The notes under the pieces are model-generated. The model had not been told where the DNA came from. It worked only from the letters and a program-made list of their open reading frames with translations, and did not search any database. A DNA stretch of 64,000 nt from Alkalimarinus alittae (lineage in GTDB: Bacteria; Pseudomonadota; Gammaproteobacteria; Pseudomonadales; Oleiphilaceae). Made by a program: the position numbers and the translations under genes. The stretch lies in assembly GCF_026016465.1 (NCBI RefSeq), contig NZ_CP100390.1, forward strand, positions 1,526,001-1,590,000, written 5' to 3'. Below, piece after piece: positions 1 through 64,000 of the stretch; position 1 is the stretch's first letter; every line of letters begins with the position of its first letter.

Positions 1-9
1 CTCAGTTAA
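1..9 (+). CDS. Possible 3' end of an upstream gene (partial)
   Basis: The first nine bases read Leu-Ser-stop in frame 1, and a well-placed AAGGA ribosome binding site and ATG follow 11 bases later. This spacing fits the end of another gene of the same operon, but three codons cannot prove it. Confidence 0.25.
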   Translation, partial: LS

Positions 10-20
10 GGAATTAGCAG

Positions 21-2786
21 ATGAACTCACACTTTGCTTTTTTACCCAGTTTTAAAACCCGTTTAGCTGCTGACGCAAAAGGGAATAATCGCAGCCAGTT
101 AACGCTATCATATGACCTCAAAATATCAGCCTCACCGGGTGCTTCATCTGCCGCTATAGGGTCAGATATTGCAATCACAGCGAACTTAAAAGGTCCTGGC
201 GATGTTGTATCAGTGTCGCCTGACCAAATTGCCAGAATAGAACCTCAGCAAGGTTTACGGGGTTTCGAACCTAACTATTTCCCCTTTGTTGAATTTGTAG
301 ATGTAGATTTTCCTTGGCGTTTTTCATTAGATAATGGTGTCTCTCGTCGTAATCGACCCTGGTTATCATTACTTGCGCTAAAACCTGACGAGTTTGACTT
401 TATTGATCAAGGGATGGGGCCACTGCCGCGTATACGGATTCATAGTGCTAGTCAGTCTTTACCTAACTTAAATGATGCATGGGCTACAGCCCACTCACAG
501 GTTAATTTGGCTGAGCAAGGCTCAAATGATCCGGTGGGTGTTTTAGCCGAGGATGAAGCTAGGGGCTTCTCTCGGTTGATGTGTTTTCGAAAGTTAGATC
601 CCCAGGTAGCGTACTATTTGTTTTTAGTGCCAAATTATCAGTGTGGCGTACTTGCTGGCATGGGGGCAGGGAACGTACTTGACGCAGGTTCAGCATCGGC
701 ATGGGATAGCAATTCGGGTGACGCGGTTACACTGCCGTTTTACCTGCAGTCTAGATTTAACACTAATGCATTGGAAGACCTTGAAGTGCTATTGCGTCGC
801 TTAACGGCATTCAAAGCAGATGGTGTCGACGAGGCTGGTGCAACAACTAAGATCTCAGCCGCTAATCCAGGGTATTATCTAGGTTATCAAAAACGAGGTG
901 CGCAGTTTGAGTTACAAGGGGCTTTAAAGCAACCAGGCAGTTTAGTAGAGCAATATAATACTGACACTGTACTGGCGTCAAAAATGGTTAATACTCTAAA
1001 AGAGAGAATCTCAGGCGAGCTAGAAGACCATGATGATGAAGACCCTCTCGTTTCATTTCCTGCTTATGGGCATCACTTCCGTCATGAAACAAGGGTGGTT
1101 GAAAGTAGAGCCAGGCAGAATAAATGGTTTGATCGAATCAACCTCGATTTAAAAATGCGCCAGGTCGCTGCACTGGGTGCAGAAACTGTTCGTAAAAACC
1201 AAGAAGAATTTTCAAAAATTTGCTGGCGACAATATAAAGATGTTTTAGAAGCAAATAAGCGTTTGGCGCGTTTAAGATTAGCCAAAGAGCTGACAGGCAA
1301 ACTGGTGCAAAAGCACTTTGTTAAATTACCTTCCGATGTTTCGTTAGTATTATCTGAGCCATTGCTGCCTTATATTGTCGATAGCAAAGGAAAAGCCATG
1401 CTGGATAATATTCGAAATAATGGCATACCCTCATCTTTTGCCAGCAGAAACCTTAGACGAATCTCTGCAAAGAGGCCTGTTCGTCAAACCACAAGTAATA
1501 ACAACCGAGAACTAAAAACAATTCCTTCACCTCAAATACCGGGTGATATGGCAGCCTCAAAAATATCTACTATTTCGCCAGGTATATTAAATACCGCTAT
1601 AAAACGTCGCCAAAGTATACTCTCTCATAAGGGGGTGAAAGGTGCACTGGGCCGTAGTCTTAAGAATATTTTAGGTGAAAATAGTTTTAATGGTGCTGTT
1701 CGGCCACGAACACTGGTGACACCCATTTCGCAATTTAGTAGCCACGAATATGTAAAAGAAATCTCAAATACGCTCTATGCATTACCAGAAGCCAAAGCCC
1801 GCTTTACTGTCTCAGGTTTAACTGATATTGAGAGAAAAAAGGTGGCGCCTGTTTACCGTTCACCTGTTGTCCCTCTTCCATTGGCTAACTATTTAACGGC
1901 GTTTTCAAAAGATAGTTTGTTACCGGGCGTATCTCATTTACCTAATAATACGGTGGCTATTTTTGATGAAAATCGAATGTTTATTGAGTCATTTATGGTC
2001 GGTGCTAACCATGCTATGAATGATGAGTTGCGCTGGCGTGAATACCCTACAGATATGCGAGGCACAATTTTTAGTCGGTTTTGGGATAGAGGCTTATTGC
2101 CAAGTGATGAAAGCGGTAATGATATTAAGCCTATTCATCAATGGGGAGGATTGCTCGGTAAAAATGATACGGCAAAAGCGAGTTCAACAGAAAATGCGTT
2201 AGTCGTGGTTATTCGAGGTGACGTGATTCGAAAATTAGGTTTACCGCTCGTTATGCTAAATGAGGCAAAAAATACAACCTGGAAGCAAGATGATAGCCCA
2301 CGGCATGAGCCTGCTTTTTTTGGGAAACTTGGGCAGGATGTCGCTTATTATGGGTTTGATGTACCACGAGATAGAGTGCTGTCTGATACACAAAAAGACA
2401 AAACATTCTTTGTTATTTATGAGCCCGTTGGTCAACTCAGATTTGGTTTAGATGTGGGCTCAGCACAAGTACGCATAGAGCGCCAAGCGTATTCAACGTT
2501 ACCGCTGCCGTTTCCTGTTGCTGCTTTAGGCCGAAGCTACAACCAAGTAAAAGCAAAACCGTTAGCTCCAGCGTTGGCGCCATCTTCGCATCCCCAAAAG
2601 TGGAGTGATCTTTCTTGGCGTCACGTTCAGCCATTAACGGGTTCGAACTATTTAAGGTTTAATAAAAATATACATATCTCAGGCGAGGCTGATTTGTGGG
2701 GAGGTAATAAAACATCGGCATCTATTGCTAGAGCTATGTGGCAAAAACCTATAGCCGCTGTTTTACCCTTGAAGAGGATTCTGTAA
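21..2786 (+). CDS. Large uncharacterised protein, first of a three-gene operon
   Basis: 921 aa with no family I can name. The start ATG follows an AAGGA Shine-Dalgarno. There is no signal peptide or membrane segment, so it is probably cytoplasmic. The most distinctive part is near the N terminus: an aromatic block EFVDVDFPWRFSL (residues 91-103) followed by RNRPWLSLLAL (110-120). A Lys/Arg-rich, low-complexity stretch lies at roughly 480-560. The stop codon overlaps the start of the next gene (TAATG), which indicates translational coupling. From memory, similar DFPWRF/RPWLSL motifs occur in large hypothetical proteins of scattered bacteria, encoded beside proteins like the next two; that recollection is unverified. 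A structural part of a big assembly is possible but is only inference. Confidence 0.85.
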   Translation: MNSHFAFLPSFKTRLAADAKGNNRSQLTLSYDLKISASPGASSAAIGSDIAITANLKGPGDVVSVSPDQIARIEPQQGLRGFEPNYFPFVEFVDVDFPWRFSLDNGVSRRNRPWLSLLALKPDEFDFIDQGMGPLPRIRIHSASQSLPNLNDAWATAHSQVNLAEQGSNDPVGVLAEDEARGFSRLMCFRKLDPQVAYYLFLVPNYQCGVLAGMGAGNVLDAGSASAWDSNSGDAVTLPFYLQSRFNTNALEDLEVLLRRLTAFKADGVDEAGATTKISAANPGYYLGYQKRGAQFELQGALKQPGSLVEQYNTDTVLASKMVNTLKERISGELEDHDDEDPLVSFPAYGHHFRHETRVVESRARQNKWFDRINLDLKMRQVAALGAETVRKNQEEFSKICWRQYKDVLEANKRLARLRLAKELTGKLVQKHFVKLPSDVSLVLSEPLLPYIVDSKGKAMLDNIRNNGIPSSFASRNLRRISAKRPVRQTTSNNNRELKTIPSPQIPGDMAASKISTISPGILNTAIKRRQSILSHKGVKGALGRSLKNILGENSFNGAVRPRTLVTPISQFSSHEYVKEISNTLYALPEAKARFTVSGLTDIERKKVAPVYRSPVVPLPLANYLTAFSKDSLLPGVSHLPNNTVAIFDENRMFIESFMVGANHAMNDELRWREYPTDMRGTIFSRFWDRGLLPSDESGNDIKPIHQWGGLLGKNDTAKASSTENALVVVIRGDVIRKLGLPLVMLNEAKNTTWKQDDSPRHEPAFFGKLGQDVAYYGFDVPRDRVLSDTQKDKTFFVIYEPVGQLRFGLDVGSAQVRIERQAYSTLPLPFPVAALGRSYNQVKAKPLAPALAPSSHPQKWSDLSWRHVQPLTGSNYLRFNKNIHISGEADLWGGNKTSASIARAMWQKPIAAVLPLKRIL

Positions 2787-5700
2787 TGCCAACAAAAAGA
2801 ATTAACCCTCGTAGAAGGGTTGTAAATAAAAAGCACCGAGTTCGTACTGGCGTTATTAACGCGGGGCGAGTTAATCCAAATTTGATTAACCCAGATTTAT
2901 TTAAGCCGATAGGGGCCATTAAAGGAAATGTTAAGGCATCTATTGAGGCTTCCCCATTGTTGTTGATGCCTATGAGATTAGAATATCGGGTTGTGGACAA
3001 CACAGAACAGTTAGATATGGTGGACTCAGGGGCTGACACTCAGAAAATTAAAAATGTATTGGCCATGGGGCAAGGTAATTCAATAAAAGTTAAAAAAGCG
3101 CGTGAAAGCGCTAAAAATGAAATGGCGAGCGAATTGAGAAACCAGCCCATTAAAAAAAGTAGGCTGCCTCATCGACGAAAAAGTGAAATATGGTTTCGTT
3201 GGTATACCGACGAAGCATTTACAACAAAAGGCATCGTCCCCGCAGATGATCAAGAGAAAGCGCTGATCAATCACTTTCTTTCACGTATTGGTCGTCACAA
3301 TTGGTGGGATACAAGTGTAGAAGAAGTGGCTTCTGGTTGGCAGTCATTAGCGAGCACTTTAGGGCCTCAGCGTGCCGTTCACCTTTTACGTTCTATAGCG
3401 GAGCGTCAGCCTGATAAACAGGATCAGAAAAGTTGGGAGTTAAACATAGGTCGTATTGCAGCACTTCCTCATACCGTTGAATTATTTGCGGTAAAAGGGG
3501 AGGTTATACAGTCTATTGGTCTGGGCAACAAGATAGAACAAAACACTGGCTCAGTTAGAAGTAAAGTGTCATATACATACGATGCCATAGATCTCGGTGG
3601 TTGGTTGTCTGATTTTGATACAGCCATTGAAAGTGGCATGGGGCTAAAGTTATCAGACCATAAGACGGTTAATGTAGCACTTAATGCTGATTGGATTATT
3701 GCGGTAGGGCTGCATTCAAAAGATGCAAAGGCTGAAGTTGAAAGCCTCCTTAAAGACCGAATAGCTAATGGTGAATTTGAGTTCTTGCCACAGGATACCC
3801 CAACAAATAATAGTGCAGGTGAACGAACCGTTCACTCTGATCCCAAGCTAGACTCACTAGCGTACTTAAACAAAGCAACTGACTATGAGCGTGGGGATGT
3901 AAATAAGCGTGCTCATTCCGCAGCGGGTTTATTATCGGAAGCATTAGGGCTGGAAGGGGGGAGTTTAGATCATGCTGTTAGGGCAGGAGATACTGCTTAC
4001 GAAGACGCCAAAGCCATGTTACAACTGATAGGACCTGCGCTTTTAGATGATGATGCAAACGGAAAAACATTTTTAAGTGGTGTCGACGAAAACAAGTTTA
4101 TTGAGGTACTGGCCTCATCTATTGTTGCTCGAGGTGTTTTTTCGCCTATTCGCTCAGGTCGAAATGCATACGGCATAACGGCAATGACAGATGTAAAAAA
4201 ACTGAGATTCGTAAATAGTGGCGATAATGGTGCGCATGCAATTAATAACTTTATACAGAGTGCCTCTTCCATTATTCGACATTTTGCGCCTTATCACGCA
4301 GACGAAGTCGTGCCTATATTGGAGCCTGATGATGCTTATGCTACAGACAAATTGGATGCTATTTTAAAAAGTAATCGTGTCTCAGTGCGTCTTGATGTGA
4401 CTGATGAAGGCAGTGATAACACTCGAGCGATAGGGTGCCCTTATGTAAGCGGTTCCAGAAGACGGCAGCGGCCAGAGGTGTACTTAAAAGAACTTAGAAC
4501 ATTGGCTTTAAACCGGCTTCCTGACCCTACTAGCCAAGATAGGGTTTGGCCTTTGCTGTATCGTCTGCTTCGCATATCGTTAACTAGAAATAGTTTATTA
4601 ACGCTCAGTAAAGTAAAACACGGCAGTAACGTGAAAAGCTTAAGGGACCTTGAAACCATTAAAGCCAAAGATAAACGGGCGATGATGCGTGATTACGGTA
4701 CTATCATGGGTAAGTCTGCTTCGGCGATTGCAGAACTCAGGCCTAACAGAAGTCATCGTATCCCTAAGCAGACATTGAGTTCTTTACGTAAAGCCAATAA
4801 GACGTTTTCGTCAGCATTAAGGCACCTTGAAACTATTGCCGCCAGGCCTGGAGGCAATGCGCAACTAGAAATTCTAATGATGGAAGTCGTCGACTTGTTT
4901 CAGCATCGGGTTGATGCTTGGGCAACAGGGCTTGCGTATTCTCGATTAAAAGAGAAGCGCGATACGGGGCAAGAAGGGTTGAGTGCGGGGTATTTTGGCT
5001 TTATCGGAAAACTACGAAGGACGTCTGTTTCAGGTAGCAGCGATGGCTATATTCAAGCACCCTCAATGGCTCAAGCCACTACAGCAGCAGTTCTAAGATC
5101 TGCTTACCTTCGTCAGAGAGAAAATGGTGCTTTTGCGATCAACCTTCGCTCCAATAGAGCGAGAAGGGCTCTTGCGTTACTTGACTTATTAAAGAAGGGC
5201 CTCACGGTAGGTGAAGCTCTAGGTCTGAGAGGTGAGCGCTTTCTTCATGACTTAAATAAAAGTTCGTTAATTCCCTTTATTCGTGAGCGGTTCCCTGTTG
5301 TAAATATGAACTCAAGCGCTGAATCAGAGGGTAAAGAGTCGCCAGCAGGTCGACGGGTATTTGATGGTTTAGCTTTTCTTGAATCCGTTATTTCATCACT
5401 CGCGGTTGGCGAAAACCGAAAACCTTTGTTAAGTCTTAGAAAGCAGCTTTATAACGATTTTGATGCGTTATCCGATTTAGTCATGGCTGAGGCTGTTCAT
5501 CAACGAGCGCAGGGTGCTGTTTCAGCTGCTAGTGCTTGGTTGCAAGTGCTGTCTGGCGGGCATATACCTGGCGAACCGGTATTCTTGAAGTGTCAGCGTC
5601 ATGGACAGGGGTCTAGCCATCGAGTCTCTATGATGCTTGAAGAGACAGAAATTACGGAGAATGACTCACTCAGAGCAGTCGCAGAACCCGCTATTGCGGC

Positions 5701-7324
5701 CTTAGCACAACAAGCACTATCAGGCTTTGATTCGGCTAATATTAACGTTCAGGTATCATCACTAGATAACCCTGAGGGTGCGTTATCAGTTGTTATGAAC
5801 CTGCGTTCTGACCTCGGTATAAGCCCTATTGATTTAGTGATTGGGGGTAAAAGTGAAATCGATATCAGGCTTCAAAATAGATTGCTTGAAAGTTGGCTAC
5901 GAAACCCTGCTATGGGCGATCATTTAGGATTAACTCTTGAGCGTTTTTTTTCAAATGAACTAAATATTGAGTTTGATTTTAGTGTTGGTTCGACCAGCGT
6001 TGCATCACTTTTAGATAAAGCAGACCTACTCCGCGGGGTTATTCAAAAAGGGCGGGCTATTGAACCGGCAGATATCAATGCTGCTGCGTTACCAGAGCAT
6101 ACATTAACCGAACAAACTGAAGTTCAAACTATAGCAGGTGCGGTAGTCAAATTAAGGCATCGTGCGAATACAATGCTCAACCGTTTAAGCCATGATATCA
6201 ATCAATTAACAGTCTGTCGGCGACAGTTTGTTCAAACTATTGACGTGGCTTCGGAGTTACTTAAAAGCGGTGTCCATGACTCTGAAATTGGGTTGGCTTT
6301 AAATCGTGCGGAACTTAAGCGAAGAGCATTAACCGATATTCTAACTCATGCTTCATCATGGTCTGAGCCATCAGCATTAAGACCAATTTTACTTCAGGAG
6401 GCGATATCCGACACGGGGCAAATTGAAGAGCATCTCATTGAGCTAGAAAGACGACTTGCAAAGCGGCGGTCTAAATTAATGTCGGCTTTATCTGAAACCT
6501 CGAGCTCTGCCGCTCAAGCGGTATCTGATGCTAGAAAAGCATTGAATACATTAGTCTCTGCCATTTCGGGTGCTTTAGATGGTGATGCGCTTAAAATATT
6601 GCCGCCTTATCCGCGTGATAATGCATTAAACCCAGAATTGTCTGGCGCTAGTTCTGTTAAAGGCACGTTAAAGGATTGGGCTGCCGTTCGAGGGCTTATT
6701 TCAAAAGCGAGTGCGTTGCTAGATTTGCTACCTTCTATGCAGGCTTTTAGTGTTTCTGATGCTGCGACGGGTGCAGATGATATTAGTGAAGACGCGGATC
6801 AAAGAAGTGAAAAGGAAGCGCCGAGGTCACGCCATTTTGGTGTAATGATTGGAGAAGAGTTCACAGTGAAGCGTTCAGCTACTGCACTGGGCTTTGTCGT
6901 TGATGAATGGTCAGAGCAGCGCCCTGCAGACCATCAGGCTGCTGCTTTAGCAATTAATTATGACACTCCTCAAGCTGAGTCGCCCCATTGTCTTTTGCTC
7001 TGCGTACCCCCTGACGACTCATTGAAAAGATGGACCCCCCAGAATGCTTCTAACATGGTATTTGAAGCGATTTCTTGGATGAAAATTAGAGCATTACCCA
7101 CTACGGATAAAGTAACGCCTGCTGCCTTGTTACCCCAAGCAAACCAAGTTGCTTACAAAAAAATGGGTGCAAAATCATTATCACGTATCCCCAAGCAGCG
7201 CTTTAGTTTCCCTAGTAAGGCATGGTTTGAATCAGATGCATCGTTTGTAGTGCGTGATAAGACTGGAACAGCACCAGAAGCGGTCCACCAGCGTAACGGT
7301 TTTTTCCGTATTAAGGAGCAATAA
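2786..7324 (+). CDS. Very large uncharacterised protein, second of the three-gene operon
   Basis: 1512 aa when started at the ATG overlapping the previous stop, with GAAGAGG as ribosome binding site; an in-frame ATG 48 bases upstream is inside the preceding gene and is less likely. The N terminus is strongly basic (MPTKRINPRRR...). Notable stretches are LLLMPMRLEYRVV (about 58-70) and EIWFRWYTDEAF (about 134-145). Residues about 1120-1290 are rich in charged heptad-like sequence suggesting helical or coiled-coil segments. No signal peptide, transmembrane helix, P-loop or nuclease motif was noticed. Its function is unknown. Its size, its coupling to both neighbours and the absence of enzymatic motifs are compatible with a scaffold, but nothing proves this. 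Confidence 0.87.
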   Translation: MPTKRINPRRRVVNKKHRVRTGVINAGRVNPNLINPDLFKPIGAIKGNVKASIEASPLLLMPMRLEYRVVDNTEQLDMVDSGADTQKIKNVLAMGQGNSIKVKKARESAKNEMASELRNQPIKKSRLPHRRKSEIWFRWYTDEAFTTKGIVPADDQEKALINHFLSRIGRHNWWDTSVEEVASGWQSLASTLGPQRAVHLLRSIAERQPDKQDQKSWELNIGRIAALPHTVELFAVKGEVIQSIGLGNKIEQNTGSVRSKVSYTYDAIDLGGWLSDFDTAIESGMGLKLSDHKTVNVALNADWIIAVGLHSKDAKAEVESLLKDRIANGEFEFLPQDTPTNNSAGERTVHSDPKLDSLAYLNKATDYERGDVNKRAHSAAGLLSEALGLEGGSLDHAVRAGDTAYEDAKAMLQLIGPALLDDDANGKTFLSGVDENKFIEVLASSIVARGVFSPIRSGRNAYGITAMTDVKKLRFVNSGDNGAHAINNFIQSASSIIRHFAPYHADEVVPILEPDDAYATDKLDAILKSNRVSVRLDVTDEGSDNTRAIGCPYVSGSRRRQRPEVYLKELRTLALNRLPDPTSQDRVWPLLYRLLRISLTRNSLLTLSKVKHGSNVKSLRDLETIKAKDKRAMMRDYGTIMGKSASAIAELRPNRSHRIPKQTLSSLRKANKTFSSALRHLETIAARPGGNAQLEILMMEVVDLFQHRVDAWATGLAYSRLKEKRDTGQEGLSAGYFGFIGKLRRTSVSGSSDGYIQAPSMAQATTAAVLRSAYLRQRENGAFAINLRSNRARRALALLDLLKKGLTVGEALGLRGERFLHDLNKSSLIPFIRERFPVVNMNSSAESEGKESPAGRRVFDGLAFLESVISSLAVGENRKPLLSLRKQLYNDFDALSDLVMAEAVHQRAQGAVSAASAWLQVLSGGHIPGEPVFLKCQRHGQGSSHRVSMMLEETEITENDSLRAVAEPAIAALAQQALSGFDSANINVQVSSLDNPEGALSVVMNLRSDLGISPIDLVIGGKSEIDIRLQNRLLESWLRNPAMGDHLGLTLERFFSNELNIEFDFSVGSTSVASLLDKADLLRGVIQKGRAIEPADINAAALPEHTLTEQTEVQTIAGAVVKLRHRANTMLNRLSHDINQLTVCRRQFVQTIDVASELLKSGVHDSEIGLALNRAELKRRALTDILTHASSWSEPSALRPILLQEAISDTGQIEEHLIELERRLAKRRSKLMSALSETSSSAAQAVSDARKALNTLVSAISGALDGDALKILPPYPRDNALNPELSGASSVKGTLKDWAAVRGLISKASALLDLLPSMQAFSVSDAATGADDISEDADQRSEKEAPRSRHFGVMIGEEFTVKRSATALGFVVDEWSEQRPADHQAAALAINYDTPQAESPHCLLLCVPPDDSLKRWTPQNASNMVFEAISWMKIRALPTTDKVTPAALLPQANQVAYKKMGAKSLSRIPKQRFSFPSKAWFESDASFVVRDKTGTAPEAVHQRNGFFRIKEQ

Positions 7325-7325
7325 C

Positions 7326-8651
7326 ATGCCTCAGAGTAAGGTAAAGTCACAGCAACTCCATGCCTCTAATGTTTCATCTCGTATTGGGGAGGCTTTAGAG
7401 GCTAGAGTTAAAGACCCTTTGTGGTTTCTGGCTCGGCAGTGGCAAACAGGCGAGTTTTCTGCAGAGAATGGGGGGCGCCCAGCCCAAATAGCGGTTGATT
7501 CCAAAATATATCCATTTCAGTCAGTTAATGTTGGCAATAAAAATAAACCCATTAAACCTGATGTGCCGTTGGAATCAGTGGTTGAAGCAGAGACAGATTC
7601 TGGGGATGCGCCTGCCTGGCAATCGGAGGCATTAGAATACCGTTTTAAGCTTAAATCACTGAAACATCATTTTACTGTTTCAGAGTACGACGGACGGTTT
7701 TTAGATTGGAGTCATTTCTCGTATTCAGGCCCTGCTTCTGGCGCTACACCGTCTGAGGTCTCACAGCGTGTTACACCCACGCAATTATACTTTCAGGGGG
7801 CTCCACACCCTCGTTGGTGGCGGCTAGAGGAGGGCGATGTATATTTTGATTCACCAAAAGACCCGGAGCAAAATGCACTCTCTTTATTACTGCCGGAGTT
7901 TTTTTATACAGACATAAATAATTGGTACACCTTACCGCTGTCTATGCCTTCAGGGTCGTTAAGAGAGATTACAGATGTAACAGTAATAGATAGCTTTGGC
8001 GTAATTACATCGCTAAACCCTGTCGTAGACAGTAACGAAGAGGCTGATTGGGCTTTATTTGCACAAGATCATGAAGACGCTGATTTGGGAGAATCCTTAA
8101 ATGGCCGTTATTTATTAGCCCCTAATACAGCCATTGATATTGTTCAAAATGATGAAATTGAAGAAGTTCGATTTATCAGGGATGAAGATGCAAATCTCGT
8201 ATGGGCATGGGAACGACGCATGGTGAACGAGCAAGGGCAAACCGAGACGACTGTTTCAGAGCAGGTTGGGGGGGGTGATATGCATCGCTCTATTGATGGT
8301 TTGCCTCAGTTTAAGCTTAAGTCGGCCACTGCACGTCACTGGATACCTTATGTACCGAGACACAATAGTGAGCGCCCAGAAGCGGATGGGGCGTTTCACT
8401 TACGGCGAGCTCGTACAGACGAGCAAGCGTCCCAAAGTAACCCTCAGTATAGGACGCAAATTGTAAAAGAGTCTAAGCGTATCTTCGAAGAAGAAATTAC
8501 GCCAACAGGGATAAGGGTGAGAAGGATTGCTAGGTTTTCACGGGGGTCTGATGGAAAAGCATATTTCTGGATTGGCCGAGATAAGGAAGTAGCACAACGC
8601 ACCGCGAGACCTGGCTTAAGTTTTGATTATATCTCGGACAATGACACTTAA
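7326..8651 (+). CDS. Uncharacterised protein with DPLWFLARQWQ motif, third of the operon
   Basis: 441 aa. The ATG at 7326 lies one base after the previous stop and follows AGGAG, so it is preferred over an upstream in-frame start inside the previous gene. The N-terminal third carries the conspicuous sequence DPLWFLARQWQTGEF (residues 30-44), followed by a Gly-rich turn; a second Trp-rich patch, HPRWWRLEEGDVYFD, sits near residue 160. No signal peptide or membrane helix is seen. It closes the operon, converging on the LysE-family gene after 26 bases. The family is not recognised. I recall the LWFLARQWQ motif only from hypothetical proteins. Confidence 0.86.
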   Translation: MPQSKVKSQQLHASNVSSRIGEALEARVKDPLWFLARQWQTGEFSAENGGRPAQIAVDSKIYPFQSVNVGNKNKPIKPDVPLESVVEAETDSGDAPAWQSEALEYRFKLKSLKHHFTVSEYDGRFLDWSHFSYSGPASGATPSEVSQRVTPTQLYFQGAPHPRWWRLEEGDVYFDSPKDPEQNALSLLLPEFFYTDINNWYTLPLSMPSGSLREITDVTVIDSFGVITSLNPVVDSNEEADWALFAQDHEDADLGESLNGRYLLAPNTAIDIVQNDEIEEVRFIRDEDANLVWAWERRMVNEQGQTETTVSEQVGGGDMHRSIDGLPQFKLKSATARHWIPYVPRHNSERPEADGAFHLRRARTDEQASQSNPQYRTQIVKESKRIFEEEITPTGIRVRRIARFSRGSDGKAYFWIGRDKEVAQRTARPGLSFDYISDNDT

Positions 8652-8682
8652 TGCTTAGATGACTGAGTGCATAAACATTAAG
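8647..8682. terminator. Possible bidirectional terminator hairpin between convergent genes
   Basis: CTTAATG at 8647-8653 pairs with CATTAAG at 8676-8682, and an inner CTTAG/CTGAG stem is possible. It overlaps both stop regions and has no long U-tract, so it is weakly supported. Confidence 0.3.
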
Positions 8683-9286
8683 CTGACACAATAATCTTAG
8701 CCGCTAAAGCAATCAATATAATGCCAAATATTCGTTCTAACCAATGGCTATAGCGTTGTAATCCGCTCAACCATTTAGGACGGGAAAACAACCATGCGAC
8801 AGTGACATACCACCCCATATCAATGATCATAGCGGTAAAGGCATAAATAAATTTGGCGATTAGTGGTGTTTCTGGCCCTACTATTTGACTAAATAGGGCA
8901 ATAAAAAAGATTGCGGCTTTAGGGTTTAAACAGGCCATCAGAAACCCATCGCGGGCGGCATTGGAAGCGTTATTTACAGTGATTTGAGGGTTTATAATGG
9001 TCGCTTTTTTACGTAAACCTTGAAAGCCTAACCATGCTAAAAACAACGCACCGCCCCACTGAATCGCAATAAATACGTTGGGTAAATTATGAATAACCGC
9101 GGCCAAGCCAACAACCGATAATACGGCGTAGATACCTACTCCTAAGCCATGGAATATACCGGTAATCATACCCTGCTGACGTCCGCCGTTTAACGTGTGC
9201 TTTAACACCAAGGCTAAGGAGGGGCCGGGTGACATCGCGCCGAGTAAACAAATGCTCACAACGGTTAACCAAATTGAAAGTGTCAT
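8678..9286 (-). CDS. LysE/RhtB-family amino-acid exporter
   Basis: 202 aa, the usual length for this family. The N terminus SICLLGAMSPGPSLALVLKHTL contains the typical MSPGP signature after the first helix. About six hydrophobic segments follow, including VGIYAVLSVVGLAAVI, LFLAWLGFQGLRKK and a C-terminal IFGIILIALAAKII. Members export amino acids or related small metabolites across the inner membrane; the substrate cannot be read from sequence. It lies 28 bases downstream of the secreted-protein gene on the same strand and may be read from the same message. No clear Shine-Dalgarno is visible. Confidence 0.9.
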   Translation of the reverse strand: MTLSIWLTVVSICLLGAMSPGPSLALVLKHTLNGGRQQGMITGIFHGLGVGIYAVLSVVGLAAVIHNLPNVFIAIQWGGALFLAWLGFQGLRKKATIINPQITVNNASNAARDGFLMACLNPKAAIFFIALFSQIVGPETPLIAKFIYAFTAMIIDMGWYVTVAWLFSRPKWLSGLQRYSHWLERIFGIILIALAAKIIVSA

Positions 9287-9314
9287 AATGTTAGTTGTCT
9301 TTATAGGCTAAATG

Positions 9315-10334
9315 TTAAGGCGCGTTATTCGCGTCGATATTAAATTCATTAAAATTCAGGGCATGATCATCGGATAAGAACGTTATACTTTTAGGGGTTA
9401 CACGAAAAAAACCATGGTTTAACCACATTCGAATCTTCACTGTCTCTTCTTGTGGGTTTTTCATATTCAGAATTATTTCACCGCTGAGCGCAACCGAGAC
9501 ATGGTTAGATCCATAATCCTGGAGGTGGTTTTGTAACTCGAGGTGATCATAAAGGTTGATTAAATCGATAGACTCAAAACTAAGGTCTTGGAAGTTTTTA
9601 AATCTATCTTCTTGCAGGGGGTTAAACGCTGTAGGGCTATTGGCCAAGTATAACGCCAGTGCGTGTAAAATCTTTGGTTGTTGCTGTTGAATGATTTCTT
9701 TAGCTTGGTTTACCGCAGTCTGGTAAGGAAGTTGTAAATTACATGGGCTTTTCACAGCCGTATAAGGGGTCACATACTGCACATCGGCCTCGTCGCCATT
9801 ATCTTGCGTTATATTGCTCAGGTCACATTGTAGAGCTATTTCACCTTGAGTATAAGCGTTCATTACAGGCGTCACGTGTTCTGCGTTGGTGCGAATCATA
9901 TACTCGTCTAAGCCACTTAATTCCCCCATTGTACGGTAATTGCGTTTACTGTTTAGCCAAACATCTATCGGTTGAGGTGTGTCCTCTGGAAATGCCGTTA
10001 TTGTTTGTGGAATGACGGTTTCATGGGGGAGTAGGCGGCCAAATAGCATGAACTTTACGGCTTCAGAAAAGTAAAACCGTCCTTGTTCATCGGTATAGGT
10101 TTTGTCTTTATAATCTTTATTGGCCCAAGTGAAATGATAGCTCCGTTCTACTTTGACGCCCTCAAGAGGCTTGCCCTGTTTGGATAGTTGCCCTCTCACA
10201 GCAGAAAATAACGAAACATTAAGGCCTTTATTAGCGTCTTTAAAATTGAGGGAGGGTGCTATTTTTTCTGCTGCCATACTGCTACCTAACCAAAAGAGAA
10301 GCGTTAACCCAAGTATTAACTGTTGTGCCATCAT
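9315..10334 (-). CDS. Secreted protein with carboxypeptidase-like regulatory domain
   Basis: 339 aa beginning MMAQQLILGLTLLFWLG and ending its signal peptide near SSMAAEK, so it should be exported; there is no lipobox. Residues about 35-110 (SLFSAVRGQLSKQGKPLEGV ... TYTDEQGRFYFSEA) look like the carboxypeptidase-regulatory/DUF6795 beta-sandwich, a domain that usually has no catalysis of its own. The rest is an unassigned periplasmic region with a few cysteines. The second ATG (10331) is an equally possible start. Function unknown; it is probably co-transcribed with the downstream LysE-type exporter. Confidence 0.75.
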   Translation of the reverse strand: MMAQQLILGLTLLFWLGSSMAAEKIAPSLNFKDANKGLNVSLFSAVRGQLSKQGKPLEGVKVERSYHFTWANKDYKDKTYTDEQGRFYFSEAVKFMLFGRLLPHETVIPQTITAFPEDTPQPIDVWLNSKRNYRTMGELSGLDEYMIRTNAEHVTPVMNAYTQGEIALQCDLSNITQDNGDEADVQYVTPYTAVKSPCNLQLPYQTAVNQAKEIIQQQQPKILHALALYLANSPTAFNPLQEDRFKNFQDLSFESIDLINLYDHLELQNHLQDYGSNHVSVALSGEIILNMKNPQEETVKIRMWLNHGFFRVTPKSITFLSDDHALNFNEFNIDANNAP

Positions 10335-10495
10335 TGATATTTTTTTACCGAAAGATTATGCATGTATAACGATTATTAAAAGGCTATGTAAAACACAGTT
10401 CATCCTACCGCATCAAAAAGCTTACACTCAAGCGGCTATTTTTATTACTTTTTAATTGATTAATTTATCCCTTGAGATAGATACTTAGATTACTC

Positions 10496-10537
10496 AAGCT
10501 AGCCATAGGAAATCGAGACATTTATGGCTGCTAGCTT
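10496..10537 (+). other. Leader hairpin upstream of the small unknown gene
   Basis: AAGCTAG (10496-10502) pairs with CTAGCTT (10531-10537), and the adjoining CCAT/ATGG can extend the stem across a three-base bulge. It lies just before the ribosome binding site of the 98-aa gene and has no U-tract, so it is more likely a leader structure or operator than a terminator. Confidence 0.35.
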
Positions 10538-10557
10538 TAATCCTATATGAGGTGGTG

Positions 10558-10854
10558 ATGTATCCAGAATTACTCTCGTTTTTGTCTGGTGTTTTAACTG
10601 GGAAGATCGATGCTGCAACATTTCGCCGTACTGAATTGACATCAATTTATCTTGAAGGTGATTGCCTGATCTTTAGTTTAAAAGGCCTTTACGACTGTTT
10701 TAGTGGCGCTGATAAAGGGTCGTATAGTGAGTTTATTAAAATGCTGTACTCAAGCACTTTAAATTCAGACCTCGCTGCTTTGGGGGGGCGTGTAGAGGTT
10801 CATCAATCGACCTCAAAAATTGAAACTAGTTTATATCGATTGGTTAGGGTATAA
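10558..10854 (+). CDS. Small uncharacterised protein
   Basis: 98 aa from the ATG at 10558. Two GTG codons directly upstream are also in frame, but GAGGT at 10549 is best spaced for the ATG. The sequence (MYPELLSFLSGVLTGKID..., ending SLYRLVRV) has a mixed alpha/beta look and no signal or membrane helix. It is separated from the B12 locus by the promoter and riboswitch, so it is probably not part of that operon. Family not recognised; function unknown. Confidence 0.6.
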   Translation: MYPELLSFLSGVLTGKIDAATFRRTELTSIYLEGDCLIFSLKGLYDCFSGADKGSYSEFIKMLYSSTLNSDLAALGGRVEVHQSTSKIETSLYRLVRV

Positions 10855-10874
10855 AAACGACAGAATAATACTCG

Positions 10875-10903
10875 TTGAATACTGGTCATTATACATGTAC
10901 TAT
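10875..10903 (+). promoter_or_regulatory. Sigma70-like promoter for the B12 locus
   Basis: TTGAAT (10875-10880) and TACTAT (10898-10903) are separated by 17 bases and sit immediately upstream of the riboswitch. Each box matches four of six consensus positions. Transcription would start near 10910. Confidence 0.5.
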
Positions 10904-10914
10904 TCCAATCAAAT

Positions 10915-11093
10915 TATAGGTGCCCTTATTTTTGGGATAATCGGGAAGTATGGTAAGCCACGATGCGATTCCATCACTGCCCCCGCAGCGGTAATAAAGA
11001 GTAGTTTGCAGTAACCACTGGCTTCACGCTGGGAAGGTGTAAACAACGATCATCTTTTGATGATTCTCTTTTAGTCCGAAGACCGGCCTGTAT
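10915..11093 (+). promoter_or_regulatory. Cobalamin (AdoCbl) riboswitch
   Basis: Conserved riboswitch blocks appear in the expected order: AGGTGCC near 10918, the B12-box-like GCCCCCGCAGCGGTAA at 10979-10994, CCACTG at about 11015, GGGAAGGTG near 11031, a local hairpin GATCATC-TTTT-GATGAT, and the closing AGTCCGAAGACCGGCC at about 11073-11088. It precedes cbtB and should repress cobalt uptake and B12 synthesis genes when adenosylcobalamin is abundant. The expression platform is not obvious; the short distance to the cbtB ribosome binding site suggests control of translation initiation. Confidence 0.92.
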
Positions 11094-11137
11094 TTATTCT
11101 ATTATTTAACTATGCACGGCGGGTGCTCGAGGTTTTT

Positions 11138-11323
11138 ATGTCTACACAAATATCTACCAACCAACAAACTCTTTCTATTCCAGCGACGTCTACTTTAGCT
11201 CAGAATCTAGCAGCATTTGCATTTGGTGCAATTGTTTTGTTTGCTGTGGGTTTTTTGCCAATGTCTGCGGCTCATAATGCTGCGCACGATACTCGGCATA
11301 CGCTAGCATTTCCTTGTCACTAA
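11138..11323 (+). CDS. cbtB: CbtB, small subunit of the cobalt transporter
   Basis: 61 aa with one transmembrane helix (AFAFGAIVLFAVGFLP, about 26-41) followed by the family's hallmark C-terminal His motif HNAAHDTRHTLAFPCH, which is thought to capture Co2+. The ATG at 11138 follows CGAGG and is preferred over an upstream in-frame start. It is the first gene after the cobalamin riboswitch and is followed by cbtA, the classic CbtAB arrangement. Confidence 0.93.
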   Translation: MSTQISTNQQTLSIPATSTLAQNLAAFAFGAIVLFAVGFLPMSAAHNAAHDTRHTLAFPCH

Positions 11324-11358
11324 GCGTTTAATTTTCTTTATTAAAAAATTACTACTTA

Positions 11359-11388
11359 CTTAAGCCTTTTATTGGCTTGAGCTTTTTT
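11359..11388 (+). terminator. Terminator-like hairpin between cbtB and cbtA
   Basis: CTTAAGCC (11359-11366) pairs with GGCTTGAG (11374-11381, one G-U) over a seven-base loop and is followed by C and six T residues. It has the form of an intrinsic terminator but lies inside the predicted cbtBA operon, so it may attenuate rather than stop transcription. Confidence 0.55.
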
Positions 11389-11404
11389 GCTGTTGGAGTT
11401 TTGT

Positions 11405-12175
11405 ATGGTTTTTCGCCGCATTATCTTTAATGCCGTGTTTATTGGCTTGGCTGCTGGTTTATTATTGAGTTTGATACAGGTTATTGGTGTGTCGCCTATT
11501 ATTTTTGAGGCTGAGACGTTTGAGGTGGTTGAAGAGGCTCCCGCTGCTGCGGCTCATGACCACCATGGGGTTGAAGAAAGTAGTGGGCATCATCATGATG
11601 CAGAAGCTTGGGCGCCAGAAGATGGCGCCGAAAGAACACTCTACACCGTTGCGTCTAACGTATTGGCGGGTATAGGCTTTGCGTCCGTAGTACTTGCCTT
11701 GATGAGTCAGTTGCAGTTGCAAGGTATCACTCAGGTTAATGTTCAAAAAGGGTTGCTGTGGGGACTTGCAGGTTTTGCCGTCTTCTTTGTGGCGCCTGGT
11801 ATTGGTTTACCGCCTGAAATACCGGGTACAGAAGCAGCAGTGATTGAGAATCGCCAACTATGGTGGCTATTCGCAGTTGTTTGCGCGGCTATTGGTTTGG
11901 CTGTGATGGCTTTTGCTCCGATCAAGCTTAAGATCTTGGGAGCACTGAGCATTGCCTTACCTTATATTGTTGGCGCCCCGCATGTTGATGGCCCTGAGTT
12001 TGCTCACCCAGACCCTGCGGCTGTTGCTAGCCTTACTGAATTACACTTTCAGTTTATTATGGCTAGTGGTATCGCTAATCTTATTTTCTGGATCGTATTG
12101 GGGATTGCTTGTGCATGGGCGCTTAATCTCTGGGTACATAAGGATATAGATGCTCATGTCAGCTCTGCTGCCTAA
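11405..12175 (+). CDS. cbtA: CbtA, cobalt transporter membrane subunit
   Basis: 256 aa starting at the ATG preceded by TTGGAG. Five or so hydrophobic helices are visible: FNAVFIGLAAGLLLSLIQVI, LAGIGFASVVLALMS, GLLWGLAGFAVFFVAPGIGL, WLFAVVCAAIGLAVMAF and a C-terminal IANLIFWIVLGIACAWAL. Between helices 1 and 2 is a His/Glu-rich loop (HDHHGVEESSGHHHDAEAW) suited to metal capture. The GLPPEIPGTE segment is typical of CbtA. It probably forms a cobalt importer with CbtB. Its 3' end overlaps the following chelatase gene by 26 bases, so cobalt uptake and insertion are translationally linked. Confidence 0.92.
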   Translation: MVFRRIIFNAVFIGLAAGLLLSLIQVIGVSPIIFEAETFEVVEEAPAAAAHDHHGVEESSGHHHDAEAWAPEDGAERTLYTVASNVLAGIGFASVVLALMSQLQLQGITQVNVQKGLLWGLAGFAVFFVAPGIGLPPEIPGTEAAVIENRQLWWLFAVVCAAIGLAVMAFAPIKLKILGALSIALPYIVGAPHVDGPEFAHPDPAAVASLTELHFQFIMASGIANLIFWIVLGIACAWALNLWVHKDIDAHVSSAA

Positions 12176-13904
12176 GTTTCCTTTTTCTGCTGTTGCAGGC
12201 CAAGCGTCATTTAAAATGGCGCTGGTGCTAGCGGCCATCAACCCCGCTATTGGTGGTGTGCTTGTAAGTGGCCCGCGTGGCTCAGCTAAATCTACATTAG
12301 CTAGGGGTTTGGCGGATATTCTGCCCGTTGAAGCGCATATACAACACCCATTTGTAACGCTGCCTTTAGGTGCCAGTGAAGAGATGCTGGTCGGCACACT
12401 CGATCTTCAGCAGGTGCTTAACGAGCAACAAGTCGCTTTTTGTCCTGGTTTATTAGCTAAGGCTGACGGTGGGGTGTTGTACGTAGATGAGGTTAACTTA
12501 TTGCCCGATACTTTGGTTGATTTGTTGCTCGATGTTGCGGCCAGTGGTGTCAACTGTGTAGAGCGTGACGGTATTAGCCACAGTCATCAATCTAACTTTA
12601 TTTTGTTAGGGACTATGAACCCTGATGAAGGCGAGTTACGGCCTCAATTACAAGATCGATTTGGTCTGGCGGTTGAGCTGGATAATCAATACAGCATTGA
12701 AGAACGTATTGAGATAGTTCGTTTGCGCGAAGCGTTCGATACATCACCGCAAGCGTTTATTAATAATTATGCTGAGCAACAGCAAGAGATAACTGACGGT
12801 ATTGCTCAGGCGCGAGAATGTTTAGCTGATGTGAGTTGTTCTGATACCTTACGTAAATTGATAGCGGAACGTTGCTATGCAGCCAATGTCGATGGCTTAA
12901 GGGCAGATATTGTTTGGTATCGTGCCGCCATAGCGCATGCCGCATGGCAGCAACGGAAATGCGTTACCGAAGCGGATGTGCTCGCCGTAGAAGAGTTGGT
13001 GCTCAGTCACCGCCGGAAGCCATCATCCAATAAGCAACCGCCTATGCCTCCACAAACTCAAAAGCCTTTTACCCGCCCGCCTGAGCCTCCCGGTGCAGCT
13101 AGTGATCAGCAAAAAGAACTTCCCCCCGAGACCGATAAAAAGCCTGCTGGGGACTGGGGAAGTATGGCGCCTGTTCAGCAACAAACCGCTGAAATGAGCG
13201 AGCTATCTCTGCCTTTGCGAGATGGCATCTCAAGCAAGGTCGGCTTTGCTTCATGGAAAAGCGTGGTGTCTAAAAAATTAGGTGCGGTCATGGGGGGCGT
13301 AAATCGGGGTCGTCAAATGAGTGCTAAGCCTGATTGGTTTGCTACTTTATTGGCTAATGCCGGACAATGGCCTCCTAAAACGGTGCGATATCGTAAAGCT
13401 AAAACCGGAAAACCGGTCTTGCATTTGGTATTGTTAGATACGTCTGCTTCAACGCTTCAAAATAATCTTTTTAGTCAAGCTAAAGCGGCGATTTTAAGCA
13501 TTGCTAATCAAGCGTATCTAGACAGAGAGCAGTTGACTATTTTAGGGTTTGGTAATGAGCAAGTTGAAACCTTGCTGCCGCGTGTGCGCGCACCAAAAGC
13601 CTTAAGAGAAATGTTGAATGGCATTCCCGCGTCGGGTGGTACGCCACTGCGTGAAGTGTTGTTGCAGGCTAATCAATATCAACAACGACTGTTGAGATCG
13701 ATGCCGGAATTATCTATTCGTACCTATTTGATTACAGACGGTAAAACAACTCAGTCGTTTGATGATGTGAGTTTGTTTGGCAGCACTATCGTAATCGATA
13801 TTGAGCAGTCTACGGTTAAACGAGGTAAAGGGAAGTTAATAGCAGAGGCGCTAAGAGCTGATTATTTTTCCCTCCCGTCTATTTGCCAGCCATTGGCGCA
13901 ATAG
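12150..13904 (+). CDS. Fused ChlI-ChlD type chelatase ATPase/VWA subunit
   Basis: 584 aa. The N-terminal AAA+ domain has Walker A GPRGSAKS (41-48) and Walker B GGVLYVDEVNLL (107-118); a Pro/Gln-rich linker follows (about 290-350); the C terminus is a von Willebrand A domain with MIDAS motif DTSAS (430-434). This is the ChlI/BchI plus ChlD/BchD fold in one chain. In organisms lacking CobS/CobT, such proteins are thought to energise CobN for cobalt insertion, and cobN lies in this locus. ATG 12150 is chosen because AAGGA is 6 bases upstream; ATG 12156 is possible. A magnesium chelatase is unlikely because no bacteriochlorophyll genes are present. Confidence 0.87.
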   Translation: MLMSALLPKFPFSAVAGQASFKMALVLAAINPAIGGVLVSGPRGSAKSTLARGLADILPVEAHIQHPFVTLPLGASEEMLVGTLDLQQVLNEQQVAFCPGLLAKADGGVLYVDEVNLLPDTLVDLLLDVAASGVNCVERDGISHSHQSNFILLGTMNPDEGELRPQLQDRFGLAVELDNQYSIEERIEIVRLREAFDTSPQAFINNYAEQQQEITDGIAQARECLADVSCSDTLRKLIAERCYAANVDGLRADIVWYRAAIAHAAWQQRKCVTEADVLAVEELVLSHRRKPSSNKQPPMPPQTQKPFTRPPEPPGAASDQQKELPPETDKKPAGDWGSMAPVQQQTAEMSELSLPLRDGISSKVGFASWKSVVSKKLGAVMGGVNRGRQMSAKPDWFATLLANAGQWPPKTVRYRKAKTGKPVLHLVLLDTSASTLQNNLFSQAKAAILSIANQAYLDREQLTILGFGNEQVETLLPRVRAPKALREMLNGIPASGGTPLREVLLQANQYQQRLLRSMPELSIRTYLITDGKTTQSFDDVSLFGSTIVIDIEQSTVKRGKGKLIAEALRADYFSLPSICQPLAQ

Positions 13905-13916
13905 TGAGAATTTTTT

Positions 13917-14510
13917 ATGTCTGATAGTAGCCATAAGACACGCATGGAACGAAAAAAAGCGGTCATTGATGCCAAAATTGCCAAAGCCACTGAAGAGCGT
14001 GGCGTACTGATTTTATTAAAAGGCAACGGCAAAGGTAAAAGTAGCTCGGCGTTTGGAACCATGGCGAGATCAGTCGGGCATGGTAAGCGTTGCGCAGTTA
14101 TACAGTTTATCAAAGGCCGCACAGAAACAGGGGAATTCAAATTATTTAAAGACCATCCCCTTGTAGATTGGCATGTAATGGGACACGGATTTACCTGGGA
14201 AACACGCGACAAAGCGCAAGATATTGCTGCGGCTCAAAAAGCCTGGTCTATAGCTGAAGATCTACTGCAAGATGACCGCTACGATATGTTGGTCTTTGAT
14301 GAAATGGGCTATATGTTTAAATACGATTATCTAGATGTTGCCCCTGTGGTAGAGGCTTTAAAAAGCCGGCCCAAAAACCAAAACGTGATTATCACGGGTC
14401 GTACAATGGCAACAGCGTTGCAAGATATTGCAGATACGATCTCTATTGTTCAAGACGAACGTCATGCTTTTCGCTTGGGCGTTAAAGCACAACAGGGCAT
14501 TGAATACTAA
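13917..14510 (+). CDS. cobO: Cob(I)yrinic acid a,c-diamide adenosyltransferase
   Basis: 197 aa, standard for CobO/BtuR. The P-loop GNGKGKSS is at 36-43 and the C-terminal part has LVFDEMGYMFKYDYLD. The enzyme transfers the 5'-deoxyadenosyl group from ATP to the cob(I)alamin precursor. It starts 12 bases after the chelatase stop, and its own stop overlaps the start of the next gene (TAATG), so it is coupled to CobB. Confidence 0.95.
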   Translation: MSDSSHKTRMERKKAVIDAKIAKATEERGVLILLKGNGKGKSSSAFGTMARSVGHGKRCAVIQFIKGRTETGEFKLFKDHPLVDWHVMGHGFTWETRDKAQDIAAAQKAWSIAEDLLQDDRYDMLVFDEMGYMFKYDYLDVAPVVEALKSRPKNQNVIITGRTMATALQDIADTISIVQDERHAFRLGVKAQQGIEY

Positions 14511-15874
14511 TGGCGACGCCTATACCTATTTCTCCGACAGTAAAATGTCTGGCATTGTTTATTGCCGCTCCTGCATCAGGGCAGGGGAAAACCACCGTTA
14601 CTGCAGCCTTGGCTCGATTGTTGAGCAGGCAGGGTAAACATGTACGTGTATTCAAAACGGGCCCAGATTATTTAGACCCTCAAATCTTAGCGCAAGCCTC
14701 TGGCCACCCAGTGGAGCAACTTGATATGTGGATGGCGGGTGAAGGCTATTGCCAACAGAAGCTTTATGAAGCGGCACAAACGGCGGATATTATTCTGGTC
14801 GAAGGTGTTATGGGAATGTTTGATGGTGACCCCTCAAGTGCTGATTTAGCCTCGCGATATAATATCCCCATGGCTATTCTGATGGATGTGAAAGGCATGG
14901 CGCAAACAGCCGCCGCAGTGGTTATAGGCTTGGCTAATTTTCGAGATGACATCACCGTAGCTGGGTTAATTGCCAATAACTGCAGCACGGAACGCCATCG
15001 TGAATTGATTGAAAACGCTTTACCCGATTCTTTACCTTTGTTAGCCACACTTGAACGATCAGATCAGGTGGCTTTACCTGAGCGTCATCTGGGGCTGGTT
15101 CAGGCAGATGAAAATACGGATGAATTGGAGCGTCGTTTTGAGGCAGGTGCCGACTGGTTAGAGGCTGCGGGAGCGGCCAATATATTAGAAAGGCTAACTG
15201 CCGTTGAGTTTTATCCTGAAATAATGCCTGCTATAGCGCCTTTATTAGAAGGTGTGTCGTTAGGTATTGCTAAAGATATTGCCTTCAGCTTTATTTATGA
15301 ATCAAACCTGAGATTATTACGTGAAATGGGCGCAGAGTTATTTTTCTTTTCGCCATTGTTTGATGAAGCGTTACCAGAAGTGGATGCGTTATGGTTTCCA
15401 GGTGGATACCCTGAGCTGCATGCAAAAGCGTTATCAGAAAACCATACTATTATTAAACATATCAAAGCGTTTTTTGAGCAAGATAAACCTATTCTTGCTG
15501 AATGTGGTGGCTTGCTATATTGCTTACAAACACTGACCGACTTAGAGGGTGCACAATACCCGATGGCAGGCTTGCTAGAAGGGCATGGAACAATGAGCGG
15601 TAAACGCGGGTGTCAGGGGATGCAGACAGCCCAGTTACCTGAGGGTGATGTTCGTGCGCATGCCCACCATCGATCTCGCTGTGTAGAGGCTCCTGAACCT
15701 ATTGCTTATGGTCGCCGCCAGCGCCATAGTGCTCCAGGCGAGGCGATTTATAGATGTCGCCAATTAACGGCAAGTTACCTTCATTTATTTTTCCCTTCAA
15801 ACCCCAGTGCTATTGCAGAACTATTTAATGCATCTGAAGTACACATGTTAGAGGCTCAAGCCAGCGAATGTTAA
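14510..15874 (+). CDS. cobB: Cobyrinate a,c-diamide synthase (CobB/CbiA)
   Basis: 454 aa. The N-terminal dethiobiotin-synthetase-like ATPase domain has APASGQGKTT (P-loop) and FKTGPDYLDP; the C-terminal glutamine amidotransferase domain has the nucleophile motif AECGGLLY and ends with the family-like SYLHLFFPSNP. It amidates the a and c side chains using glutamine and ATP. Whether the substrate is cobyrinate (CbiA) or hydrogenobyrinate (CobB) cannot be told from sequence; the presence of CobN favours hydrogenobyrinate. Confidence 0.94.
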   Translation: MATPIPISPTVKCLALFIAAPASGQGKTTVTAALARLLSRQGKHVRVFKTGPDYLDPQILAQASGHPVEQLDMWMAGEGYCQQKLYEAAQTADIILVEGVMGMFDGDPSSADLASRYNIPMAILMDVKGMAQTAAAVVIGLANFRDDITVAGLIANNCSTERHRELIENALPDSLPLLATLERSDQVALPERHLGLVQADENTDELERRFEAGADWLEAAGAANILERLTAVEFYPEIMPAIAPLLEGVSLGIAKDIAFSFIYESNLRLLREMGAELFFFSPLFDEALPEVDALWFPGGYPELHAKALSENHTIIKHIKAFFEQDKPILAECGGLLYCLQTLTDLEGAQYPMAGLLEGHGTMSGKRGCQGMQTAQLPEGDVRAHAHHRSRCVEAPEPIAYGRRQRHSAPGEAIYRCRQLTASYLHLFFPSNPSAIAELFNASEVHMLEAQASEC

Positions 15875-15999
15875 GTACTTTGATTCCATTAATAACTGCC
15901 GGTTTTACCTTAGGGCTAATGCATGCATTAGATGCCGATCATGTGATGGCAGGTAGTTCAATACTAATGGGCAGTGATGGGTTTAGTCAGGCGGTGTAA
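15868..15999 (+). pseudogene. Truncated N terminus of a Ni/Co transporter (NiCoT/UreH-like)
   Basis: An ATG overlapping the end of cobB opens a 43-residue frame beginning MLSTLIPLITAGFTLG and running straight into MHALDADHVMAG. H-A-x-D-A-D-H is the signature of the second helix of nickel/cobalt permeases. The frame then stops, seven bases before cbiD, and no further transporter sequence follows. It therefore looks like the 5' end of a cobalt permease gene whose remainder was deleted. It could still be translated as a short peptide. Confidence 0.7.
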
Positions 16000-16005
16000 T
16001 TTATT

Positions 16006-17121
16006 GTGTGGACGGAGACCAGTGAAAACATTCGCCCACTTAGAAGTGGCTTAACCACAGGCTGTTGCGCAACAGCTTGCAGTGTCGCTGCAGCACAATA
16101 TTTATTTACAAACACCCAGCCTGAAATAGTTAGCGTAACGTTGCCCCGTGGTAAAGTCGTTGAACTGACCATTTGTGACTATCAATTATTAGAGGATGGC
16201 GTTGTAACATCCACCATTAAAGATGCAGGTGACGACCCCGACGCGACACACGGGGCAACCGTTTTTGTTGAGTTACGGTTGATTGCGCAAACAGGCGTCT
16301 ATTTTAAAGCAGGGCCTGGTGTAGGGACTGTTACACGTGATGGCTTGCTGCTGGCAGTGGGTGAGCCTGCTATTAACCCAGTGCCCAGAAGAATGATGAC
16401 TGAGCACTTACAGCACCTCGCTGGCGTTCACAACTATGCCGGTGGTTTTGAGGTGACTGTGGGTATTAAAAACGGTGAAACCATCGCGCTGAAAACAATG
16501 AACCCTAGATTAGGGATTATGGGTGGTTTATCGATATTGGGTACGACCGGCATTGTAAGACCCTTTTCATGTGCTGCGTATATCGCCTCGATTCATCAAG
16601 GCATAGATGTGGCTAAAGCAAACGGTATTAACCACATAGCAGCGACAACTGGGAGCAGTAGTGAAGCTGCCATCAGAGACCATTATCAGCTTGATGACAT
16701 CGCACTGATTGAGATGGGCGATTTTGTCGGCGCTGTATTCAAACATTTAAAACGGGTTCAGGTTGGACGTTTAAGTATTTGTGGTGGTTTTGGAAAAATT
16801 AGTAAGTTAGCCGACGGCCACTTGGATTTAAACAGCCGGGTATCGGCTATTAATTTTGACTTTCTTGCGCGTGCCGCAAATGAGTTGGGTGGCAGTGTGA
16901 CGTTGTGCGAAAAAATCAAAGCATCCAACACCAGTATCGAGGCACTTAAGCATTGCCAGTTAGCAGGTGTTGATCTGGCTTCCGCACTGTGCAGAGCTGC
17001 ATTACTTAAAGCCCGAACTATTGTGCCCAGCTCAGTTGAACTTGAAGTATGGGCGATTGATCGAAAAGGCGCGTTTGTGGGTTGCGCTCGAGATTCTGAT
17101 GTCACTAAAGGACATAGTTAA
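16006..17121 (+). CDS. cbiD: Cobalt-precorrin-5B C1-methyltransferase
   Basis: 371 aa, typical for CbiD. The N terminus [18 protein letters not shown] and the central [13 protein letters not shown] are characteristic of the family, as is the [16 protein letters not shown] segment. It methylates C1 after ring contraction, the oxygen-independent counterpart of CobF. The start is a GTG; no convincing ribosome binding site precedes it and the deletion that removed the transporter gene ends just upstream, so translation may depend on read-in from the remnant frame. The stop overlaps the start of cobK. Confidence 0.95.
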
Positions 17122-17894
17122 TGAGCCTATTACTTTTAGGTGGTACAGCTGATGGTAGGCGACTTGCTAAAAAGCTGCACCAACAAGGTGTGTCGCTGAT
17201 CTACAGCGTGGCCGGATTAGTAAGGCAGCCAGATGTGCCTTGTGAAGTCATCAGTGGTGGCTTTAGTCAGTTTGGTGGGTTGGTTGAGTATATTAAGCAA
17301 CATGCGATTGTTGCGATTTTGGATGTTACGCATCCTTATGCAGCCAAAATGAGTGCGACAGCGGTAGACGCTTCGAAAACTTGTTGTATACCTTGTTGGC
17401 GATTTCATCGACCGGCTTGGGAAAAGCAGGCGGGCGATCTGTGGCAAGAATTTATAAGTTGGGAAACACTGCTGCCTGCACTGAAAGATAAAAAGACAGT
17501 ATTTCTCACGGCAGGGCAGCTCGAACAACAGGCAATTGATGCGCTGACAGCAAATGAGCAACAACGTCAATTACTACGCACAGCGGTTGAGCCAAAAGTG
17601 ACATTGAGTGATTCAATGCACTGGATAAAAGCCATTGGCCCTTTTAATCTCACTGACGAATTAGCATTGATGAAAACGCATAATGTGGATGCGCTGGTGA
17701 GTAAAAACAGCGGTGGTGAATCAACCGTTGCCAAAATACAGGCTGCCAGAGCGCTAGGCGTGCCAGTCTATATGCTTGAGCGGCCAACTCTGCCTAAAGC
17801 GGATGAGATATTTACTGACAGCGCTAGTTGCGAAAGGTTTGTAGTAAGCGCATTTAACAACGGTTTGACTATTAACGGTAGAACAGGACCATAA
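17121..17894 (+). CDS. cobK: Precorrin-6A reductase (CobK/CbiJ)
   Basis: 257 aa. The N-terminal LLLGGTADGRRLA is the nucleotide-binding motif of CobK/CbiJ, and DVTHPYAAKMSATAVDA is the conserved substrate-site block. The C-terminal KNSGGESTVAKIQAARALG is also typical. It reduces the macrocycle at C18-C19 using NADPH. The start overlaps the cbiD stop and the stop overlaps the cobH start by one base, so the genes are coupled. Confidence 0.94.
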   Translation: MSLLLLGGTADGRRLAKKLHQQGVSLIYSVAGLVRQPDVPCEVISGGFSQFGGLVEYIKQHAIVAILDVTHPYAAKMSATAVDASKTCCIPCWRFHRPAWEKQAGDLWQEFISWETLLPALKDKKTVFLTAGQLEQQAIDALTANEQQRQLLRTAVEPKVTLSDSMHWIKAIGPFNLTDELALMKTHNVDALVSKNSGGESTVAKIQAARALGVPVYMLERPTLPKADEIFTDSASCERFVVSAFNNGLTINGRTGP

Positions 17895-18535
17895 TGCCTT
17901 TTGACTTTGAAATAAACCCACAAGCAATAGAGCGAGAAAGCTTTCGTCAGATTCGTGAGCTAGCCCGCCTCGACGGCTTAAGTCGTGAGCAGCAGCAAGT
18001 GGTCATGCGTATCGTGCATAGCTTAGGTCTACCGCACTTGGCTGAGCAAGTCCGTTTCAGTAAAAATGCCTGTGAAAACGGTATGCAAGCGTTAAGTAAA
18101 AACAGCCCAATTTTGTGTGATGTTGAAATGGTTAAACAAGGCATCACTAAACGCATGATCGAGAAAGCGCCTTTATGCTTTTTGAATAGACCTGAAACTG
18201 CAGAACTGGCCAAACAAAAAGGTGAAACACGTTCCATGGCTGCATTAGACGCGTGGAAAGAACATCTCTCAGGTAGTGTTGTCGTTATCGGGAATGCGCC
18301 AACGGCCTTGTTTCGATTATTAGAAATGTTAGAGCAGGGGGCTGATAAACCCGCATTAATTATTGGCATGCCCGTCGGGTTTGTGGGGGCTGCTGAGTCG
18401 AAACAAGCACTGTGGGATAATCATGAAGCGCTTGGCGTTGAGTGCATTACGCTTTTAGGCAGAGAGGGCGGCAGTGCCGTTTCATCGGCAAGCTGCAATG
18501 CTTTGTTACGTTGCAATAAGGGTGAGTTTTATTAA
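17894..18535 (+). CDS. cobH: Precorrin-8X methylmutase (CobH/CbiC)
   Basis: 213 aa. It contains PQAIERESFRQIRE, the conserved CDVEMVKQGI segment and the IGMPVGFVGAAESKQAL motif of the family, with a catalytic His in RIVHSLG. It moves the C11 methyl group to C12, yielding (hydrogeno)cobyrinic acid. Both ends overlap neighbouring genes by one base. Confidence 0.95.
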   Translation: MPFDFEINPQAIERESFRQIRELARLDGLSREQQQVVMRIVHSLGLPHLAEQVRFSKNACENGMQALSKNSPILCDVEMVKQGITKRMIEKAPLCFLNRPETAELAKQKGETRSMAALDAWKEHLSGSVVVIGNAPTALFRLLEMLEQGADKPALIIGMPVGFVGAAESKQALWDNHEALGVECITLLGREGGSAVSSASCNALLRCNKGEFY

Positions 18536-19815
18536 TGGGTAACGCTCAGCCGTTGGCAAACATTCATATTGTAGGTTTAGGGGTTGCCGAAGAAACACAA
18601 CTAAGCCCTGCAGCATACTCAGCTTTGATGGCGTCAGATCTGGTGATTGGCTCTAAGCGTCAATTAGACATTATTAAGCCTTTGCTGACTAAGCGTGAAA
18701 TTAGCCCAACCTTGCAGCTATTACCTAAGCTCGCAGAGTTGAAAAAACTTATAACATCGGCTGCAGATAAAAAAGTGGTTGTGATCGCGTCGGGTGACCC
18801 GCTTTTTTATGGTATCGGGCGTTGGTTTGCTAATCATTTTGCTTTAGAAGAACTCTGTTATTACCCCGCAATCTCAAGCATTCAAGCCGCCTGTCATGCA
18901 GTGGGTTTGTCGATGCAAGATGTTGAAGTGTTAAGCCTGCATGGCAGACCCGTAGAAAAAATTCGCAGCAAACTACGTAAAAACCAAACGTTGGTGATAT
19001 TGACCGATAAAAAAAGTACACCTCACGTGCTAGCGGCTGAGTGCGCTGCGGCCGGTTTTGAACAGTCAACATTATGGGTCTGTGAAAATTTGGGTTATAC
19101 CCAGCAGCAAATACGAGCGTTCTCGGTAGAAGAGCTATTAAACAAAAAGGATCTTAGTTTTGATCCCCTTCACGTGACGATTATTAAAACCTCAGGGCGT
19201 GGAGGTGTACTGCCAGAGTTCCCGGGAATACCTGATCACCATTTTGTTACGGGTGCTGAGCCAGGTAAAGGCATGATCAGTAAGCGAGAAGTACGCATGG
19301 CGATTCTTTCATTTATGCAGCCTGGCAATGAAGATGTGATTTGGGATATCGGCGCGGGTTGTGGTGGTGTCGCAGTTGAATTGGCTTATTGGAACGAGCG
19401 CGCGACCGTTTATGCCGTTGAATGCCATCAGGAACGCTTACGCTATTTACACCAAAACCAACAACGCTTTGGCGTGGTACAAAACTTAAAAATTATAGAG
19501 GGTCGGGCGCCTGAGGCGCTACATAATCTGCCAAAACCCAATAAGGTGTTTATAGGGGGGAGTGATGGCACGCTTAAAACCCTGTTAACTGATCTTTGGC
19601 AGATGTTACCGGTGGACGGGGTTTTGGTGGCAAGTGGTGTGGTAGAAGCCACCAAAAATCAGTTACAAGACTTTGCTGAAACCTTGAATGAGCAACAGGT
19701 TGAAAGCACAGAGCTAGCCGTGAAACGCGGAAGTTTAATGAACCAAAAATTAGACTATGTAGCAAAATTACCAGTAGCAATTTTTAAATTTACGAAGACT
19801 GGATTATCAGCATGA
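18535..19815 (+). CDS. cobL: Precorrin-6Y C5,15-methyltransferase (decarboxylating), CbiE-CbiT fusion
   Basis: 426 aa, the length of fused CobL. The CbiE domain (about 1-205) is a tetrapyrrole methylase with IVGLGVAEETQLSP and ASGDPLFYGIG. The CbiT domain (about 230-420) has the SAM-binding motif VIWDIGAGCGGVAVELA. It methylates C5 and C15 and decarboxylates ring C's acetate. The stop overlaps the cobI start by four bases. Confidence 0.95.
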   Translation: MGNAQPLANIHIVGLGVAEETQLSPAAYSALMASDLVIGSKRQLDIIKPLLTKREISPTLQLLPKLAELKKLITSAADKKVVVIASGDPLFYGIGRWFANHFALEELCYYPAISSIQAACHAVGLSMQDVEVLSLHGRPVEKIRSKLRKNQTLVILTDKKSTPHVLAAECAAAGFEQSTLWVCENLGYTQQQIRAFSVEELLNKKDLSFDPLHVTIIKTSGRGGVLPEFPGIPDHHFVTGAEPGKGMISKREVRMAILSFMQPGNEDVIWDIGAGCGGVAVELAYWNERATVYAVECHQERLRYLHQNQQRFGVVQNLKIIEGRAPEALHNLPKPNKVFIGGSDGTLKTLLTDLWQMLPVDGVLVASGVVEATKNQLQDFAETLNEQQVESTELAVKRGSLMNQKLDYVAKLPVAIFKFTKTGLSA

Positions 19816-20528
19816 CAGCACAGTTTATTGGCGTGGGTGTAGGGCCGGGAGACCCTGAATTAATCACCGTTAAAGCATGGCGCATCATCGGTCGGGCTGA
19901 TGTGGTTTGTTATATTGCCAATGATAAAGGCGAATCACAGGCAAGAAATATTGCCAGAGACGCGCTAAGGGACGTGACAAAAGCGCAGCAAGAAATACCT
20001 ATATTGATGCCTTTTGCTGAGAATCGCAGTGCGGCTAATCACGTTTATGATAACGCCGCTATCACGATACAGCGTGAAATTGATGCGGGGAAAACGGTGG
20101 TGTTTCTATGTGAAGGCGATCCGTTATTTTTTGGCTCATTTGCTTACTTACTTGAAAGGTTAATGCCAGAGAATGAGTGCCAGGTGGTTCCGGGTATTAC
20201 GTCTGTGAATGCGGCAGCTTCAGCACTGCAATTACCACTAACCATGTTAAAAGAATCTTTTTCGGTTATCAGTGGCAGACATACCGATGAGCAGATGATC
20301 GATACGCTCAACAAATATGACAGCGTGGTTATTATGAAGGCAGGGCTTTCTCGACCACGAATTTTAAAGGCATTGGCGACGAGCAATAGAACTCAAGATG
20401 CACAGTATATTGAATATATTGGTAGAGAGAACGAGCGTATGACAACGGATGTTTCTTTACTCGAAGATAAAGCAGGGCCTTATTTTTCGTTGTTTGTAGT
20501 TACTCGTCAAAATAGAGATAGCCGATGA
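19812..20528 (+). CDS. cobI: Precorrin-2 C20-methyltransferase (CobI/CbiL)
   Basis: 238 aa tetrapyrrole methylase with GVGVGPGDPELITVKAWR at the N terminus, the FLCEGDPLFFGSF loop and the VVPGITSVNAAASAL segment. Methylation at C20 is the first dedicated step of corrin synthesis. Overlaps of four bases with cobL and cbiG show tight coupling. Whether the natural substrate carries cobalt is not decidable by eye. Confidence 0.94.
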   Translation: MTAQFIGVGVGPGDPELITVKAWRIIGRADVVCYIANDKGESQARNIARDALRDVTKAQQEIPILMPFAENRSAANHVYDNAAITIQREIDAGKTVVFLCEGDPLFFGSFAYLLERLMPENECQVVPGITSVNAAASALQLPLTMLKESFSVISGRHTDEQMIDTLNKYDSVVIMKAGLSRPRILKALATSNRTQDAQYIEYIGRENERMTTDVSLLEDKAGPYFSLFVVTRQNRDSR

Positions 20529-21292
20529 TTCGCATTGTTTCTCTAACGGATGCAGGCCAACGATTAGGTGAAAGGCTGCAGCGGAAATTGCCCGATAGTG
20601 AATTATGGTTTAAGCCAAAGCCCTTTACGGAAACCGTGCAGCAGGCTTTTAAACAGGGTGATCGACTAATACTGATCTGTGCCACTGGAATAGCAGTAAG
20701 AACTTTAGCGCCGGTGCTGGGTAATAAGCATCAAGACCCAGCCGTATTGGTGCTTGATGAACAAGGCCAGTTTGTCATCCCATTATTATCTGGCCATGAA
20801 GGTGGCGCTAATGACTGGGCAAACGAAGTCGCTGAGGTTATTGATGGGCAGCTAGTGATGACAACCGCTAAGCCTTATCTCAGACCGATTTACACCGTTG
20901 GCATGGGCTGTGAAAGAAACTGCCCTGAAGCTGAATTGCAACAGTTACTAGCGCGTTGTTTGAGCCAGGCAGGCCTAACGCTCGATAGCGTTGACAGTAT
21001 TAGTAGTATTGATATTAAAGCCGATGAGGTGGGTTTGCTTTCTTTGGCTGCCAAGTTAGGTAAGCCTTATGTCGTTTGGGATAAAGCGCAGCTTGCCACC
21101 GTTGAAAGCCTGTTAAGTACCAAGTCAGATTATGTTTTTAAAACAGTGGGTGTTTATGGCGTGGCAGAATCAGCGGCTTTATATTCGGCTCAACAACATA
21201 CCGGTGAGAGTGCAGAGCTAGTATTGGTGAAGCAGAAAACAGCAAAGGCGACTTGTGCAATTGCCAGGTCTTACCCTGCCGCTGATTCATAA
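20525..21292 (+). CDS. cbiG: Cobalt-precorrin-5A hydrolase (CbiG)
   Basis: 255 aa. The N-terminal and central part has ICATGIAVRTLAPVLGNKHQDP and LLSGHEGGAND, the CbiG core; the C-terminal domain (about 120-250) begins YTVGMGCERNCPEAEL and contains SISSIDIKADEVGLLSLA. It opens the delta-lactone formed during ring contraction and releases acetaldehyde, the oxygen-independent route. No CobG monooxygenase gene is seen nearby, so CbiG is the ring-contraction partner of CobJ here. Confidence 0.94.
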   Translation: MIRIVSLTDAGQRLGERLQRKLPDSELWFKPKPFTETVQQAFKQGDRLILICATGIAVRTLAPVLGNKHQDPAVLVLDEQGQFVIPLLSGHEGGANDWANEVAEVIDGQLVMTTAKPYLRPIYTVGMGCERNCPEAELQQLLARCLSQAGLTLDSVDSISSIDIKADEVGLLSLAAKLGKPYVVWDKAQLATVESLLSTKSDYVFKTVGVYGVAESAALYSAQQHTGESAELVLVKQKTAKATCAIARSYPAADS

Positions 21293-21324
21293 AATGAATA
21301 TTTAGAACAATAGAAGAGATATTA

Positions 21325-22101
21325 ATGAGCAAATTGTTTGTGGTAGGTACCGGCCCCGGAGATAAAGATCTTGTTGCCCCAAAAGCGTTACAGGCGATAA
21401 ATGCGAGTAGTGATTTGGTGGCCTATGGGTTGTACCTTGATCTATTGGGTGATGTTTGCGACGGTAAAACGCACCATGATCTGCCGCTCGGTGAAGAAAT
21501 AGGCCGTGCCCGTTTGGCGCTTGATCTTGCCGCCTCTGGCAAAACCACGTCATTAATATCGAGTGGTGATATAGGCATTTATGCCATGGCAACCTTGGTG
21601 TTTGAATTGCTAGATCAGCAGCTGCAAGGGAAGGAGTCTCACCCTGAATGGTTGGAGGTTGATATTGAAGTGATTCCTGGTATTTCTGCGATGCAAGCAG
21701 GGGCTAGTCGGGTGGGTGCACTGCTTGGTCATGATTTCTGCACTATCTCGTTGTCAGATTTATTAACGCCCTGGGAGACGATCGAAAAGCGTATTCATAG
21801 CTGTGGAACGGGTGATTTTGTTGTTTCATTTTATAACCCCAAATCAAAAAAACGCGACTGGCAAATCAATACTGCGCGAGATATTTTATTGAAATACCGT
21901 CCTTCTCATACCCCTGTATTGTTAGGCAGACAGCTTACCCGTGAAGATGAAAGTATCACCATTACCACGCTGGATAAACTGGATGCTAAAGACGTCGATA
22001 TGTTTACCTTGGTATCGGTCGGTAACAGTGAGTCGCGGCACATCATTAATGGCAGTAAAGAGTGGGTTTACACACCGCGAGGTTATCGTAAAAAATTATG
22101 A
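21325..22101 (+). CDS. cobJ: Precorrin-3B C17-methyltransferase (CobJ/CbiH)
   Basis: 258 aa tetrapyrrole methylase with VVGTGPGDKDLVAPKALQAI at the N terminus, SSGDIGIYAMATLVFEL, and VIPGISAMQAGASRVGALLGHDFC, which is specific for the CobJ/CbiH branch. It methylates C17 and drives ring contraction. A 32-base gap separates it from cbiG; the ATG is preceded by AGAAGAGAT. Its end overlaps cobM by four bases. Confidence 0.94.
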   Translation: MSKLFVVGTGPGDKDLVAPKALQAINASSDLVAYGLYLDLLGDVCDGKTHHDLPLGEEIGRARLALDLAASGKTTSLISSGDIGIYAMATLVFELLDQQLQGKESHPEWLEVDIEVIPGISAMQAGASRVGALLGHDFCTISLSDLLTPWETIEKRIHSCGTGDFVVSFYNPKSKKRDWQINTARDILLKYRPSHTPVLLGRQLTREDESITITTLDKLDAKDVDMFTLVSVGNSESRHIINGSKEWVYTPRGYRKKL

Positions 22102-22913
22102 CAGTTTATTTTATCGGTGCAGGCCCCGGCGACCCTGAGCTTATTACAGTCAAAGCGCTGCGCTTAATTAAGCAGTGTCCTATTATTTTATATGCGGGCT
22201 CTTTGGTGCCACGTGAGATTTTTGCCGAAGTAGAAGATACCGCAGACAGTATCATTGATACGGCATCGATTCATCTTGATGAAATTATTGCGCATATAGA
22301 AACGGCCCACAAAGCGGGTAAAGATGTGGCGCGTGTTCACTCAGGCGATCCCTCTCTCTATGGGGCGATTGGCGAGCAAATTCGTCGACTCGAGCAACTC
22401 GATATTGATTATGAAATCATTCCCGGTGTGACGGCAACGTCTGCCTCGGCTGCATGGTTAGGCAAAGAGTTAACACTATCAGGTGTGTCGCAAACGATCA
22501 TCATGACTCGCTATGAAGGTAAAACCCCGTTCCCAGAAAGAGAGCGCTTACCGGCATTAGCGGCAAGCGGTGCAACGCTGGCTATTCATTTGGGGGTGAC
22601 GCGTATTCATAAAATTGTTGAGGAGCTTATTCCTCACTACGGCGAAGATTGCCCCGTCGCGGTTTGTTATCGAACCTCATGGCCTGACCAAGACAAGGTG
22701 ATTGGCACGTTAAAGAATATTGTAGAAAAAGTACGTGAGAAAAAATTCACACGCACGTCGTTGATACTGGTAGGGCATGTGTTAGGCACAGACGAGTTTA
22801 GAGATTCATATTTATATGATGAAAATAAAGCGCATGTTTATCGCCCCAAGGTAAAACCTATCGAGGCGCGAACAGTTGATAACGCGAGTGCTCACCCAGT
22901 GTTGAAAAAGTAA
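22098..22913 (+). CDS. cobM: Precorrin-4 C11-methyltransferase (CobM/CbiF)
   Basis: 271 aa with FIGAGPGDPELITVKALRLI, the HSGDPSLYGAIGEQIRRL loop and the VIYGITA-like stretch IIPGVTATSASAAWLGKELT, all as in CobM/CbiF. It methylates C11 of the contracted ring. It is the last recognised corrin gene of this plus-strand run; only a small unknown frame lies between it and the convergent cbiX. Confidence 0.95.
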   Translation: MTVYFIGAGPGDPELITVKALRLIKQCPIILYAGSLVPREIFAEVEDTADSIIDTASIHLDEIIAHIETAHKAGKDVARVHSGDPSLYGAIGEQIRRLEQLDIDYEIIPGVTATSASAAWLGKELTLSGVSQTIIMTRYEGKTPFPERERLPALAASGATLAIHLGVTRIHKIVEELIPHYGEDCPVAVCYRTSWPDQDKVIGTLKNIVEKVREKKFTRTSLILVGHVLGTDEFRDSYLYDENKAHVYRPKVKPIEARTVDNASAHPVLKK

Positions 22914-22917
22914 TGTT

Positions 22918-23103
22918 ATGGAACGGGTAAGCCACCAGAAAGTAATTCAAATTAAAAAAGAAGCGAAAGAGATGAAAAAAGTGCTGCGTTGTAATTATAA
23001 CGTAGCACTTAACTTAAAAGCCGAGAACCTCGGGTATGAAAGCTGGGCTGAGCTCGTTACGAAGAACAACCTAAGTCGTTCTTCGAAGAACAAAGTGATT
23101 TAA
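22918..23103 (+). CDS. Small basic protein of unknown function
   Basis: 61 aa starting 4 bases after the cobM stop. Its core, NYNVALNLKAENLGYESWAE, resembles a short helical motif (ALxLxAxxLGYxSWxxL) found at the ends of diverse small bacterial proteins, but no function follows. The C terminus is basic. The DNA contains two hairpins: GTGCTGCGTTG/TAACGTAGCAC (22981-23008, 11 bp with two G-U pairs) and CGAAGAAC/GTTCTTCG (23060-23085). Its stop overlaps the end of the convergent cbiX by four bases. It may be a real coupled gene, or partly a terminator region. Confidence 0.5.
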   Translation: MERVSHQKVIQIKKEAKEMKKVLRCNYNVALNLKAENLGYESWAELVTKNNLSRSSKNKVI

Positions 23104-24263
23104 GACTGTTTACAGCTGGGTGTGCCGTCGAGTATCGGTTTTTTAATTAAGTCTTCATCGATAACGGCTTGTGGAAACTGGCCCATAAAGCAGCAACAGA
23201 CATTCTCATTAATCATTGTTCGTGGTCCGTGAGGATGTGCAATATGTTTATAGGGCGCATGATGATGACCATGAGAGTGGCTATGGCCGCCATCATGTGA
23301 GTGGTCGTGACTGTGTGAATGAACATGGCTATGCGAATGATCATGACTGTGCGAGTGATCGTGCGAATGGCCGTGAGATTTTTCAGGCTGATATTCTGCA
23401 TGATGGTGGTGAACATCAACATCGCCATTTGCGAGGCGTTTTTTAAAGTCAGCCATTAAGCCGGTTCCAGCTTCTTGCCCGGCTACGGTCTCTTGAATGC
23501 GAGAACAAAAGGTATTGATAACGTGGTCTTGGTCACGAAGGTAATCGGCTTTTAAAAATTGAACATCCGGGTTTTCTGCTGCGACTTTATCGGTGTATGC
23601 ATAGATACGATCAATCAATTTACCGCCAAAGAGGAAGTAAGGAGCAACAACGATTTTTTTGAATCCTAGCTTTATGGCCATTTCAAGACCGCGGCCTACT
23701 GATGGGAAGGTAACACCAGAATAGACCGTTTCGGCCCAGCCAAAGCCTACGTTTTCGCAGACGATACGTGTAAGCTTTGCGGCGTCAGCGTTAGCTTCGG
23801 TGACCGAAGTGCCACGGCCTACGACGACAAGCATGGTGTCATAAAGCTCACCGGCTTGAGGTATGGTTTTTAGGCCTAAGATATCCAGTATTCGCTGTTG
23901 AAATGCAAGAATCATTTCATCATGTAAACCGAGTACGTTGCCATATTCAATCTCAAGTCCAGGGTGCTTTTCCTGGAAGGTGGTGAGAACAGATGGGATA
24001 TCATTTTGAGCATGAGTAGCCGTAAATAACATGCCAGGCACAGCGTATATTTTTTTTACGCCCTGCTGTACAAGGCTGTTAAGTGCCATATGAATATTGG
24101 GGGCAGAGTACTCTAAGAACCCATATTCTACTTTTAATGTTGGGTGGCGTTGACGTAGTCCTTTCGCTAAAAGGCTGAACTCTTCTTCAGCTATTTTGGC
24201 GCGGCTACCATGACCACAGATGAGAATTCCGCTATTTTCGGGGAGTTGATTTAAATCGGTCAT
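23100..24263 (-). CDS. cbiX: CbiX-type sirohydrochlorin cobaltochelatase with His-rich tail
   Basis: 387 aa from the ATG at 24263; a longer version would start at TTG 24317. Two CbiX-like domains are seen. The first keeps both catalytic histidines (ICGHGSR, His18; FTATHAQND, His84). In the second the equivalent positions read VGRGTS and YFLFGGKL, so it is probably non-catalytic. Then follows a long His/Ser/Asp-rich segment and a cysteine-rich end, NENVCCCFMGQF, which may bind metal or a cluster. It could insert cobalt early (sirohydrochlorin) or store/deliver Co2+. It is encoded opposite to the other cob genes and diverges from cobW. Confidence 0.88.
   Translation of the reverse strand: MTDLNQLPENSGILICGHGSRAKIAEEEFSLLAKGLRQRHPTLKVEYGFLEYSAPNIHMALNSLVQQGVKKIYAVPGMLFTATHAQNDIPSVLTTFQEKHPGLEIEYGNVLGLHDEMILAFQQRILDILGLKTIPQAGELYDTMLVVVGRGTSVTEANADAAKLTRIVCENVGFGWAETVYSGVTFPSVGRGLEMAIKLGFKKIVVAPYFLFGGKLIDRIYAYTDKVAAENPDVQFLKADYLRDQDHVINTFCSRIQETVAGQEAGTGLMADFKKRLANGDVDVHHHHAEYQPEKSHGHSHDHSHSHDHSHSHVHSHSHDHSHDGGHSHSHGHHHAPYKHIAHPHGPRTMINENVCCCFMGQFPQAVIDEDLIKKPILDGTPSCKQS
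23250..23386 (-). repeat. His-rich low-complexity repeat within cbiX
   Basis: Imperfect short repeats encoding SHDHSH/SHSHDH units cover this stretch. It is a coding repeat, prone to length change by slippage, and not a CRISPR-like array. Confidence 0.8.
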
Positions 24264-24435
24264 AATGATGTCTGAGTCAGTTAAATGAAGGTAATAAATG
24301 CAGGAAATTAAAGTCAAAGTGTAACCTAATTCACCTACTACTTCATTTGTTTTTATTGGATGAAGTCTGCCATCAAGTGATGGTTTATATGTTGAGTGTT
24401 ACGTAAAAATAATTCAGATTTCAGGAGTTAAGTTG
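24264..24435. promoter_or_regulatory. Divergent intergenic region between cbiX and cobW
   Basis: 172 bases that must hold the promoters of both genes. No cobalamin riboswitch blocks and no clear dyad operator were found. A short hairpin, CCATCA-AGTG-ATGG, lies near 24370. Confidence 0.4.
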
Positions 24436-25533
24436 ATGCAATTAAATAAGATTCCAGCCACCGTTGTAACCGGCTTTTTAGGGAGTGGAAAGACCACCTT
24501 ATTATCCAATGTATTAAAGCAGGCAGCCGGCAAACGTATCGCGGTTATTGTTAATGAATTTGGTGAGTTGGATATCGATGCCGACCTATTGCGCAATTGT
24601 CCTCTAGATTGTGAAGACGAATCAGCGCAGGTATCGAATGGCGAAAACGGTATTTATGAACTGGCTAATGGCTGCATCTGCTGCACGGTAGAAGAAGAGT
24701 TTTTACCGGTTATGAAAGAACTCGTTGCGCGTCGTGATGATATTGACCATATTTTGATTGAAACCTCTGGTTTGGCGTTACCTAAACCGTTGGTACAAGC
24801 GTTTAACTGGCCAGAAATAAAACAGTATTGCACGGTAGATGCCGTCATTACTGTGATAGACGGCCCGGCCGTGGCTGCCGGTCGATTTGCTGATAATGCA
24901 GAGCAAGTGCAAGCTCAACGATTAGCTGATGAAAGCCTTGATCATGACCCAAGCTTAAAAGAATTGTTAGATGATCAGCTAAGTGCGGCAGATATTGTTA
25001 TTGTCAGCAAAAATGACTTGCTGAGTGACCAAGAGCGGGAGCAGGTGCAAGCTATCGTTTCGACCAGAGTCCCAGAAGCTGTTAAGACGACGTATATCAG
25101 TAATGGGGAAGTGCAACTTGATCTGCTGATGGGTATCGATGCGGCTGCGGAAGAACGTATTGATCATGTACATAATCACCATGATCATCACCACGCTCAT
25201 GGCGCACATCATGATCATGCTCATGATCATTTTGATTCTTTTGTCATTTCAGTTGGACAAGTTGATCATGAACGGTTGCAGGCCGTATTGAAAACCTTGC
25301 TGTCGAAATACAATATATTTCGAGCGAAGGGCTTCGCGGCTTTACCGGGTAAACCTATGCGACAGGTGATACAAGCGGTCGGTGAGCGGGTTGATGTACA
25401 CTTTGATCGTTTATGGGGGGCAGAAGAAGAACGCAAGACTCAACTGGTCATTATCGGCAAAGATATTGATGAAGCAATATTGACGGCAGCACTGCAAGAA
25501 GCGGTCGTTGAAGATGCTGTTTTAGAAAAATAA
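24436..25533 (+). CDS. cobW: CobW, COG0523 GTPase metallochaperone
   Basis: 365 aa from the ATG that follows CAGGAG at proper distance; a TTG one codon upstream is less likely. G-domain motifs are GFLGSGKT (13-20, Walker A), the metal-binding GCICCTVEEEF, and SKNDLL (NKxD equivalent). A His-rich loop (HNHHDHHHAHGAHHDHAHDH) precedes the CobW C-terminal domain. It is thought to deliver Co2+ to the late chelatase CobN, whose gene starts three bases downstream. Confidence 0.94.
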   Translation: MQLNKIPATVVTGFLGSGKTTLLSNVLKQAAGKRIAVIVNEFGELDIDADLLRNCPLDCEDESAQVSNGENGIYELANGCICCTVEEEFLPVMKELVARRDDIDHILIETSGLALPKPLVQAFNWPEIKQYCTVDAVITVIDGPAVAAGRFADNAEQVQAQRLADESLDHDPSLKELLDDQLSAADIVIVSKNDLLSDQEREQVQAIVSTRVPEAVKTTYISNGEVQLDLLMGIDAAAEERIDHVHNHHDHHHAHGAHHDHAHDHFDSFVISVGQVDHERLQAVLKTLLSKYNIFRAKGFAALPGKPMRQVIQAVGERVDVHFDRLWGAEEERKTQLVIIGKDIDEAILTAALQEAVVEDAVLEK

Positions 25534-25536
25534 CCT

Positions 25537-28500
25537 ATGCATCTTTTAGCAGCAAAACCCGGTGGCTTCGTCGACGACGAGGGCATTATCGACCTCGACC
25601 AGTCACCCGCTGATATCGTTATATTGTCTGCTGCCGATAGCTCCCTGGCAGCATTGGCGAGTAGTGCCGAGTCCTTACCTGAAGACTTTCCGAGCATTCG
25701 TTTGGCTAACTGGATGCAGTTGTTAAAGCCTGCGGCTTTTGACCTTTATCAGACGAAAGTGTTGGATCATGCACATGTCGTTATTGTCTCTTTACTGGGG
25801 GGACAAAACTACTGGCAGTACGGGTTTGAACGATTACAACAGTGGGCCTCTAAAAGTACAGATGATAACCCTCGGGTTTTGATTCTAGTGCCGGGTGACG
25901 ATACGCCTGATGACAGCTTGTTTGCTGCATCAACGGTGGCTGAGTCGTCTGCGGTTAAGATTTGGCGCTATTTGCGTGAAGGTGGGGTACTCAATAATCA
26001 GCATTTATTGTACTTTTTGGCTGATCAGTACATGGGGGGCTCATACAAGTGGCATGAACCTCAAGCATTGCCTCACTGCATGCTGTACATGCCTGGCTCG
26101 TCGCTGAAACATTCACAAGCAAGCTTTAGTGATTGGCAAGATCGTTGGCAACAGCAAAAAACTGATGCCCCTGTTTGCGCTGTTTTGTTTTATCGAAGCC
26201 ATCTGCAAAGTGCCAATACGGCAATGTTCGATGACTTGATTGTAACCTTGGAAGACCAAGGTATTAACCCGTTGCCTATTGCGGTTGCATCATTAAAAGA
26301 TGCTGAATCAATCGCACTGGTTAATGCGTTGATTGAGCAAAGTGGCGCTTGTTTGGTGCTTAATACAACCAGTTTTGCCAGCAATACGGTTTCTAGCCCA
26401 GACCTATCATCTGAGCCTACGTTATTTAAATCACCTTTTGCTAGAGCCTTACCTGTATTGCAGTTGGTCTTGTCTAGCAGTACAGAAGAAGACTGGGCTC
26501 AATACAGTCAGGGGTTACGCAGCCGTGATATTGCAATGCAAGTTGTCTTACCAGAAATGGATGGGCGTATTGTCACTCGGGCTATCAGTTTTAAAGCTGA
26601 AAGCCATTACAGTGATCGTTGCGAAATCTCAGTTGTCCGCTATGCATTGCAAGAGAATCGAGCAAAATTTGTTGCTGAGTTGGCCAGGCGATATTGCGCT
26701 TTATCGCTTAAAGAAAACAGCGAGAAACGCATTGCCCTGATACTGGCGAATTACCCAACCAAAGATGGACGCATAGGTAATGGCGTAGGTCTCGATACAC
26801 CGGCATCAACCATCAATATTTTAAACGCTTTTCAGCAAGCAGGTTTTGCGGTTGAAAATATTCCCGCCAACGGTACGGCATTGATTGAAGAATTGTTGGG
26901 GTCGGTTACTAACAACCCGAACACTCTACATCAGCTACCCTGTTGGCAAAGCATGGCCGTTGATGAGTATATGGAACACTTTAAGGCGATGCCACAAAGT
27001 TCTCAGGATGCCATTTGGCAGCAATGGGGCGCGCCTGAACAAGACCCTAAATGCCGCAACGGTCGTTTAATGCTTGCAGGCATTCGGTTAGGCGAGACCT
27101 TTATCGGTATTCAACCCGCCCGTGGTTTTAATATAGACCTGTTAGCGAATTATCATGACCCTGACCTGATTCCTCCCCACAGTTATTTGGCATTCTACTT
27201 CTGGTTGCGTCATTGCTATCAGGTTGATGCCATCGTGCATGTAGGTAAACACGGTAATCTGGAATGGCTGCCAGGCAAGGGGACGGCACTGTCTGACCAA
27301 TGCTGGCCAGATATCGCATTGGGCCCGATGCCACACTTTTATCCTTTTATTGTGAATGACCCTGGTGAAGGCGCGCAGGCTAAACGCCGTACTCAGGCCG
27401 TTATTATTGATCATTTAATGCCCCCCATGACGCGTGCTGAAACCTATGGCGATTTGGCCGATCTCGAAGGCTTAGTTGACGAGTATTATCAGGCAATGGG
27501 CATGGATGTTCGCCGTGAAGAATGGTTGCGAGAACAGATTTTACTAAAAGTTCAGCAAAGTAATGTCGCAGAGGAATTAGGTCTGGCTGCTGATGCCGCA
27601 GACGACAATACATTGATGCAGTTAGATGCCTACTTATGTGACATTAAAGAAGCACAAATTCGTCACGGTTTGCATATCCTTGGTGCTCTACCCGATACCG
27701 ATAAACTGAGTGACACGATCGTAGCTCTGCTACGTTTACCAAGAGGTAATGAGCCACACAGTCAGGGTATATTGCATAATCTGGCAATAGATTTTGACTT
27801 GACTGTTGAGGGTGAAAGCTTTGATCCATTGGCTGCGAGCAGTGAACCTTGGCTAGGCAATAAACCCCGGTTATTAATTGATCTGAGTGAGTCAGCGTGG
27901 CGAACTCAAGCCGATACCCGTGAGCGCTTGGAGCTGTTAGCTATGCAGTGGGTGAGTGATTATGTGTTGTCTGCTGATAGAGAAAGTGTTGATAAACTAA
28001 CGCTATCTTACCCTAACACAGCGGCCCAGCTACGATATGTGCAACACACTATTTTAAAGGCGCTTGAACAATCGGCAGTGCTTGAAATTCAATCGTTGAT
28101 ACAAGGTCTCAATGGGGTATTCGTTCCACCCGGGCCGAGTGGTGCGCCAACAAGAGGGCGTCTTGATACATTGCCGACAGGTCGTAACTTTTTCTCGTTA
28201 GATAATCGCGCGATACCTTCACCCGCGGCGTGGGCAATCGGTGAGCGTTCAGCACAGGCGTTGATAGAACGGCATTTACAAGAGCACGGTGATTACCCTA
28301 AACAAGTTGGGCTTTCTGTGTGGGGTACAGCCACCATGCGCACAGGTGGGGACGATATTGCCCAGGCTTTTGCCTTAATGGGGGTTAAGCCGATTTGGGC
28401 TGCGGGTTCACATCGTGTGGTTGATTTTGAAATCATGTCGGCCATGTTGTTAGGGCGACCGAGGATTGATGTCACTTTACGCGTGTCAGGCTTTTTTCGC

Positions 28501-29400
28501 GATGCATTTCCCAATGTAATGAAGTTATTTGATGCGGCGGTACAAGCGATTTCAGAATTTGAAGAGCCCGGTAAAACCAATACTATTCGTCAACATATCG
28601 AGGCCCGCCAGCAAGAACTATTGAGCGAAGGTTACAGTGAGGGTGACGCTAAGCGTCAAGCCAGTTATCGTGTGTTTGGCAGTAAACCTGGCGCTTATGG
28701 AGCGGGTCTGCAAGGCCTGATTGATGAGCGTTGTTGGGAGCAGCAAAGCGATTTAGCCGAAGCCTACTTAAATTGGGGTGGTTATGCTTACGGTAATGAC
28801 AAAGTTTCAGGCGATGGCGTCGAGGCTAAAACAGCGTTTCAAAACCGGCTATCAAAACTCGAAGCGGTGATTCAAAATCAGGATAACCGCGAACACGATA
28901 TCTTAGACTCAGATGACTACTATCAGTTTCAGGGCGGGATGACTAATGCTGTCAATACTTACCGTGGCGATATGCCAGTGGTTTATCACAATGATCACTC
29001 TAACCCATCTGCGCCAAAAATCCGCACATTAAAAGAAGAACTAAACCGTGTCATTCGCTCTAGGGTGTTGAACCCAAAGTGGATATCGTCAATGCAGGAA
29101 CATGGTTATAAAGGTGCGTTCGAAATGGCCGCCAGTATTGATTACCTCTTTGCCTATGATGCAACCACCAATCTGATTGCTGATTACCAGTACCAAAAGG
29201 TGGCTGATGCGTTAGTGTTTGATGAGCATAATCAGGCCTTTTTAAAAGAGCACAACCCGCACTCGCTTGAAGAAATGACTGAGCGTTTACTCGAAGCAAC
29301 ACAACGCGGATTGTGGCAGGAACCCGGTGAGTATGCCCAAAAATTACAAGACTTATTGTTAGAAATAGACGCAACACAAGAAGGGAATAGCCGTGTTTAA
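25537..29400 (+). CDS. cobN: Cobaltochelatase large subunit CobN
   Basis: 1287 aa, the usual size of CobN/ChlH-type chelatase subunits. Characteristic segments include [40 protein letters not shown], the metal-site region HSQGILHNL, and [16 protein letters not shown] near the C terminus. It inserts Co2+ into hydrogenobyrinic acid a,c-diamide, with ATP hydrolysis by partner subunits, here probably the fused ChlI-ChlD protein. It is the second gene after cobW and overlaps cobQ by eight bases. Confidence 0.96.
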
Positions 29401-30895
29401 AAATCCACACACCCTCATGGTTCAGGGCACAACCTCAGACGCCGGTAAAAGCATTCTGGTGACTGCACTTTGCAGAATATTAGCCCGTCACAAGGTGGGT
29501 GTTGCCCCTTTTAAACCCCAAAATATGGCACTTAATAGTGCCGTTACGATTGAAGGGGGTGAGATAGGCAGAGCGCAAGCGGTTCAGGCAGAAGCCTGTT
29601 ATTTACCCGCTTCGGTTGCAATGAACCCAGTATTGCTAAAGCCTAACAGTGATTGCGGATCGCAGGTGATTGTCAACGGGCGTGCTATTGGCAATATGCA
29701 AGCTAAGGAATATCACGAGTTCAAACCTGAATTACTTGAAACCGTGACTGACGCTCACCGAGCGCTGCAAGAAAAATATTCAGTGGTTGTAGTGGAGGGC
29801 GCAGGTAGCCCTGCAGAAATTAACTTGCGTGAGCATGATATTGCCAATATGGGGTTTGCTGAGCGGGTCGATTGCCCGGTCATTATTGTGGCAGATATTG
29901 ATCGTGGTGGCGTGTTTGCACACCTGTTAGGCACTTATGAACTGCTAAGTGAATCTGAACAGCAGCGCGTGAAAGGGTTTGTGATTAACCGGTTTAGGGG
30001 CGATGTGTCTCTGCTTGAATCAGGGTTGAGGTGGTTAGAAGAACGTACTTCTGTGCCGGTGTTGGGGGTTATTCCGTATATCCAAAACCTGCATATTGAA
30101 GCAGAAGATAGTATTTCACAAAACCAAAAAGACAATGCCGCAAGCCGTTATCAACAGTTAAAAGTGGTTATTCCTGCTTACCCGAGAGCCAGTAATCATA
30201 CCGACTTTGATGTGTTGCGTATGCATCCGCAAGTCGACTGTCAGTTTATGAAAGGGGTTCAACAATTCAACGGAGCAGACTTAATCATTTTGCCCGGCAG
30301 CAAGAGTGTGCGTAGTGATTTGCAGTGGTTAATCGAGAGTGGTTGGCAAGCCATCATAGAACGACATTTACGCTTAGGCGGCAAGGTAGTGGGTATCTGT
30401 GGTGGTTTTCAAATGCTCGGAAAGGCAATACATGACCCCGATGCTGTCGAATCAGCCGCAGGCTCAAGTAATGCACTTTCGTTACTCAATATGGAAACAA
30501 CGCTCACCGGTGAAAAGACCTTGCGTAATGTGCAAGGCGTGAGTGTAGACAAACATATACCGGTTACCGGTTATGAGATTCATGCGGGGGTTAGTCAGGG
30601 TGAGGCGTTAGATTCCCCTGTATTTTCCATCAGTCATAAAGACTCCAGCGAAACGTTTTTTGATGGCGCGATCAATCAAGACAACACCGTATTAGGCACC
30701 TACATCCACGGTGTATTTGATCAGCCAGAGTTACTCGACTCCCTTTTGCAGTGGGCTGGTTTGGCAACTGTTGAAGCATTTGATTACCCCGCTTACCGAG
30801 GGCAACAAATTGATCGACTCGCGACAGAAGTAGAAAAAGCTTTACCGTTTGAATTATTGAAGTCGCTACTGTCTTTACCGGTTGAAAAAGCGTGA
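29393..30895 (+). CDS. cobQ: Cobyric acid synthase
   Basis: 500 aa. The N-terminal domain has [20 protein letters not shown] (P-loop-like) and [11 protein letters not shown]; the C-terminal glutamine amidotransferase domain has [15 protein letters not shown], the Cys nucleophile in [10 protein letters not shown], and the catalytic His in GTYIHGVFD. It amidates side chains b, d, e and g. GTG at 29393 is chosen for the family's N-terminal alignment and an AGGG seven bases upstream; ATG 29417 is an alternative. Confidence 0.95.
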
Positions 30896-31839
30896 TGATG
30901 GATACCTTCGTGATCGTGTTGTTAGCGCTTATTTTTGATCGCATGTTGGGAGAAGCAAAACGGTTTCATCCGCTGGTCGGCTTTGGCAATATCGCAAACC
31001 GTATTGAGCAAGGGCTGAATAATGGCGCTCATAAGAAATTAAAAGGGTTGATAGCCGTGTTTATAGCGATAGCCCCTATAACGTTTGTTTTTGTGCTGAT
31101 TGATAGCCTACTGCAAGATGTTTCAGTGTTATACATGCTTTTTTCTGCGTTCGTATTGTATTTAGCCATTGGCTGGCAGAGCCTTATTCAGCATGCCTTG
31201 AATATCAGCCAACCTTTACAGCAGAAAAATCTGGCGCAAGCCAGAAAAGCCGTTTCCCTGATTGTGAGCCGTGATACCGAGCATTTATCTGAAACAGATA
31301 TTGCAAAAGCCGCAACAGAATCTGTGTTAGAAAATGGCTCAGATGCCATATTTTCGGCCATCTTCTGGTTTTGTGTATTGGGTGTGCCAGGGGTTGTTAT
31401 TTATCGTTTAAGTAACACCCTTGATGCGATGTGGGGCTATAAAAACGAACGCTTTATTGCATTTGGTTGGGCGGCAGCCAGGTTTGATGATCTGTTGAAT
31501 TTGATACCTGCCCGTTTAACCGCCCTGAGTTATTCGTTTGTTGGCAATACAAGGTTGGCACTTAAGTGTTGGCGGCAACAAGGCTTTAGCTGGAAAAGCC
31601 CCAATGCAGGCCCTGTGATGGCCGCCGGAGCAGGCGCATTGAATGTGTCTCTGGGTGGGGCGGCTCAATACCATAATGAATTACAAATAAGGCAAGCATT
31701 AGGGCCTGATGTGGATATGGGTGGAGAGATACCGGTCGCTGAATCCATTAACAAGGCTTGTGAATTATTGAATAGAGCCTTACTACTATGGTTACTGGTG
31801 ATTGCCATTGTCAGTGTCGGCCTGGGGTTGTTGTTATGA
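30895..31839 (+). CDS. cbiB: Adenosylcobinamide-phosphate synthase (CbiB/CobD)
   Basis: 314 aa integral membrane protein. It carries DRMLGEAKRFHPLVGFG near the N terminus and ESVLENGSDAIFSAIFWF, GYKNERFIAFGWAAARFDDLLN and SPNAGPVMAAGAGAL, all CbiB signatures. It attaches the aminopropanol arm (or its phosphate) to cobyric acid at the membrane. Three consecutive start codons exist; the ATG overlapping the cobQ stop is used here. Its stop overlaps the start of cobC. Confidence 0.94.
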   Translation: MMDTFVIVLLALIFDRMLGEAKRFHPLVGFGNIANRIEQGLNNGAHKKLKGLIAVFIAIAPITFVFVLIDSLLQDVSVLYMLFSAFVLYLAIGWQSLIQHALNISQPLQQKNLAQARKAVSLIVSRDTEHLSETDIAKAATESVLENGSDAIFSAIFWFCVLGVPGVVIYRLSNTLDAMWGYKNERFIAFGWAAARFDDLLNLIPARLTALSYSFVGNTRLALKCWRQQGFSWKSPNAGPVMAAGAGALNVSLGGAAQYHNELQIRQALGPDVDMGGEIPVAESINKACELLNRALLLWLLVIAIVSVGLGLLL

Positions 31840-32891
31840 TTAAGGCTGAAACATTTTTGCCTTTGCATGGCGGTGATTTAGAAGCGGCTTCTGCTCAATA
31901 TGGTATTCCTGTCGATCAATGGGTAGACCTGTCTACGGGGATTAATCCCGAACCTTATCCTGTGGATTCGATATCATCAGCGGCATTTAATCGATTACCT
32001 TATCTATCAGACGCATTTAATCAGGCCGTAGCGTCTTATTATAAGGCGGATAACGTTATACCCGTTTCAGGCACTCAGGCGGCGATACAGGCTTTGCCTA
32101 AGCTGTTATTAAAACAACCTATTCTGATCCCGGAAACGGGTTATAAAGAACATGAAAAACATTGGTCAAAAACAGAATCTGTCATTGATCACTATCCTTC
32201 TTGCCATAGTGAAGAGGCCATTGATTATATTCAAACAACCCTCACTCGAAATCCGCAGCAGCATCTGTTGGTGGTAAACCCAAACAATCCTACGGGTGTA
32301 ATATTTTCTAGGGAACAACTCCTAAATTGGGCGAGTCAATTAGCGGAAGGGTCATATTTGATAGTGGATGAAGCGTTTATGGACTTAACACCCGACAAAA
32401 GCTTACTAGAAAATTCATTGCCAGATAACATCGTCGTATTGCGTTCTTTTGGTAAGTTCTTTGGCTTAGCGGGTATTCGGTTAGGCTTTGTTTTTTCAAA
32501 TACAGGTTTAATTCAAAAACTGTCTGATGCGCTTGGGTTGTGGCAGGTGAATGGGCCTGCACAAGCATTAGCCATTCAAGCATTAACTGATCGTGACTGG
32601 CAGACAAGGGCTCGTATTTCAATTGCTCAAAATGCCCAAATGACGCAGGCAATATTTTTACCATTAATCACTCAATATGAAGTTGAGAGGGCGGTGCATG
32701 CCGGGTTGTTTTCGTCTTATTTCTTAAACAAAAAAGATGCACTCAAGATCAGTCAATTTTTTGCTAAGAGGGGGGTTCTATTACGTGTTATCTTTTTAGG
32801 TCATGAGAAAGCCATTTTGAGAATAGGTTTGTTATCTGAGCGTGAATTAGATGCAAAGAACCAAGTCGTACAGGCGATAAATAATTATTAA
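31836..32891 (+). CDS. cobC: Threonine-phosphate decarboxylase-like PLP enzyme (CobC/CobD)
   Basis: 351 aa, starting at the ATG within the cbiB stop (ATGA overlap). It is a fold-type I PLP enzyme: VVNPNNPTG, DEAFMDLTP, and the Schiff-base lysine in LRSFGKFFGLAGIRLGF. The N-terminal HGGDLEAASAQYG is typical of B12-linked CobC/CobD proteins. It supplies the (R)-1-amino-2-propanol phosphate linker from L-threonine phosphate. It ends the cobW-N-Q-B-C operon. Confidence 0.93.
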   Translation: MIKAETFLPLHGGDLEAASAQYGIPVDQWVDLSTGINPEPYPVDSISSAAFNRLPYLSDAFNQAVASYYKADNVIPVSGTQAAIQALPKLLLKQPILIPETGYKEHEKHWSKTESVIDHYPSCHSEEAIDYIQTTLTRNPQQHLLVVNPNNPTGVIFSREQLLNWASQLAEGSYLIVDEAFMDLTPDKSLLENSLPDNIVVLRSFGKFFGLAGIRLGFVFSNTGLIQKLSDALGLWQVNGPAQALAIQALTDRDWQTRARISIAQNAQMTQAIFLPLITQYEVERAVHAGLFSSYFLNKKDALKISQFFAKRGVLLRVIFLGHEKAILRIGLLSERELDAKNQVVQAINNY

Positions 32892-32896
32892 TATTA

Positions 32897-32920
32897 AGCA
32901 GCATCGCTTTACGAGCTGCT
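32897..32920 (+). terminator. Weak hairpin after cobC
   Basis: AGCAGC (32897-32902) and TCG pair with CGA and GCTGCT (32915-32920), with one bulged A. Only a short, interrupted T stretch follows, so termination may be partial and hupE could receive read-through. Confidence 0.4.
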
Positions 32921-32954
32921 ACATAGTTTTAAATACTAACTAAGGAGAAATAAA

Positions 32955-33533
32955 ATGAAAAAAGTTGCACTAATGTTGATCGGTTTGTTCGCTACTCTTC
33001 CGGGTATTGCTTTTGCACATGCTGGTGGCGGTGAGTTAACAGGGTTTATGCATGGCTTCGGGCACCCAATAGGTGGCTTAGACCACATGTTGGCCATGGT
33101 CGCTGTAGGTCTTTGGGCGGCACAGTCTGGTGGTAAAGCATCATGGGTGGTGCCTTGCACGTTTGTCGGTGTCATGGTGTTAGGGGGTATTCTTGGTTTC
33201 TCGGGTGTGTCTCTACCGTTTGTCGAAGAAGGCATACTAGTGTCTATTTTGATTTTAGGTGTGTTGATCGCCAGTGCTTACAAAGCGCCGTTAGTATTCA
33301 GCAGCCTTATTGTTGGCCTGTTTGCTATTTTTCATGGTCATGCACATGGCACAGAAATGCCGGTTTCAATGAGTGCTGCAACTTATGCAATCGGCTTTGC
33401 GCTAGCAACAGCCATGCTTCACTTTGCAGGTATTGGCATGGGTATGTTGATGAAACAAGCAAATGTTCAAGCGGTTAGTCGATTGGCGGGTGGAGTCATT
33501 GCACTGGGTGGAGTCTATTTAGCGATTGCCTGA
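32955..33533 (+). CDS. hupE: HupE/UreJ-family nickel/cobalt permease
   Basis: 192 aa with a signal-like first helix ending FAHAGGG, the family's metal-binding HPIGGLDHMLAMVAVGLWA block, and about six further hydrophobic segments. Another His-rich bend reads FHGHAHGTEMP. HupE/UreJ proteins import Ni2+ or Co2+; the position directly after the cobalamin operon, with no hydrogenase or urease genes in view, favours cobalt. TAAGGAG precedes the ATG, and a strong terminator follows the stop. Confidence 0.9.
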   Translation: MKKVALMLIGLFATLPGIAFAHAGGGELTGFMHGFGHPIGGLDHMLAMVAVGLWAAQSGGKASWVVPCTFVGVMVLGGILGFSGVSLPFVEEGILVSILILGVLIASAYKAPLVFSSLIVGLFAIFHGHAHGTEMPVSMSAATYAIGFALATAMLHFAGIGMGMLMKQANVQAVSRLAGGVIALGGVYLAIA

Positions 33534-33541
33534 TTAATAAG

Positions 33542-33577
33542 AGTAAGTCGCGCACAGTCGCGACTTACTTTGTTCTT
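33542..33577 (+). terminator. Strong intrinsic terminator after hupE
   Basis: A perfect 11-bp stem, AGTAAGTCGCG (33542-33552) with CGCGACTTACT (33559-33569), a six-base loop, and a T-rich tail TTGTTCTT. It closes the cobalamin locus. Confidence 0.9.
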
Positions 33578-33610
33578 GGGTAAGCTTATTTATAAATATA
33601 AGGGGATTGA

Positions 33611-34408
33611 ATGGAACTCGAAATAACAGTAGTAGATGCTTTTACAGATTCTGTTTTTGGCGGAAACCCAGCAGCCGTGATTATTACCGATGAATGGCTA
33701 TCCGATGATTTAATGCAGTCTATAGCGTCAGAAAATAACCTTTCTGAGACCGCTTTCTTAGTTTTGGCTGGAACATCAGTCTATCAAATTCGATGGTTTT
33801 CACCACTTACTGAAATCGATTTTTGTGGGCATGCTACCCTGGCCTCCGCTTTCGTCTTGTTTGACAAGAGCCCAGGGTTAACCCGTATTACCTTTACCGC
33901 ACAGGCCGTTGGAGAGTTGATCGTAGAGAAAACTGAATCAGGCAAGATTCAGATGGATTTTCCGAATACCAAACCTCAGAAGGTTAGCGTCATCCCTGAC
34001 AACTTGATAGCCGGCCTCTCTATTCCTCCGGTAGATGTTTATAGTAACTCGCAAGCATATTTCGTGATTTATGAATCTGAGTCTGAAGTGTTATCTGTGC
34101 AACGCAACAACGAATCCCTGGTGCTACTCAAACCGCTTGATGTGGTGGTGACCTGTCAGTCAGAAGCGCAAGAATACGATTTTGTATCTAGGTACTTTTG
34201 GCCAGCGAATGGCGGAGACGAAGACCCTGTTACGGGCTCTATTCATACAGGTCTAGCTCCGCTTTGGGCTGATCGTCTTGGTAAGAAAGACTTGGTAGCG
34301 TATCAAGCCTCAAAGCGTGGTGGTGTACTCAACTGTTTGGTTTCAGGAGACAGGGTGCTCATTTCTGGCAATGCCGTTCAGTATTTGAGAGGCGTTATCA
34401 CTGTTTAG
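33611..34408 (+). CDS. PhzF-family isomerase/epimerase
   Basis: 265 aa with the PhzF fold hallmarks VDAFTDSVFGGNPAAV at the N terminus, the catalytic Glu in NNLSETAFLV, FCGHATLASAFVLF, and the C-terminal GGDEDPVTGSIHTGLAPLWA. Family members isomerise small acids such as the phenazine precursor DHHA; most, like this one, have unknown substrates. No phenazine genes are nearby, but the next gene encodes a chorismate-family protein. AAGGGGATTG precedes the ATG. Confidence 0.9.
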   Translation: MELEITVVDAFTDSVFGGNPAAVIITDEWLSDDLMQSIASENNLSETAFLVLAGTSVYQIRWFSPLTEIDFCGHATLASAFVLFDKSPGLTRITFTAQAVGELIVEKTESGKIQMDFPNTKPQKVSVIPDNLIAGLSIPPVDVYSNSQAYFVIYESESEVLSVQRNNESLVLLKPLDVVVTCQSEAQEYDFVSRYFWPANGGDEDPVTGSIHTGLAPLWADRLGKKDLVAYQASKRGGVLNCLVSGDRVLISGNAVQYLRGVITV

Positions 34409-34509
34409 TGTCATAATTTTCTAACAAGACCAGACACAGCTATTATGGTTGGTAGAGAAATCAAACGTTTTGTTAGATCTGAGTGTTTTATTAAAATTAA
34501 GGAATAAAA

Positions 34510-34830
34510 TTGATATACCAAAACAATATTGAGCCTGAAAATTGTTCGGGAATGGAGGATATCCGCACAGAGATAGACAACATGGATAGAGACATTATCG
34601 CTATTCTGGGTAAACGGTTTCAATATGTTAAAGCGGCATCAAAGTTTAAAACTTCGGAAACATCTGTTCGCGCCCCTGAGCGATTTAAAGCGATGCTTGA
34701 ACAGCGCCGGTCCTGGGCTTTATCAGAAGGTTTATGTCCAGGTGCAATTGAGAAAATGTATCGTGATTTAGTTAATCACTTTATCAAAGAAGAAATGTCT
34801 AAATGGAAATCAGACTCATCAGACGCATAA
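34510..34830 (+). CDS. Isochorismate-pyruvate lyase/chorismate mutase-like protein
   Basis: 106 aa, the length of PchB-like AroQ-fold proteins. EDIRTEIDNMDRDIIAILGKR is the first helix with the catalytic-type Arg, followed by FKTSETSVRAPERFKAML with PchB-like spacing. Members convert isochorismate to salicylate and pyruvate or rearrange chorismate. The start is a TTG, six bases after AAGGAA; an ATG at codon 15 is the alternative. No salicylate-using genes are adjacent. It overlaps the next gene by 28 bases. Confidence 0.82.
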   Translation: MIYQNNIEPENCSGMEDIRTEIDNMDRDIIAILGKRFQYVKAASKFKTSETSVRAPERFKAMLEQRRSWALSEGLCPGAIEKMYRDLVNHFIKEEMSKWKSDSSDA

Positions 34831-36635
34831 CAATAAAAAGTGCGCTTAAGCGTAAATGCACCCCAGTCATTAATGCTGCTTTTGCTCTTTGCCTTTTTGT
34901 TTACTTGGTTGCTCAGTCAGTTAATGCTCAAGAGCAGCGGCTTGACCCAGTAACCGAAGCATCTTTTGGGGCGTTATTGCAGGGGTGGAGTTTTCTTAAG
35001 GACTCGCCCGAGTATCCAAAAAGTGGCATTAGAATCAAAAATCGTAAAGATTATTTAGATGCCGTCCAAAATATAAATACTCACACAGAATACCCATCAA
35101 TGGACTTTCCTGAATGGTTAGTTGCAGACGATGACTATATACAAGCACTGCATTCGAGCTATTTGGTATGGTCTTTAGCAAAGACGGGTAAGTCGGTTAA
35201 TGCTCCGATAGAAGAATGGCTGAATATCATTATTGATAAAGGGACAGTGGTTCCCGAACATCCGGGCTATGTGAATGGCGGGGTGGAAATCGCTACCTTA
35301 TTGTTGGATGCTTATATGTATGTTAATTCTGAAGCACCCATTAATACCCAGTTTTTGTTGAACTACCTAAAGAAAATGCGACAGTATTCTGAGCCTATGT
35401 TTGAGCAGGTCTTTCGAAATATGCGGGTTGAGTCAGACGTTTTTAAGGAGACAAAAACGCTGGGCATGCTTTTTATTAGTTTGGGGCAAGACGGACCGGG
35501 CAATAAAATATCTTCTCTGAATACGCCACCACCTTCCATGAATCAGTACATTTCCCGCCGCTATTATAGCGGATTCAATATTCGAATTTATAAGTCTGAG
35601 GAGTATGTGGATTGGGTGAAAAATCAGGTTAAAGCGGAAGACCTTGCAGGCTTTGAGTTTCCATTTCCTGATACGATTAAATCAGATGCAGACTACCTAA
35701 GAGCATTGCACTGGAGCTATGTGATATGGGCACTGGCAGAAAATAACATAGTTACAAATGCACCGTTGTTGCAATGGATCAAAATAATTACAACCACAGA
35801 AAAGCCTGCCGGGTATAACAGCAACTATTACAGCGGCCTGGGGGGGCTTGCCGCTTTTTTACTACAGACTCATACGCTAATGGCACCGACACAAGAAGAA
35901 GGCGTTAAACGTATGTTAGAGAGTTTTAGGATGGATGGTTTGCTACCCATGAACAAATTGTCGATTGCTCAGTACAAAGTATTTTGGGACGAGTCGCTTT
36001 GTACAGCCGGCACTATTAACGATGCTAAGGCTTTGTCGGTGTTATTGCTTAATATCGAAGAGGTTGCAGGTGATGATTTAGAGCGGCTGCGTTTATTATT
36101 AAGCGCCATTACACATTGCGCATCCTGGCAAAAATTAGACTTGAAAACCCTTTGGCCCAGTGCCGTTTATGAAAAAATAACTGAGCTATCTAAAGATCAA
36201 CTACCAGGTAGTTATACGCCAAAATTTGGAAGAAGTGTTCGTGAGATCGCCTGGCAACTACGCCTTCGGGGATACAGCGAAGAGATGCCTCGTGAGGAGG
36301 CATTGACAATGAATGAATGGCGACCGAGGGAGCAGGTAGATATTTACACTGAACGCTATCAGTATGTTTGGGCATCAAGTTGGATTCCCGTTTTGCTATT
36401 GTTTTTTGGATCGAGACGAAGGAGGGTGACAGCACTCGTCAGTGCGGGTACATCTACATCACTTCTTGCGATCATTTTCTTCTGCGCAAATGTCGCGGGC
36501 CTTGGCCACAATACTGGCAGTATAAAAGGCTATTTAGGAGTAATAGAGTATTGTTTTCCTTTCTACGCGGCGTTGATTGCCTTTTTATGGTTTGCAGGCT
36601 TGCTAAATATCGTAGCCAGAGCTAAAACTAGCTGA
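34803..36635 (+). CDS. Exported membrane protein with a duplicated domain, function unknown
   Basis: 610 aa. A signal-like helix (about 22-42, ending VNAQEQ) is followed by two copies of a domain: residues about 76-172 (KDYLDAV ... DDDYIQALHSSYLVWSLA ... NAPIEEWLNII) and about 258-359 (EEYVDWV ... DADYLRALHWSYVIWALA ... NAPLLQWIKII). The last 90 residues hold three transmembrane helices (WIPVLLLFFGS, TSTSLLAIIFFCANVAG, FPFYAALIAFLWFAGLL). The bulk is probably periplasmic. The start lies inside the preceding chorismate-mutase-like gene, suggesting co-expression. Family not recognised. Confidence 0.75.
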   Translation: MEIRLIRRITIKSALKRKCTPVINAAFALCLFVYLVAQSVNAQEQRLDPVTEASFGALLQGWSFLKDSPEYPKSGIRIKNRKDYLDAVQNINTHTEYPSMDFPEWLVADDDYIQALHSSYLVWSLAKTGKSVNAPIEEWLNIIIDKGTVVPEHPGYVNGGVEIATLLLDAYMYVNSEAPINTQFLLNYLKKMRQYSEPMFEQVFRNMRVESDVFKETKTLGMLFISLGQDGPGNKISSLNTPPPSMNQYISRRYYSGFNIRIYKSEEYVDWVKNQVKAEDLAGFEFPFPDTIKSDADYLRALHWSYVIWALAENNIVTNAPLLQWIKIITTTEKPAGYNSNYYSGLGGLAAFLLQTHTLMAPTQEEGVKRMLESFRMDGLLPMNKLSIAQYKVFWDESLCTAGTINDAKALSVLLLNIEEVAGDDLERLRLLLSAITHCASWQKLDLKTLWPSAVYEKITELSKDQLPGSYTPKFGRSVREIAWQLRLRGYSEEMPREEALTMNEWRPREQVDIYTERYQYVWASSWIPVLLLFFGSRRRRVTALVSAGTSTSLLAIIFFCANVAGLGHNTGSIKGYLGVIEYCFPFYAALIAFLWFAGLLNIVARAKTS

Positions 36636-36674
36636 AACATTTGATTGATCTACAAAATAAACATAGGAGTGATG

Positions 36675-37535
36675 ATGGAAAATCAATACACACCACCCAA
36701 CATCTGGGCTTTCGATGCAGAAAATGGCGGTCAATGGGCAAGTCTTAATAGGCCAACCTCAGGTGCAACCCATGAAAAAACGCTACCTGTCGGTGAGCAT
36801 GCTTTGCAGTTGTATTCTATGGGCACGCCTAATGGGCAAAAAGTCACCATTATGTTGGAGGAGTTATTAGCCTTAGGAAAGGCAGCAGAATACGACGCTC
36901 ACATGATTAACATTATTGAAGGCGACCAATTCTCAACAGACTTTGTGGATATTAACCCTAATTCTAAGATTCCAGCATTAGTGGATCACTCTAGTAGTGA
37001 CGGTGCTGAACCTATTTTTGAGTCCGCCTCCATTCTGGTTTATCTTGCTGAAAAATTGGGTGCATTACTGCCTGAAAAAGGCGTAAAGCGTACTCAAGTC
37101 TTCAACTGGCTGTTCTGGTTACATGGCTCTGCGCCTTATTTAGGCGGCGGGTTTGGTCATTTCTACGCTTACGCTCCTGAAAAATTCGAATACCCAATCA
37201 ACCGCTTCACGATGGAGACTAAACGTCAGCTAGATGTGTTAGATAAGCAACTGGCGAAAAATGAGTTTATCGCGGGTGACGAGTACAGCATTGCAGATAT
37301 TGCGACCTGGCCTTGGTATGGCAATTTAGTATTGGGTAACCTTTATGAAGCAAAAGAATTTCTTCAAGTCGAAGATTACACCCATGTTCTTCGATGGGCG
37401 AAAGCCATTTTAGCGCGCCCTGCCGTACAGCGAGGTCGTATTGTTAACCGAAGCTGGGGTGAAGAGTGGGAACAGCTTGAAAATCGTCATAGCGCTGAAG
37501 ATATTGATAAAATTTTAGCGTTAAAGGCAGAGTGA
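36675..37535 (+). CDS. yghU: YghU-type glutathione S-transferase/disulfide reductase
   Basis: 286 aa. The extended N terminus (PPNIWAFDAENGGQWASLNRPTSG) before the thioredoxin fold is diagnostic for YghU-like proteins; LYSMGTPNGQKVTIMLEEL follows, with NPNSKIPALVDH and ESASILVYLAEKLG in the glutathione site. These enzymes reduce mixed disulfides and organic hydroperoxides with glutathione. The ATG at 36675 follows TAGGAG with 5-base spacing; ATG 36672 is also possible. It converges on umuC with only eight bases between the stops. Confidence 0.92.
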   Translation: MENQYTPPNIWAFDAENGGQWASLNRPTSGATHEKTLPVGEHALQLYSMGTPNGQKVTIMLEELLALGKAAEYDAHMINIIEGDQFSTDFVDINPNSKIPALVDHSSSDGAEPIFESASILVYLAEKLGALLPEKGVKRTQVFNWLFWLHGSAPYLGGGFGHFYAYAPEKFEYPINRFTMETKRQLDVLDKQLAKNEFIAGDEYSIADIATWPWYGNLVLGNLYEAKEFLQVEDYTHVLRWAKAILARPAVQRGRIVNRSWGEEWEQLENRHSAEDIDKILALKAE

Positions 37536-37543
37536 TATATACA

Positions 37544-38791
37544 TTAAATCTTAACGATAGGTAAGTCGGATATCCGCGTTGTATAAGCCGGAGATTTAAA
37601 GTGTCGAGCCATTGACCAATCTCTGGCAATACCTTGTCTTGCAAAAAATAGGCATCCGTTACCATATCGTTTATTCATTTGGTCAACGGTGCTCATCAGC
37701 TTGATAGCTTGCTCTGAATCATTTTGAAAAAAGTCATTCTGGAAGTGCTTGCTATGAGTTAATTCTAGCAAGCCTACTCCTGCCCGTGCATAGTCATAGT
37801 CTTCACGAAATAAAGCATCTGAAGCTTTGATCGCTGTGCCGATGATTACCCGACTGTCATTCGTTGGGTAGGGCAACGATACCGTGCAACTGTTGCTGTA
37901 AGCTTGCTTTGAAAAACGCGACGTTTGGATCGTTACATAGATTCTTTTGGTGAGCCCATTTTGTTGCCGTAACTTTACTGCGGCTCTGCTGGCATAGCTG
38001 GCGACACTCTCCCTGATTTCTCGTTTAGAGGTGACTTTCTTTGAGAAAGAGCGGCTGCAAAATACTTCTTGCTTGGGAGGTGGTTGGGTGTCTAAGTCGA
38101 AACAACGAACTTCATTTAACTCCAGTACGGTTCTCTCTAGGGTTACTCCAAATTCATTTTTGATGAATTTGGGCGGTTGGTGTTTAAGGTCATGAACAGA
38201 GTGTATGTTTAATAAGTTAAGTCTCTTGGCTACTCTGGAACCAACCCCCCAAATTTTATCCACTGCAATTTTTTTGAAGACATTTTCCCAGTGATCAATA
38301 TTTGAAATTAGACAAACACCATCCAGTTTTTTTGACTTTTTAGCGATGTGGTTTGCCAGTTTCGCTAATGTCTTTGTTTCTGCGATACCTACGCATACCG
38401 GCATTCGTTGATGCTGCCATGCTAGCCTTTTAATTAACTGACCATGGCTGATAGCGTCACTAAAGCCGTTAAGCTCAAGAAATGCTTCGTCAATACTGTA
38501 TATTTCAATCCGATCACCTAGTGTTGCCAGCAAACCCATTAATCGTGCCGATATGTCACCGTATAGCTCGTAGTTGCTGCTAAAGACGTGAACATGATGC
38601 TTTTCTAGTAACGGCTTAATTTTAAAAAAAGGCACGAGGCCAGGTATACCTAATGCTTTTGCTTGGGCATTGCGAGTGACAATGCAGCCATCGTTATTTG
38701 ATAAAACAACAATGGGCTTGCCTCTTAAATCGGGTCTGAATATTTGTTCGCAACTGGCATAACACGCGTTGCAATCGACCAGTGCTAGCAT
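37544..38791 (-). CDS. umuC: UmuC, catalytic subunit of DNA polymerase V
   Basis: 415 aa Y-family polymerase. Catalytic acidic motifs are in MLALVDCNACYASCE (start) and IYSIDEAFLELNG; CVGIAETKTLAKLANHIAKK is the palm/thumb junction; the little-finger and UmuC-specific C-terminal segments follow. It carries out translesion synthesis with UmuD'2. Its start overlaps the end of umuD by seven bases, as in typical SOS umuDC operons. Confidence 0.95.
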   Translation of the reverse strand: MLALVDCNACYASCEQIFRPDLRGKPIVVLSNNDGCIVTRNAQAKALGIPGLVPFFKIKPLLEKHHVHVFSSNYELYGDISARLMGLLATLGDRIEIYSIDEAFLELNGFSDAISHGQLIKRLAWQHQRMPVCVGIAETKTLAKLANHIAKKSKKLDGVCLISNIDHWENVFKKIAVDKIWGVGSRVAKRLNLLNIHSVHDLKHQPPKFIKNEFGVTLERTVLELNEVRCFDLDTQPPPKQEVFCSRSFSKKVTSKREIRESVASYASRAAVKLRQQNGLTKRIYVTIQTSRFSKQAYSNSCTVSLPYPTNDSRVIIGTAIKASDALFREDYDYARAGVGLLELTHSKHFQNDFFQNDSEQAIKLMSTVDQMNKRYGNGCLFFARQGIARDWSMARHFKSPAYTTRISDLPIVKI

Positions 38792-39234
38792 GTAAAAGCA
38801 AAGTTCTTCTGAGGTGAAATACAGTAAGTCACCACGCCTTCACAAATCACATCAATATCTTGAGGCAAAGGGATTGGCTGATGCTTTGGGTTTGCAGGTC
38901 TTAGCATTTGTTTTTTCAAATCTAAGATCTTGACTGTTAACTCCCCTGCAATAGACGCCACTATGGTACTGTCATTTTCAGGTTGAATGGATCGGTCTAT
39001 GATTAACAGGGAACCATCAAGGATCCCCCTTTCTATCATTGAGTCACCTTGCGCTTTAGCTAAAATAGTCGCTGAAGGATGCTTTATAAGTAGCTCGTTA
39101 AGACTCGGTATGCTTTCAGCGTAATCATCTGCAGGTGATGGAAAGCCACATGCAAGGCGACGACTCAGTACCGAGAGCACTTCGTTAGTCGATTTAAACG
39201 ACGAATGTAAAATACATAGCGGAGTAACTTTCAT
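38785..39234 (-). CDS. umuD: UmuD, self-cleaving polymerase V subunit
   Basis: 149 aa. The cleavage site is Cys29-Gly30 in LACGFPSPADD; the Ser-Lys dyad is Ser65 (GDSMIERG) and Lys102 (GELTVKIL). RecA-stimulated cleavage yields UmuD', which activates UmuC. ATG 39234 gives a standard N terminus; a start four codons upstream is possible. A LexA box lies 14 bases upstream of this start. Confidence 0.94.
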   Translation of the reverse strand: MKVTPLCILHSSFKSTNEVLSVLSRRLACGFPSPADDYAESIPSLNELLIKHPSATILAKAQGDSMIERGILDGSLLIIDRSIQPENDSTIVASIAGELTVKILDLKKQMLRPANPKHQPIPLPQDIDVICEGVVTYCISPQKNFAFTC

Positions 39235-39247
39235 AATAAATATCATG

Positions 39248-39263
39248 CTGTATGAATAAACAG
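39248..39263 (-). promoter_or_regulatory. LexA (SOS) box upstream of umuDC
   Basis: CTGTATGAATAAACAG fits the CTGT-N8-ACAG consensus exactly and lies just upstream of umuD. A degenerate second half-site (CTGTATAAATATCAAT) follows at about 39283. Confidence 0.88.
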
Positions 39264-39461
39264 TATTATGATAGTCTTATTACTGTATAAATATCAATTA
39301 GAATTATTTTTTCTTTAATTCTATACATTGTGTTTTTTATTACTAAGTGAAACCTGGGTGATCAACTTGATAACAGCCCTCCCGTTGGAGCAACTAATGC
39401 GGTAATGTAAACTGGTGAGCGCGCGATCCAGACTAATGAACAAAAGTGAGAAACTCCCCTT

Positions 39462-41261
39462 ATGATGCAGGAAGCATATAACATTCTAGAAAAGGTATTT
39501 GGTTATACCCAATTTCGGTCACCTCAGGATGAGGTCGTTAATTCATTGGTTGCAGGGCAAGATGTGTTTGTCCTCATGCCCACAGGCGGTGGAAAATCAC
39601 TTTGCTACCAAATTCCTGCCTTGATTCGGCCAGGAGTAGGCGTTGTGATATCACCACTGATTGCCTTAATGCAAGATCAAGTGTCTGCGCTGTGTGAGGT
39701 TGGGGTTAGGGCGGCATGTATGAACTCATCTATGCCTCCAGGCCACAATGCCGAGGTTGAGAACTTGGTCAGAAAAGGTGAGTTAGATCTCGTCTACATT
39801 GCACCAGAACGCCTAATGCTACCTTCAACACTTGAGTGGCTCAGTAGTGTGAGTGTTTCATTGTTTGCCATAGACGAGGCTCATTGCGTTGCTCAGTGGG
39901 GGCATGATTTTCGCTCAGAATACTTACAACTTAGTATTCTACAAGAACGTTTTCCGGCCGTGCCCAGAATTGCACTAACGGCAACGGCAGACGCCAAAAC
40001 ACAAGAAGAAATCGTTGCTCGTTTGGGACTACAGCAAGCCGCTGTGTATATTTCAGGCTTTGATCGACCTAATATTCAATATCGTATTACTCAAAAAGTT
40101 AAAGCCAGACAACAACTGCTCAGCTTTATTCAGCAAGAGCACCTGACGGATGCGGGTGTGGTTTATTGCATGTCTCGTAATAAAGTAGATAGCACGGCTA
40201 AGTGGTTATCAGAACAAGGGATAAAGGCATTACCCTATCATGCAGGGCTTAGCAAAGAAGAAAGGCAACAGAATCAAGAACGATTTTTACGCGAAGAGAG
40301 TGTCGTTATTGTGGCAACCATCGCCTTTGGAATGGGTATTGATAAGCCCGATGTTAGATTTGTAGCGCACCTAGATTTGCCGAAGAGTATCGAAGCCTAC
40401 TATCAGGAAACCGGCCGGGCAGGGCGAGATGGGTTGCCTTCAACGGCTTGGATGGCATACGGTTTAGAAGATGTGATCAAGCTCAAACAGATGATGGCAG
40501 GCTCTGAGGCGAACGAACAATTTAAACGCATCGAACAGCGCAAGCTAGATTCAATGCTAGGGCTGGCCGAAATCACCAGCTGCCGCAGACAAACCTTAAT
40601 GAACTATTTTGGCGAAGCGTTAAAAGAGCCATGTGGTAATTGCGATAACTGCCTCACCCCGGTTAAGACTTGGAATGGCACCGATGCCGCGAGAAAAGCT
40701 CTCAGTTGTGTGTATCGTACTGGGCAGCGTTTTGGCGTGGTTCACCTTATCAATGTACTTAGAGGAAAAATGACAGATAAGGTGTCTCAGTTTAACCATC
40801 ATCAGGTCACCACGTTCGGTATTGGAGAAGATTTAAGTGATACACAGTGGCGCTCGGTATACCGACAGTTAGTGGCAAGAGGGTATTTGAGCGTAAACTT
40901 TGATCACGGACAGTTGTTTCTCAATGATAAGTGTCGAGCCGTATTGCGGGGCGAAGAAGAGGTTGAGTTTAGGCTTGACCCTGTGGTTAAAAAGCAAAGC
41001 AGTCGCTCAAGTCGTGAAAAAGGGGCGCCTGTCAGTGAAGAAAATTCAGCACTATGGGAAGCGCTGCGCGCATGTCGCAAAAAACTAGCAGATGATCAGG
41101 GGGTGCCGCCTTATGTTATTTTTCATGACGCAACATTAAAAGAGATGATAGAAGTAAAGCCTGCTACATTACAGTCATTAGGCACAGTTAGTGGCGTAGG
41201 ACAGAAAAAACTAGATAAATACGGTACTGATTTTCTTAGTGTTATTCTTCAGTATCAGTAG
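39462..41261 (+). CDS. recQ: ATP-dependent DNA helicase RecQ
   Basis: 599 aa. Helicase motifs: LMPTGGGKSLCYQIPA (I), FAIDEAHC (II, DEAH), ALTATAD (III), and the GRAGRDG motif VI. The zinc-binding cysteines are in CRRQTLMNYFG ... CGNCDNC, then the winged-helix RQC domain and a C-terminal HRDC domain (LWEALRACRKKLADDQGVPP). It unwinds DNA in the RecF pathway. It diverges from umuDC; the 215-base gap contains the umuD LexA box but no clear one for recQ. Confidence 0.96.
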   Translation: MMQEAYNILEKVFGYTQFRSPQDEVVNSLVAGQDVFVLMPTGGGKSLCYQIPALIRPGVGVVISPLIALMQDQVSALCEVGVRAACMNSSMPPGHNAEVENLVRKGELDLVYIAPERLMLPSTLEWLSSVSVSLFAIDEAHCVAQWGHDFRSEYLQLSILQERFPAVPRIALTATADAKTQEEIVARLGLQQAAVYISGFDRPNIQYRITQKVKARQQLLSFIQQEHLTDAGVVYCMSRNKVDSTAKWLSEQGIKALPYHAGLSKEERQQNQERFLREESVVIVATIAFGMGIDKPDVRFVAHLDLPKSIEAYYQETGRAGRDGLPSTAWMAYGLEDVIKLKQMMAGSEANEQFKRIEQRKLDSMLGLAEITSCRRQTLMNYFGEALKEPCGNCDNCLTPVKTWNGTDAARKALSCVYRTGQRFGVVHLINVLRGKMTDKVSQFNHHQVTTFGIGEDLSDTQWRSVYRQLVARGYLSVNFDHGQLFLNDKCRAVLRGEEEVEFRLDPVVKKQSSRSSREKGAPVSEENSALWEALRACRKKLADDQGVPPYVIFHDATLKEMIEVKPATLQSLGTVSGVGQKKLDKYGTDFLSVILQYQ

Positions 41262-41305
41262 TTGTTAAATATAAATAGACGTTCGGCTCAGACGCGGGAT
41301 AGGTT

Positions 41306-42631
41306 ATGGAAGGGTATTTGTTAGCCGGAGGTGTTTTCTCTGGCGTTCTTTTGCTGGCGGTTGGCATGATGATTGGGCGAGCAATGGCGCGATCTGAAAT
41401 GCGAGTCAACGAAGCTGAGCTTAAAGGGCGGTTAAATCTTAAAGATCAGCAACTTGCTCAGGCTGAATCTATGTACGAGGAACTGAATGAGAAAGAGCGG
41501 CAGTACTGGCAAGAGAAACTTAAGTTATTAGAAGATAATAAGGCGCACTTAAAGCAAGAATTTGAAAATCTAGCTAACCAGATATTTCAGGATAAACAAA
41601 AGCACTTTGCAGAGCAGAGCAAGCAAGGGCTTGATGCGTTACTCACGCCATTCAAAGAGCAGTTAACGGGCTTTCGTCAAAAAATAGATGATGTTTACGT
41701 TAATGAAGCTAAAGAGAGGGCGTCACTCAAAACACAAATCGATGTACTCTATCAGCTTAATCAACGTATCACGAATGAGGCATCAAACCTTACCAAAGCG
41801 CTCAAAGGGGATAAAAAACTACAGGGGACATGGGGTGAAATTCAGGTCGAAATGATACTTGAGCAGTCAGGCCTGAAGAAAGGGCGAGAGTTTGAGAGGG
41901 AACCCAACTTTAAAAATGATGAAGCCAAAAACATGCGCCCAGATTTCATCATACATCTGCCCGAAAGTAAGCATATTATAATTGATAGTAAAGTGTCTTT
42001 AATCGACTATACTCGGTATATAGAGGCAGATAGCGAAGAAGAAAAAGATCTTCATATTAAAGCCTATGTACAGTGTATTCGAGCGCATATAAAAGGCTTG
42101 AGCGGTAAGGGATATCCGAAGCTAAAAGGAATGAATTCGCCCGATTTTGTTTTTATGTTTCTACCTGTTGAACCTGCCTTTATCGCGGCATTTGAATATG
42201 ATTCAGCGCTTTTTAATGACGCATTTGAAAGTCGTATTGTGGTTGTGACACCAACGACACTGTTAGCGACATTACGCACGGTTTCAATTCTTTGGTCTAT
42301 TGAAAAGCAAAATCAAAGCGCGCGCGTTTTAGCTGACCAGGCCGGAAAAGTGTACGACAAATTAAGAGTTTTTGTAGAAAAAATGGATAGATTAGGCGGC
42401 CAACTAAATACTGCAAATGGTACTTATCAAGAAGCTTGGGACTCTCTACGAGAGGGTCGAGGTAATTTGGTGAGTCAGGCACAAAAATTTCTTGATCTTG
42501 GTGTTCGTGTAAAAAAAGAGCTACCTCAAGCGATTGTTGAAAACAGTGATTTGGATATAGCGCTTAGCGCTGAAGCCGCTGCAGAAATGAAATCCATTAA
42601 AAAAACAGAAAAAATACATAATAATGGGTAA
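41306..42631 (+). CDS. rmuC: RmuC family DNA recombination protein
   Basis: 441 aa. An N-terminal membrane anchor (LLAGGVFSGVLLLAVGMMIG) precedes a coiled coil (about 30-150) and the RmuC nuclease-like core with LQGTWGEIQVEMILEQSGL, FIIHLPESKHIIIDSKVSL and FMFLPVEPAFIAAFE. RmuC limits inversions at short repeats. It follows recQ by 44 bases and may be co-transcribed with it. Confidence 0.94.
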   Translation: MEGYLLAGGVFSGVLLLAVGMMIGRAMARSEMRVNEAELKGRLNLKDQQLAQAESMYEELNEKERQYWQEKLKLLEDNKAHLKQEFENLANQIFQDKQKHFAEQSKQGLDALLTPFKEQLTGFRQKIDDVYVNEAKERASLKTQIDVLYQLNQRITNEASNLTKALKGDKKLQGTWGEIQVEMILEQSGLKKGREFEREPNFKNDEAKNMRPDFIIHLPESKHIIIDSKVSLIDYTRYIEADSEEEKDLHIKAYVQCIRAHIKGLSGKGYPKLKGMNSPDFVFMFLPVEPAFIAAFEYDSALFNDAFESRIVVVTPTTLLATLRTVSILWSIEKQNQSARVLADQAGKVYDKLRVFVEKMDRLGGQLNTANGTYQEAWDSLREGRGNLVSQAQKFLDLGVRVKKELPQAIVENSDLDIALSAEAAAEMKSIKKTEKIHNNG

Positions 42632-42804
42632 ATTAAGCAGTTTTCTTAACATTAGTCTATTCTAAATAGAGGGGAATCATTTAGCATAGAGCCCATTTTA
42701 GAATAATCGTTATTTAGAATAGATGCTATAAATCAACAAGGTATACTCTGTTGATATCTGAGAAGAACTTATTGAGGCTCGCAGCCACACAAAACTAAGG
42801 CATT
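42632..42804 (+). promoter_or_regulatory. Control region with two inverted repeats
   Basis: TCTATTCTAAATAG (42656-42669) is repeated inverted at 42710-42723 (13 of 14 pairs). A second dyad, ATCAACA-N10-TGTTGAT, lies at 42732-42755. Both sit within 150 bases of the start of the c-di-GMP protein gene. They may be operators; the first could also act as a terminator for rmuC, though it lacks a T-tract. Confidence 0.5.
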
Positions 42805-45800
42805 ATGCAAAATACTCCTTTTACAGCTCAACAGCAGCAAAAAAAAGACATCACCGAAAAGCTGCTATTAAGTTATCGCAAGCTTATTCTAGAAAATCTG
42901 CCGCTTGCGATTGAAAGAGCAATCAAAGAGGCTGAAGTTAAGCTGATGCTCTCCATAAATGAATCGATGGATGGCGTGCTTCGTTCTGATTTTTCCGTAA
43001 GCCTTCAAATGCTAGAAACCCGCAGTCATTGGTTGTCTGAAAAAGTATCTAAAGACGCCGTGATAGCGTTAATTGATAAATTAAAGTCGCAAAGTTCTAC
43101 TCCCCCCAAAAGTGTGAAAAAGACACAAAAGACCCTATCTGTTGTAGAAAAAGACGACTTTGAAGACTGGTTGGCTATGAATTCTGCTATCAGGCTTATC
43201 GAAGAAGACCTGGGATATGAACTCAACCGTATATGTTATATCTTTGAAGTTATTTCTGGACGAGGCGTAGACGTTAAAAGCTGTCCTGTAGGCCCTTCTA
43301 TTATCATAAATGCGTTTCAAGAGGGCTGTAGTTTATTAAAAATACCGTCTTCTTCTTATCCAATTATTTATAAGATTTTAGGCCGTATCTTAAACTCAGA
43401 GCTTAAAGATATATACGGAGTTCTACTTTCAGCAGCCGAGCGTTATGGTATAAGTGGGACGGCACAAAGTGAAAAGGAACCCTCGAAAAAAACGGCATAC
43501 CAAGAAAGAGAGGCTGCTCAGGACGAATTAAAACCGAGTGCATCTTCAGAAACAAACTTTTTGGATAACACGCCGTTAATGGCGGATGAAGAGCTATTTG
43601 GAGCTCCAACTACTCAGCCGCAACGAGAGACAGGTCAAAACAGTCAAAATTCACCGTCGTCGGTCAGTGCGCAGGGAGACACATACGCGACATTACAAAG
43701 ACTTATAAACCTTAAAGCTTCTGTTGCCGTGAACAGTGGGGGGAGCACTGCATCGTCAGGCCAGCCGGAAGCAAATGTTAGAGATATTCGTTATGCTTAT
43801 TATCAATCTAGTGATGTTATTGAGGCCGTTAATCAACTGCAAAGTCTGCAACTCAAAGAAGACTCACTTAAAGAGGCGTTAGAACAAAGTGAGAGAACGC
43901 GTAACAAAGGTTACTCCGGTAATGTAGTTGAGCTTCCTCTCAGGGATGTTGTCAAAAAACAACTGATCGAAAGTGGTAAAGAAGAGGCTCAGTTAGGCAA
44001 AACAGACAACGAGTTGATTGAGATAACCGATCGATTATTTGAGACGTTGTTAGATCAAGTAGGTGTAAGCACTGTTCTGAAAAGGTGGTTAAAAAAGTTA
44101 AAGCTATCAGTGCTCAAAGTTGTTTTATTAGACCATACGTTTTTTTCTGATAATAGCCACCCTGCTCGGCAGGTGATCAACCAACTCGCGAAACTGGCTG
44201 GCACCAAGCGAACGCCTAACCGAAGTATTGAGCGATCTTTAGAATACTTTACCAACAGAATCATTAAAGAATATACGGGCGACCTGCGGCTTTTTGAAGA
44301 ACTGCTGATAGAAATAAGTCACTTAGTTTCACGGCAAGAAGAAGCCTTTAAACGCAATGCAGAGCGCGTTGCGCGAGCCTATGAAGGTCAACAGAGACTG
44401 ACTGAAGCGAGGGAAACAATTGTTTCTGAAATTGATCGGCGAATTAAGGGTAAGAAAATCCCTAAAATATTACTGTCTTTATTGGATGAAGGTGGTTGGC
44501 GGCAGTTAATGTTAGTGACCTTGCTTAGAGAAGGTGAAGACAGTAAGCGTTTTAAGGAGTCTTTAGCAGTACTTGACCAGTTATTAGCTTGGTTAGGTGA
44601 GTCGTCAGAAGGCGAAGAGTCGGTAGGGGATAGCTTTGAAAAAGATCTAGAAGCTCCGACCTTTTTAACGATGATCGATCGAGAACTTAAGGCGACCGGT
44701 CAAGCAACACACAGTAATATTATCGAAGAGCTAAAAGAATATTTAGTACAGGGCAAAAAAGTACCGCTTTGCCCTGCTGAACCCTATCGTTGGTCTGTTG
44801 AGACGGACCAAGAACAAATTGTTGCTGATAGCTCGCGTAGTCAGACAGAAGATAATAAACCTGGAAATAGTCGTTGGCATAAACGTGCAAGAATGATGGT
44901 GATCGGCGATTGGGTCGAGATAATTGATGAAGAGAACGTAGCCCAAAGGATGAGGTTAGCGTGGTCTGGCAGTAAGTCATTTAGGTTTGTGTTTGTTGAT
45001 AGCCAAGGCATGAAGGATATCGACATATCGCTCGACGAATTGGCTGAGCGAATGAATAGCGGCAAAGCAACGCTATTAGATAAAGAAGAAGTGCCGGTTA
45101 TAGATCAGGGTTTACACCAAATGGTACAGTCTGTTTATGAAGATTTATCTAATCAGGCAAGTTGTGATCCGCTAACCGGTCTTTTAAATCGTCAGTCATT
45201 TGAAAGAAATCTAGAGCGCACTGTTGCAGACTCAATGGCTAATCAAACCGCCTATGTGGTGTGCTTTTTAGATATTGACCAATTTAAGGTTGTAAATAAT
45301 ACCTATGGCCATATAGCCGGTGATCAGCTGCTAAAACATGTTGCATCAGTTGTTCGACAGTCTGCGGGGCCAATGGCTATATGTGGCCGAGTCGGTGGTA
45401 ATGAGTTTGGCGTAATCTTTGATCATTGTGCGTTAAAAGAAGGTACTGTACTTTGTGAGAACATTAGAACTGCAGTTTCGGATAGCACCTTTTTATGGCA
45501 AGAAAACGCACTAATTGTGACGATTAGTGCCGGGCTAACTGAAATAGATGCCGCTTCAGATAGTAGTGACACGGTGATGAAAAAAGCCAGTGTTGCGTGT
45601 AACTTTTCAAAAGAGCACGGACGTAACCGCGTTACGGCTTATACTCCGCAGGACAGAGATCAGGCGCATCATGATGAAATGATGACATGGATTCAGAAAA
45701 TTGATCATTCCCTTGAAGATCTTTTAATGCTTCGTTGCCAAGAGATTCGACCGGTAAATAAAGCCGAAGGTCGATTCTCTCATTATGAAATTTTATTAGG

Positions 45801-46443
45801 AGTGTACGATGAAGATAAAAACATTCTGCCGCCAGTGGCGCTTATAGAAGCAGCAGAACACTTTGGGCGGATGACTCGAGTTGATAAATGGGTAATCCAC
45901 AACACACTCAGGTGGATGGAAAACAACCCAATCATTGTTGAAAATGTAGATGGCTTTTCTATCAATTTATCAGGCACATCGATTAACGAAGAACACTTTT
46001 TAGATTTTGTACTTAGCGAACTTTCAGCGACCTCGGTTCCACGTCATAAAATTTGCTTTGAGATCACTGAGACAGCCGCAATAACAAACCTATCCGATGC
46101 GACTGATTTTATTAAAGTGTTAAGAAAAACAGGCTGTAAGTTTTCGCTGGATGATTTTGGAACAGGTCTTTCTTCTTATGCGTATATTCAGAAACTGCCA
46201 ATGGATTACATTAAAATTGATGGTGTATTTATTAAAAATATCGTCAATAACAAAAAAGACCAAGCCTTAGTGAAGTCAATTAATGAACTCGCTCATTTTA
46301 TGGGGATGGAGACCATTGCAGAGTTTGTCGAGAACTCAGAAATTTTGTCGATGTTAAAACTGATTGGTGTTGATCATGCCCAAGGATATGGAATAGCTAG
46401 ACCTGCTCCACTCAGTGATGCATTCTCTAGCATTCGTGCATAA
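42805..46443 (+). CDS. DUF1631-GGDEF-EAL cyclic-di-GMP protein
   Basis: 1212 aa. DUF1631 covers about 1-750 and ends in a PilZ-like stretch (KRARMMVIGDWVEIIDE, about 692). The GGDEF domain begins at SCDPLTGLLNR (about 788), but its signature reads GGNEF (about 863), so cyclase activity is doubtful. The EAL domain (about 990-1205) keeps its catalytic set: EILL, FSINLSG, FEITETAA, LDDFGTG, IKIDGVFI and AQGYG, so phosphodiesterase activity is likely. No membrane helix is present; it is a cytoplasmic regulator that probably lowers c-di-GMP. Confidence 0.9.
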   Translation: MQNTPFTAQQQQKKDITEKLLLSYRKLILENLPLAIERAIKEAEVKLMLSINESMDGVLRSDFSVSLQMLETRSHWLSEKVSKDAVIALIDKLKSQSSTPPKSVKKTQKTLSVVEKDDFEDWLAMNSAIRLIEEDLGYELNRICYIFEVISGRGVDVKSCPVGPSIIINAFQEGCSLLKIPSSSYPIIYKILGRILNSELKDIYGVLLSAAERYGISGTAQSEKEPSKKTAYQEREAAQDELKPSASSETNFLDNTPLMADEELFGAPTTQPQRETGQNSQNSPSSVSAQGDTYATLQRLINLKASVAVNSGGSTASSGQPEANVRDIRYAYYQSSDVIEAVNQLQSLQLKEDSLKEALEQSERTRNKGYSGNVVELPLRDVVKKQLIESGKEEAQLGKTDNELIEITDRLFETLLDQVGVSTVLKRWLKKLKLSVLKVVLLDHTFFSDNSHPARQVINQLAKLAGTKRTPNRSIERSLEYFTNRIIKEYTGDLRLFEELLIEISHLVSRQEEAFKRNAERVARAYEGQQRLTEARETIVSEIDRRIKGKKIPKILLSLLDEGGWRQLMLVTLLREGEDSKRFKESLAVLDQLLAWLGESSEGEESVGDSFEKDLEAPTFLTMIDRELKATGQATHSNIIEELKEYLVQGKKVPLCPAEPYRWSVETDQEQIVADSSRSQTEDNKPGNSRWHKRARMMVIGDWVEIIDEENVAQRMRLAWSGSKSFRFVFVDSQGMKDIDISLDELAERMNSGKATLLDKEEVPVIDQGLHQMVQSVYEDLSNQASCDPLTGLLNRQSFERNLERTVADSMANQTAYVVCFLDIDQFKVVNNTYGHIAGDQLLKHVASVVRQSAGPMAICGRVGGNEFGVIFDHCALKEGTVLCENIRTAVSDSTFLWQENALIVTISAGLTEIDAASDSSDTVMKKASVACNFSKEHGRNRVTAYTPQDRDQAHHDEMMTWIQKIDHSLEDLLMLRCQEIRPVNKAEGRFSHYEILLGVYDEDKNILPPVALIEAAEHFGRMTRVDKWVIHNTLRWMENNPIIVENVDGFSINLSGTSINEEHFLDFVLSELSATSVPRHKICFEITETAAITNLSDATDFIKVLRKTGCKFSLDDFGTGLSSYAYIQKLPMDYIKIDGVFIKNIVNNKKDQALVKSINELAHFMGMETIAEFVENSEILSMLKLIGVDHAQGYGIARPAPLSDAFSSIRA

Positions 46444-46607
46444 GGCAGCAAAAGATCATTTCGGTGGTTTCATTTACAACTTCTCTCATCTATTCTTCTA
46501 CTAATGGTTTTATATATCAGAAAGGTTTTAATTTTACTTTGGTACAAGGCTCCTCTTAACTACCATTACTTAAAACGTTAACTCGGACTAAGCAGATAGT
46601 GGCATAT

Positions 46608-47441
46608 ATGCATTTATTATTTTCAAAAAAATGGCTGTTAATTTTTATCATTCTTCTACCATCAATTTCAGTTGCAACAGGTCTTCCGCCTGAGCATGAA
46701 GCAAAACGCTTGTTATTGGCGGTGCAGCATTCAATCGATAATAGTCAATGGGATAAGGCTGAGGAGCAACTTAAAAAAATAGCAGAGTTAGACGTGCCCC
46801 TTGATGCCAAATTTCACTATCTGAATGGACAGGTTCAACTTCAGCAGTCTGAGTTTGATTTAGCCCAAAAATCGTTTGAAATATATGTTCTCCAAGCGGG
46901 TGAAGAGGGTGAATTTTACATCCCGTCTTTAAAGATGATTACTGAAGCAGATGAAAAAAAGAATGCGGTTGTAATCAAGAAAGAGCCTGTCAATACGGCA
47001 GATTTAGTGCTTGAAAAAAACAAAGATAGCTACCTAGAGTCACTTAAAACTTTATATTTAACTGATTCTTCAATCGATGCTCTAGTGTTGAGAATTAACA
47101 GTATTCTTTCTACACATCCTTACCAAGGTGCCAGAATAAAGCAAAAGAATGCGAATAAAGGCGCCAAGTACAGTATTAATGTCAACGGTAATGAGCTTCA
47201 GATTCAAGAGAAGAAGTATGATAGAGACGGTGCGCCGACGTTATTAGTCAGCAAAATGGATATGTATGGCGTAGACCCATTTGTTAAATTTTCGTGTGAT
47301 TATGACCGCTATATTTGCTGGTTATACCATCCGGTAAGTCAATATGACCGTTGGATATTAATTGATAGAGATGAGAAAGCAGCTGAAGAGCTAAGTGATG
47401 CAATGGCAAGGCTGATTAGATTGCTACAAGGAGGAAAGTAA
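46608..47441 (+). CDS. Exported TPR-like protein of unknown function
   Basis: 277 aa from ATG 46608; a GTG three codons upstream is possible and no strong ribosome binding site supports either. The N terminus is a signal peptide (KKWLLIFIILLPSISVATG). Residues about 28-110 resemble tetratricopeptide helices (IDNSQWDKAEEQLKKIAEL, LQQSEFDLAQKSFEIYV). The C-terminal half is unassigned and ends with an acidic helix. It is probably periplasmic. It lies between the c-di-GMP gene and norQ with no obvious link to either. Confidence 0.72.
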   Translation: MHLLFSKKWLLIFIILLPSISVATGLPPEHEAKRLLLAVQHSIDNSQWDKAEEQLKKIAELDVPLDAKFHYLNGQVQLQQSEFDLAQKSFEIYVLQAGEEGEFYIPSLKMITEADEKKNAVVIKKEPVNTADLVLEKNKDSYLESLKTLYLTDSSIDALVLRINSILSTHPYQGARIKQKNANKGAKYSINVNGNELQIQEKKYDRDGAPTLLVSKMDMYGVDPFVKFSCDYDRYICWLYHPVSQYDRWILIDRDEKAAEELSDAMARLIRLLQGGK

Positions 47442-47467
47442 CTAACTCACTGAGCTGATGGCTTAGT

Positions 47468-47481
47468 CTGACCTCGGTCAA
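47468..47481 (+). promoter_or_regulatory. FNR/DNR-type box upstream of norQ
   Basis: CTGACCTCGGTCAA matches TTGAY-N4-RTCAA at all but the first position. A TATGGT -10 candidate lies 22 bases downstream (47504-47509), the spacing expected of an activator centred near -41.5. Confidence 0.6.
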
Positions 47482-47595
47482 GGGGGCTTTTGCTGTTTCA
47501 GGGTATGGTAACGGCATCCTGAAGATTCAAACTATGATGCGCTTTAGCCGCTGACTTGAGTCTGTTTTTAGAATATATATCCATGGACCCGCTTT

Positions 47596-48414
47596 ATGAA
47601 TGCGTTTGAAAAACCACAAGACCAAACCGACGGCCTTTTTTATCAGCCACAAGGTAATGAAGAAGCGTTGTTTGAGCACGCGTACAACCACCAACTGCCT
47701 GTATTGATTAAAGGGCCTACTGGCTGTGGGAAAACACGATTTATCGCACATATGGCAGAGAAATTGGGGCGTCCAATTTACACGGTTTCTTGCCACGATG
47801 ATCTGACTGCTGCCGACTTAGTTGGGCGTCACCTGATTGGTAAAGACGGAACTTTTTGGCAAGATGGCCCATTAACCAGAGCGGTGCGAGAAGGCGCAAT
47901 TTGCTACCTTGATGAAGTGATTGAAGCTAGAAAAGACACCACTGTTGTTTTGCACCCATTGGCAGATGATCGCCGAGTATTACCTATTGAAAGGACCGGC
48001 GAGTATCTCGAAGCGGCACCTGGATTTATGTTGGTTGTGTCTTATAATCCAGGGTATCAAAACTTATTGAAGGGCATGAAGCCTAGTACGCGCCAACGAT
48101 TTGTAGCGCTTCGATTTGATTATCCTGACGAGGCATCTGAGACGGCGATTGTTGTTAAAGAAAGCGGTATTGATGAGGCTAGAGCGCGAGTTCTTGTTAA
48201 GCTCGCAAATAGCCTTAGAAACTTGAAAGACCATGACCTTGAAGAAGCCGCTTCGACTCGACTGGTTATTTATGCGGCCAAGTTAATAAAGAGTGGTGTT
48301 GCACCACTAGAGGCTTGTCGAGTAACGATGGCTGAACCTTTGACGGACGATGAGGCGACTGTCAGTGCGCTTACTGAAGTAATATATGCCATATTTGGTG
48401 GCGAGGAGGCTTAA
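47596..48414 (+). CDS. norQ: NorQ/NirQ/CbbQ-family MoxR-type AAA+ ATPase
   Basis: 272 aa. Walker A is KGPTGCGKTRFIAHM, Walker B is AICYLDEVIEA, and SYNPGYQNLLKGMKPSTRQRF is the family's typical sensor and specificity region. NorQ works with a VWA partner, NorD, to mature NO reductase, probably helping non-haem iron insertion. norCB lie about 15 kb to the right; no norD is in the window. Upstream lies a DNR-type box. Confidence 0.92.
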   Translation: MNAFEKPQDQTDGLFYQPQGNEEALFEHAYNHQLPVLIKGPTGCGKTRFIAHMAEKLGRPIYTVSCHDDLTAADLVGRHLIGKDGTFWQDGPLTRAVREGAICYLDEVIEARKDTTVVLHPLADDRRVLPIERTGEYLEAAPGFMLVVSYNPGYQNLLKGMKPSTRQRFVALRFDYPDEASETAIVVKESGIDEARARVLVKLANSLRNLKDHDLEEAASTRLVIYAAKLIKSGVAPLEACRVTMAEPLTDDEATVSALTEVIYAIFGGEEA

Positions 48415-48415
48415 A

Positions 48416-48796
48416 TTGGCCTACGGAAATTATAATAAAAAAAATGAACAGCAATCACTGGCGAACCAAGCTGAAGCTTGGTATCTGTGTAATTTATTAG
48501 TTCTTCCGGGTATATCATTTATTATTCTTGCAAGGCTTTTTATAAAGCATGGCGGCGGCGACCGCTCATTAATCGGCACTAACCATGTTAGACAAACATT
48601 TTTTATGTCGCTGTTGGGTGGTGGATTAGTATTCTGCGGGTGTACAGGCTTATATCTGTGGTTAGGCAATACAGGTAATGCATGGATGTGGATTATTATG
48701 TACTTCACACTTGTGCATACAAGTTTTGTAATGTGGGGTATTTTGGGATTGGCGTGGTCGCTGGCCAAAAAGCCGATAGCGTACCCACGTTTTTAG
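48416..48796 (+). CDS. Small membrane protein coupled to norQ
   Basis: 126 aa starting with TTG one base after the norQ stop; GAGGAGG lies six bases upstream, which decides this start over an ATG inside norQ. Three hydrophobic helices are visible (YLCNLLVLPGISFIILARLF, FFMSLLGGGLVFCGCTGLYL, MWIIMYFTLVHTSFVMWGIL). The family is not recognised. Placement after a nor maturation ATPase suggests a role in NO reductase assembly, as with small membrane genes found after nirQ/norQ elsewhere, but this is inference. Confidence 0.72.
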   Translation: MAYGNYNKKNEQQSLANQAEAWYLCNLLVLPGISFIILARLFIKHGGGDRSLIGTNHVRQTFFMSLLGGGLVFCGCTGLYLWLGNTGNAWMWIIMYFTLVHTSFVMWGILGLAWSLAKKPIAYPRF

Positions 48797-48839
48797 TGAT
48801 TAAAAGGTCTAATGGGAACAACTGGGTTTAAAAACATAT

Positions 48840-48882
48840 ACCCGTAGCCTTGATACAGCGAAGCGGAATCAGGGCTACGGGT
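48840..48882. terminator. Bidirectional terminator
   Basis: ACCCGTAGCCTTGAT (48840-48854) pairs with ATCAGGGCTACGGGT (48868-48882), with one G-U pair. T-rich tails exist on both sides (GTGTTCTT rightwards; TATATGTTTTT leftwards on the minus strand). It separates two convergent genes. Confidence 0.88.
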
Positions 48883-48903
48883 TGTGTTCTTAGTGATAAA
48901 TGA

Positions 48904-50463
48904 CTAAGCCGCTTTCTTACCTTGTTTTACAGTTTCTTTGAGTGTATTAACGTCTTTATCGTCAACTTTGACAGTCGCTTTCTTCTCTTTAATTGCATAC
49001 TTCTCAAGCCCTGCAATATGATTTTTGCCAAAATACTCTTCCCAATCAATCATTTTGGCATCTACAGCAAATTCTCCATCAGGTGCTTCGCCCAGTTCTT
49101 CTGCAAGGGATAATAACTTTCCATTGTGGAAACGGTATTTGGGGAAACCATAAAAAGAAAAGGTCGTCGAGAGCGTTAACGCGGTATCAATGTTCTTAAG
49201 CATCAGGCTTGTTTTATCTGTTCTACCCAAAAATGCATTAACGTCATTGAGCATTCCTAAGGGTAATTGAATCGCTTTCATCGCGGTTTCAAAGACTGAC
49301 TTAGACACAAAGTTGAAGCTAGCCGAAGGCTTCTTACCCTTAAATAACTTCGGGTAAGCCTTGTAATTAGCGCGCGCCTCTTTGATCATGGTTTTCTTGA
49401 GGGCATTAACATTGGCCGGGTTAGAGCCGCTGCTACAGCACTGATATATGTTGGTTTCTTTTGGTGATTTGATTACTTTTGCCATAGACAGAATAATGCT
49501 ATTCGCAACCAAGTCTGCAGGAATAATATCCATAACCCCTTTAGGGTCCGCAGGGAAGAAAGCAATTTTACCTCTTGCATAAGCGAAGATGATGGCATCT
49601 GCTACCTTTATTCCTTCAATCCAACCCGGTACAGGGCTCTTCAATGTACTTTCGATAATGGAGGGACGTACAATGGCTAATGATTGGCCTTCAAGCTTCT
49701 CGATCAATAACTGTTCACCCATCCACTTAGTGAATGTGTAAGTGTCATTCCAGCCATACTTGTTGGCTTCATTAATACCTAAATCGACCAAGGCTTTACT
49801 CAGCGCTTCAGGGTTTTTAGTCGGGAAGCGTACATTGTTAATTTTGTCTTTAAGTAGGTCAATTAAGTCACCTACTAGATATTGCCCCTTTTCATTACGT
49901 GGAATTTGCTTGCCGAAAGGCGCTTTAGTCTCTTCGTATATATCACCGGTATTTAAACCGTGAACATAACAGGTTGATACCTGAACGACAGGGATATCAC
50001 CGCCACGCTTCGACAGTTCAACGATATTATTAAGGCAGATGGTATTAATCTTAAGTGCTTTATCTAATGCTTCGCGAAAGTTAACGCTGGCGGCAGAGTT
50101 GACGACCAAGTCAATGTCATTGGCTAATGTTGAAAATTGAGTTTCAGTTAAACCGAAGTTTTTTTCAGTCAGCTCGCCAGTAATAACGTTTAATTTTGTT
50201 GCGCAAAAGTGTTCGAAAGCTGGTAGGTCTTTTGCTCTTAATGAATCGAAAATTGAAGATGTTAGTATTTCTTGCTCAAAGCGCTCTCTACCGCTTTTAT
50301 AGCTTGAACTGCCTCTAACGAGGATATTGATTGATCCAATCTTAGGGATGGATGAAATGATCTTTTCTAGTAATACTTTACCCAAAAAACCGGTGCAACC
50401 TGTGATAAGAATATTCTTGCCGTTTAATGTTTTTCTTACCAATGAGCTTTTGGTGTTTTTCAT
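48904..50463 (-). CDS. Fatty acyl-CoA/ACP reductase (male-sterility type)
   Basis: 519 aa from the ATG preceded by AGGAAGG; a longer in-frame version lacks such a site. The Rossmann domain starts ILITGCTGFLGKVLLEKI; VVNSAASVNFREALDKALKIN and the catalytic YTFTKWMGEQLL (YxxxK) follow, then the FAR_C-like C-terminal domain. Length and features match the bacterial fatty alcohol-forming reductases known from Marinobacter wax ester synthesis. It reduces long-chain acyl-CoA to fatty alcohol with NADPH. No wax ester synthase gene is in the window. The C terminus is Lys-rich. Confidence 0.86.
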   Translation of the reverse strand: MKNTKSSLVRKTLNGKNILITGCTGFLGKVLLEKIISSIPKIGSINILVRGSSSYKSGRERFEQEILTSSIFDSLRAKDLPAFEHFCATKLNVITGELTEKNFGLTETQFSTLANDIDLVVNSAASVNFREALDKALKINTICLNNIVELSKRGGDIPVVQVSTCYVHGLNTGDIYEETKAPFGKQIPRNEKGQYLVGDLIDLLKDKINNVRFPTKNPEALSKALVDLGINEANKYGWNDTYTFTKWMGEQLLIEKLEGQSLAIVRPSIIESTLKSPVPGWIEGIKVADAIIFAYARGKIAFFPADPKGVMDIIPADLVANSIILSMAKVIKSPKETNIYQCCSSGSNPANVNALKKTMIKEARANYKAYPKLFKGKKPSASFNFVSKSVFETAMKAIQLPLGMLNDVNAFLGRTDKTSLMLKNIDTALTLSTTFSFYGFPKYRFHNGKLLSLAEELGEAPDGEFAVDAKMIDWEEYFGKNHIAGLEKYAIKEKKATVKVDDKDVNTLKETVKQGKKAA

Positions 50464-50792
50464 AGCCTTCCTGCTGTATCCATTGAGTTTAAAAATCCAT
50501 GAGAAACGCTCTGAGGCCTTTGTTAAGCTAAACAAAGTGTTGTTTCTCACAGGTTTCTTAGAGCGCAAATTTACATATTTAGAATATATTTTTCATCAAA
50601 ATAATTGAGTTTTTGAGGCAGGGCTCATGATTTTTTTCGTAAGTGAGAGGCGGTTAACATTAATTGGTTTGATTAGAGTATATGCACTAAATTGTTAAAA
50701 GCATATCGTGAGCGGAACCAGAGGGGGAATGGTCAAATTCTGATTCCACTTAGTTACATCAAGGCTACGGAGTCGTGATATCCCAGTAAGGG
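50464..50792. other. Intergenic region between nirN and the acyl-CoA reductase gene
   Basis: 329 bases without a recognised gene. It must hold the 3' end of the nir transcript and the reductase promoter. A dyad ATATGC/GCATAT lies around 50680-50706. A 9-bp inverted repeat, GAGCGGAAC (50710-50718) and GTTCCGCTC (50802-50810), has its right arm inside the nirN 3' end. No clear T-tracted terminator or DNR box was found. Confidence 0.4.
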
Positions 50793-52340
50793 CTAGTGAC
50801 TCGTTCCGCTCGCGTAGGTGGTTTTATTATGAACGTTATATTTACCCGATGGTTTCTTCATAGGCAGACGTTTAACCTCTTTAAGCGTATTAGCGTCATA
50901 CACAATGAGTGCGCCATCTTTGTCCCAGATACTCATTAGCGCATGACTGCCATCTTTGGTGAACTCTATATGCGCTGCAGTCTTGCCGGGGATAGGTTGC
51001 AGTGTTTTTTCGATCTCTAGCGTTTCTTTGTTGATAACGTGCATTAAGTCTTTGTTTGGACCAAAGAATACATCAACCCAAGCATACTTTGAGTTTTGAT
51101 GGCTTCGCATAAAAAAGCCAGGCCCCTTAGTTTCAATTCGCTTAATGACTTCCCAAGTCGTCATGTCAATGACTGACACCTGGCCATCTTTAAGGTTAGG
51201 GGTTGCCATCACCGTTCGCCCCTTATACTCCCAAGTAATACCGGAGCCAAGGTGTGGCATGCCTGCCAGATCGATTGTCTTGATTTTTTTACCTAAATCT
51301 AAGTCGATAACCTGGCCATCTTTGGAATCTCTGGAAGCGCCAATGAGGTGGTTATAGGGTTGGTCAAAGAAAAAATCATCAAGGTAATCATCAACGACAA
51401 TTTTTCTAACAGTTATTTCGGGTTGATCATAAGGGATCTCCCAAACTTCTTTAAGGTCTTTTAACGCAGCGATAAAACTGTTTCTTGGTGGGGCGGTATA
51501 GACTGCACTCACGCGGGATGGCACGCCTTGTTCGTCTGCCACATCAAAAATTTTAACGGGTTTGAGGTCGGTCGTATCAATTAACACAAGCGTTTGCGGT
51601 AAATAGTTGGCGACCATCGCATATTTACCGTCTTTCGAAATGGCTAGGTTGCGGGTGTTTATTGCGGCTCGTACTTCTGCTACAAATTCCATATTGTAGA
51701 TATCGTATTTACTAATCCAGCCATCACGAGAAGCGAAATAAACATAGCGGCCATCTGGTGAATACTTAGGGCCACCATGGAGTGCAAAGCGAGTTTTAAA
51801 GCGATGAATGGGTTCAAATGTATCGCCATTTAACAGTGTAGCGGAGTGGTCTTCTAACTCGACTACAATAAATAGATTTTTAAGGTCGGCCTCAAATTTT
51901 GGTTTGTCGGGCAGGCTTCCATTTGGATGATAAAGGATATGAGAGTGCTCGATATCTTTTAACGTCCATTCTGGCTGAACGTCTGGCTGACTAAATACAT
52001 AGTCAGCTAAAGTGGATATTTGTTGGTCATTTAGCTGAGTTGAAAACCCCGGCATTTGAGTCGCGGTGCGGCCATTTTTAATAACATCGATGGCCTTTTT
52101 TAGCTTTAGCCGAGACAGGTTATCTGGCAGGAGTGCAGGGCCCATTGCGCCTGTTCGGTTGACCCCGTGACATTCTGCACAATGGTCTTTATAAAGCTCT
52201 ATTTGAGACGCTGTCGCGTGTGTTGAAGAAGCCTGAGCTAGAGTGCTCTGTGAAGATAACAAAAGTATCAGGCTAGGTAAAATGCACTTCCAAAGCTGAG
52301 GCTTTGTTACCATCGGGTTGTCTCTGCGACTTTCGCTCAT
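50793..52340 (-). CDS. nirN: NirN, cytochrome c/d1 dihydro-haem d1 dehydrogenase
   Basis: 515 aa. A signal peptide (CILPSLILLLSSQSTLAQA) precedes a c-type haem domain with CAECH (Cys54-His58), then a d1-type eight-bladed propeller (DGRYVYFASRDGWISKYDI, HIEFTKDGSHALMSIWDKDG). It resembles NirS but is shorter and sits at the end of the d1 biosynthesis genes, as NirN does. NirN oxidises dihydro-haem d1 in the periplasm, the last synthesis step. The start used lies three bases after nirE's stop; ATG 52313 is an alternative. Confidence 0.91.
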   Translation of the reverse strand: MSESRRDNPMVTKPQLWKCILPSLILLLSSQSTLAQASSTHATASQIELYKDHCAECHGVNRTGAMGPALLPDNLSRLKLKKAIDVIKNGRTATQMPGFSTQLNDQQISTLADYVFSQPDVQPEWTLKDIEHSHILYHPNGSLPDKPKFEADLKNLFIVVELEDHSATLLNGDTFEPIHRFKTRFALHGGPKYSPDGRYVYFASRDGWISKYDIYNMEFVAEVRAAINTRNLAISKDGKYAMVANYLPQTLVLIDTTDLKPVKIFDVADEQGVPSRVSAVYTAPPRNSFIAALKDLKEVWEIPYDQPEITVRKIVVDDYLDDFFFDQPYNHLIGASRDSKDGQVIDLDLGKKIKTIDLAGMPHLGSGITWEYKGRTVMATPNLKDGQVSVIDMTTWEVIKRIETKGPGFFMRSHQNSKYAWVDVFFGPNKDLMHVINKETLEIEKTLQPIPGKTAAHIEFTKDGSHALMSIWDKDGALIVYDANTLKEVKRLPMKKPSGKYNVHNKTTYASGTSH

Positions 52341-52343
52341 TAA

Positions 52344-53183
52344 CTACATTCCTGTTGCAAACTGTACGACATTGCTGGTGGTAATATTCTCTTTTTGTTG
52401 CTCATTAAACGCGTTGACTACAGTGCCTATGATGATCAATGTAGGCGTTTGAACGTTTTTATCTTCAACCATTTCTTGCAATGTATCGAGGGTCGCAATA
52501 TAAACCCGTTGATTGGGGGTTGTGCCTTGTTCGACAAGTGCTGCAGGCATATCGCCGGACATTCCATGGGCTTGAAGTTCTCGATTGATGACTTCAATAC
52601 TCTGTAACCCCATATAAAATACAACCGTTTGATTTGGGCGTGCGAGATTTTCCCACGGTAATACGAGGTTACCTGACTTCAAGTGGCCCGTCACAAAGGT
52701 GCAGCTTTGAGCATGATCACGATGCGTTAATGGGATCCCTGCATAAGTTGCGCAACCAGAAGCTGCAGTAATACCTGGAACGACCCTGCAAGGCACATCA
52801 GCGCTTAAAAGTACTTGTATTTCTTCACCACCACGCCCAAAAATATATGGGTCACCGCCTTTTAAACGAACAACACGTTTGTTTTCTTTAGACAACTTAA
52901 CTAATAAGTTATTAATTTCTTCTTGAGGTAGCGTGTGTTCGTTCGCCGTTTTGCCAACAAAAATACGGTCTGTATCGGTAGGCACCATGCCCATAATTGC
53001 TTCGCTAACAAGCTTGTCGTAGACAACGATGTCGGCTTCTCTAATAAGACGCAAAGCCCTAAGTGTTAATAACTCAGGGTCACCTGGCCCAGAGCCTACT
53101 AGAGCTACTTCTCCGGCTTGTAAGGGGGTGTTGCTGGCGCAGTTCCCCATGAGCGCTTTAACTTCGCTGGTTTGATCTACCAT
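52344..53183 (-). CDS. nirE: NirE, uroporphyrinogen III C-methyltransferase
   Basis: 279 aa. SUMT motifs: [70 protein letters not shown]. It makes precorrin-2 from uroporphyrinogen III with two SAM. ATG 53183 is chosen because GGAGAGA lies just upstream; ATG 53195 lacks such a site. The position between nirJ and nirN identifies it as the haem d1 copy. It is the only such methylase in the window, so it may also feed siroheme or B12 synthesis. Confidence 0.94.
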
Positions 53184-53272
53184 TGCTCTCTCCATAACCC
53201 GGGCTGCCAGGCGATGCTATTTTATAATATTCTAATACTGGTTAGACTTTATGGCCGGCTTCGGTGCTCGAC

Positions 53273-54493
53273 TTATTGTTGTCGAGTAACCGGAATTAAC
53301 TTGGCGCTTGTATTATCGTTGTAAGGCATATCTAAGCGATCATCATCGTTGTCTTCGATACCGATTTCTTCGTTGCTTAGATAGCATGCAGGGTCTTCGG
53401 CCCAAGCATCATCAGTCAGCTGATAGGCTCTGACGCGCGTGTTTCCACCACACATTTTTAAGTATTGGCATTCGGCGCAGCGACCTTTAACTGGGCGTGG
53501 GTGTTGTCTAAACCCATCCATTAATTCATCGTTTGGATTGCTCCAAATGTCTGAGAAATTACGTTCTCTGACATTACCCAAGGTGTAGTTCCACCAGAAA
53601 GTGTCTGGGTGAACATTACCGAGGTTGTCGATATTCGATATATTGACACCCGAAGAGTTCCCGCCCCAGTTTTCTAAACGCTGCCTAAGCGCGTCAACCT
53701 CGCTAGGGACATTTTTTTCTGCCCATTGCAGTAGGTAAGGGCCATCGGCATCGTTATTACCGGTGACATATTCTCTAACGATTCCTTGTTTAAGCTCAGA
53801 CCAACTGCGTTCAAATAGTAAGTCGAGCGCTTTACGAGTGGTTAAATGAAATGCATCACTCTTTCTGTTTCGGTTTCCTCGGCCAGCGTAGTTGAGGTGA
53901 GACAGGTAAAATTTGTCGATGTCGTACTCATCCATTAATGCCAATAGCTGAGGTAGTTCGTGACTGTTGTTTTGGGTGAGTGTAAACCGAATGCCCACTT
54001 TAATTCCGTGCTGTTTGCAGAGTTTTACTGCATGCAGTGATGCGTCAAAGGCACCTTTTAATTGACGAAACTCATCATGGGTATCTTTTATACCATCTAA
54101 GCTGATACCTACATAGTCGTATCCAACTTCGGCAATTTTTTCAATATTGTCTTCAGTAATTAGTGTGCCGTTAGTGGAAAGGCCTACATAGAAACCCATG
54201 CCCTTTGCGCGCTTTGAAACATCGTATATATCTGGGCGGAGCAGGGGCTCACCACCTGAAAGAATCAGTACGGGTACTTTAAATGCTTTAAGGTCATCCA
54301 TTACGGTATAAACTTCGTCGGTCGAAAGCTCACCTTTAAAGTCTGTATCGGCCGATATTGAATAACAGTGTTTACAGGTTAAATTACATCGTCTAATCAG
54401 GTTCCATATGACCACAGGACCTGGTGGTTTGCGTGCTGGGCCAACAGGTGTTGGATTCATTAGCGACTGCATATACTGAGTAATACGGAACAT
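53273..54493 (-). CDS. nirJ: NirJ, radical SAM haem d1 biosynthesis protein
   Basis: 406 aa. The radical SAM cluster motif is CNLTCKHC, with LILSGGEPLLRPDIY and the SAM-binding GYDYVGISLDGI downstream. A SPASM-like C-terminal region has CAECQYLKMCGG and a further Cys in DPACYLS for an extra Fe-S cluster. NirJ removes propionate chains from the didecarboxysiroheme intermediate. A weak DNR-type site lies 57-70 bases upstream, so nirJEN may have their own promoter. Confidence 0.94.
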   Translation of the reverse strand: MFRITQYMQSLMNPTPVGPARKPPGPVVIWNLIRRCNLTCKHCYSISADTDFKGELSTDEVYTVMDDLKAFKVPVLILSGGEPLLRPDIYDVSKRAKGMGFYVGLSTNGTLITEDNIEKIAEVGYDYVGISLDGIKDTHDEFRQLKGAFDASLHAVKLCKQHGIKVGIRFTLTQNNSHELPQLLALMDEYDIDKFYLSHLNYAGRGNRNRKSDAFHLTTRKALDLLFERSWSELKQGIVREYVTGNNDADGPYLLQWAEKNVPSEVDALRQRLENWGGNSSGVNISNIDNLGNVHPDTFWWNYTLGNVRERNFSDIWSNPNDELMDGFRQHPRPVKGRCAECQYLKMCGGNTRVRAYQLTDDAWAEDPACYLSNEEIGIEDNDDDRLDMPYNDNTSAKLIPVTRQQ

Positions 54494-54549
54494 GGTTAGG
54501 CTCTCTTTTTTCGTTTCAATATAGTTTACGAAATATCATTTTTGGAACC

Positions 54550-54563
54550 TTGACTTTGAGCAA
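54550..54563 (-). promoter_or_regulatory. Possible FNR/DNR-type box upstream of nirJ
   Basis: TTGACTTTGAGCAA on the plus strand (TTGCTCAAAGTCAA for nirJ) has one good half-site and one degenerate half-site. A minus-strand AACTAT lies at the right distance for a -10 element. Confidence 0.4.
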
Positions 54564-54587
54564 GCCTACTCCATGTTTTTGTTAGAT

Positions 54588-55106
54588 CTACTTTCTAATT
54601 CTTAAGCCTGTTTTCTTGAGAATTCGTTTACTAAATAATACATCATGCCCACGATTATGCTCGCCAAGTAACGCTACAATGGCCTCTATGTGGTTATCTA
54701 CTTCTTCTTGAGTGCGTCCATGGACCATGGCAAACAAATTATGTGGCCAATCGGGTAGGTGTCGAGGGCGGTGATAGCAATGACTGACAAAATCAAGCGA
54801 TCCTAGCCTTTGACCAAGCGTTGATATCATCTCGTCTGGCACATCCCACACCGTCATGCCGTTAAGCGTATAGCCCAGTTTGTAATGATCGGGAACCACA
54901 GCTATTCGGCGAATGACGCCTGCATCTTGCATGCATTGCATTCGCTCAATGACATCCGCTTCGGTGACGTTTAGTTGCTCTGCCAGTTCAAGGTAAGGGC
55001 GTGCCGTTAAAGGTAATCCTTCTTGAGTGGCGACTATTAGTTTTCTGTCCAGCTCACTTGGCTGGAATGCATGACCGCATTGACGTTCTGGGTGCGCGTT
55101 ATTCAT
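54588..55106 (-). CDS. nirH: NirH, siroheme decarboxylase subunit (Lrp/AsnC-like)
   Basis: 172 aa with an AsnC-type helix-turn-helix region (LDRKLIVATQEGLPLTARPYLELAEQL) and the ligand domain YTLNGMTVWDVPDE ... FVSHCYHRPRHLPDWPHNLFAMVHG; the RPRHLPDWPxN block with its histidines is the catalytic signature shared by NirH and NirL. The C terminus, RILKKTGLRIRK, is NirH-like. NirDLGH proteins remove two acetate carboxyl groups from siroheme. It is 94 bases upstream of nirJ. Confidence 0.86.
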   Translation of the reverse strand: MNNAHPERQCGHAFQPSELDRKLIVATQEGLPLTARPYLELAEQLNVTEADVIERMQCMQDAGVIRRIAVVPDHYKLGYTLNGMTVWDVPDEMISTLGQRLGSLDFVSHCYHRPRHLPDWPHNLFAMVHGRTQEEVDNHIEAIVALLGEHNRGHDVLFSKRILKKTGLRIRK

Positions 55107-55186
55107 TTCGGAGGCTCTGGCTTGCGGGTGTTGTGGGTGTATTGGTTCGAAGGTTTAGCGTAACCGTTATGGTGAATTTTTTTACG

Positions 55187-55630
55187 TTAGACTGGAAAAT
55201 ATAGGCCGACATAGAACTCCTCCAGTTTTGGCATGTTATATACTTTGTAGCCGGTTTTATCTTCGATCCTTTTAATCGTTGACGCTATCTCATTAGGATT
55301 CTCGGTACCGAGTACAAACCACATGTTGAGTTTATGGGCGCGTTCATAGTTGTGCGCTATTTCAGGAAATGCATTAACTTGTTCGGCGACTTTATCGAAC
55401 TCGCTCTCGGGTATGGTCATAGCGGCTAGGGTAAAAGCACCTCCGGCCTTTTCTATTTGATACATTGGGCCAAAGCGAGTTAAGGTCTTATCTTCTAATA
55501 ATGATTCTATTCGTGATATCAGGTCGGATTCAGTAATATCGAGGGTCTTTGCCGCTTCTTCATAAGGGCGTTCACATATCGGAAACCCTCGCTGTAATTG
55601 GTTGATGATTTTACGGTTTATTTCATCCAT
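55187..55630 (-). CDS. nirG: NirG, siroheme decarboxylase subunit (Lrp/AsnC-like)
   Basis: 147 aa from the ATG at 55630, overlapping the end of nirL by eight bases; a much longer in-frame extension lies inside nirL and is unlikely. It has the HTH-like ERPYEEAAKTLDITESDLISRI and the ligand segment EIAHNYERAHKLNMWFVLG, the NirD/NirG-type HNYxRxHxxNxWF pattern. It pairs with an NirH/NirL-type subunit in the decarboxylase. NirG versus NirD is assigned from gene order. Confidence 0.86.
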   Translation of the reverse strand: MDEINRKIINQLQRGFPICERPYEEAAKTLDITESDLISRIESLLEDKTLTRFGPMYQIEKAGGAFTLAAMTIPESEFDKVAEQVNAFPEIAHNYERAHKLNMWFVLGTENPNEIASTIKRIEDKTGYKVYNMPKLEEFYVGLYFPV

Positions 55631-56204
55631 GGTTGATGGCCTTTTTGTTTGGGTCCCACTGAGTGGCATGGGGTTCACTATGCTGTTTATGGAAGCGTCC
55701 ACCGCATTGTTTAAATTGTTTATAGCTGAACAGAATATCGTGCTTGATATCAGATAGCTGACATGCGTCTTTAAGTTGATTAAGTTGGTCAAGCACTTGG
55801 TTTCTATCTTTGCCGTGAATCATGCAGAATAGGTTATAGTTCCATTCGGGCAGTCTTCTGGGGCGTCGATAACACAAGGTCACGAGGCCTGACTGCTTAA
55901 TACGCTCGCCGATTTCATCAACCTGCTGATCAGGTACGTTCCAAACGACCATCGCATTGGCGTTATAGCCCAGTTTATGATGCTTTATGACCAAGCCAAA
56001 ACGCTTAATTAGGCCGTTATTAATCCACTCTTCAATGCAGTTGATCACTTGCTGCTCATTGCCACCAATGATATTCGCTAATACTAGATAAGGGCGGGCA
56101 TCTATCGGTAGCCCCTCTTGGATAGCGCACTTGAGTGCTTGCTGTTGGCGTTCGCTTAGCGTTGGCTGGTCGCTGAATGTTGATATGTTGTTTTTATTTG
56201 TCAT
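55623..56204 (-). CDS. nirL: NirL, siroheme decarboxylase subunit (Lrp/AsnC-like)
   Basis: 193 aa. The N-terminal HTH-like part reads ALKCAIQEGLPIDARPYLVL; the catalytic block is LCYRRPRRLPEWNYNLFCMIHG; the end FKQCGGRF is typical of NirL. It is expected to act with NirD on siroheme. It starts six bases after nirD and overlaps nirG by eight. Confidence 0.87.
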   Translation of the reverse strand: MTNKNNISTFSDQPTLSERQQQALKCAIQEGLPIDARPYLVLANIIGGNEQQVINCIEEWINNGLIKRFGLVIKHHKLGYNANAMVVWNVPDQQVDEIGERIKQSGLVTLCYRRPRRLPEWNYNLFCMIHGKDRNQVLDQLNQLKDACQLSDIKHDILFSYKQFKQCGGRFHKQHSEPHATQWDPNKKAINHG

Positions 56205-56210
56205 CGCGTA

Positions 56211-56675
56211 TTAGCTCCAATTCAACTTAAAACCTAAGTCTATGTGGTATGCCTGTTCCATAGGTAGGTTCAGAATGGGGTAACCTGTTTTAGTTTCTAT
56301 AGCTTGCAAGGTCTTGTCGAGGTGTTGCTGATCGGTTGCAGTGACAACAAACCAAAGGTTATAGGCATGCTCGCGTGCATAGTTATGGTTGACCTCGTCA
56401 AACGAGTTGACAAGCTCGGCCGCTTCGCCCAAAAGTGCTTCAGGTACTGAGATCGCGGCTAATGTGCTAGCGCCTACTTTTTCATGGTTAAAGACTGGCC
56501 CTAAGCGAGAGACAACTTGGCTTTCTTGCAATGACTGAATAGTGTCAAGAACGTCTTGTTCTTGCACGCCTAACTCATCTGCGATGTCTTTGAATGGTGA
56601 TGCTGACAGCGGAAATCCTTTTTGGTAGCGATCAATAATTTGTTGGCCTAGCGAATCAACAGTAATTATGCTCAT
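56211..56675 (-). CDS. nirD: NirD, siroheme decarboxylase subunit (Lrp/AsnC-like)
   Basis: 154 aa from ATG 56675 (CGGAAC upstream); a GTG 12 codons earlier would overlap nirF and is less likely. Motifs: KGFPLSASPFKDIADELGV (HTH-like) and EVNHNYAREHAYNLWFVV (ligand/catalytic region with the conserved histidines). With NirL it should form the siroheme decarboxylase. Assigned NirD because it directly follows nirF, as in other nirFDLGHJ clusters. Confidence 0.87.
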   Translation of the reverse strand: MSIITVDSLGQQIIDRYQKGFPLSASPFKDIADELGVQEQDVLDTIQSLQESQVVSRLGPVFNHEKVGASTLAAISVPEALLGEAAELVNSFDEVNHNYAREHAYNLWFVVTATDQQHLDKTLQAIETKTGYPILNLPMEQAYHIDLGFKLNWS

Positions 56676-56688
56676 TTTTAAGTTCCGA

Positions 56689-57960
56689 TTATAGTCCGAT
56701 TCGATGTGCACGGGACGTAAAAAATATCCCGCTTGGTTTAAGTGCTTTCAGCGATGTGACTTCTTCGTAGTTTGCGGTGTTGTAAATTCTTACCGTATCT
56801 TCATCTCGAACAGACACCCAAACTTCTTCGCCACGAGGTGTAAACTCCATATGGAGTACTGCTTTTCCGGGCGTTAAGGTTTTATTAAGCTCGAATGATT
56901 CAGCATCGATAATTTGTAATGTGTCATTTTTTGGGAATGAGAAATTGACCCAAATTTCACGAGCATCGGGACGAGCCATAACGAATACTGGTTGCCCGTA
57001 TACGGGGATTTCACGTATTTGAGTCCAAGTATTCATATCGATCACTAATACAGAGTGTCGACCTACGGCTGGAACGAATGCATAGTTCCCTGCTACAGCC
57101 CAGCCTTCTAAGTGAGGCATTTTGTAGACGGGTAGGCGTGCTTCGCCTTTTCCATAGTTAGGAAGAATAATCTTAGAGCCTTTCTCTGGGTGCCATAAGT
57201 CAAGAAGCGCTAGGCCATCTTGTCCAAATAGGCCTGCTATATAGTAACGGCCGTCTGGCGATATGAGTGCGTCATAAGGTTGTTTGCCTGTGTTTTTCAA
57301 CTTAGTTATTTTAGGGGCTGCATTTGAAGATGTGGCTGATGCAGAAAAGTCTGCGATCCACGTTTGGTTACCTTCAAACAGGCTGAATACAAATTTTTGC
57401 CCTGGTGCATCGACCAACCCTACGGTCTTTGATTGTTTTTGCTCGCCATTTTCATCAGTATAGATAGCAGGAATATCAACGACTAGTTCTAAGGTTTCTG
57501 CATTAAAGACTTTAACGCCACCAGGCGTATAGTTGGAGACGGCGACGAGTTTTCCATCTTGTGAAATTGCACCTCCGATACTGTTTCCGGCTTGAATGAT
57601 TCTGTTTTCAATGGATTGGTTAAGGATATCAACCTTAGTCAGGCCACCATCTCGGCCAAAGACATAGGCAAACTGCTCATCTCGGGAATAAACAATAGAG
57701 GCATGAGATAAGTCGCCTAACCCTTCGACACGACCTTCAACTGTTTTTTGAGTGGTATTGACGATCGATACTGCGCCATCAGCTCTTTCAATAATAGTGC
57801 CTAGATCTCCACTTGCCTTATATTGGATGTTCGTCTCGGCACTAGTGTCGGCATCAGTACTGGTGCTGACAGCACAGCCACTTAATACCGTGGTCATAGA
57901 AAAGGTAGTCGCTAGAATGGCTGCTTTAAGATTTAGCGTTTTGATGGTTGGCATTGTCAT
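56689..57960 (-). CDS. nirF: NirF, haem d1 biosynthesis propeller protein (lipoprotein)
   Basis: 423 aa. The N terminus has a signal peptide ending in a lipobox, LSGC (Cys29), so it should be a lipid-anchored periplasmic protein. The rest is a d1-type beta-propeller (DGGLTKVDILNQSIENRI, HASIVYSRDEQFAYVFGRDG, ... AVLHMEFTPRGEEVWVSVRD) without a c-haem motif. NirF binds haem d1 precursors and helps the final steps with NirN. It ends 14 bases before nirD. Confidence 0.93.
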   Translation of the reverse strand: MTMPTIKTLNLKAAILATTFSMTTVLSGCAVSTSTDADTSAETNIQYKASGDLGTIIERADGAVSIVNTTQKTVEGRVEGLGDLSHASIVYSRDEQFAYVFGRDGGLTKVDILNQSIENRIIQAGNSIGGAISQDGKLVAVSNYTPGGVKVFNAETLELVVDIPAIYTDENGEQKQSKTVGLVDAPGQKFVFSLFEGNQTWIADFSASATSSNAAPKITKLKNTGKQPYDALISPDGRYYIAGLFGQDGLALLDLWHPEKGSKIILPNYGKGEARLPVYKMPHLEGWAVAGNYAFVPAVGRHSVLVIDMNTWTQIREIPVYGQPVFVMARPDAREIWVNFSFPKNDTLQIIDAESFELNKTLTPGKAVLHMEFTPRGEEVWVSVRDEDTVRIYNTANYEEVTSLKALKPSGIFFTSRAHRIGL

Positions 57961-57977
57961 GATTCCAAAGCGGTCTG

Positions 57978-58373
57978 TTATTGGTTTGATTGGTTAATTT
58001 TGCCTGAGAGTAAATACTCTGCTATCCATTCGGCATCATTGTCACTGAGGATTGCATTCCAAGGAGGCATCGCGGTGCCATTTCGTCCATGAAGGATCGA
58101 TAATTTAATATATTCAACGTTCTTATCTTTAAATTGTTCTGGCAGTAGGGAAGGGCCTAGCCCTCCTTTTAAGGTCATACCATGGCAAGATCCGCAGTCA
58201 TGTTTAACCATATGGGCTAGTTCGGTCGCTCTAGTTTGAGTGATCGAGTTTTTACTCGTGCTGTTGGGGGCTTCTCCTGCGATGGTGTGCTGGGTAATAG
58301 CCATACAAAACACCATGACTGCTGCTGCGACCATTTGCATGGAGTTGCTTGCGTTTACTGCGATATTTGACAT
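57978..58373 (-). CDS. nirC: NirC, c-type cytochrome c55x
   Basis: 131 aa with a signal peptide (MQMVAAAVMVFCMAITQHTIAG) and one haem site, CGSCH, followed by GGLGPSLLPEQF and a Met ligand candidate in NGTAMPPWN. NirC donates electrons in the nitrite reduction system or during haem d1 maturation. ATG 58373 gives a normal signal peptide; a GTG five codons upstream is possible. It lies between the cupredoxin gene and nirF. Confidence 0.88.
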   Translation of the reverse strand: MSNIAVNASNSMQMVAAAVMVFCMAITQHTIAGEAPNSTSKNSITQTRATELAHMVKHDCGSCHGMTLKGGLGPSLLPEQFKDKNVEYIKLSILHGRNGTAMPPWNAILSDNDAEWIAEYLLSGKINQSNQ

Positions 58374-58433
58374 ATAAATCTCGGTCACTGTCTTGAAGTG
58401 TTGGCGTGTTATTACTGTTAGTGCGTTTTCGTC

Positions 58434-58754
58434 TTACTCGGTTACGATGACTACACCCAGCATTTTGGGGTGTGGTCCACAACGGTAAGGGAATGTTCCT
58501 ACTTCGTTGAACTCGAGTTCATAGGTTTCTTCAGGAAAGAAGTAGTCAGATTCGGCGTCCCCACGTTCTTCAAACCAAACGCTGTGATATTGTCGTTTTT
58601 CGTTATTTGTCCAACGAACCTTTGTGCCTTTTTTAACGGTAATTTCTTTTGGTATAAACTCAAATTTTTTAATGCTGACATCGGCCACTTCACTTGCCAA
58701 CACAGATACCGAAAGCAAGAATGTTGCAAAAAACATAATGAATCTACTTAGCAT
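58434..58754 (-). CDS. Periplasmic cupredoxin (plastocyanin-like)
   Basis: 106 aa with a signal peptide (MFFATFLLSVSVLASEVA). The type I copper ligands are visible: His in KRQYHSVWF, and Cys-His-Met in YRCGPHPKML. The fold is a short plastocyanin/pseudoazurin-like sandwich. It is the first gene of the nirC-F-D-L-G-H-J-E-N run and lies behind a good DNR box, so it is probably an electron carrier to NirS or a component of d1 delivery. This gene is not part of the classical nir operons I know. Confidence 0.88.
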   Translation of the reverse strand: MLSRFIMFFATFLLSVSVLASEVADVSIKKFEFIPKEITVKKGTKVRWTNNEKRQYHSVWFEERGDAESDYFFPEETYELEFNEVGTFPYRCGPHPKMLGVVIVTE

Positions 58755-59033
58755 TACTAACTCCAGTGATGTTTTGAAAGCGTTTTAGTCTATCGCCTAG
58801 CTCAGCTTTAAATGTCAGCTGACCCCATCTTTAGATACATACTGACATAGCTTTATTGGTTGCCGATTGATAGTAGTCAACATAGCTTAATGGTTGGGTG
58901 GCTACTTTGACTGAACTCAATAATTTAATGGCTGAGGTGCTGAAAGCGCACAAAATCGCGTATAAATAATGCTTTTAACTTGATGCGCTGCTTTTAGCGT
59001 AATGCCCCCATTTTTTGTTATGAATAACGGAAA
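58755..59033. other. Promoter-containing intergenic region
   Basis: About 280 bases with no gene. It contains the DNR-type box at 58867-58880 and, just beyond this stretch, the terminator of the multihaem gene. A minus-strand TATGTA near 58835-58840 is a -10 candidate. Confidence 0.5.
58867..58880 (-). promoter_or_regulatory. FNR/DNR-type box upstream of the cupredoxin-nir operon
   Basis: TTGATAGTAGTCAA matches TTGAY-N4-RTCAA perfectly, about 113 bases before the cupredoxin start codon. It probably drives the cupredoxin-nirCFDLGH(JEN) transcript under low oxygen with NO. Confidence 0.82.
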
Positions 59034-59060
59034 CAAAAAAGCCACCCTGTTGGGTGGCTT
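59034..59060 (-). terminator. Intrinsic terminator after the nirT-like gene
   Basis: AAGCCACCC (59039-59047) pairs with GGGTGGCTT (59052-59060) over a TGTT loop, with a U-tract in the minus-strand transcript (AAAAAA at 59034-59040 on the plus strand). Confidence 0.92.
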
Positions 59061-59102
59061 GAAGGACTTGGTGAGCAAAACCTACCAAGTGGAGGAGATT
59101 AC

Positions 59103-60878
59103 TTATTGCTTGGTAGCATTTATCTCAATGCCTTCTTCGTCTTTATCGAACCCTAAGCGATAGCCAAGTGATACATGGTGGAAACGTGAATCACTAAAGT
59201 CATCATGGATGGCAAAGCCGAAGTTATAAACCCCGTCAGTGTCAAAGCTAACATCGCCTGCTTTGTCTGAATTAAGTTTACGGGTCATTTCTACTGTCCA
59301 GATACCGTCAGTTAAGTTTGAGGTAAAGGTTGCCCCTTGTCCGCCACTCATCTTACGTTCGTCTAATAGGTAACCGTCTTCAACTTTACCTGTGCCTACT
59401 TCGTAACGAATAAGGTCTAAAAAGCCGCCGCCGGCAAGTGCCGCTTTAATTTCATCTTCAGACTTAAGTTTATCCCAGCCACCCAGCTTAGCGCCGCGCT
59501 TACCTTTGTATTCAATATCGGTACGGCTTTCGGAAATATACTTAGTAATACCGCCTGATGTATCCAGTCTTGAAGCGTCTGCGTATGCTTTAATAGTGGC
59601 GTCATCGACTTCACCAGGCATATTTTTGACATCATCATGACAGCTTCCCCAGCAACCAGATCGATCAGCAAACTCAACATCATCACTGCCAAACATCATG
59701 GCTAGCTTAACTTGGTTTGCAGGGTCCATTTTACCACCGTCAGCAAATGGGATAGCCGCATGTGAACCTTCTGGCCAGCTAAACTTCATGTATAGGTTGT
59801 CAGCATCATAAGAGGCTTGAACCGTCACTGGAATGCTTCCTCGTTTACCAGGGATAACAGACTCTTCTAGTTTTTCACCTGTTACAATTTTTTCACCCAT
59901 ATCCATGGTTTCAGAGTCATGACACTCAATACAGCGATCACCTTTGGTGAATGCACGTTTACCGCCATGCTCTCGACCATGAATCCACTCAATTGAAGCC
60001 GTTCCGGGGAAGAACAGCGTGATGTCTCTGGACGGTACTGCATCCCAGTTTACACTGCTTGTAGCGCCTTCAGATTTAGGGGCTGGTGCAGTAGAACCTG
60101 ACTCCGCAGCTTTTGCAGCCGCTTCTGCTTTAGCTATTTTAGCGTCTTCAGCTTTCTTAGCCGCTTCTTCTGCTTTACGAAGTTTTTCTTGTTCCGCTTC
60201 TATTGCCGCTTTTTCAGCATCTTCAATATCTTTCTGGAATAAGTGTAACGTTGCATTGGGTCTGGCCATCTCAGGGTCGGGGGCTTCTAACTCTTCGAGC
60301 TCTTCATCTGTTAATAGATGGCGCACGCTCTTGTGAGCTATACCTTTGTGACAATCGATACAAGTATTACCTTGTTGAATGGCCGCTGTGTGCTGTTTAA
60401 GTGCGCGTGGCTTTTGAGAATTTTGGTGCATAGACTCAAAATTATGGCAGTTTCGGCATTCACGAGAATCTGATTGCTTCATGCGTTTCCACTCGTTTTT
60501 CGCGAGCTCAAGACGCTTAGCATCAAATTTTTCGGGCGTATCAATGGTGCCCAATATCTTATGCAGAACTTCGTTAGATGCCTGTATTTTTCGTTGAATT
60601 TTGTGAAACCAGTCTTTAGGTACATGGCAATCAGGGCAGGTTGCACGAACACCTGAACGGTTGCTGTAGTGAACAGTTTCTTTATATTCTACGTAAACGT
60701 TCTCCTCCATTTCGTGGCATGAGATACAGAATTCTTCAGTGTTAGTCATTTCTAGAGACCAGTTAAATCCACCCCAGAAAATGACACCGATAGCCATAAA
60801 TATTAGGGAGGTTCCGATTGTGGTACCTAGAATAATTTTTTTGGATAAAAGTTCCTGTAACCAGGACTTATTCTTCAT
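59103..60878 (-). CDS. NirT/NapC-like tetrahaem cytochrome fused to a haem-binding domain
   Basis: 591 aa from ATG 60878 (GGAG 8 bases upstream). A membrane anchor (about 15-37) precedes four c-haem sites, CISCH (51-55), CPDCH (81-85), CRNCH (141-145) and CIDCH (173-177), as in NirT/NapC quinol dehydrogenases. An Ala/Glu/Lys-rich helical linker (about 218-262) leads to a C-terminal domain resembling the ethylbenzene-dehydrogenase gamma/cytochrome c-552 haem domain, with CIECH (316-320) and an unusual CWGSCH (409-414). It probably passes quinol electrons to the periplasm for NirS. It follows nirS. Confidence 0.88.
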
Positions 60879-60912
60879 TGCTTTTGCTCCACCCAGGCTG
60901 CTCAAATAGGAG

Positions 60913-60953
60913 AAGGTAATAGAGTGGTTGCTTATGGCAAGCTCTATTACCTT
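60913..60953 (-). other. Strong leader hairpin upstream of the nirT-like gene
   Basis: AAGGTAATAGAG (60913-60924) pairs perfectly with CTCTATTACCTT (60942-60953), with TTGC/GCAA inside the loop. In the minus-strand message it lies about 35 bases upstream of the start codon and has no U-tract after it, so it may be a processing or stability element rather than a terminator. Confidence 0.6.
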
Positions 60954-60993
60954 GTCTTTTACAGATTTTTAACCTGATTCTTTTTTTAACGTT

Positions 60994-61032
60994 ATTAGCC
61001 TTTGCGTTATGGGGCTAATGCAAAAGGCTAAT
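60994..61032 (-). other. Second hairpin in the nirS-nirT intergenic region
   Basis: ATTAGCCTTTGC (60994-61005) pairs with GCAAAAGGCTAAT (61020-61032) with one bulged base. No U-tract follows on the minus strand. Confidence 0.5.
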
Positions 61033-61105
61033 ACGTTTATTTTATGTTGCTGTTCTTTGTGCTTGCTGTACGTCATCGATAAGTTGCATTTTATGACGTG
61101 CAGTA

Positions 61106-61132
61106 AAAAGAGGGCATTGTTAAATGCCCTCA
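61106..61132 (-). terminator. Intrinsic terminator of nirS
   Basis: GAGGGCATT (61111-61119) pairs with AATGCCCTC (61124-61132) over GTTA, with five U residues following in the minus-strand message. Transcription of the nirT-like gene must come from read-through or its own promoter. Confidence 0.9.
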
Positions 61133-61142
61133 ATTACAACTA

Positions 61143-62789
61143 CTAAGTTTTGTGGTTCATACGGTTGTAAACGTTGAACTTACCAGTAGGTGTAGTTAGA
61201 CCTTTGATGCGAGTAATCTCTTTAAGTGTTTTCGCATCATAAACTACGATCTCACCAGTAGGGTTGCTCGCATCAGCACGGTTCCATACTGAAACCCAAA
61301 CTTCTGTGCCGTCTTGGTTGAACTCCATGTGAAGTGCTGCTTTGCCTTCTTCTTCAGTTACACGGATTGTTTTAACAATCTTATGTGTATCTTTGTCGAA
61401 AACCTGAACACTTTGCTGAACTTCTGGCTCTGGGTGCTTCAACTGATCTGCCCAAACGTACTGTGAATCTGGGTGAGTTCGGATGAATACGCCTGCGCCG
61501 TCAGTTTCAACGGTGTAGCACATTTTCCACGCTTGATCAGGGTGCCCGATTGGGTCGTTGCCCCAAACAGATACTTCGCCCTTACCAAGGTGAGTGGTTG
61601 CGCCAACAGGTCCGCACTTCTTATCAGTCCAGTTAGCACCTGGTCCTGGGTGTGGAAGAGAAGCAACATCGATGATCTTCTCAAGCTTACGCTCTTTGGT
61701 ATCGACAACAACCATCTGGTTAGACGCGTTTGCTGCAATCTGGAAGTAACGACCGGTTGGGTCGAAGAATCCATCGTGTAAGAACTTAGCGGTATCCATT
61801 TGGTCGATACGTAAGTTGTTAATGTCGCTGTAATCAACCTGCCACATTTGACCTAATTCTTTAATTGCAACCATCCAGGTTGGTTCATTAGGTGTGGTGT
61901 AAATTGCTGCAACACGTGCTTCGTTTACGTATTCGCCGTCAACGTTGATACCACGAGAAGAAACCACTTTTAATGGATCAAGCGTTTCTGCATCCATGAT
62001 AACGAAGTGTGGTGGCCAGTAACCGCCGGCAATAACGTATTTTCCATCACCTGATACCGCGATATCACGTGCGTCATACGCCATTTTAGTTTCTGCAACC
62101 AACATCTTGTCAGGTGTCTGCCACAAATCGATCTTGTTGACTTTACCGTCACGACCGATGGTGTACCAGAAACGACCTACTTCATCTTTAGGCTTAGCAT
62201 CTGTCTTATGGTGCTCAGTACCTTTGATTACGTGTACTGCATAACCGGTATCGATGTGAGACACGATTTTGTGATTATCACCATCGATGATAGCTGCTTT
62301 ACCGGCATCACGTTCGATAACAACAAAAAAGTTTTTCCAGTTAAGACCGTGTAGAGGCTTTGTTGGGTAGTCTTTTGGTGCAACGTACTCTTTTGTGTAC
62401 TCTTTCATCATGTCTAAAGACATTTCAGGTGGAACAGGTGGTTCCATCTGGATGTAAGTAGCCAGCATAGATATCTCTTTCTTGCTAAAGATATCGTCAA
62501 AGTTGTTCATGCCGCCTTCAGTACCGTAAGAGATGATTTTCTCTAGACGCTTTTGACCTTTTTTCAAGGTTTCTTCAGGTAAAAGGCTCTTACCTGTTGC
62601 GCCTTTACGTAAAACACCGTGACAACCAGCGCAACGCTGGAAATATAGTGTTTTTGCTGTTTCAAAGTCAGCATCGCTTAAGGTTGGGCTTTTAGCAGCT
62701 GCAGCAAATGCTCCAGTGCTTCCGGAAAGCGCTGCGGTAGTCAGGGTGACTGCTGCGGCTAGTTTTCCAAGTGTTAGAGTTTTTTTCAT
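61143..62789 (-). CDS. nirS: Cytochrome cd1 nitrite reductase NirS
   Basis: 548 aa. A signal peptide (LAAAVTLTTAALSGSTGAFA) precedes the cytochrome c domain with CAGCH (Cys53-His57). The d1 propeller begins near NWKNFFVVIERDAGKAA; histidines in TGYAVHVIKGTEHHK and KAALHMEFNQDG correspond to d1-site residues of known cd1 reductases. It reduces nitrite to NO in the periplasm. The start ATG follows GGGAG on the minus strand. A DNR box lies 67-80 bases upstream. It is followed by a strong terminator. Confidence 0.97.
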   Translation of the reverse strand: MKKTLTLGKLAAAVTLTTAALSGSTGAFAAAAKSPTLSDADFETAKTLYFQRCAGCHGVLRKGATGKSLLPEETLKKGQKRLEKIISYGTEGGMNNFDDIFSKKEISMLATYIQMEPPVPPEMSLDMMKEYTKEYVAPKDYPTKPLHGLNWKNFFVVIERDAGKAAIIDGDNHKIVSHIDTGYAVHVIKGTEHHKTDAKPKDEVGRFWYTIGRDGKVNKIDLWQTPDKMLVAETKMAYDARDIAVSGDGKYVIAGGYWPPHFVIMDAETLDPLKVVSSRGINVDGEYVNEARVAAIYTTPNEPTWMVAIKELGQMWQVDYSDINNLRIDQMDTAKFLHDGFFDPTGRYFQIAANASNQMVVVDTKERKLEKIIDVASLPHPGPGANWTDKKCGPVGATTHLGKGEVSVWGNDPIGHPDQAWKMCYTVETDGAGVFIRTHPDSQYVWADQLKHPEPEVQQSVQVFDKDTHKIVKTIRVTEEEGKAALHMEFNQDGTEVWVSVWNRADASNPTGEIVVYDAKTLKEITRIKGLTTPTGKFNVYNRMNHKT

Positions 62790-62855
62790 TGATGACGTCT
62801 CCCTTCAAGGACTAATTGTCGGAGCTAACGTTATGCCTCTAAAGGATTACAAACC

Positions 62856-62869
62856 TTGACCATAATCAA
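62856..62869 (-). promoter_or_regulatory. FNR/DNR-type box of nirS
   Basis: TTGACCATAATCAA matches TTGAY-N4-RTCAA in both half-sites. Its centre is about 73 bases upstream of the nirS start codon, suitable for activation from near -41.5. Confidence 0.85.
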
Positions 62870-63051
62870 GAGAAATTAGGACAGTTAATTTTCGATTTAC
62901 TAAATAACAAAAGATTGATCTAGATTATGGTTTTAGTAAGAACGGTATTATCTCTATATACCTCTAAATTGGTATTTTCATAAATCTATTGATAAGTAAG
63001 AGGCAGTTTATTGATTACATATACAAAAAATATTTTTTAAAAATGAGAAGG

Positions 63052-63065
63052 TTGACCAAAATCAA
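63052..63065 (+). promoter_or_regulatory. FNR/DNR-type box of norCB
   Basis: TTGACCAAAATCAA matches the consensus in both half-sites. A TACCTT -10 candidate at 63088-63093 places the box near -41.5. Confidence 0.86.
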
Positions 63066-63147
63066 GGGTTTTACATCAGGGTGCGAGTACCTTTAGCTTG
63101 CACTCAATTGCTGACAACAATTGCTAATAACGAAGGAGAGCATCGAA

Positions 63148-64000
<853 letters not shown>

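What the first reader, a model, noticed from the sequence alone, without database searches (positions are those of the whole stretch)
1..8651. Operon of three giant, unassigned proteins with shared Trp/Arg-rich motifs
Seen: 921, 1512 and 441 aa genes are coupled by a stop-start overlap and a one-base gap, each with a good ribosome binding site, and the operon continues leftwards out of the window. None shows a signal peptide, membrane helix or enzyme motif. Each carries a striking aromatic block (DFPWRFSL and RPWLSLLAL; EIWFRWYTDEAF; DPLWFLARQWQ and RWWRLEEGD). Inference: three large soluble proteins made together suggest a multi-protein assembly of unknown type. Similar motifs recalled from hypothetical proteins elsewhere point to a widespread undescribed cassette.
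Basis: partly seen in the sequence, partly recalled or inferred. Interest (0 to 1): 0.65.

Follow-up and report, generated by a model that had tools for sequence, protein, structure and literature searches.

The report
Giant-protein operon with a swappable enzyme
Four giant proteins with no known function are encoded together in hundreds of bacteria and archaea, next to an enzyme gene (protease, lipase, phosphatase and others) that is replaced by a different one from species to species, which points to an undescribed molecular machine that carries or controls interchangeable enzymes.

Summary
In detail: three intact, tightly coupled genes of 921 (A), 1512 (B) and 441 aa (C), with no match in Pfam, NCBIfam, PHROGs or PADLOC. 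The operon continues left of the window: A is preceded by a 1170-aa DUF6603 protein and an S8 subtilase. A scan of 84,980 species genomes confirmed 544 stretches encoding C, from Proteobacteria to haloarchaea and a Lokiarchaeon. In the 80 loci kept, B adjoins C in essentially all; all 65 such genomes searched also carry DUF6603. The usual order is DUF6603-A-B-C, rarely permuted; nothing downstream is conserved. New finding: the gene just upstream of DUF6603 is a swappable enzyme: PhoD phosphatase, S8, trypsin-like, M64, M14, M15 or M23 peptidase, PLD, patatin, a GDSL-lipase fusion, GH-like protein or deaminase. At least 23 switches are needed on the C tree, some between cores about 70% identical. 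Unrelated S8 and trypsin-like enzymes share a C-terminal domain, a candidate docking tag. DUF6603 is predicted as a huge amphipathic beta-meander (closest folds: porins, ApoB100). Best reading: a soluble carrier complex for interchangeable enzymes, probably used in conflict. The genetic architecture is shown; the mechanism is inferred.

The parts
1..17 (+). Last 17 bases of the DUF6603 gene (1170 aa; whole gene at genome C1:1522505-1526017 = L002:11505-15017, mostly left of the window; core protein 1). It is itself preceded, wholly outside the window, by the enzyme-slot gene of this copy: an S8 subtilase of 362 aa at genome C1:1521389-1522477 (L002:10389-11477)
   Evidence: PF20248 E 9.4e-106 and Peptidase_S8 E 1.1e-20; only DUF6603 copy in the genome; best solved relatives of the S8 are intracellular subtilisins, E 1.4e-7
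21..2786 (+). Protein A, 921 aa; core protein 2
   Evidence: 75 relatives cover more than 80% of its profile; alignment A3
354..380 (+). A motif RPWLSLLAL (residues 112-120; P113, W114 and L117 invariant)
1980..2087 (+). A motif FIESFMVGANHAMNDELRWREYPTDMRGTIFSRFWD (about residues 654-689), the strongest conserved block of A
   Evidence: G661, E669, W672, F687, W688 invariant
2786..7324 (+). Protein B, 1512 aa; core protein 3; start overlaps the stop of A by one base
3185..3220 (+). B motif EIWFRWYTDEAF (R138 and D142 invariant)
7326..8651 (+). Protein C, 441 aa; core protein 4; last conserved gene of the cassette
   Evidence: nothing conserved downstream
7413..7454 (+). C motif DPLWFLARQWQTGE (residues 30-43), family signature used for the genome scan
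7812..7829 (+). C motif RWWRLE (residues 163-168; R163 and W165 nearly or fully invariant, E168 invariant)

Best explanation
A modular enzyme-carrier cassette. Four core proteins (DUF6603, A, B, C) are made from one operon and most likely assemble into one large soluble complex. A fifth gene, directly upstream of DUF6603, supplies an interchangeable enzyme: here an S8 subtilase, elsewhere a phosphatase, lipase, phospholipase, other peptidase, glycosidase-like protein or deaminase. Proposed working: the enzyme is held by the core, in part through C-terminal docking domains; DUF6603, a long amphipathic beta-sheet resembling porins and ApoB, gives the complex a lipid- or membrane-binding or inserting surface; A, B and C keep it soluble and set its target; the enzyme is thereby brought to a membrane or cell envelope, most likely that of a competitor. 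SHOWN: cassette, linkage, conservation, enzyme swapping, shared C-terminal domain. PREDICTED: DUF6603 fold, solubility. INFERRED: physical complex, docking role, membrane action, use in conflict.
For: Core linkage: order DUF6603-A-B-C in nearly all loci whose held sequence reaches that far, in Actinomycetota, Bacteroidota, Pseudomonadota, Acidobacteriota, Nitrospirota, Cyanobacteriota, Myxococcota, Gemmatimonadota, Halobacteria and others. PF20248 in 65 of 65 C-bearing genomes searched and 0 of 14 controls. A few permuted orders (L042, L053, L094, L023) keep the set together. Slot: typically 0-11 bp from DUF6603 or a short overlap; at least ten unrelated enzyme families, many peptidases, lipases and wall hydrolases, plus a Bd3614-type deaminase, a family known from toxins. 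Swapping: at least 23 type changes among 57 labelled cores (shuffled labels: mean 31.6, minimum 27, so partly inherited), with M14, PLD and trypsin types on cores 69-75% identical in C; two genomes carry two cassettes with different slot genes (L134/L157, L156/L140). A C-terminal domain of about 120 aa is shared by S8 and trypsin-like slot proteins and, among 19,691 ORF entries of the fetched loci, was found only there. DUF6603 model: about 30 long strands with one hydrophobic face (mean KD 2.1 against -0.8; difference 2.9, shuffled strands 1.2), best VIA matches porins and ApoB100, Z 14.7. Extracellular-type inserts (LTD, FG-GAP, B_lectin, PG_binding_1) in some members.
Against: No direct evidence of a complex, of export or of toxicity. 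No secretion signal, membrane anchor, AAA+ motor or dedicated immunity gene is conserved; the own S8 lacks the shared C-terminal domain. DUF6603 matches have large rmsd (7-12 A) and no Foldseek hit reaches E 0.001. Sheath genes are absent from the own genome, so no known injector is implied.
Confidence: 0.4

Rival explanations
1. Intracellular defence (abortive infection) system: the core senses phage or foreign DNA and releases an interchangeable hydrolase that damages the cell itself.
For: Effectors such as trypsin-like, patatin, PLD, subtilase and deaminase recur in known defence systems (general knowledge; PADLOC 'subtilase' E 5.7e-8 on the own S8, RT-Protease models on L152). No signal peptides. 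Sits in a tRNA-Pro-adjacent variable region and often on plasmids.
Against: No core protein of this copy matches PADLOC. No NTPase, nucleotidyltransferase or nucleic-acid-binding family found in any core protein. Wall hydrolases (M15, M23, GH-like) and PhoD are poor suicide effectors in the cytosol. The PADLOC hits are generic enzyme-family matches.
Confidence: 0.22
2. Housekeeping lipid or envelope machine: DUF6603 is a bridge-like lipid-binding trough (like VPS13, AsmA or ApoB) and the enzyme modifies lipids or envelope polymers.
For: DUF6603 beta-meander with a hydrophobic face, ApoB100 and LptD among fold matches. DUF6603 proteins of about 3250 aa with a weak A relative downstream exist. 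PhoD is the commonest slot enzyme; PLD, patatin and GDSL also occur.
Against: Patchy distribution: DUF6603 in 9 of 398 genomes of the window's phylum; C absent from 57 relatives. Frequent swapping of chemistry is unlike housekeeping. No membrane anchor. Proteases and deaminases are hard to fit.
Confidence: 0.18
3. The slot enzyme is a maturation protease of the giant core proteins.
For: The own slot gene and many others encode peptidases.
Against: The commonest slot type is the PhoD phosphatase; PLD, patatin, GH-like and deaminase types cannot process proteins.
Confidence: 0.06
4. Payload and accessory proteins of extracellular contractile injection particles encoded elsewhere in the genome.
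For: A sheath gene (PF04984) in 22 of 33 cassette genomes against 17 of 100 genomes of the window's phylum; many of the former lie in frames of 500-800 aa, longer than the roughly 400-aa frames usual in the latter; the taxonomic spread resembles that of eCIS (PMC8213781).
Against: No sheath in the own genome, Halobaculum, Tropicibacter and eight others; no close linkage (42 and 78 kb in two cases, otherwise other contigs); the comparison is not matched for taxonomy or genome size.
Confidence: 0.07

Closest known systems
DUF6603 (Pfam PF20248)
   Same: One of the four core proteins is a clear member (E 9.4e-106).
   Different: Pfam gives no function; the constant association with A, B, C and the enzyme slot is in no paper held; A, B and C have no family.
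Polymorphic toxin / effector-module systems (T6SS, eCIS, polymorphic toxins)
   Same: Constant machinery plus a frequently replaced enzymatic module; similar chemistry (peptidoglycan, lipid and protein hydrolases, deaminase).
   Different: No tail, sheath, Rhs, PAAR, AAA+ or immunity gene in the cassette; the enzyme is a separate gene first in the operon, not a fused C-terminus.
Defence systems with exchangeable effectors (CBASS, Avs)
   Same: Exchangeable effector, patchy spread, plasmid and island location.
   Different: No PADLOC match for any core protein tested; no sensor NTPase or nucleotide signal found.
Bridge-like lipid-transfer / apolipoprotein B beta-sheets and outer-membrane beta-barrels
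   Same: DUF6603 predicted as a long antiparallel amphipathic meander; ApoB100 and porins are the best structural matches (Z 14.7).
   Different: No sequence kinship; no signal peptide; present in Gram-positives and archaea; rmsd 7-12 A.

Membership tests
DUF6603 (PF20248) | Profile match above the curated cut-off (27 bits) | tested here: met
   354.8 bits for the protein just left of A
Peptidase S8 (subtilase) | Profile match and catalytic motifs | tested here: met
   PF00082 74.5 bits. By eye HPDTGY, GHGTHTG and GTSYAT are present, but the usual oxyanion-hole Asn of AAGN reads Gln (AAGQG); activity untested
Extracellular contractile injection system | Sheath (PF04984) in the locus or genome | tested here: not met
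   No sheath in the own genome; no known family in A, B or C
Known anti-phage defence system (PADLOC) | Core protein models present | tested here: not met
   A, B, C and DUF6603 have no PADLOC match; only the generic subtilase model hits the enzyme
Polymorphic toxin system | Variable enzymatic module beside constant machinery | tested here: met
   Variability shown; toxicity itself untested
Polymorphic toxin system | Cognate immunity gene and a recognised export route | tested here: inconclusive
   An Imm11-family gene lies 1.35 kb upstream of the own S8 start (L002:8444-9037), beyond an IS66 remnant; no export signal; no neighbour downstream of C is conserved
Outer-membrane beta-barrel / lipid-transfer beta-sheet (for DUF6603) | Fold match | tested here: inconclusive
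   Porins and ApoB100 Z 14.7 with rmsd 7-9 A; no Foldseek E below 0.001

The most novel reading that the evidence does not exclude
A previously undescribed class of prokaryotic molecular machine, spread over Bacteria and Archaea including an Asgard archaeon, in which four giant proteins form a membrane-active soluble particle that delivers an exchangeable enzyme, recruited in part by a docking domain, without any phage-tail or membrane-embedded apparatus.
Probability: 0.3. Interest if true: 0.95.

Novelty: categorically new. Interest (0 to 1): 0.74.

Why it matters
If right, hundreds of species across both prokaryotic domains share a machine that has no described function and whose enzymes are exchanged readily between close relatives, a pattern usual for biological conflict. 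It would open a new effector-carrier system with a natural way of changing cargo. Even under the rival readings it gives three protein families of 400-1500 aa, now called hypothetical, a common context and a testable set of partners.

Tried and rejected
Phage origin: one partial relative of C in 2.9 million viral contigs and one unverified faecal contig; rejected. Vertical inheritance in the window's own clade: C absent from 57 relatives, so probably acquired laterally. Shared ancestry of A and C, and of A and DUF6603: no profile similarity. Sequence relatives with solved structures: none for A, B, C or DUF6603. Fold match for C: none with Foldseek E up to 0.001 in PDB and VIA Z at most 2.6; the one BFVD hit under 0.001 has probability 0.16 and TM 0.07, read as chance. 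Conserved gene downstream of C: none. Literature by DUF6603, PF20248, the C motif or the enzyme set: no paper on this cassette. Promoter and terminator scans were uninformative. DUF6603 as a cassette-only marker: rejected, since giant DUF6603 proteins of about 3250 aa occur in genomes where the C search found nothing. Slot enzyme not identified at L131, L154, L155, L163, L184, L015; no coupled gene seen at L144, L149, L192; L173 not resolved.
Full report
WHAT IS THERE. The window is C1:1526001-1590000 of a complete 4.25-Mb genome. Reading left of the window shows what the operon begins with: an S8 subtilase (L002:10389-11477, 362 aa from the ATG that has an RBS) and a 1170-aa DUF6603 protein (L002:11505-15017) whose stop codon is at window 15-17, 3 bases before A. 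A, B and C have no Pfam, NCBIfam, PHROGs or PADLOC family, and scans of relatives of B (Pfam) and A (NCBIfam) add only one lectin insert in one B. All are predicted soluble, without signal peptides.

WHERE IT SITS. The region begins at the 3' end of a tRNA-Pro gene (L002:7228-7304): alignments with four congeners (84-89% identical) stop at L002:7308-7314. A truncated IS66 transposase and an Imm11-family gene lie between the tRNA and the S8. C is absent from 57 relatives. This looks like a laterally acquired cassette at a tRNA-side variable site; the right edge was not pinned down.

IT IS WIDESPREAD AND KEPT TOGETHER. A tblastn of C against plasmids found relatives in Streptomyces, Nocardia, Rhizobium, Paraburkholderia, Gemmatirosa and four haloarchaea; apart from an orphan C in L012, every plasmid neighbourhood examined holds DUF6603, A, B and C in that order (in Rhizobium and Halobellus A and B are split into several genes). 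A scan of 84,980 species genomes with the C alignment gave 570 pattern matches, of which 544 encode C. This is a lower bound, since one short motif was used. The best 80 loci come from Actinomycetota, Bacteroidota, Pseudomonadota, Acidobacteriota, Nitrospirota, Cyanobacteriota, Myxococcota, Chloroflexota, Verrucomicrobiota, Ignavibacteria, an anammox planctomycete, Halobacteria and a Lokiarchaeon. With iterated profiles, 40 loci read DUF6603-A-B-C and 30 read A-B-C (DUF6603 beyond the flank); a few are permuted (B-C-A-X-DUF6603 in L053 and L094; L042; L023). PF20248 was then found in all 65 C-bearing genomes searched and in none of 14 control genomes. No gene downstream of C recurs. Preserved grouping across phyla, even when the order changes, is the evidence that the four work together.

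THE SWAPPABLE GENE. I fetched the sequence upstream of DUF6603 for more than 60 loci. The gene directly before DUF6603, typically 0-11 bp away or overlapping, is in most loci an enzyme, but a different one: PhoD-like phosphatase (commonest), S8 subtilase, M64 peptidase, trypsin-like (NAL1-type) peptidase, PLD, M23, M14, M15, patatin, Rv2525c glycoside-hydrolase-like, a GDSL-lipase/trypsin/endonuclease-phosphatase fusion in Roseovarius lutimaris, a serine beta-lactamase-like protein and a Bd3614-type deaminase. Nocardia has an S8 directly downstream of C instead. On the tree of C, 57 labelled cores need at least 23 changes among 11 types; shuffled labels need 31.6 on average and at least 27. 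So type is partly inherited and often replaced. M14, PLD and trypsin types sit on cores 69-75% identical in C; GH-like and PhoD on 64%; M64 and S8 on 77%. The three nearest relatives of this cassette (41-49% identity in C) carry a GH-like protein (L019), the triple fusion (L025) and an unidentified gene (L020) in place of the S8. Two genomes have two cassettes with different slot genes (Nitrospira LK70: PhoD and PLD; a Lewinella: PhoD and an M23-type relative). The tree is a quick one with some long branches; the count is parsimony, and the M23 label of L196 rests on homology to L151 only.

A CANDIDATE DOCKING DOMAIN. Slot proteins with unrelated catalytic domains, S8 (L132, L137, L138, L182, L183) and trypsin-like (L014 twice, L130, L146, L166, L174, L176), share a domain of about 120 residues, nearly always at the very C-terminus. 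An iterated profile finds it, among 19,691 ORF entries of all loci fetched by then, only in genes just upstream of the cassette, L013 included. It has not been searched for outside these loci. It would be a natural tag for loading the enzyme on the core; that is inference. The S8 of the present window lacks it, as do the PhoD, M64 and other types.

STRUCTURE. C was predicted with 62 sequences (mean pLDDT 80.6): a mostly beta protein without a convincing match in PDB or among viral proteins. DUF6603 (relative L019, 27 sequences) is predicted confidently only between about residues 150 and 710: some 30 antiparallel strands, mostly of 10-17 residues, in one long meander. Strands have one hydrophobic and one polar face (KD 2.1 and -0.8; difference 2.9 against 1.2 for shuffled strands, maximum 1.8). 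Foldseek's best hits are LptD, pilus ushers, porins, VDAC and ApoB100, none below E 0.001; VIA-align gives porins and ApoB100 Z 14.7 with rmsd 7-9 A over 240-260 residues. I read this as a porin-like or apolipoprotein-like amphipathic sheet, hence a lipid- or membrane-facing element, with moderate confidence. It lacks an export signal and occurs in organisms without an outer membrane, so it is not an ordinary outer-membrane protein.

A WIDER FAMILY. In 398 genomes of the window's phylum PF20248 occurs in 9. Some are giant proteins of about 3250 aa followed by a weak A relative and another large gene, without recognisable C. DUF6603 plus A may be the oldest pair, and a second, divergent cassette type may exist.

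HOW IT LIKELY WORKS. Shown: constant four-gene core, translationally coupled, predicted soluble, with an exchangeable enzyme gene beside DUF6603. Inferred: one complex in which DUF6603 provides the membrane contact, A-C the body and targeting, and the enzyme the activity. Enzyme exchange, the deaminase, wall and lipid hydrolases, plasmid and tRNA-island locations, and extracellular-type inserts (LTD, FG-GAP, B_lectin, PG_binding) in some members favour use against other cells. Absence of signal peptides and of any injector leaves the route open: release by lysis, an unknown exporter, or intracellular action (the defence rival). Sheath genes occur in 22 of 33 cassette genomes against 17 of 100 unmatched genomes of the window's phylum, but not in this genome, so contractile particles are at most a partial association.

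NOVELTY. No held paper names DUF6603 or PF20248, and no search on enzyme sets found this cassette. Papers outside the open library were not searchable. The core is unlike every family tested; the logic (constant machine, variable enzyme) is known from toxin and defence systems. I rate the system categorically new in its parts, with function unproven.

Noticed in passing
L002:7228-7304 and 7308-10300 (genome C1:1518228-1521300): tRNA-Pro (ggg) side variable region: congeners diverge just after the tRNA; a truncated IS66 transposase (L002:9162-9548) and an Imm11-family gene (L002:8444-9037) precede the cassette.
   Followed up: partly
L002:10389-11477: The subtilase shows intact-looking Asp/His/Ser motifs, but the oxyanion-hole Asn position reads Gln (AAGQG); it has no prodomain and is nearest to intracellular subtilisins.
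   Followed up: partly
L211:2230-11982, L214:2062-11886, L215:3113-13666: Giant proteins of about 3250-3500 aa with repetitive amphipathic beta sequence ending in DUF6603; in L211 and L214 a weak relative of A follows. A possible second, divergent cassette type.
   Followed up: partly
L160:10574-11968: Slot gene encoding a Bd3614-like deaminase (E 9e-13) in a Saprospiraceae genome that has a second cassette.
   Followed up: no
L152:2425-5148 (minus strand), Roseovarius lutimaris: A slot protein fusing a GDSL lipase, a trypsin-like peptidase and an endonuclease/exonuclease/phosphatase domain.
   Followed up: no
cassette genomes (G450-G506): Contractile-tail sheath in 22 of 33 cassette genomes against 17 of 100 genomes of the window's phylum; taxonomy not matched.
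   Followed up: partly
L011 (MT835531.1): A record deposited as 'Bacteriophage sp.' from human faeces carries the A-B-C cassette; probably a bacterial contig mislabelled as phage.
   Followed up: no
L022 (Roseovarius gaetbuli): B and C are broken into several frames: a decaying copy at a contig end.
   Followed up: no
window 11387-14510: Downstream of the cassette and two minus-strand genes lies what looks like an ordinary cobalamin-related cluster (CbtA-like, Mg-chelatase-like, CobO-like), judged by eye only.
   Followed up: no
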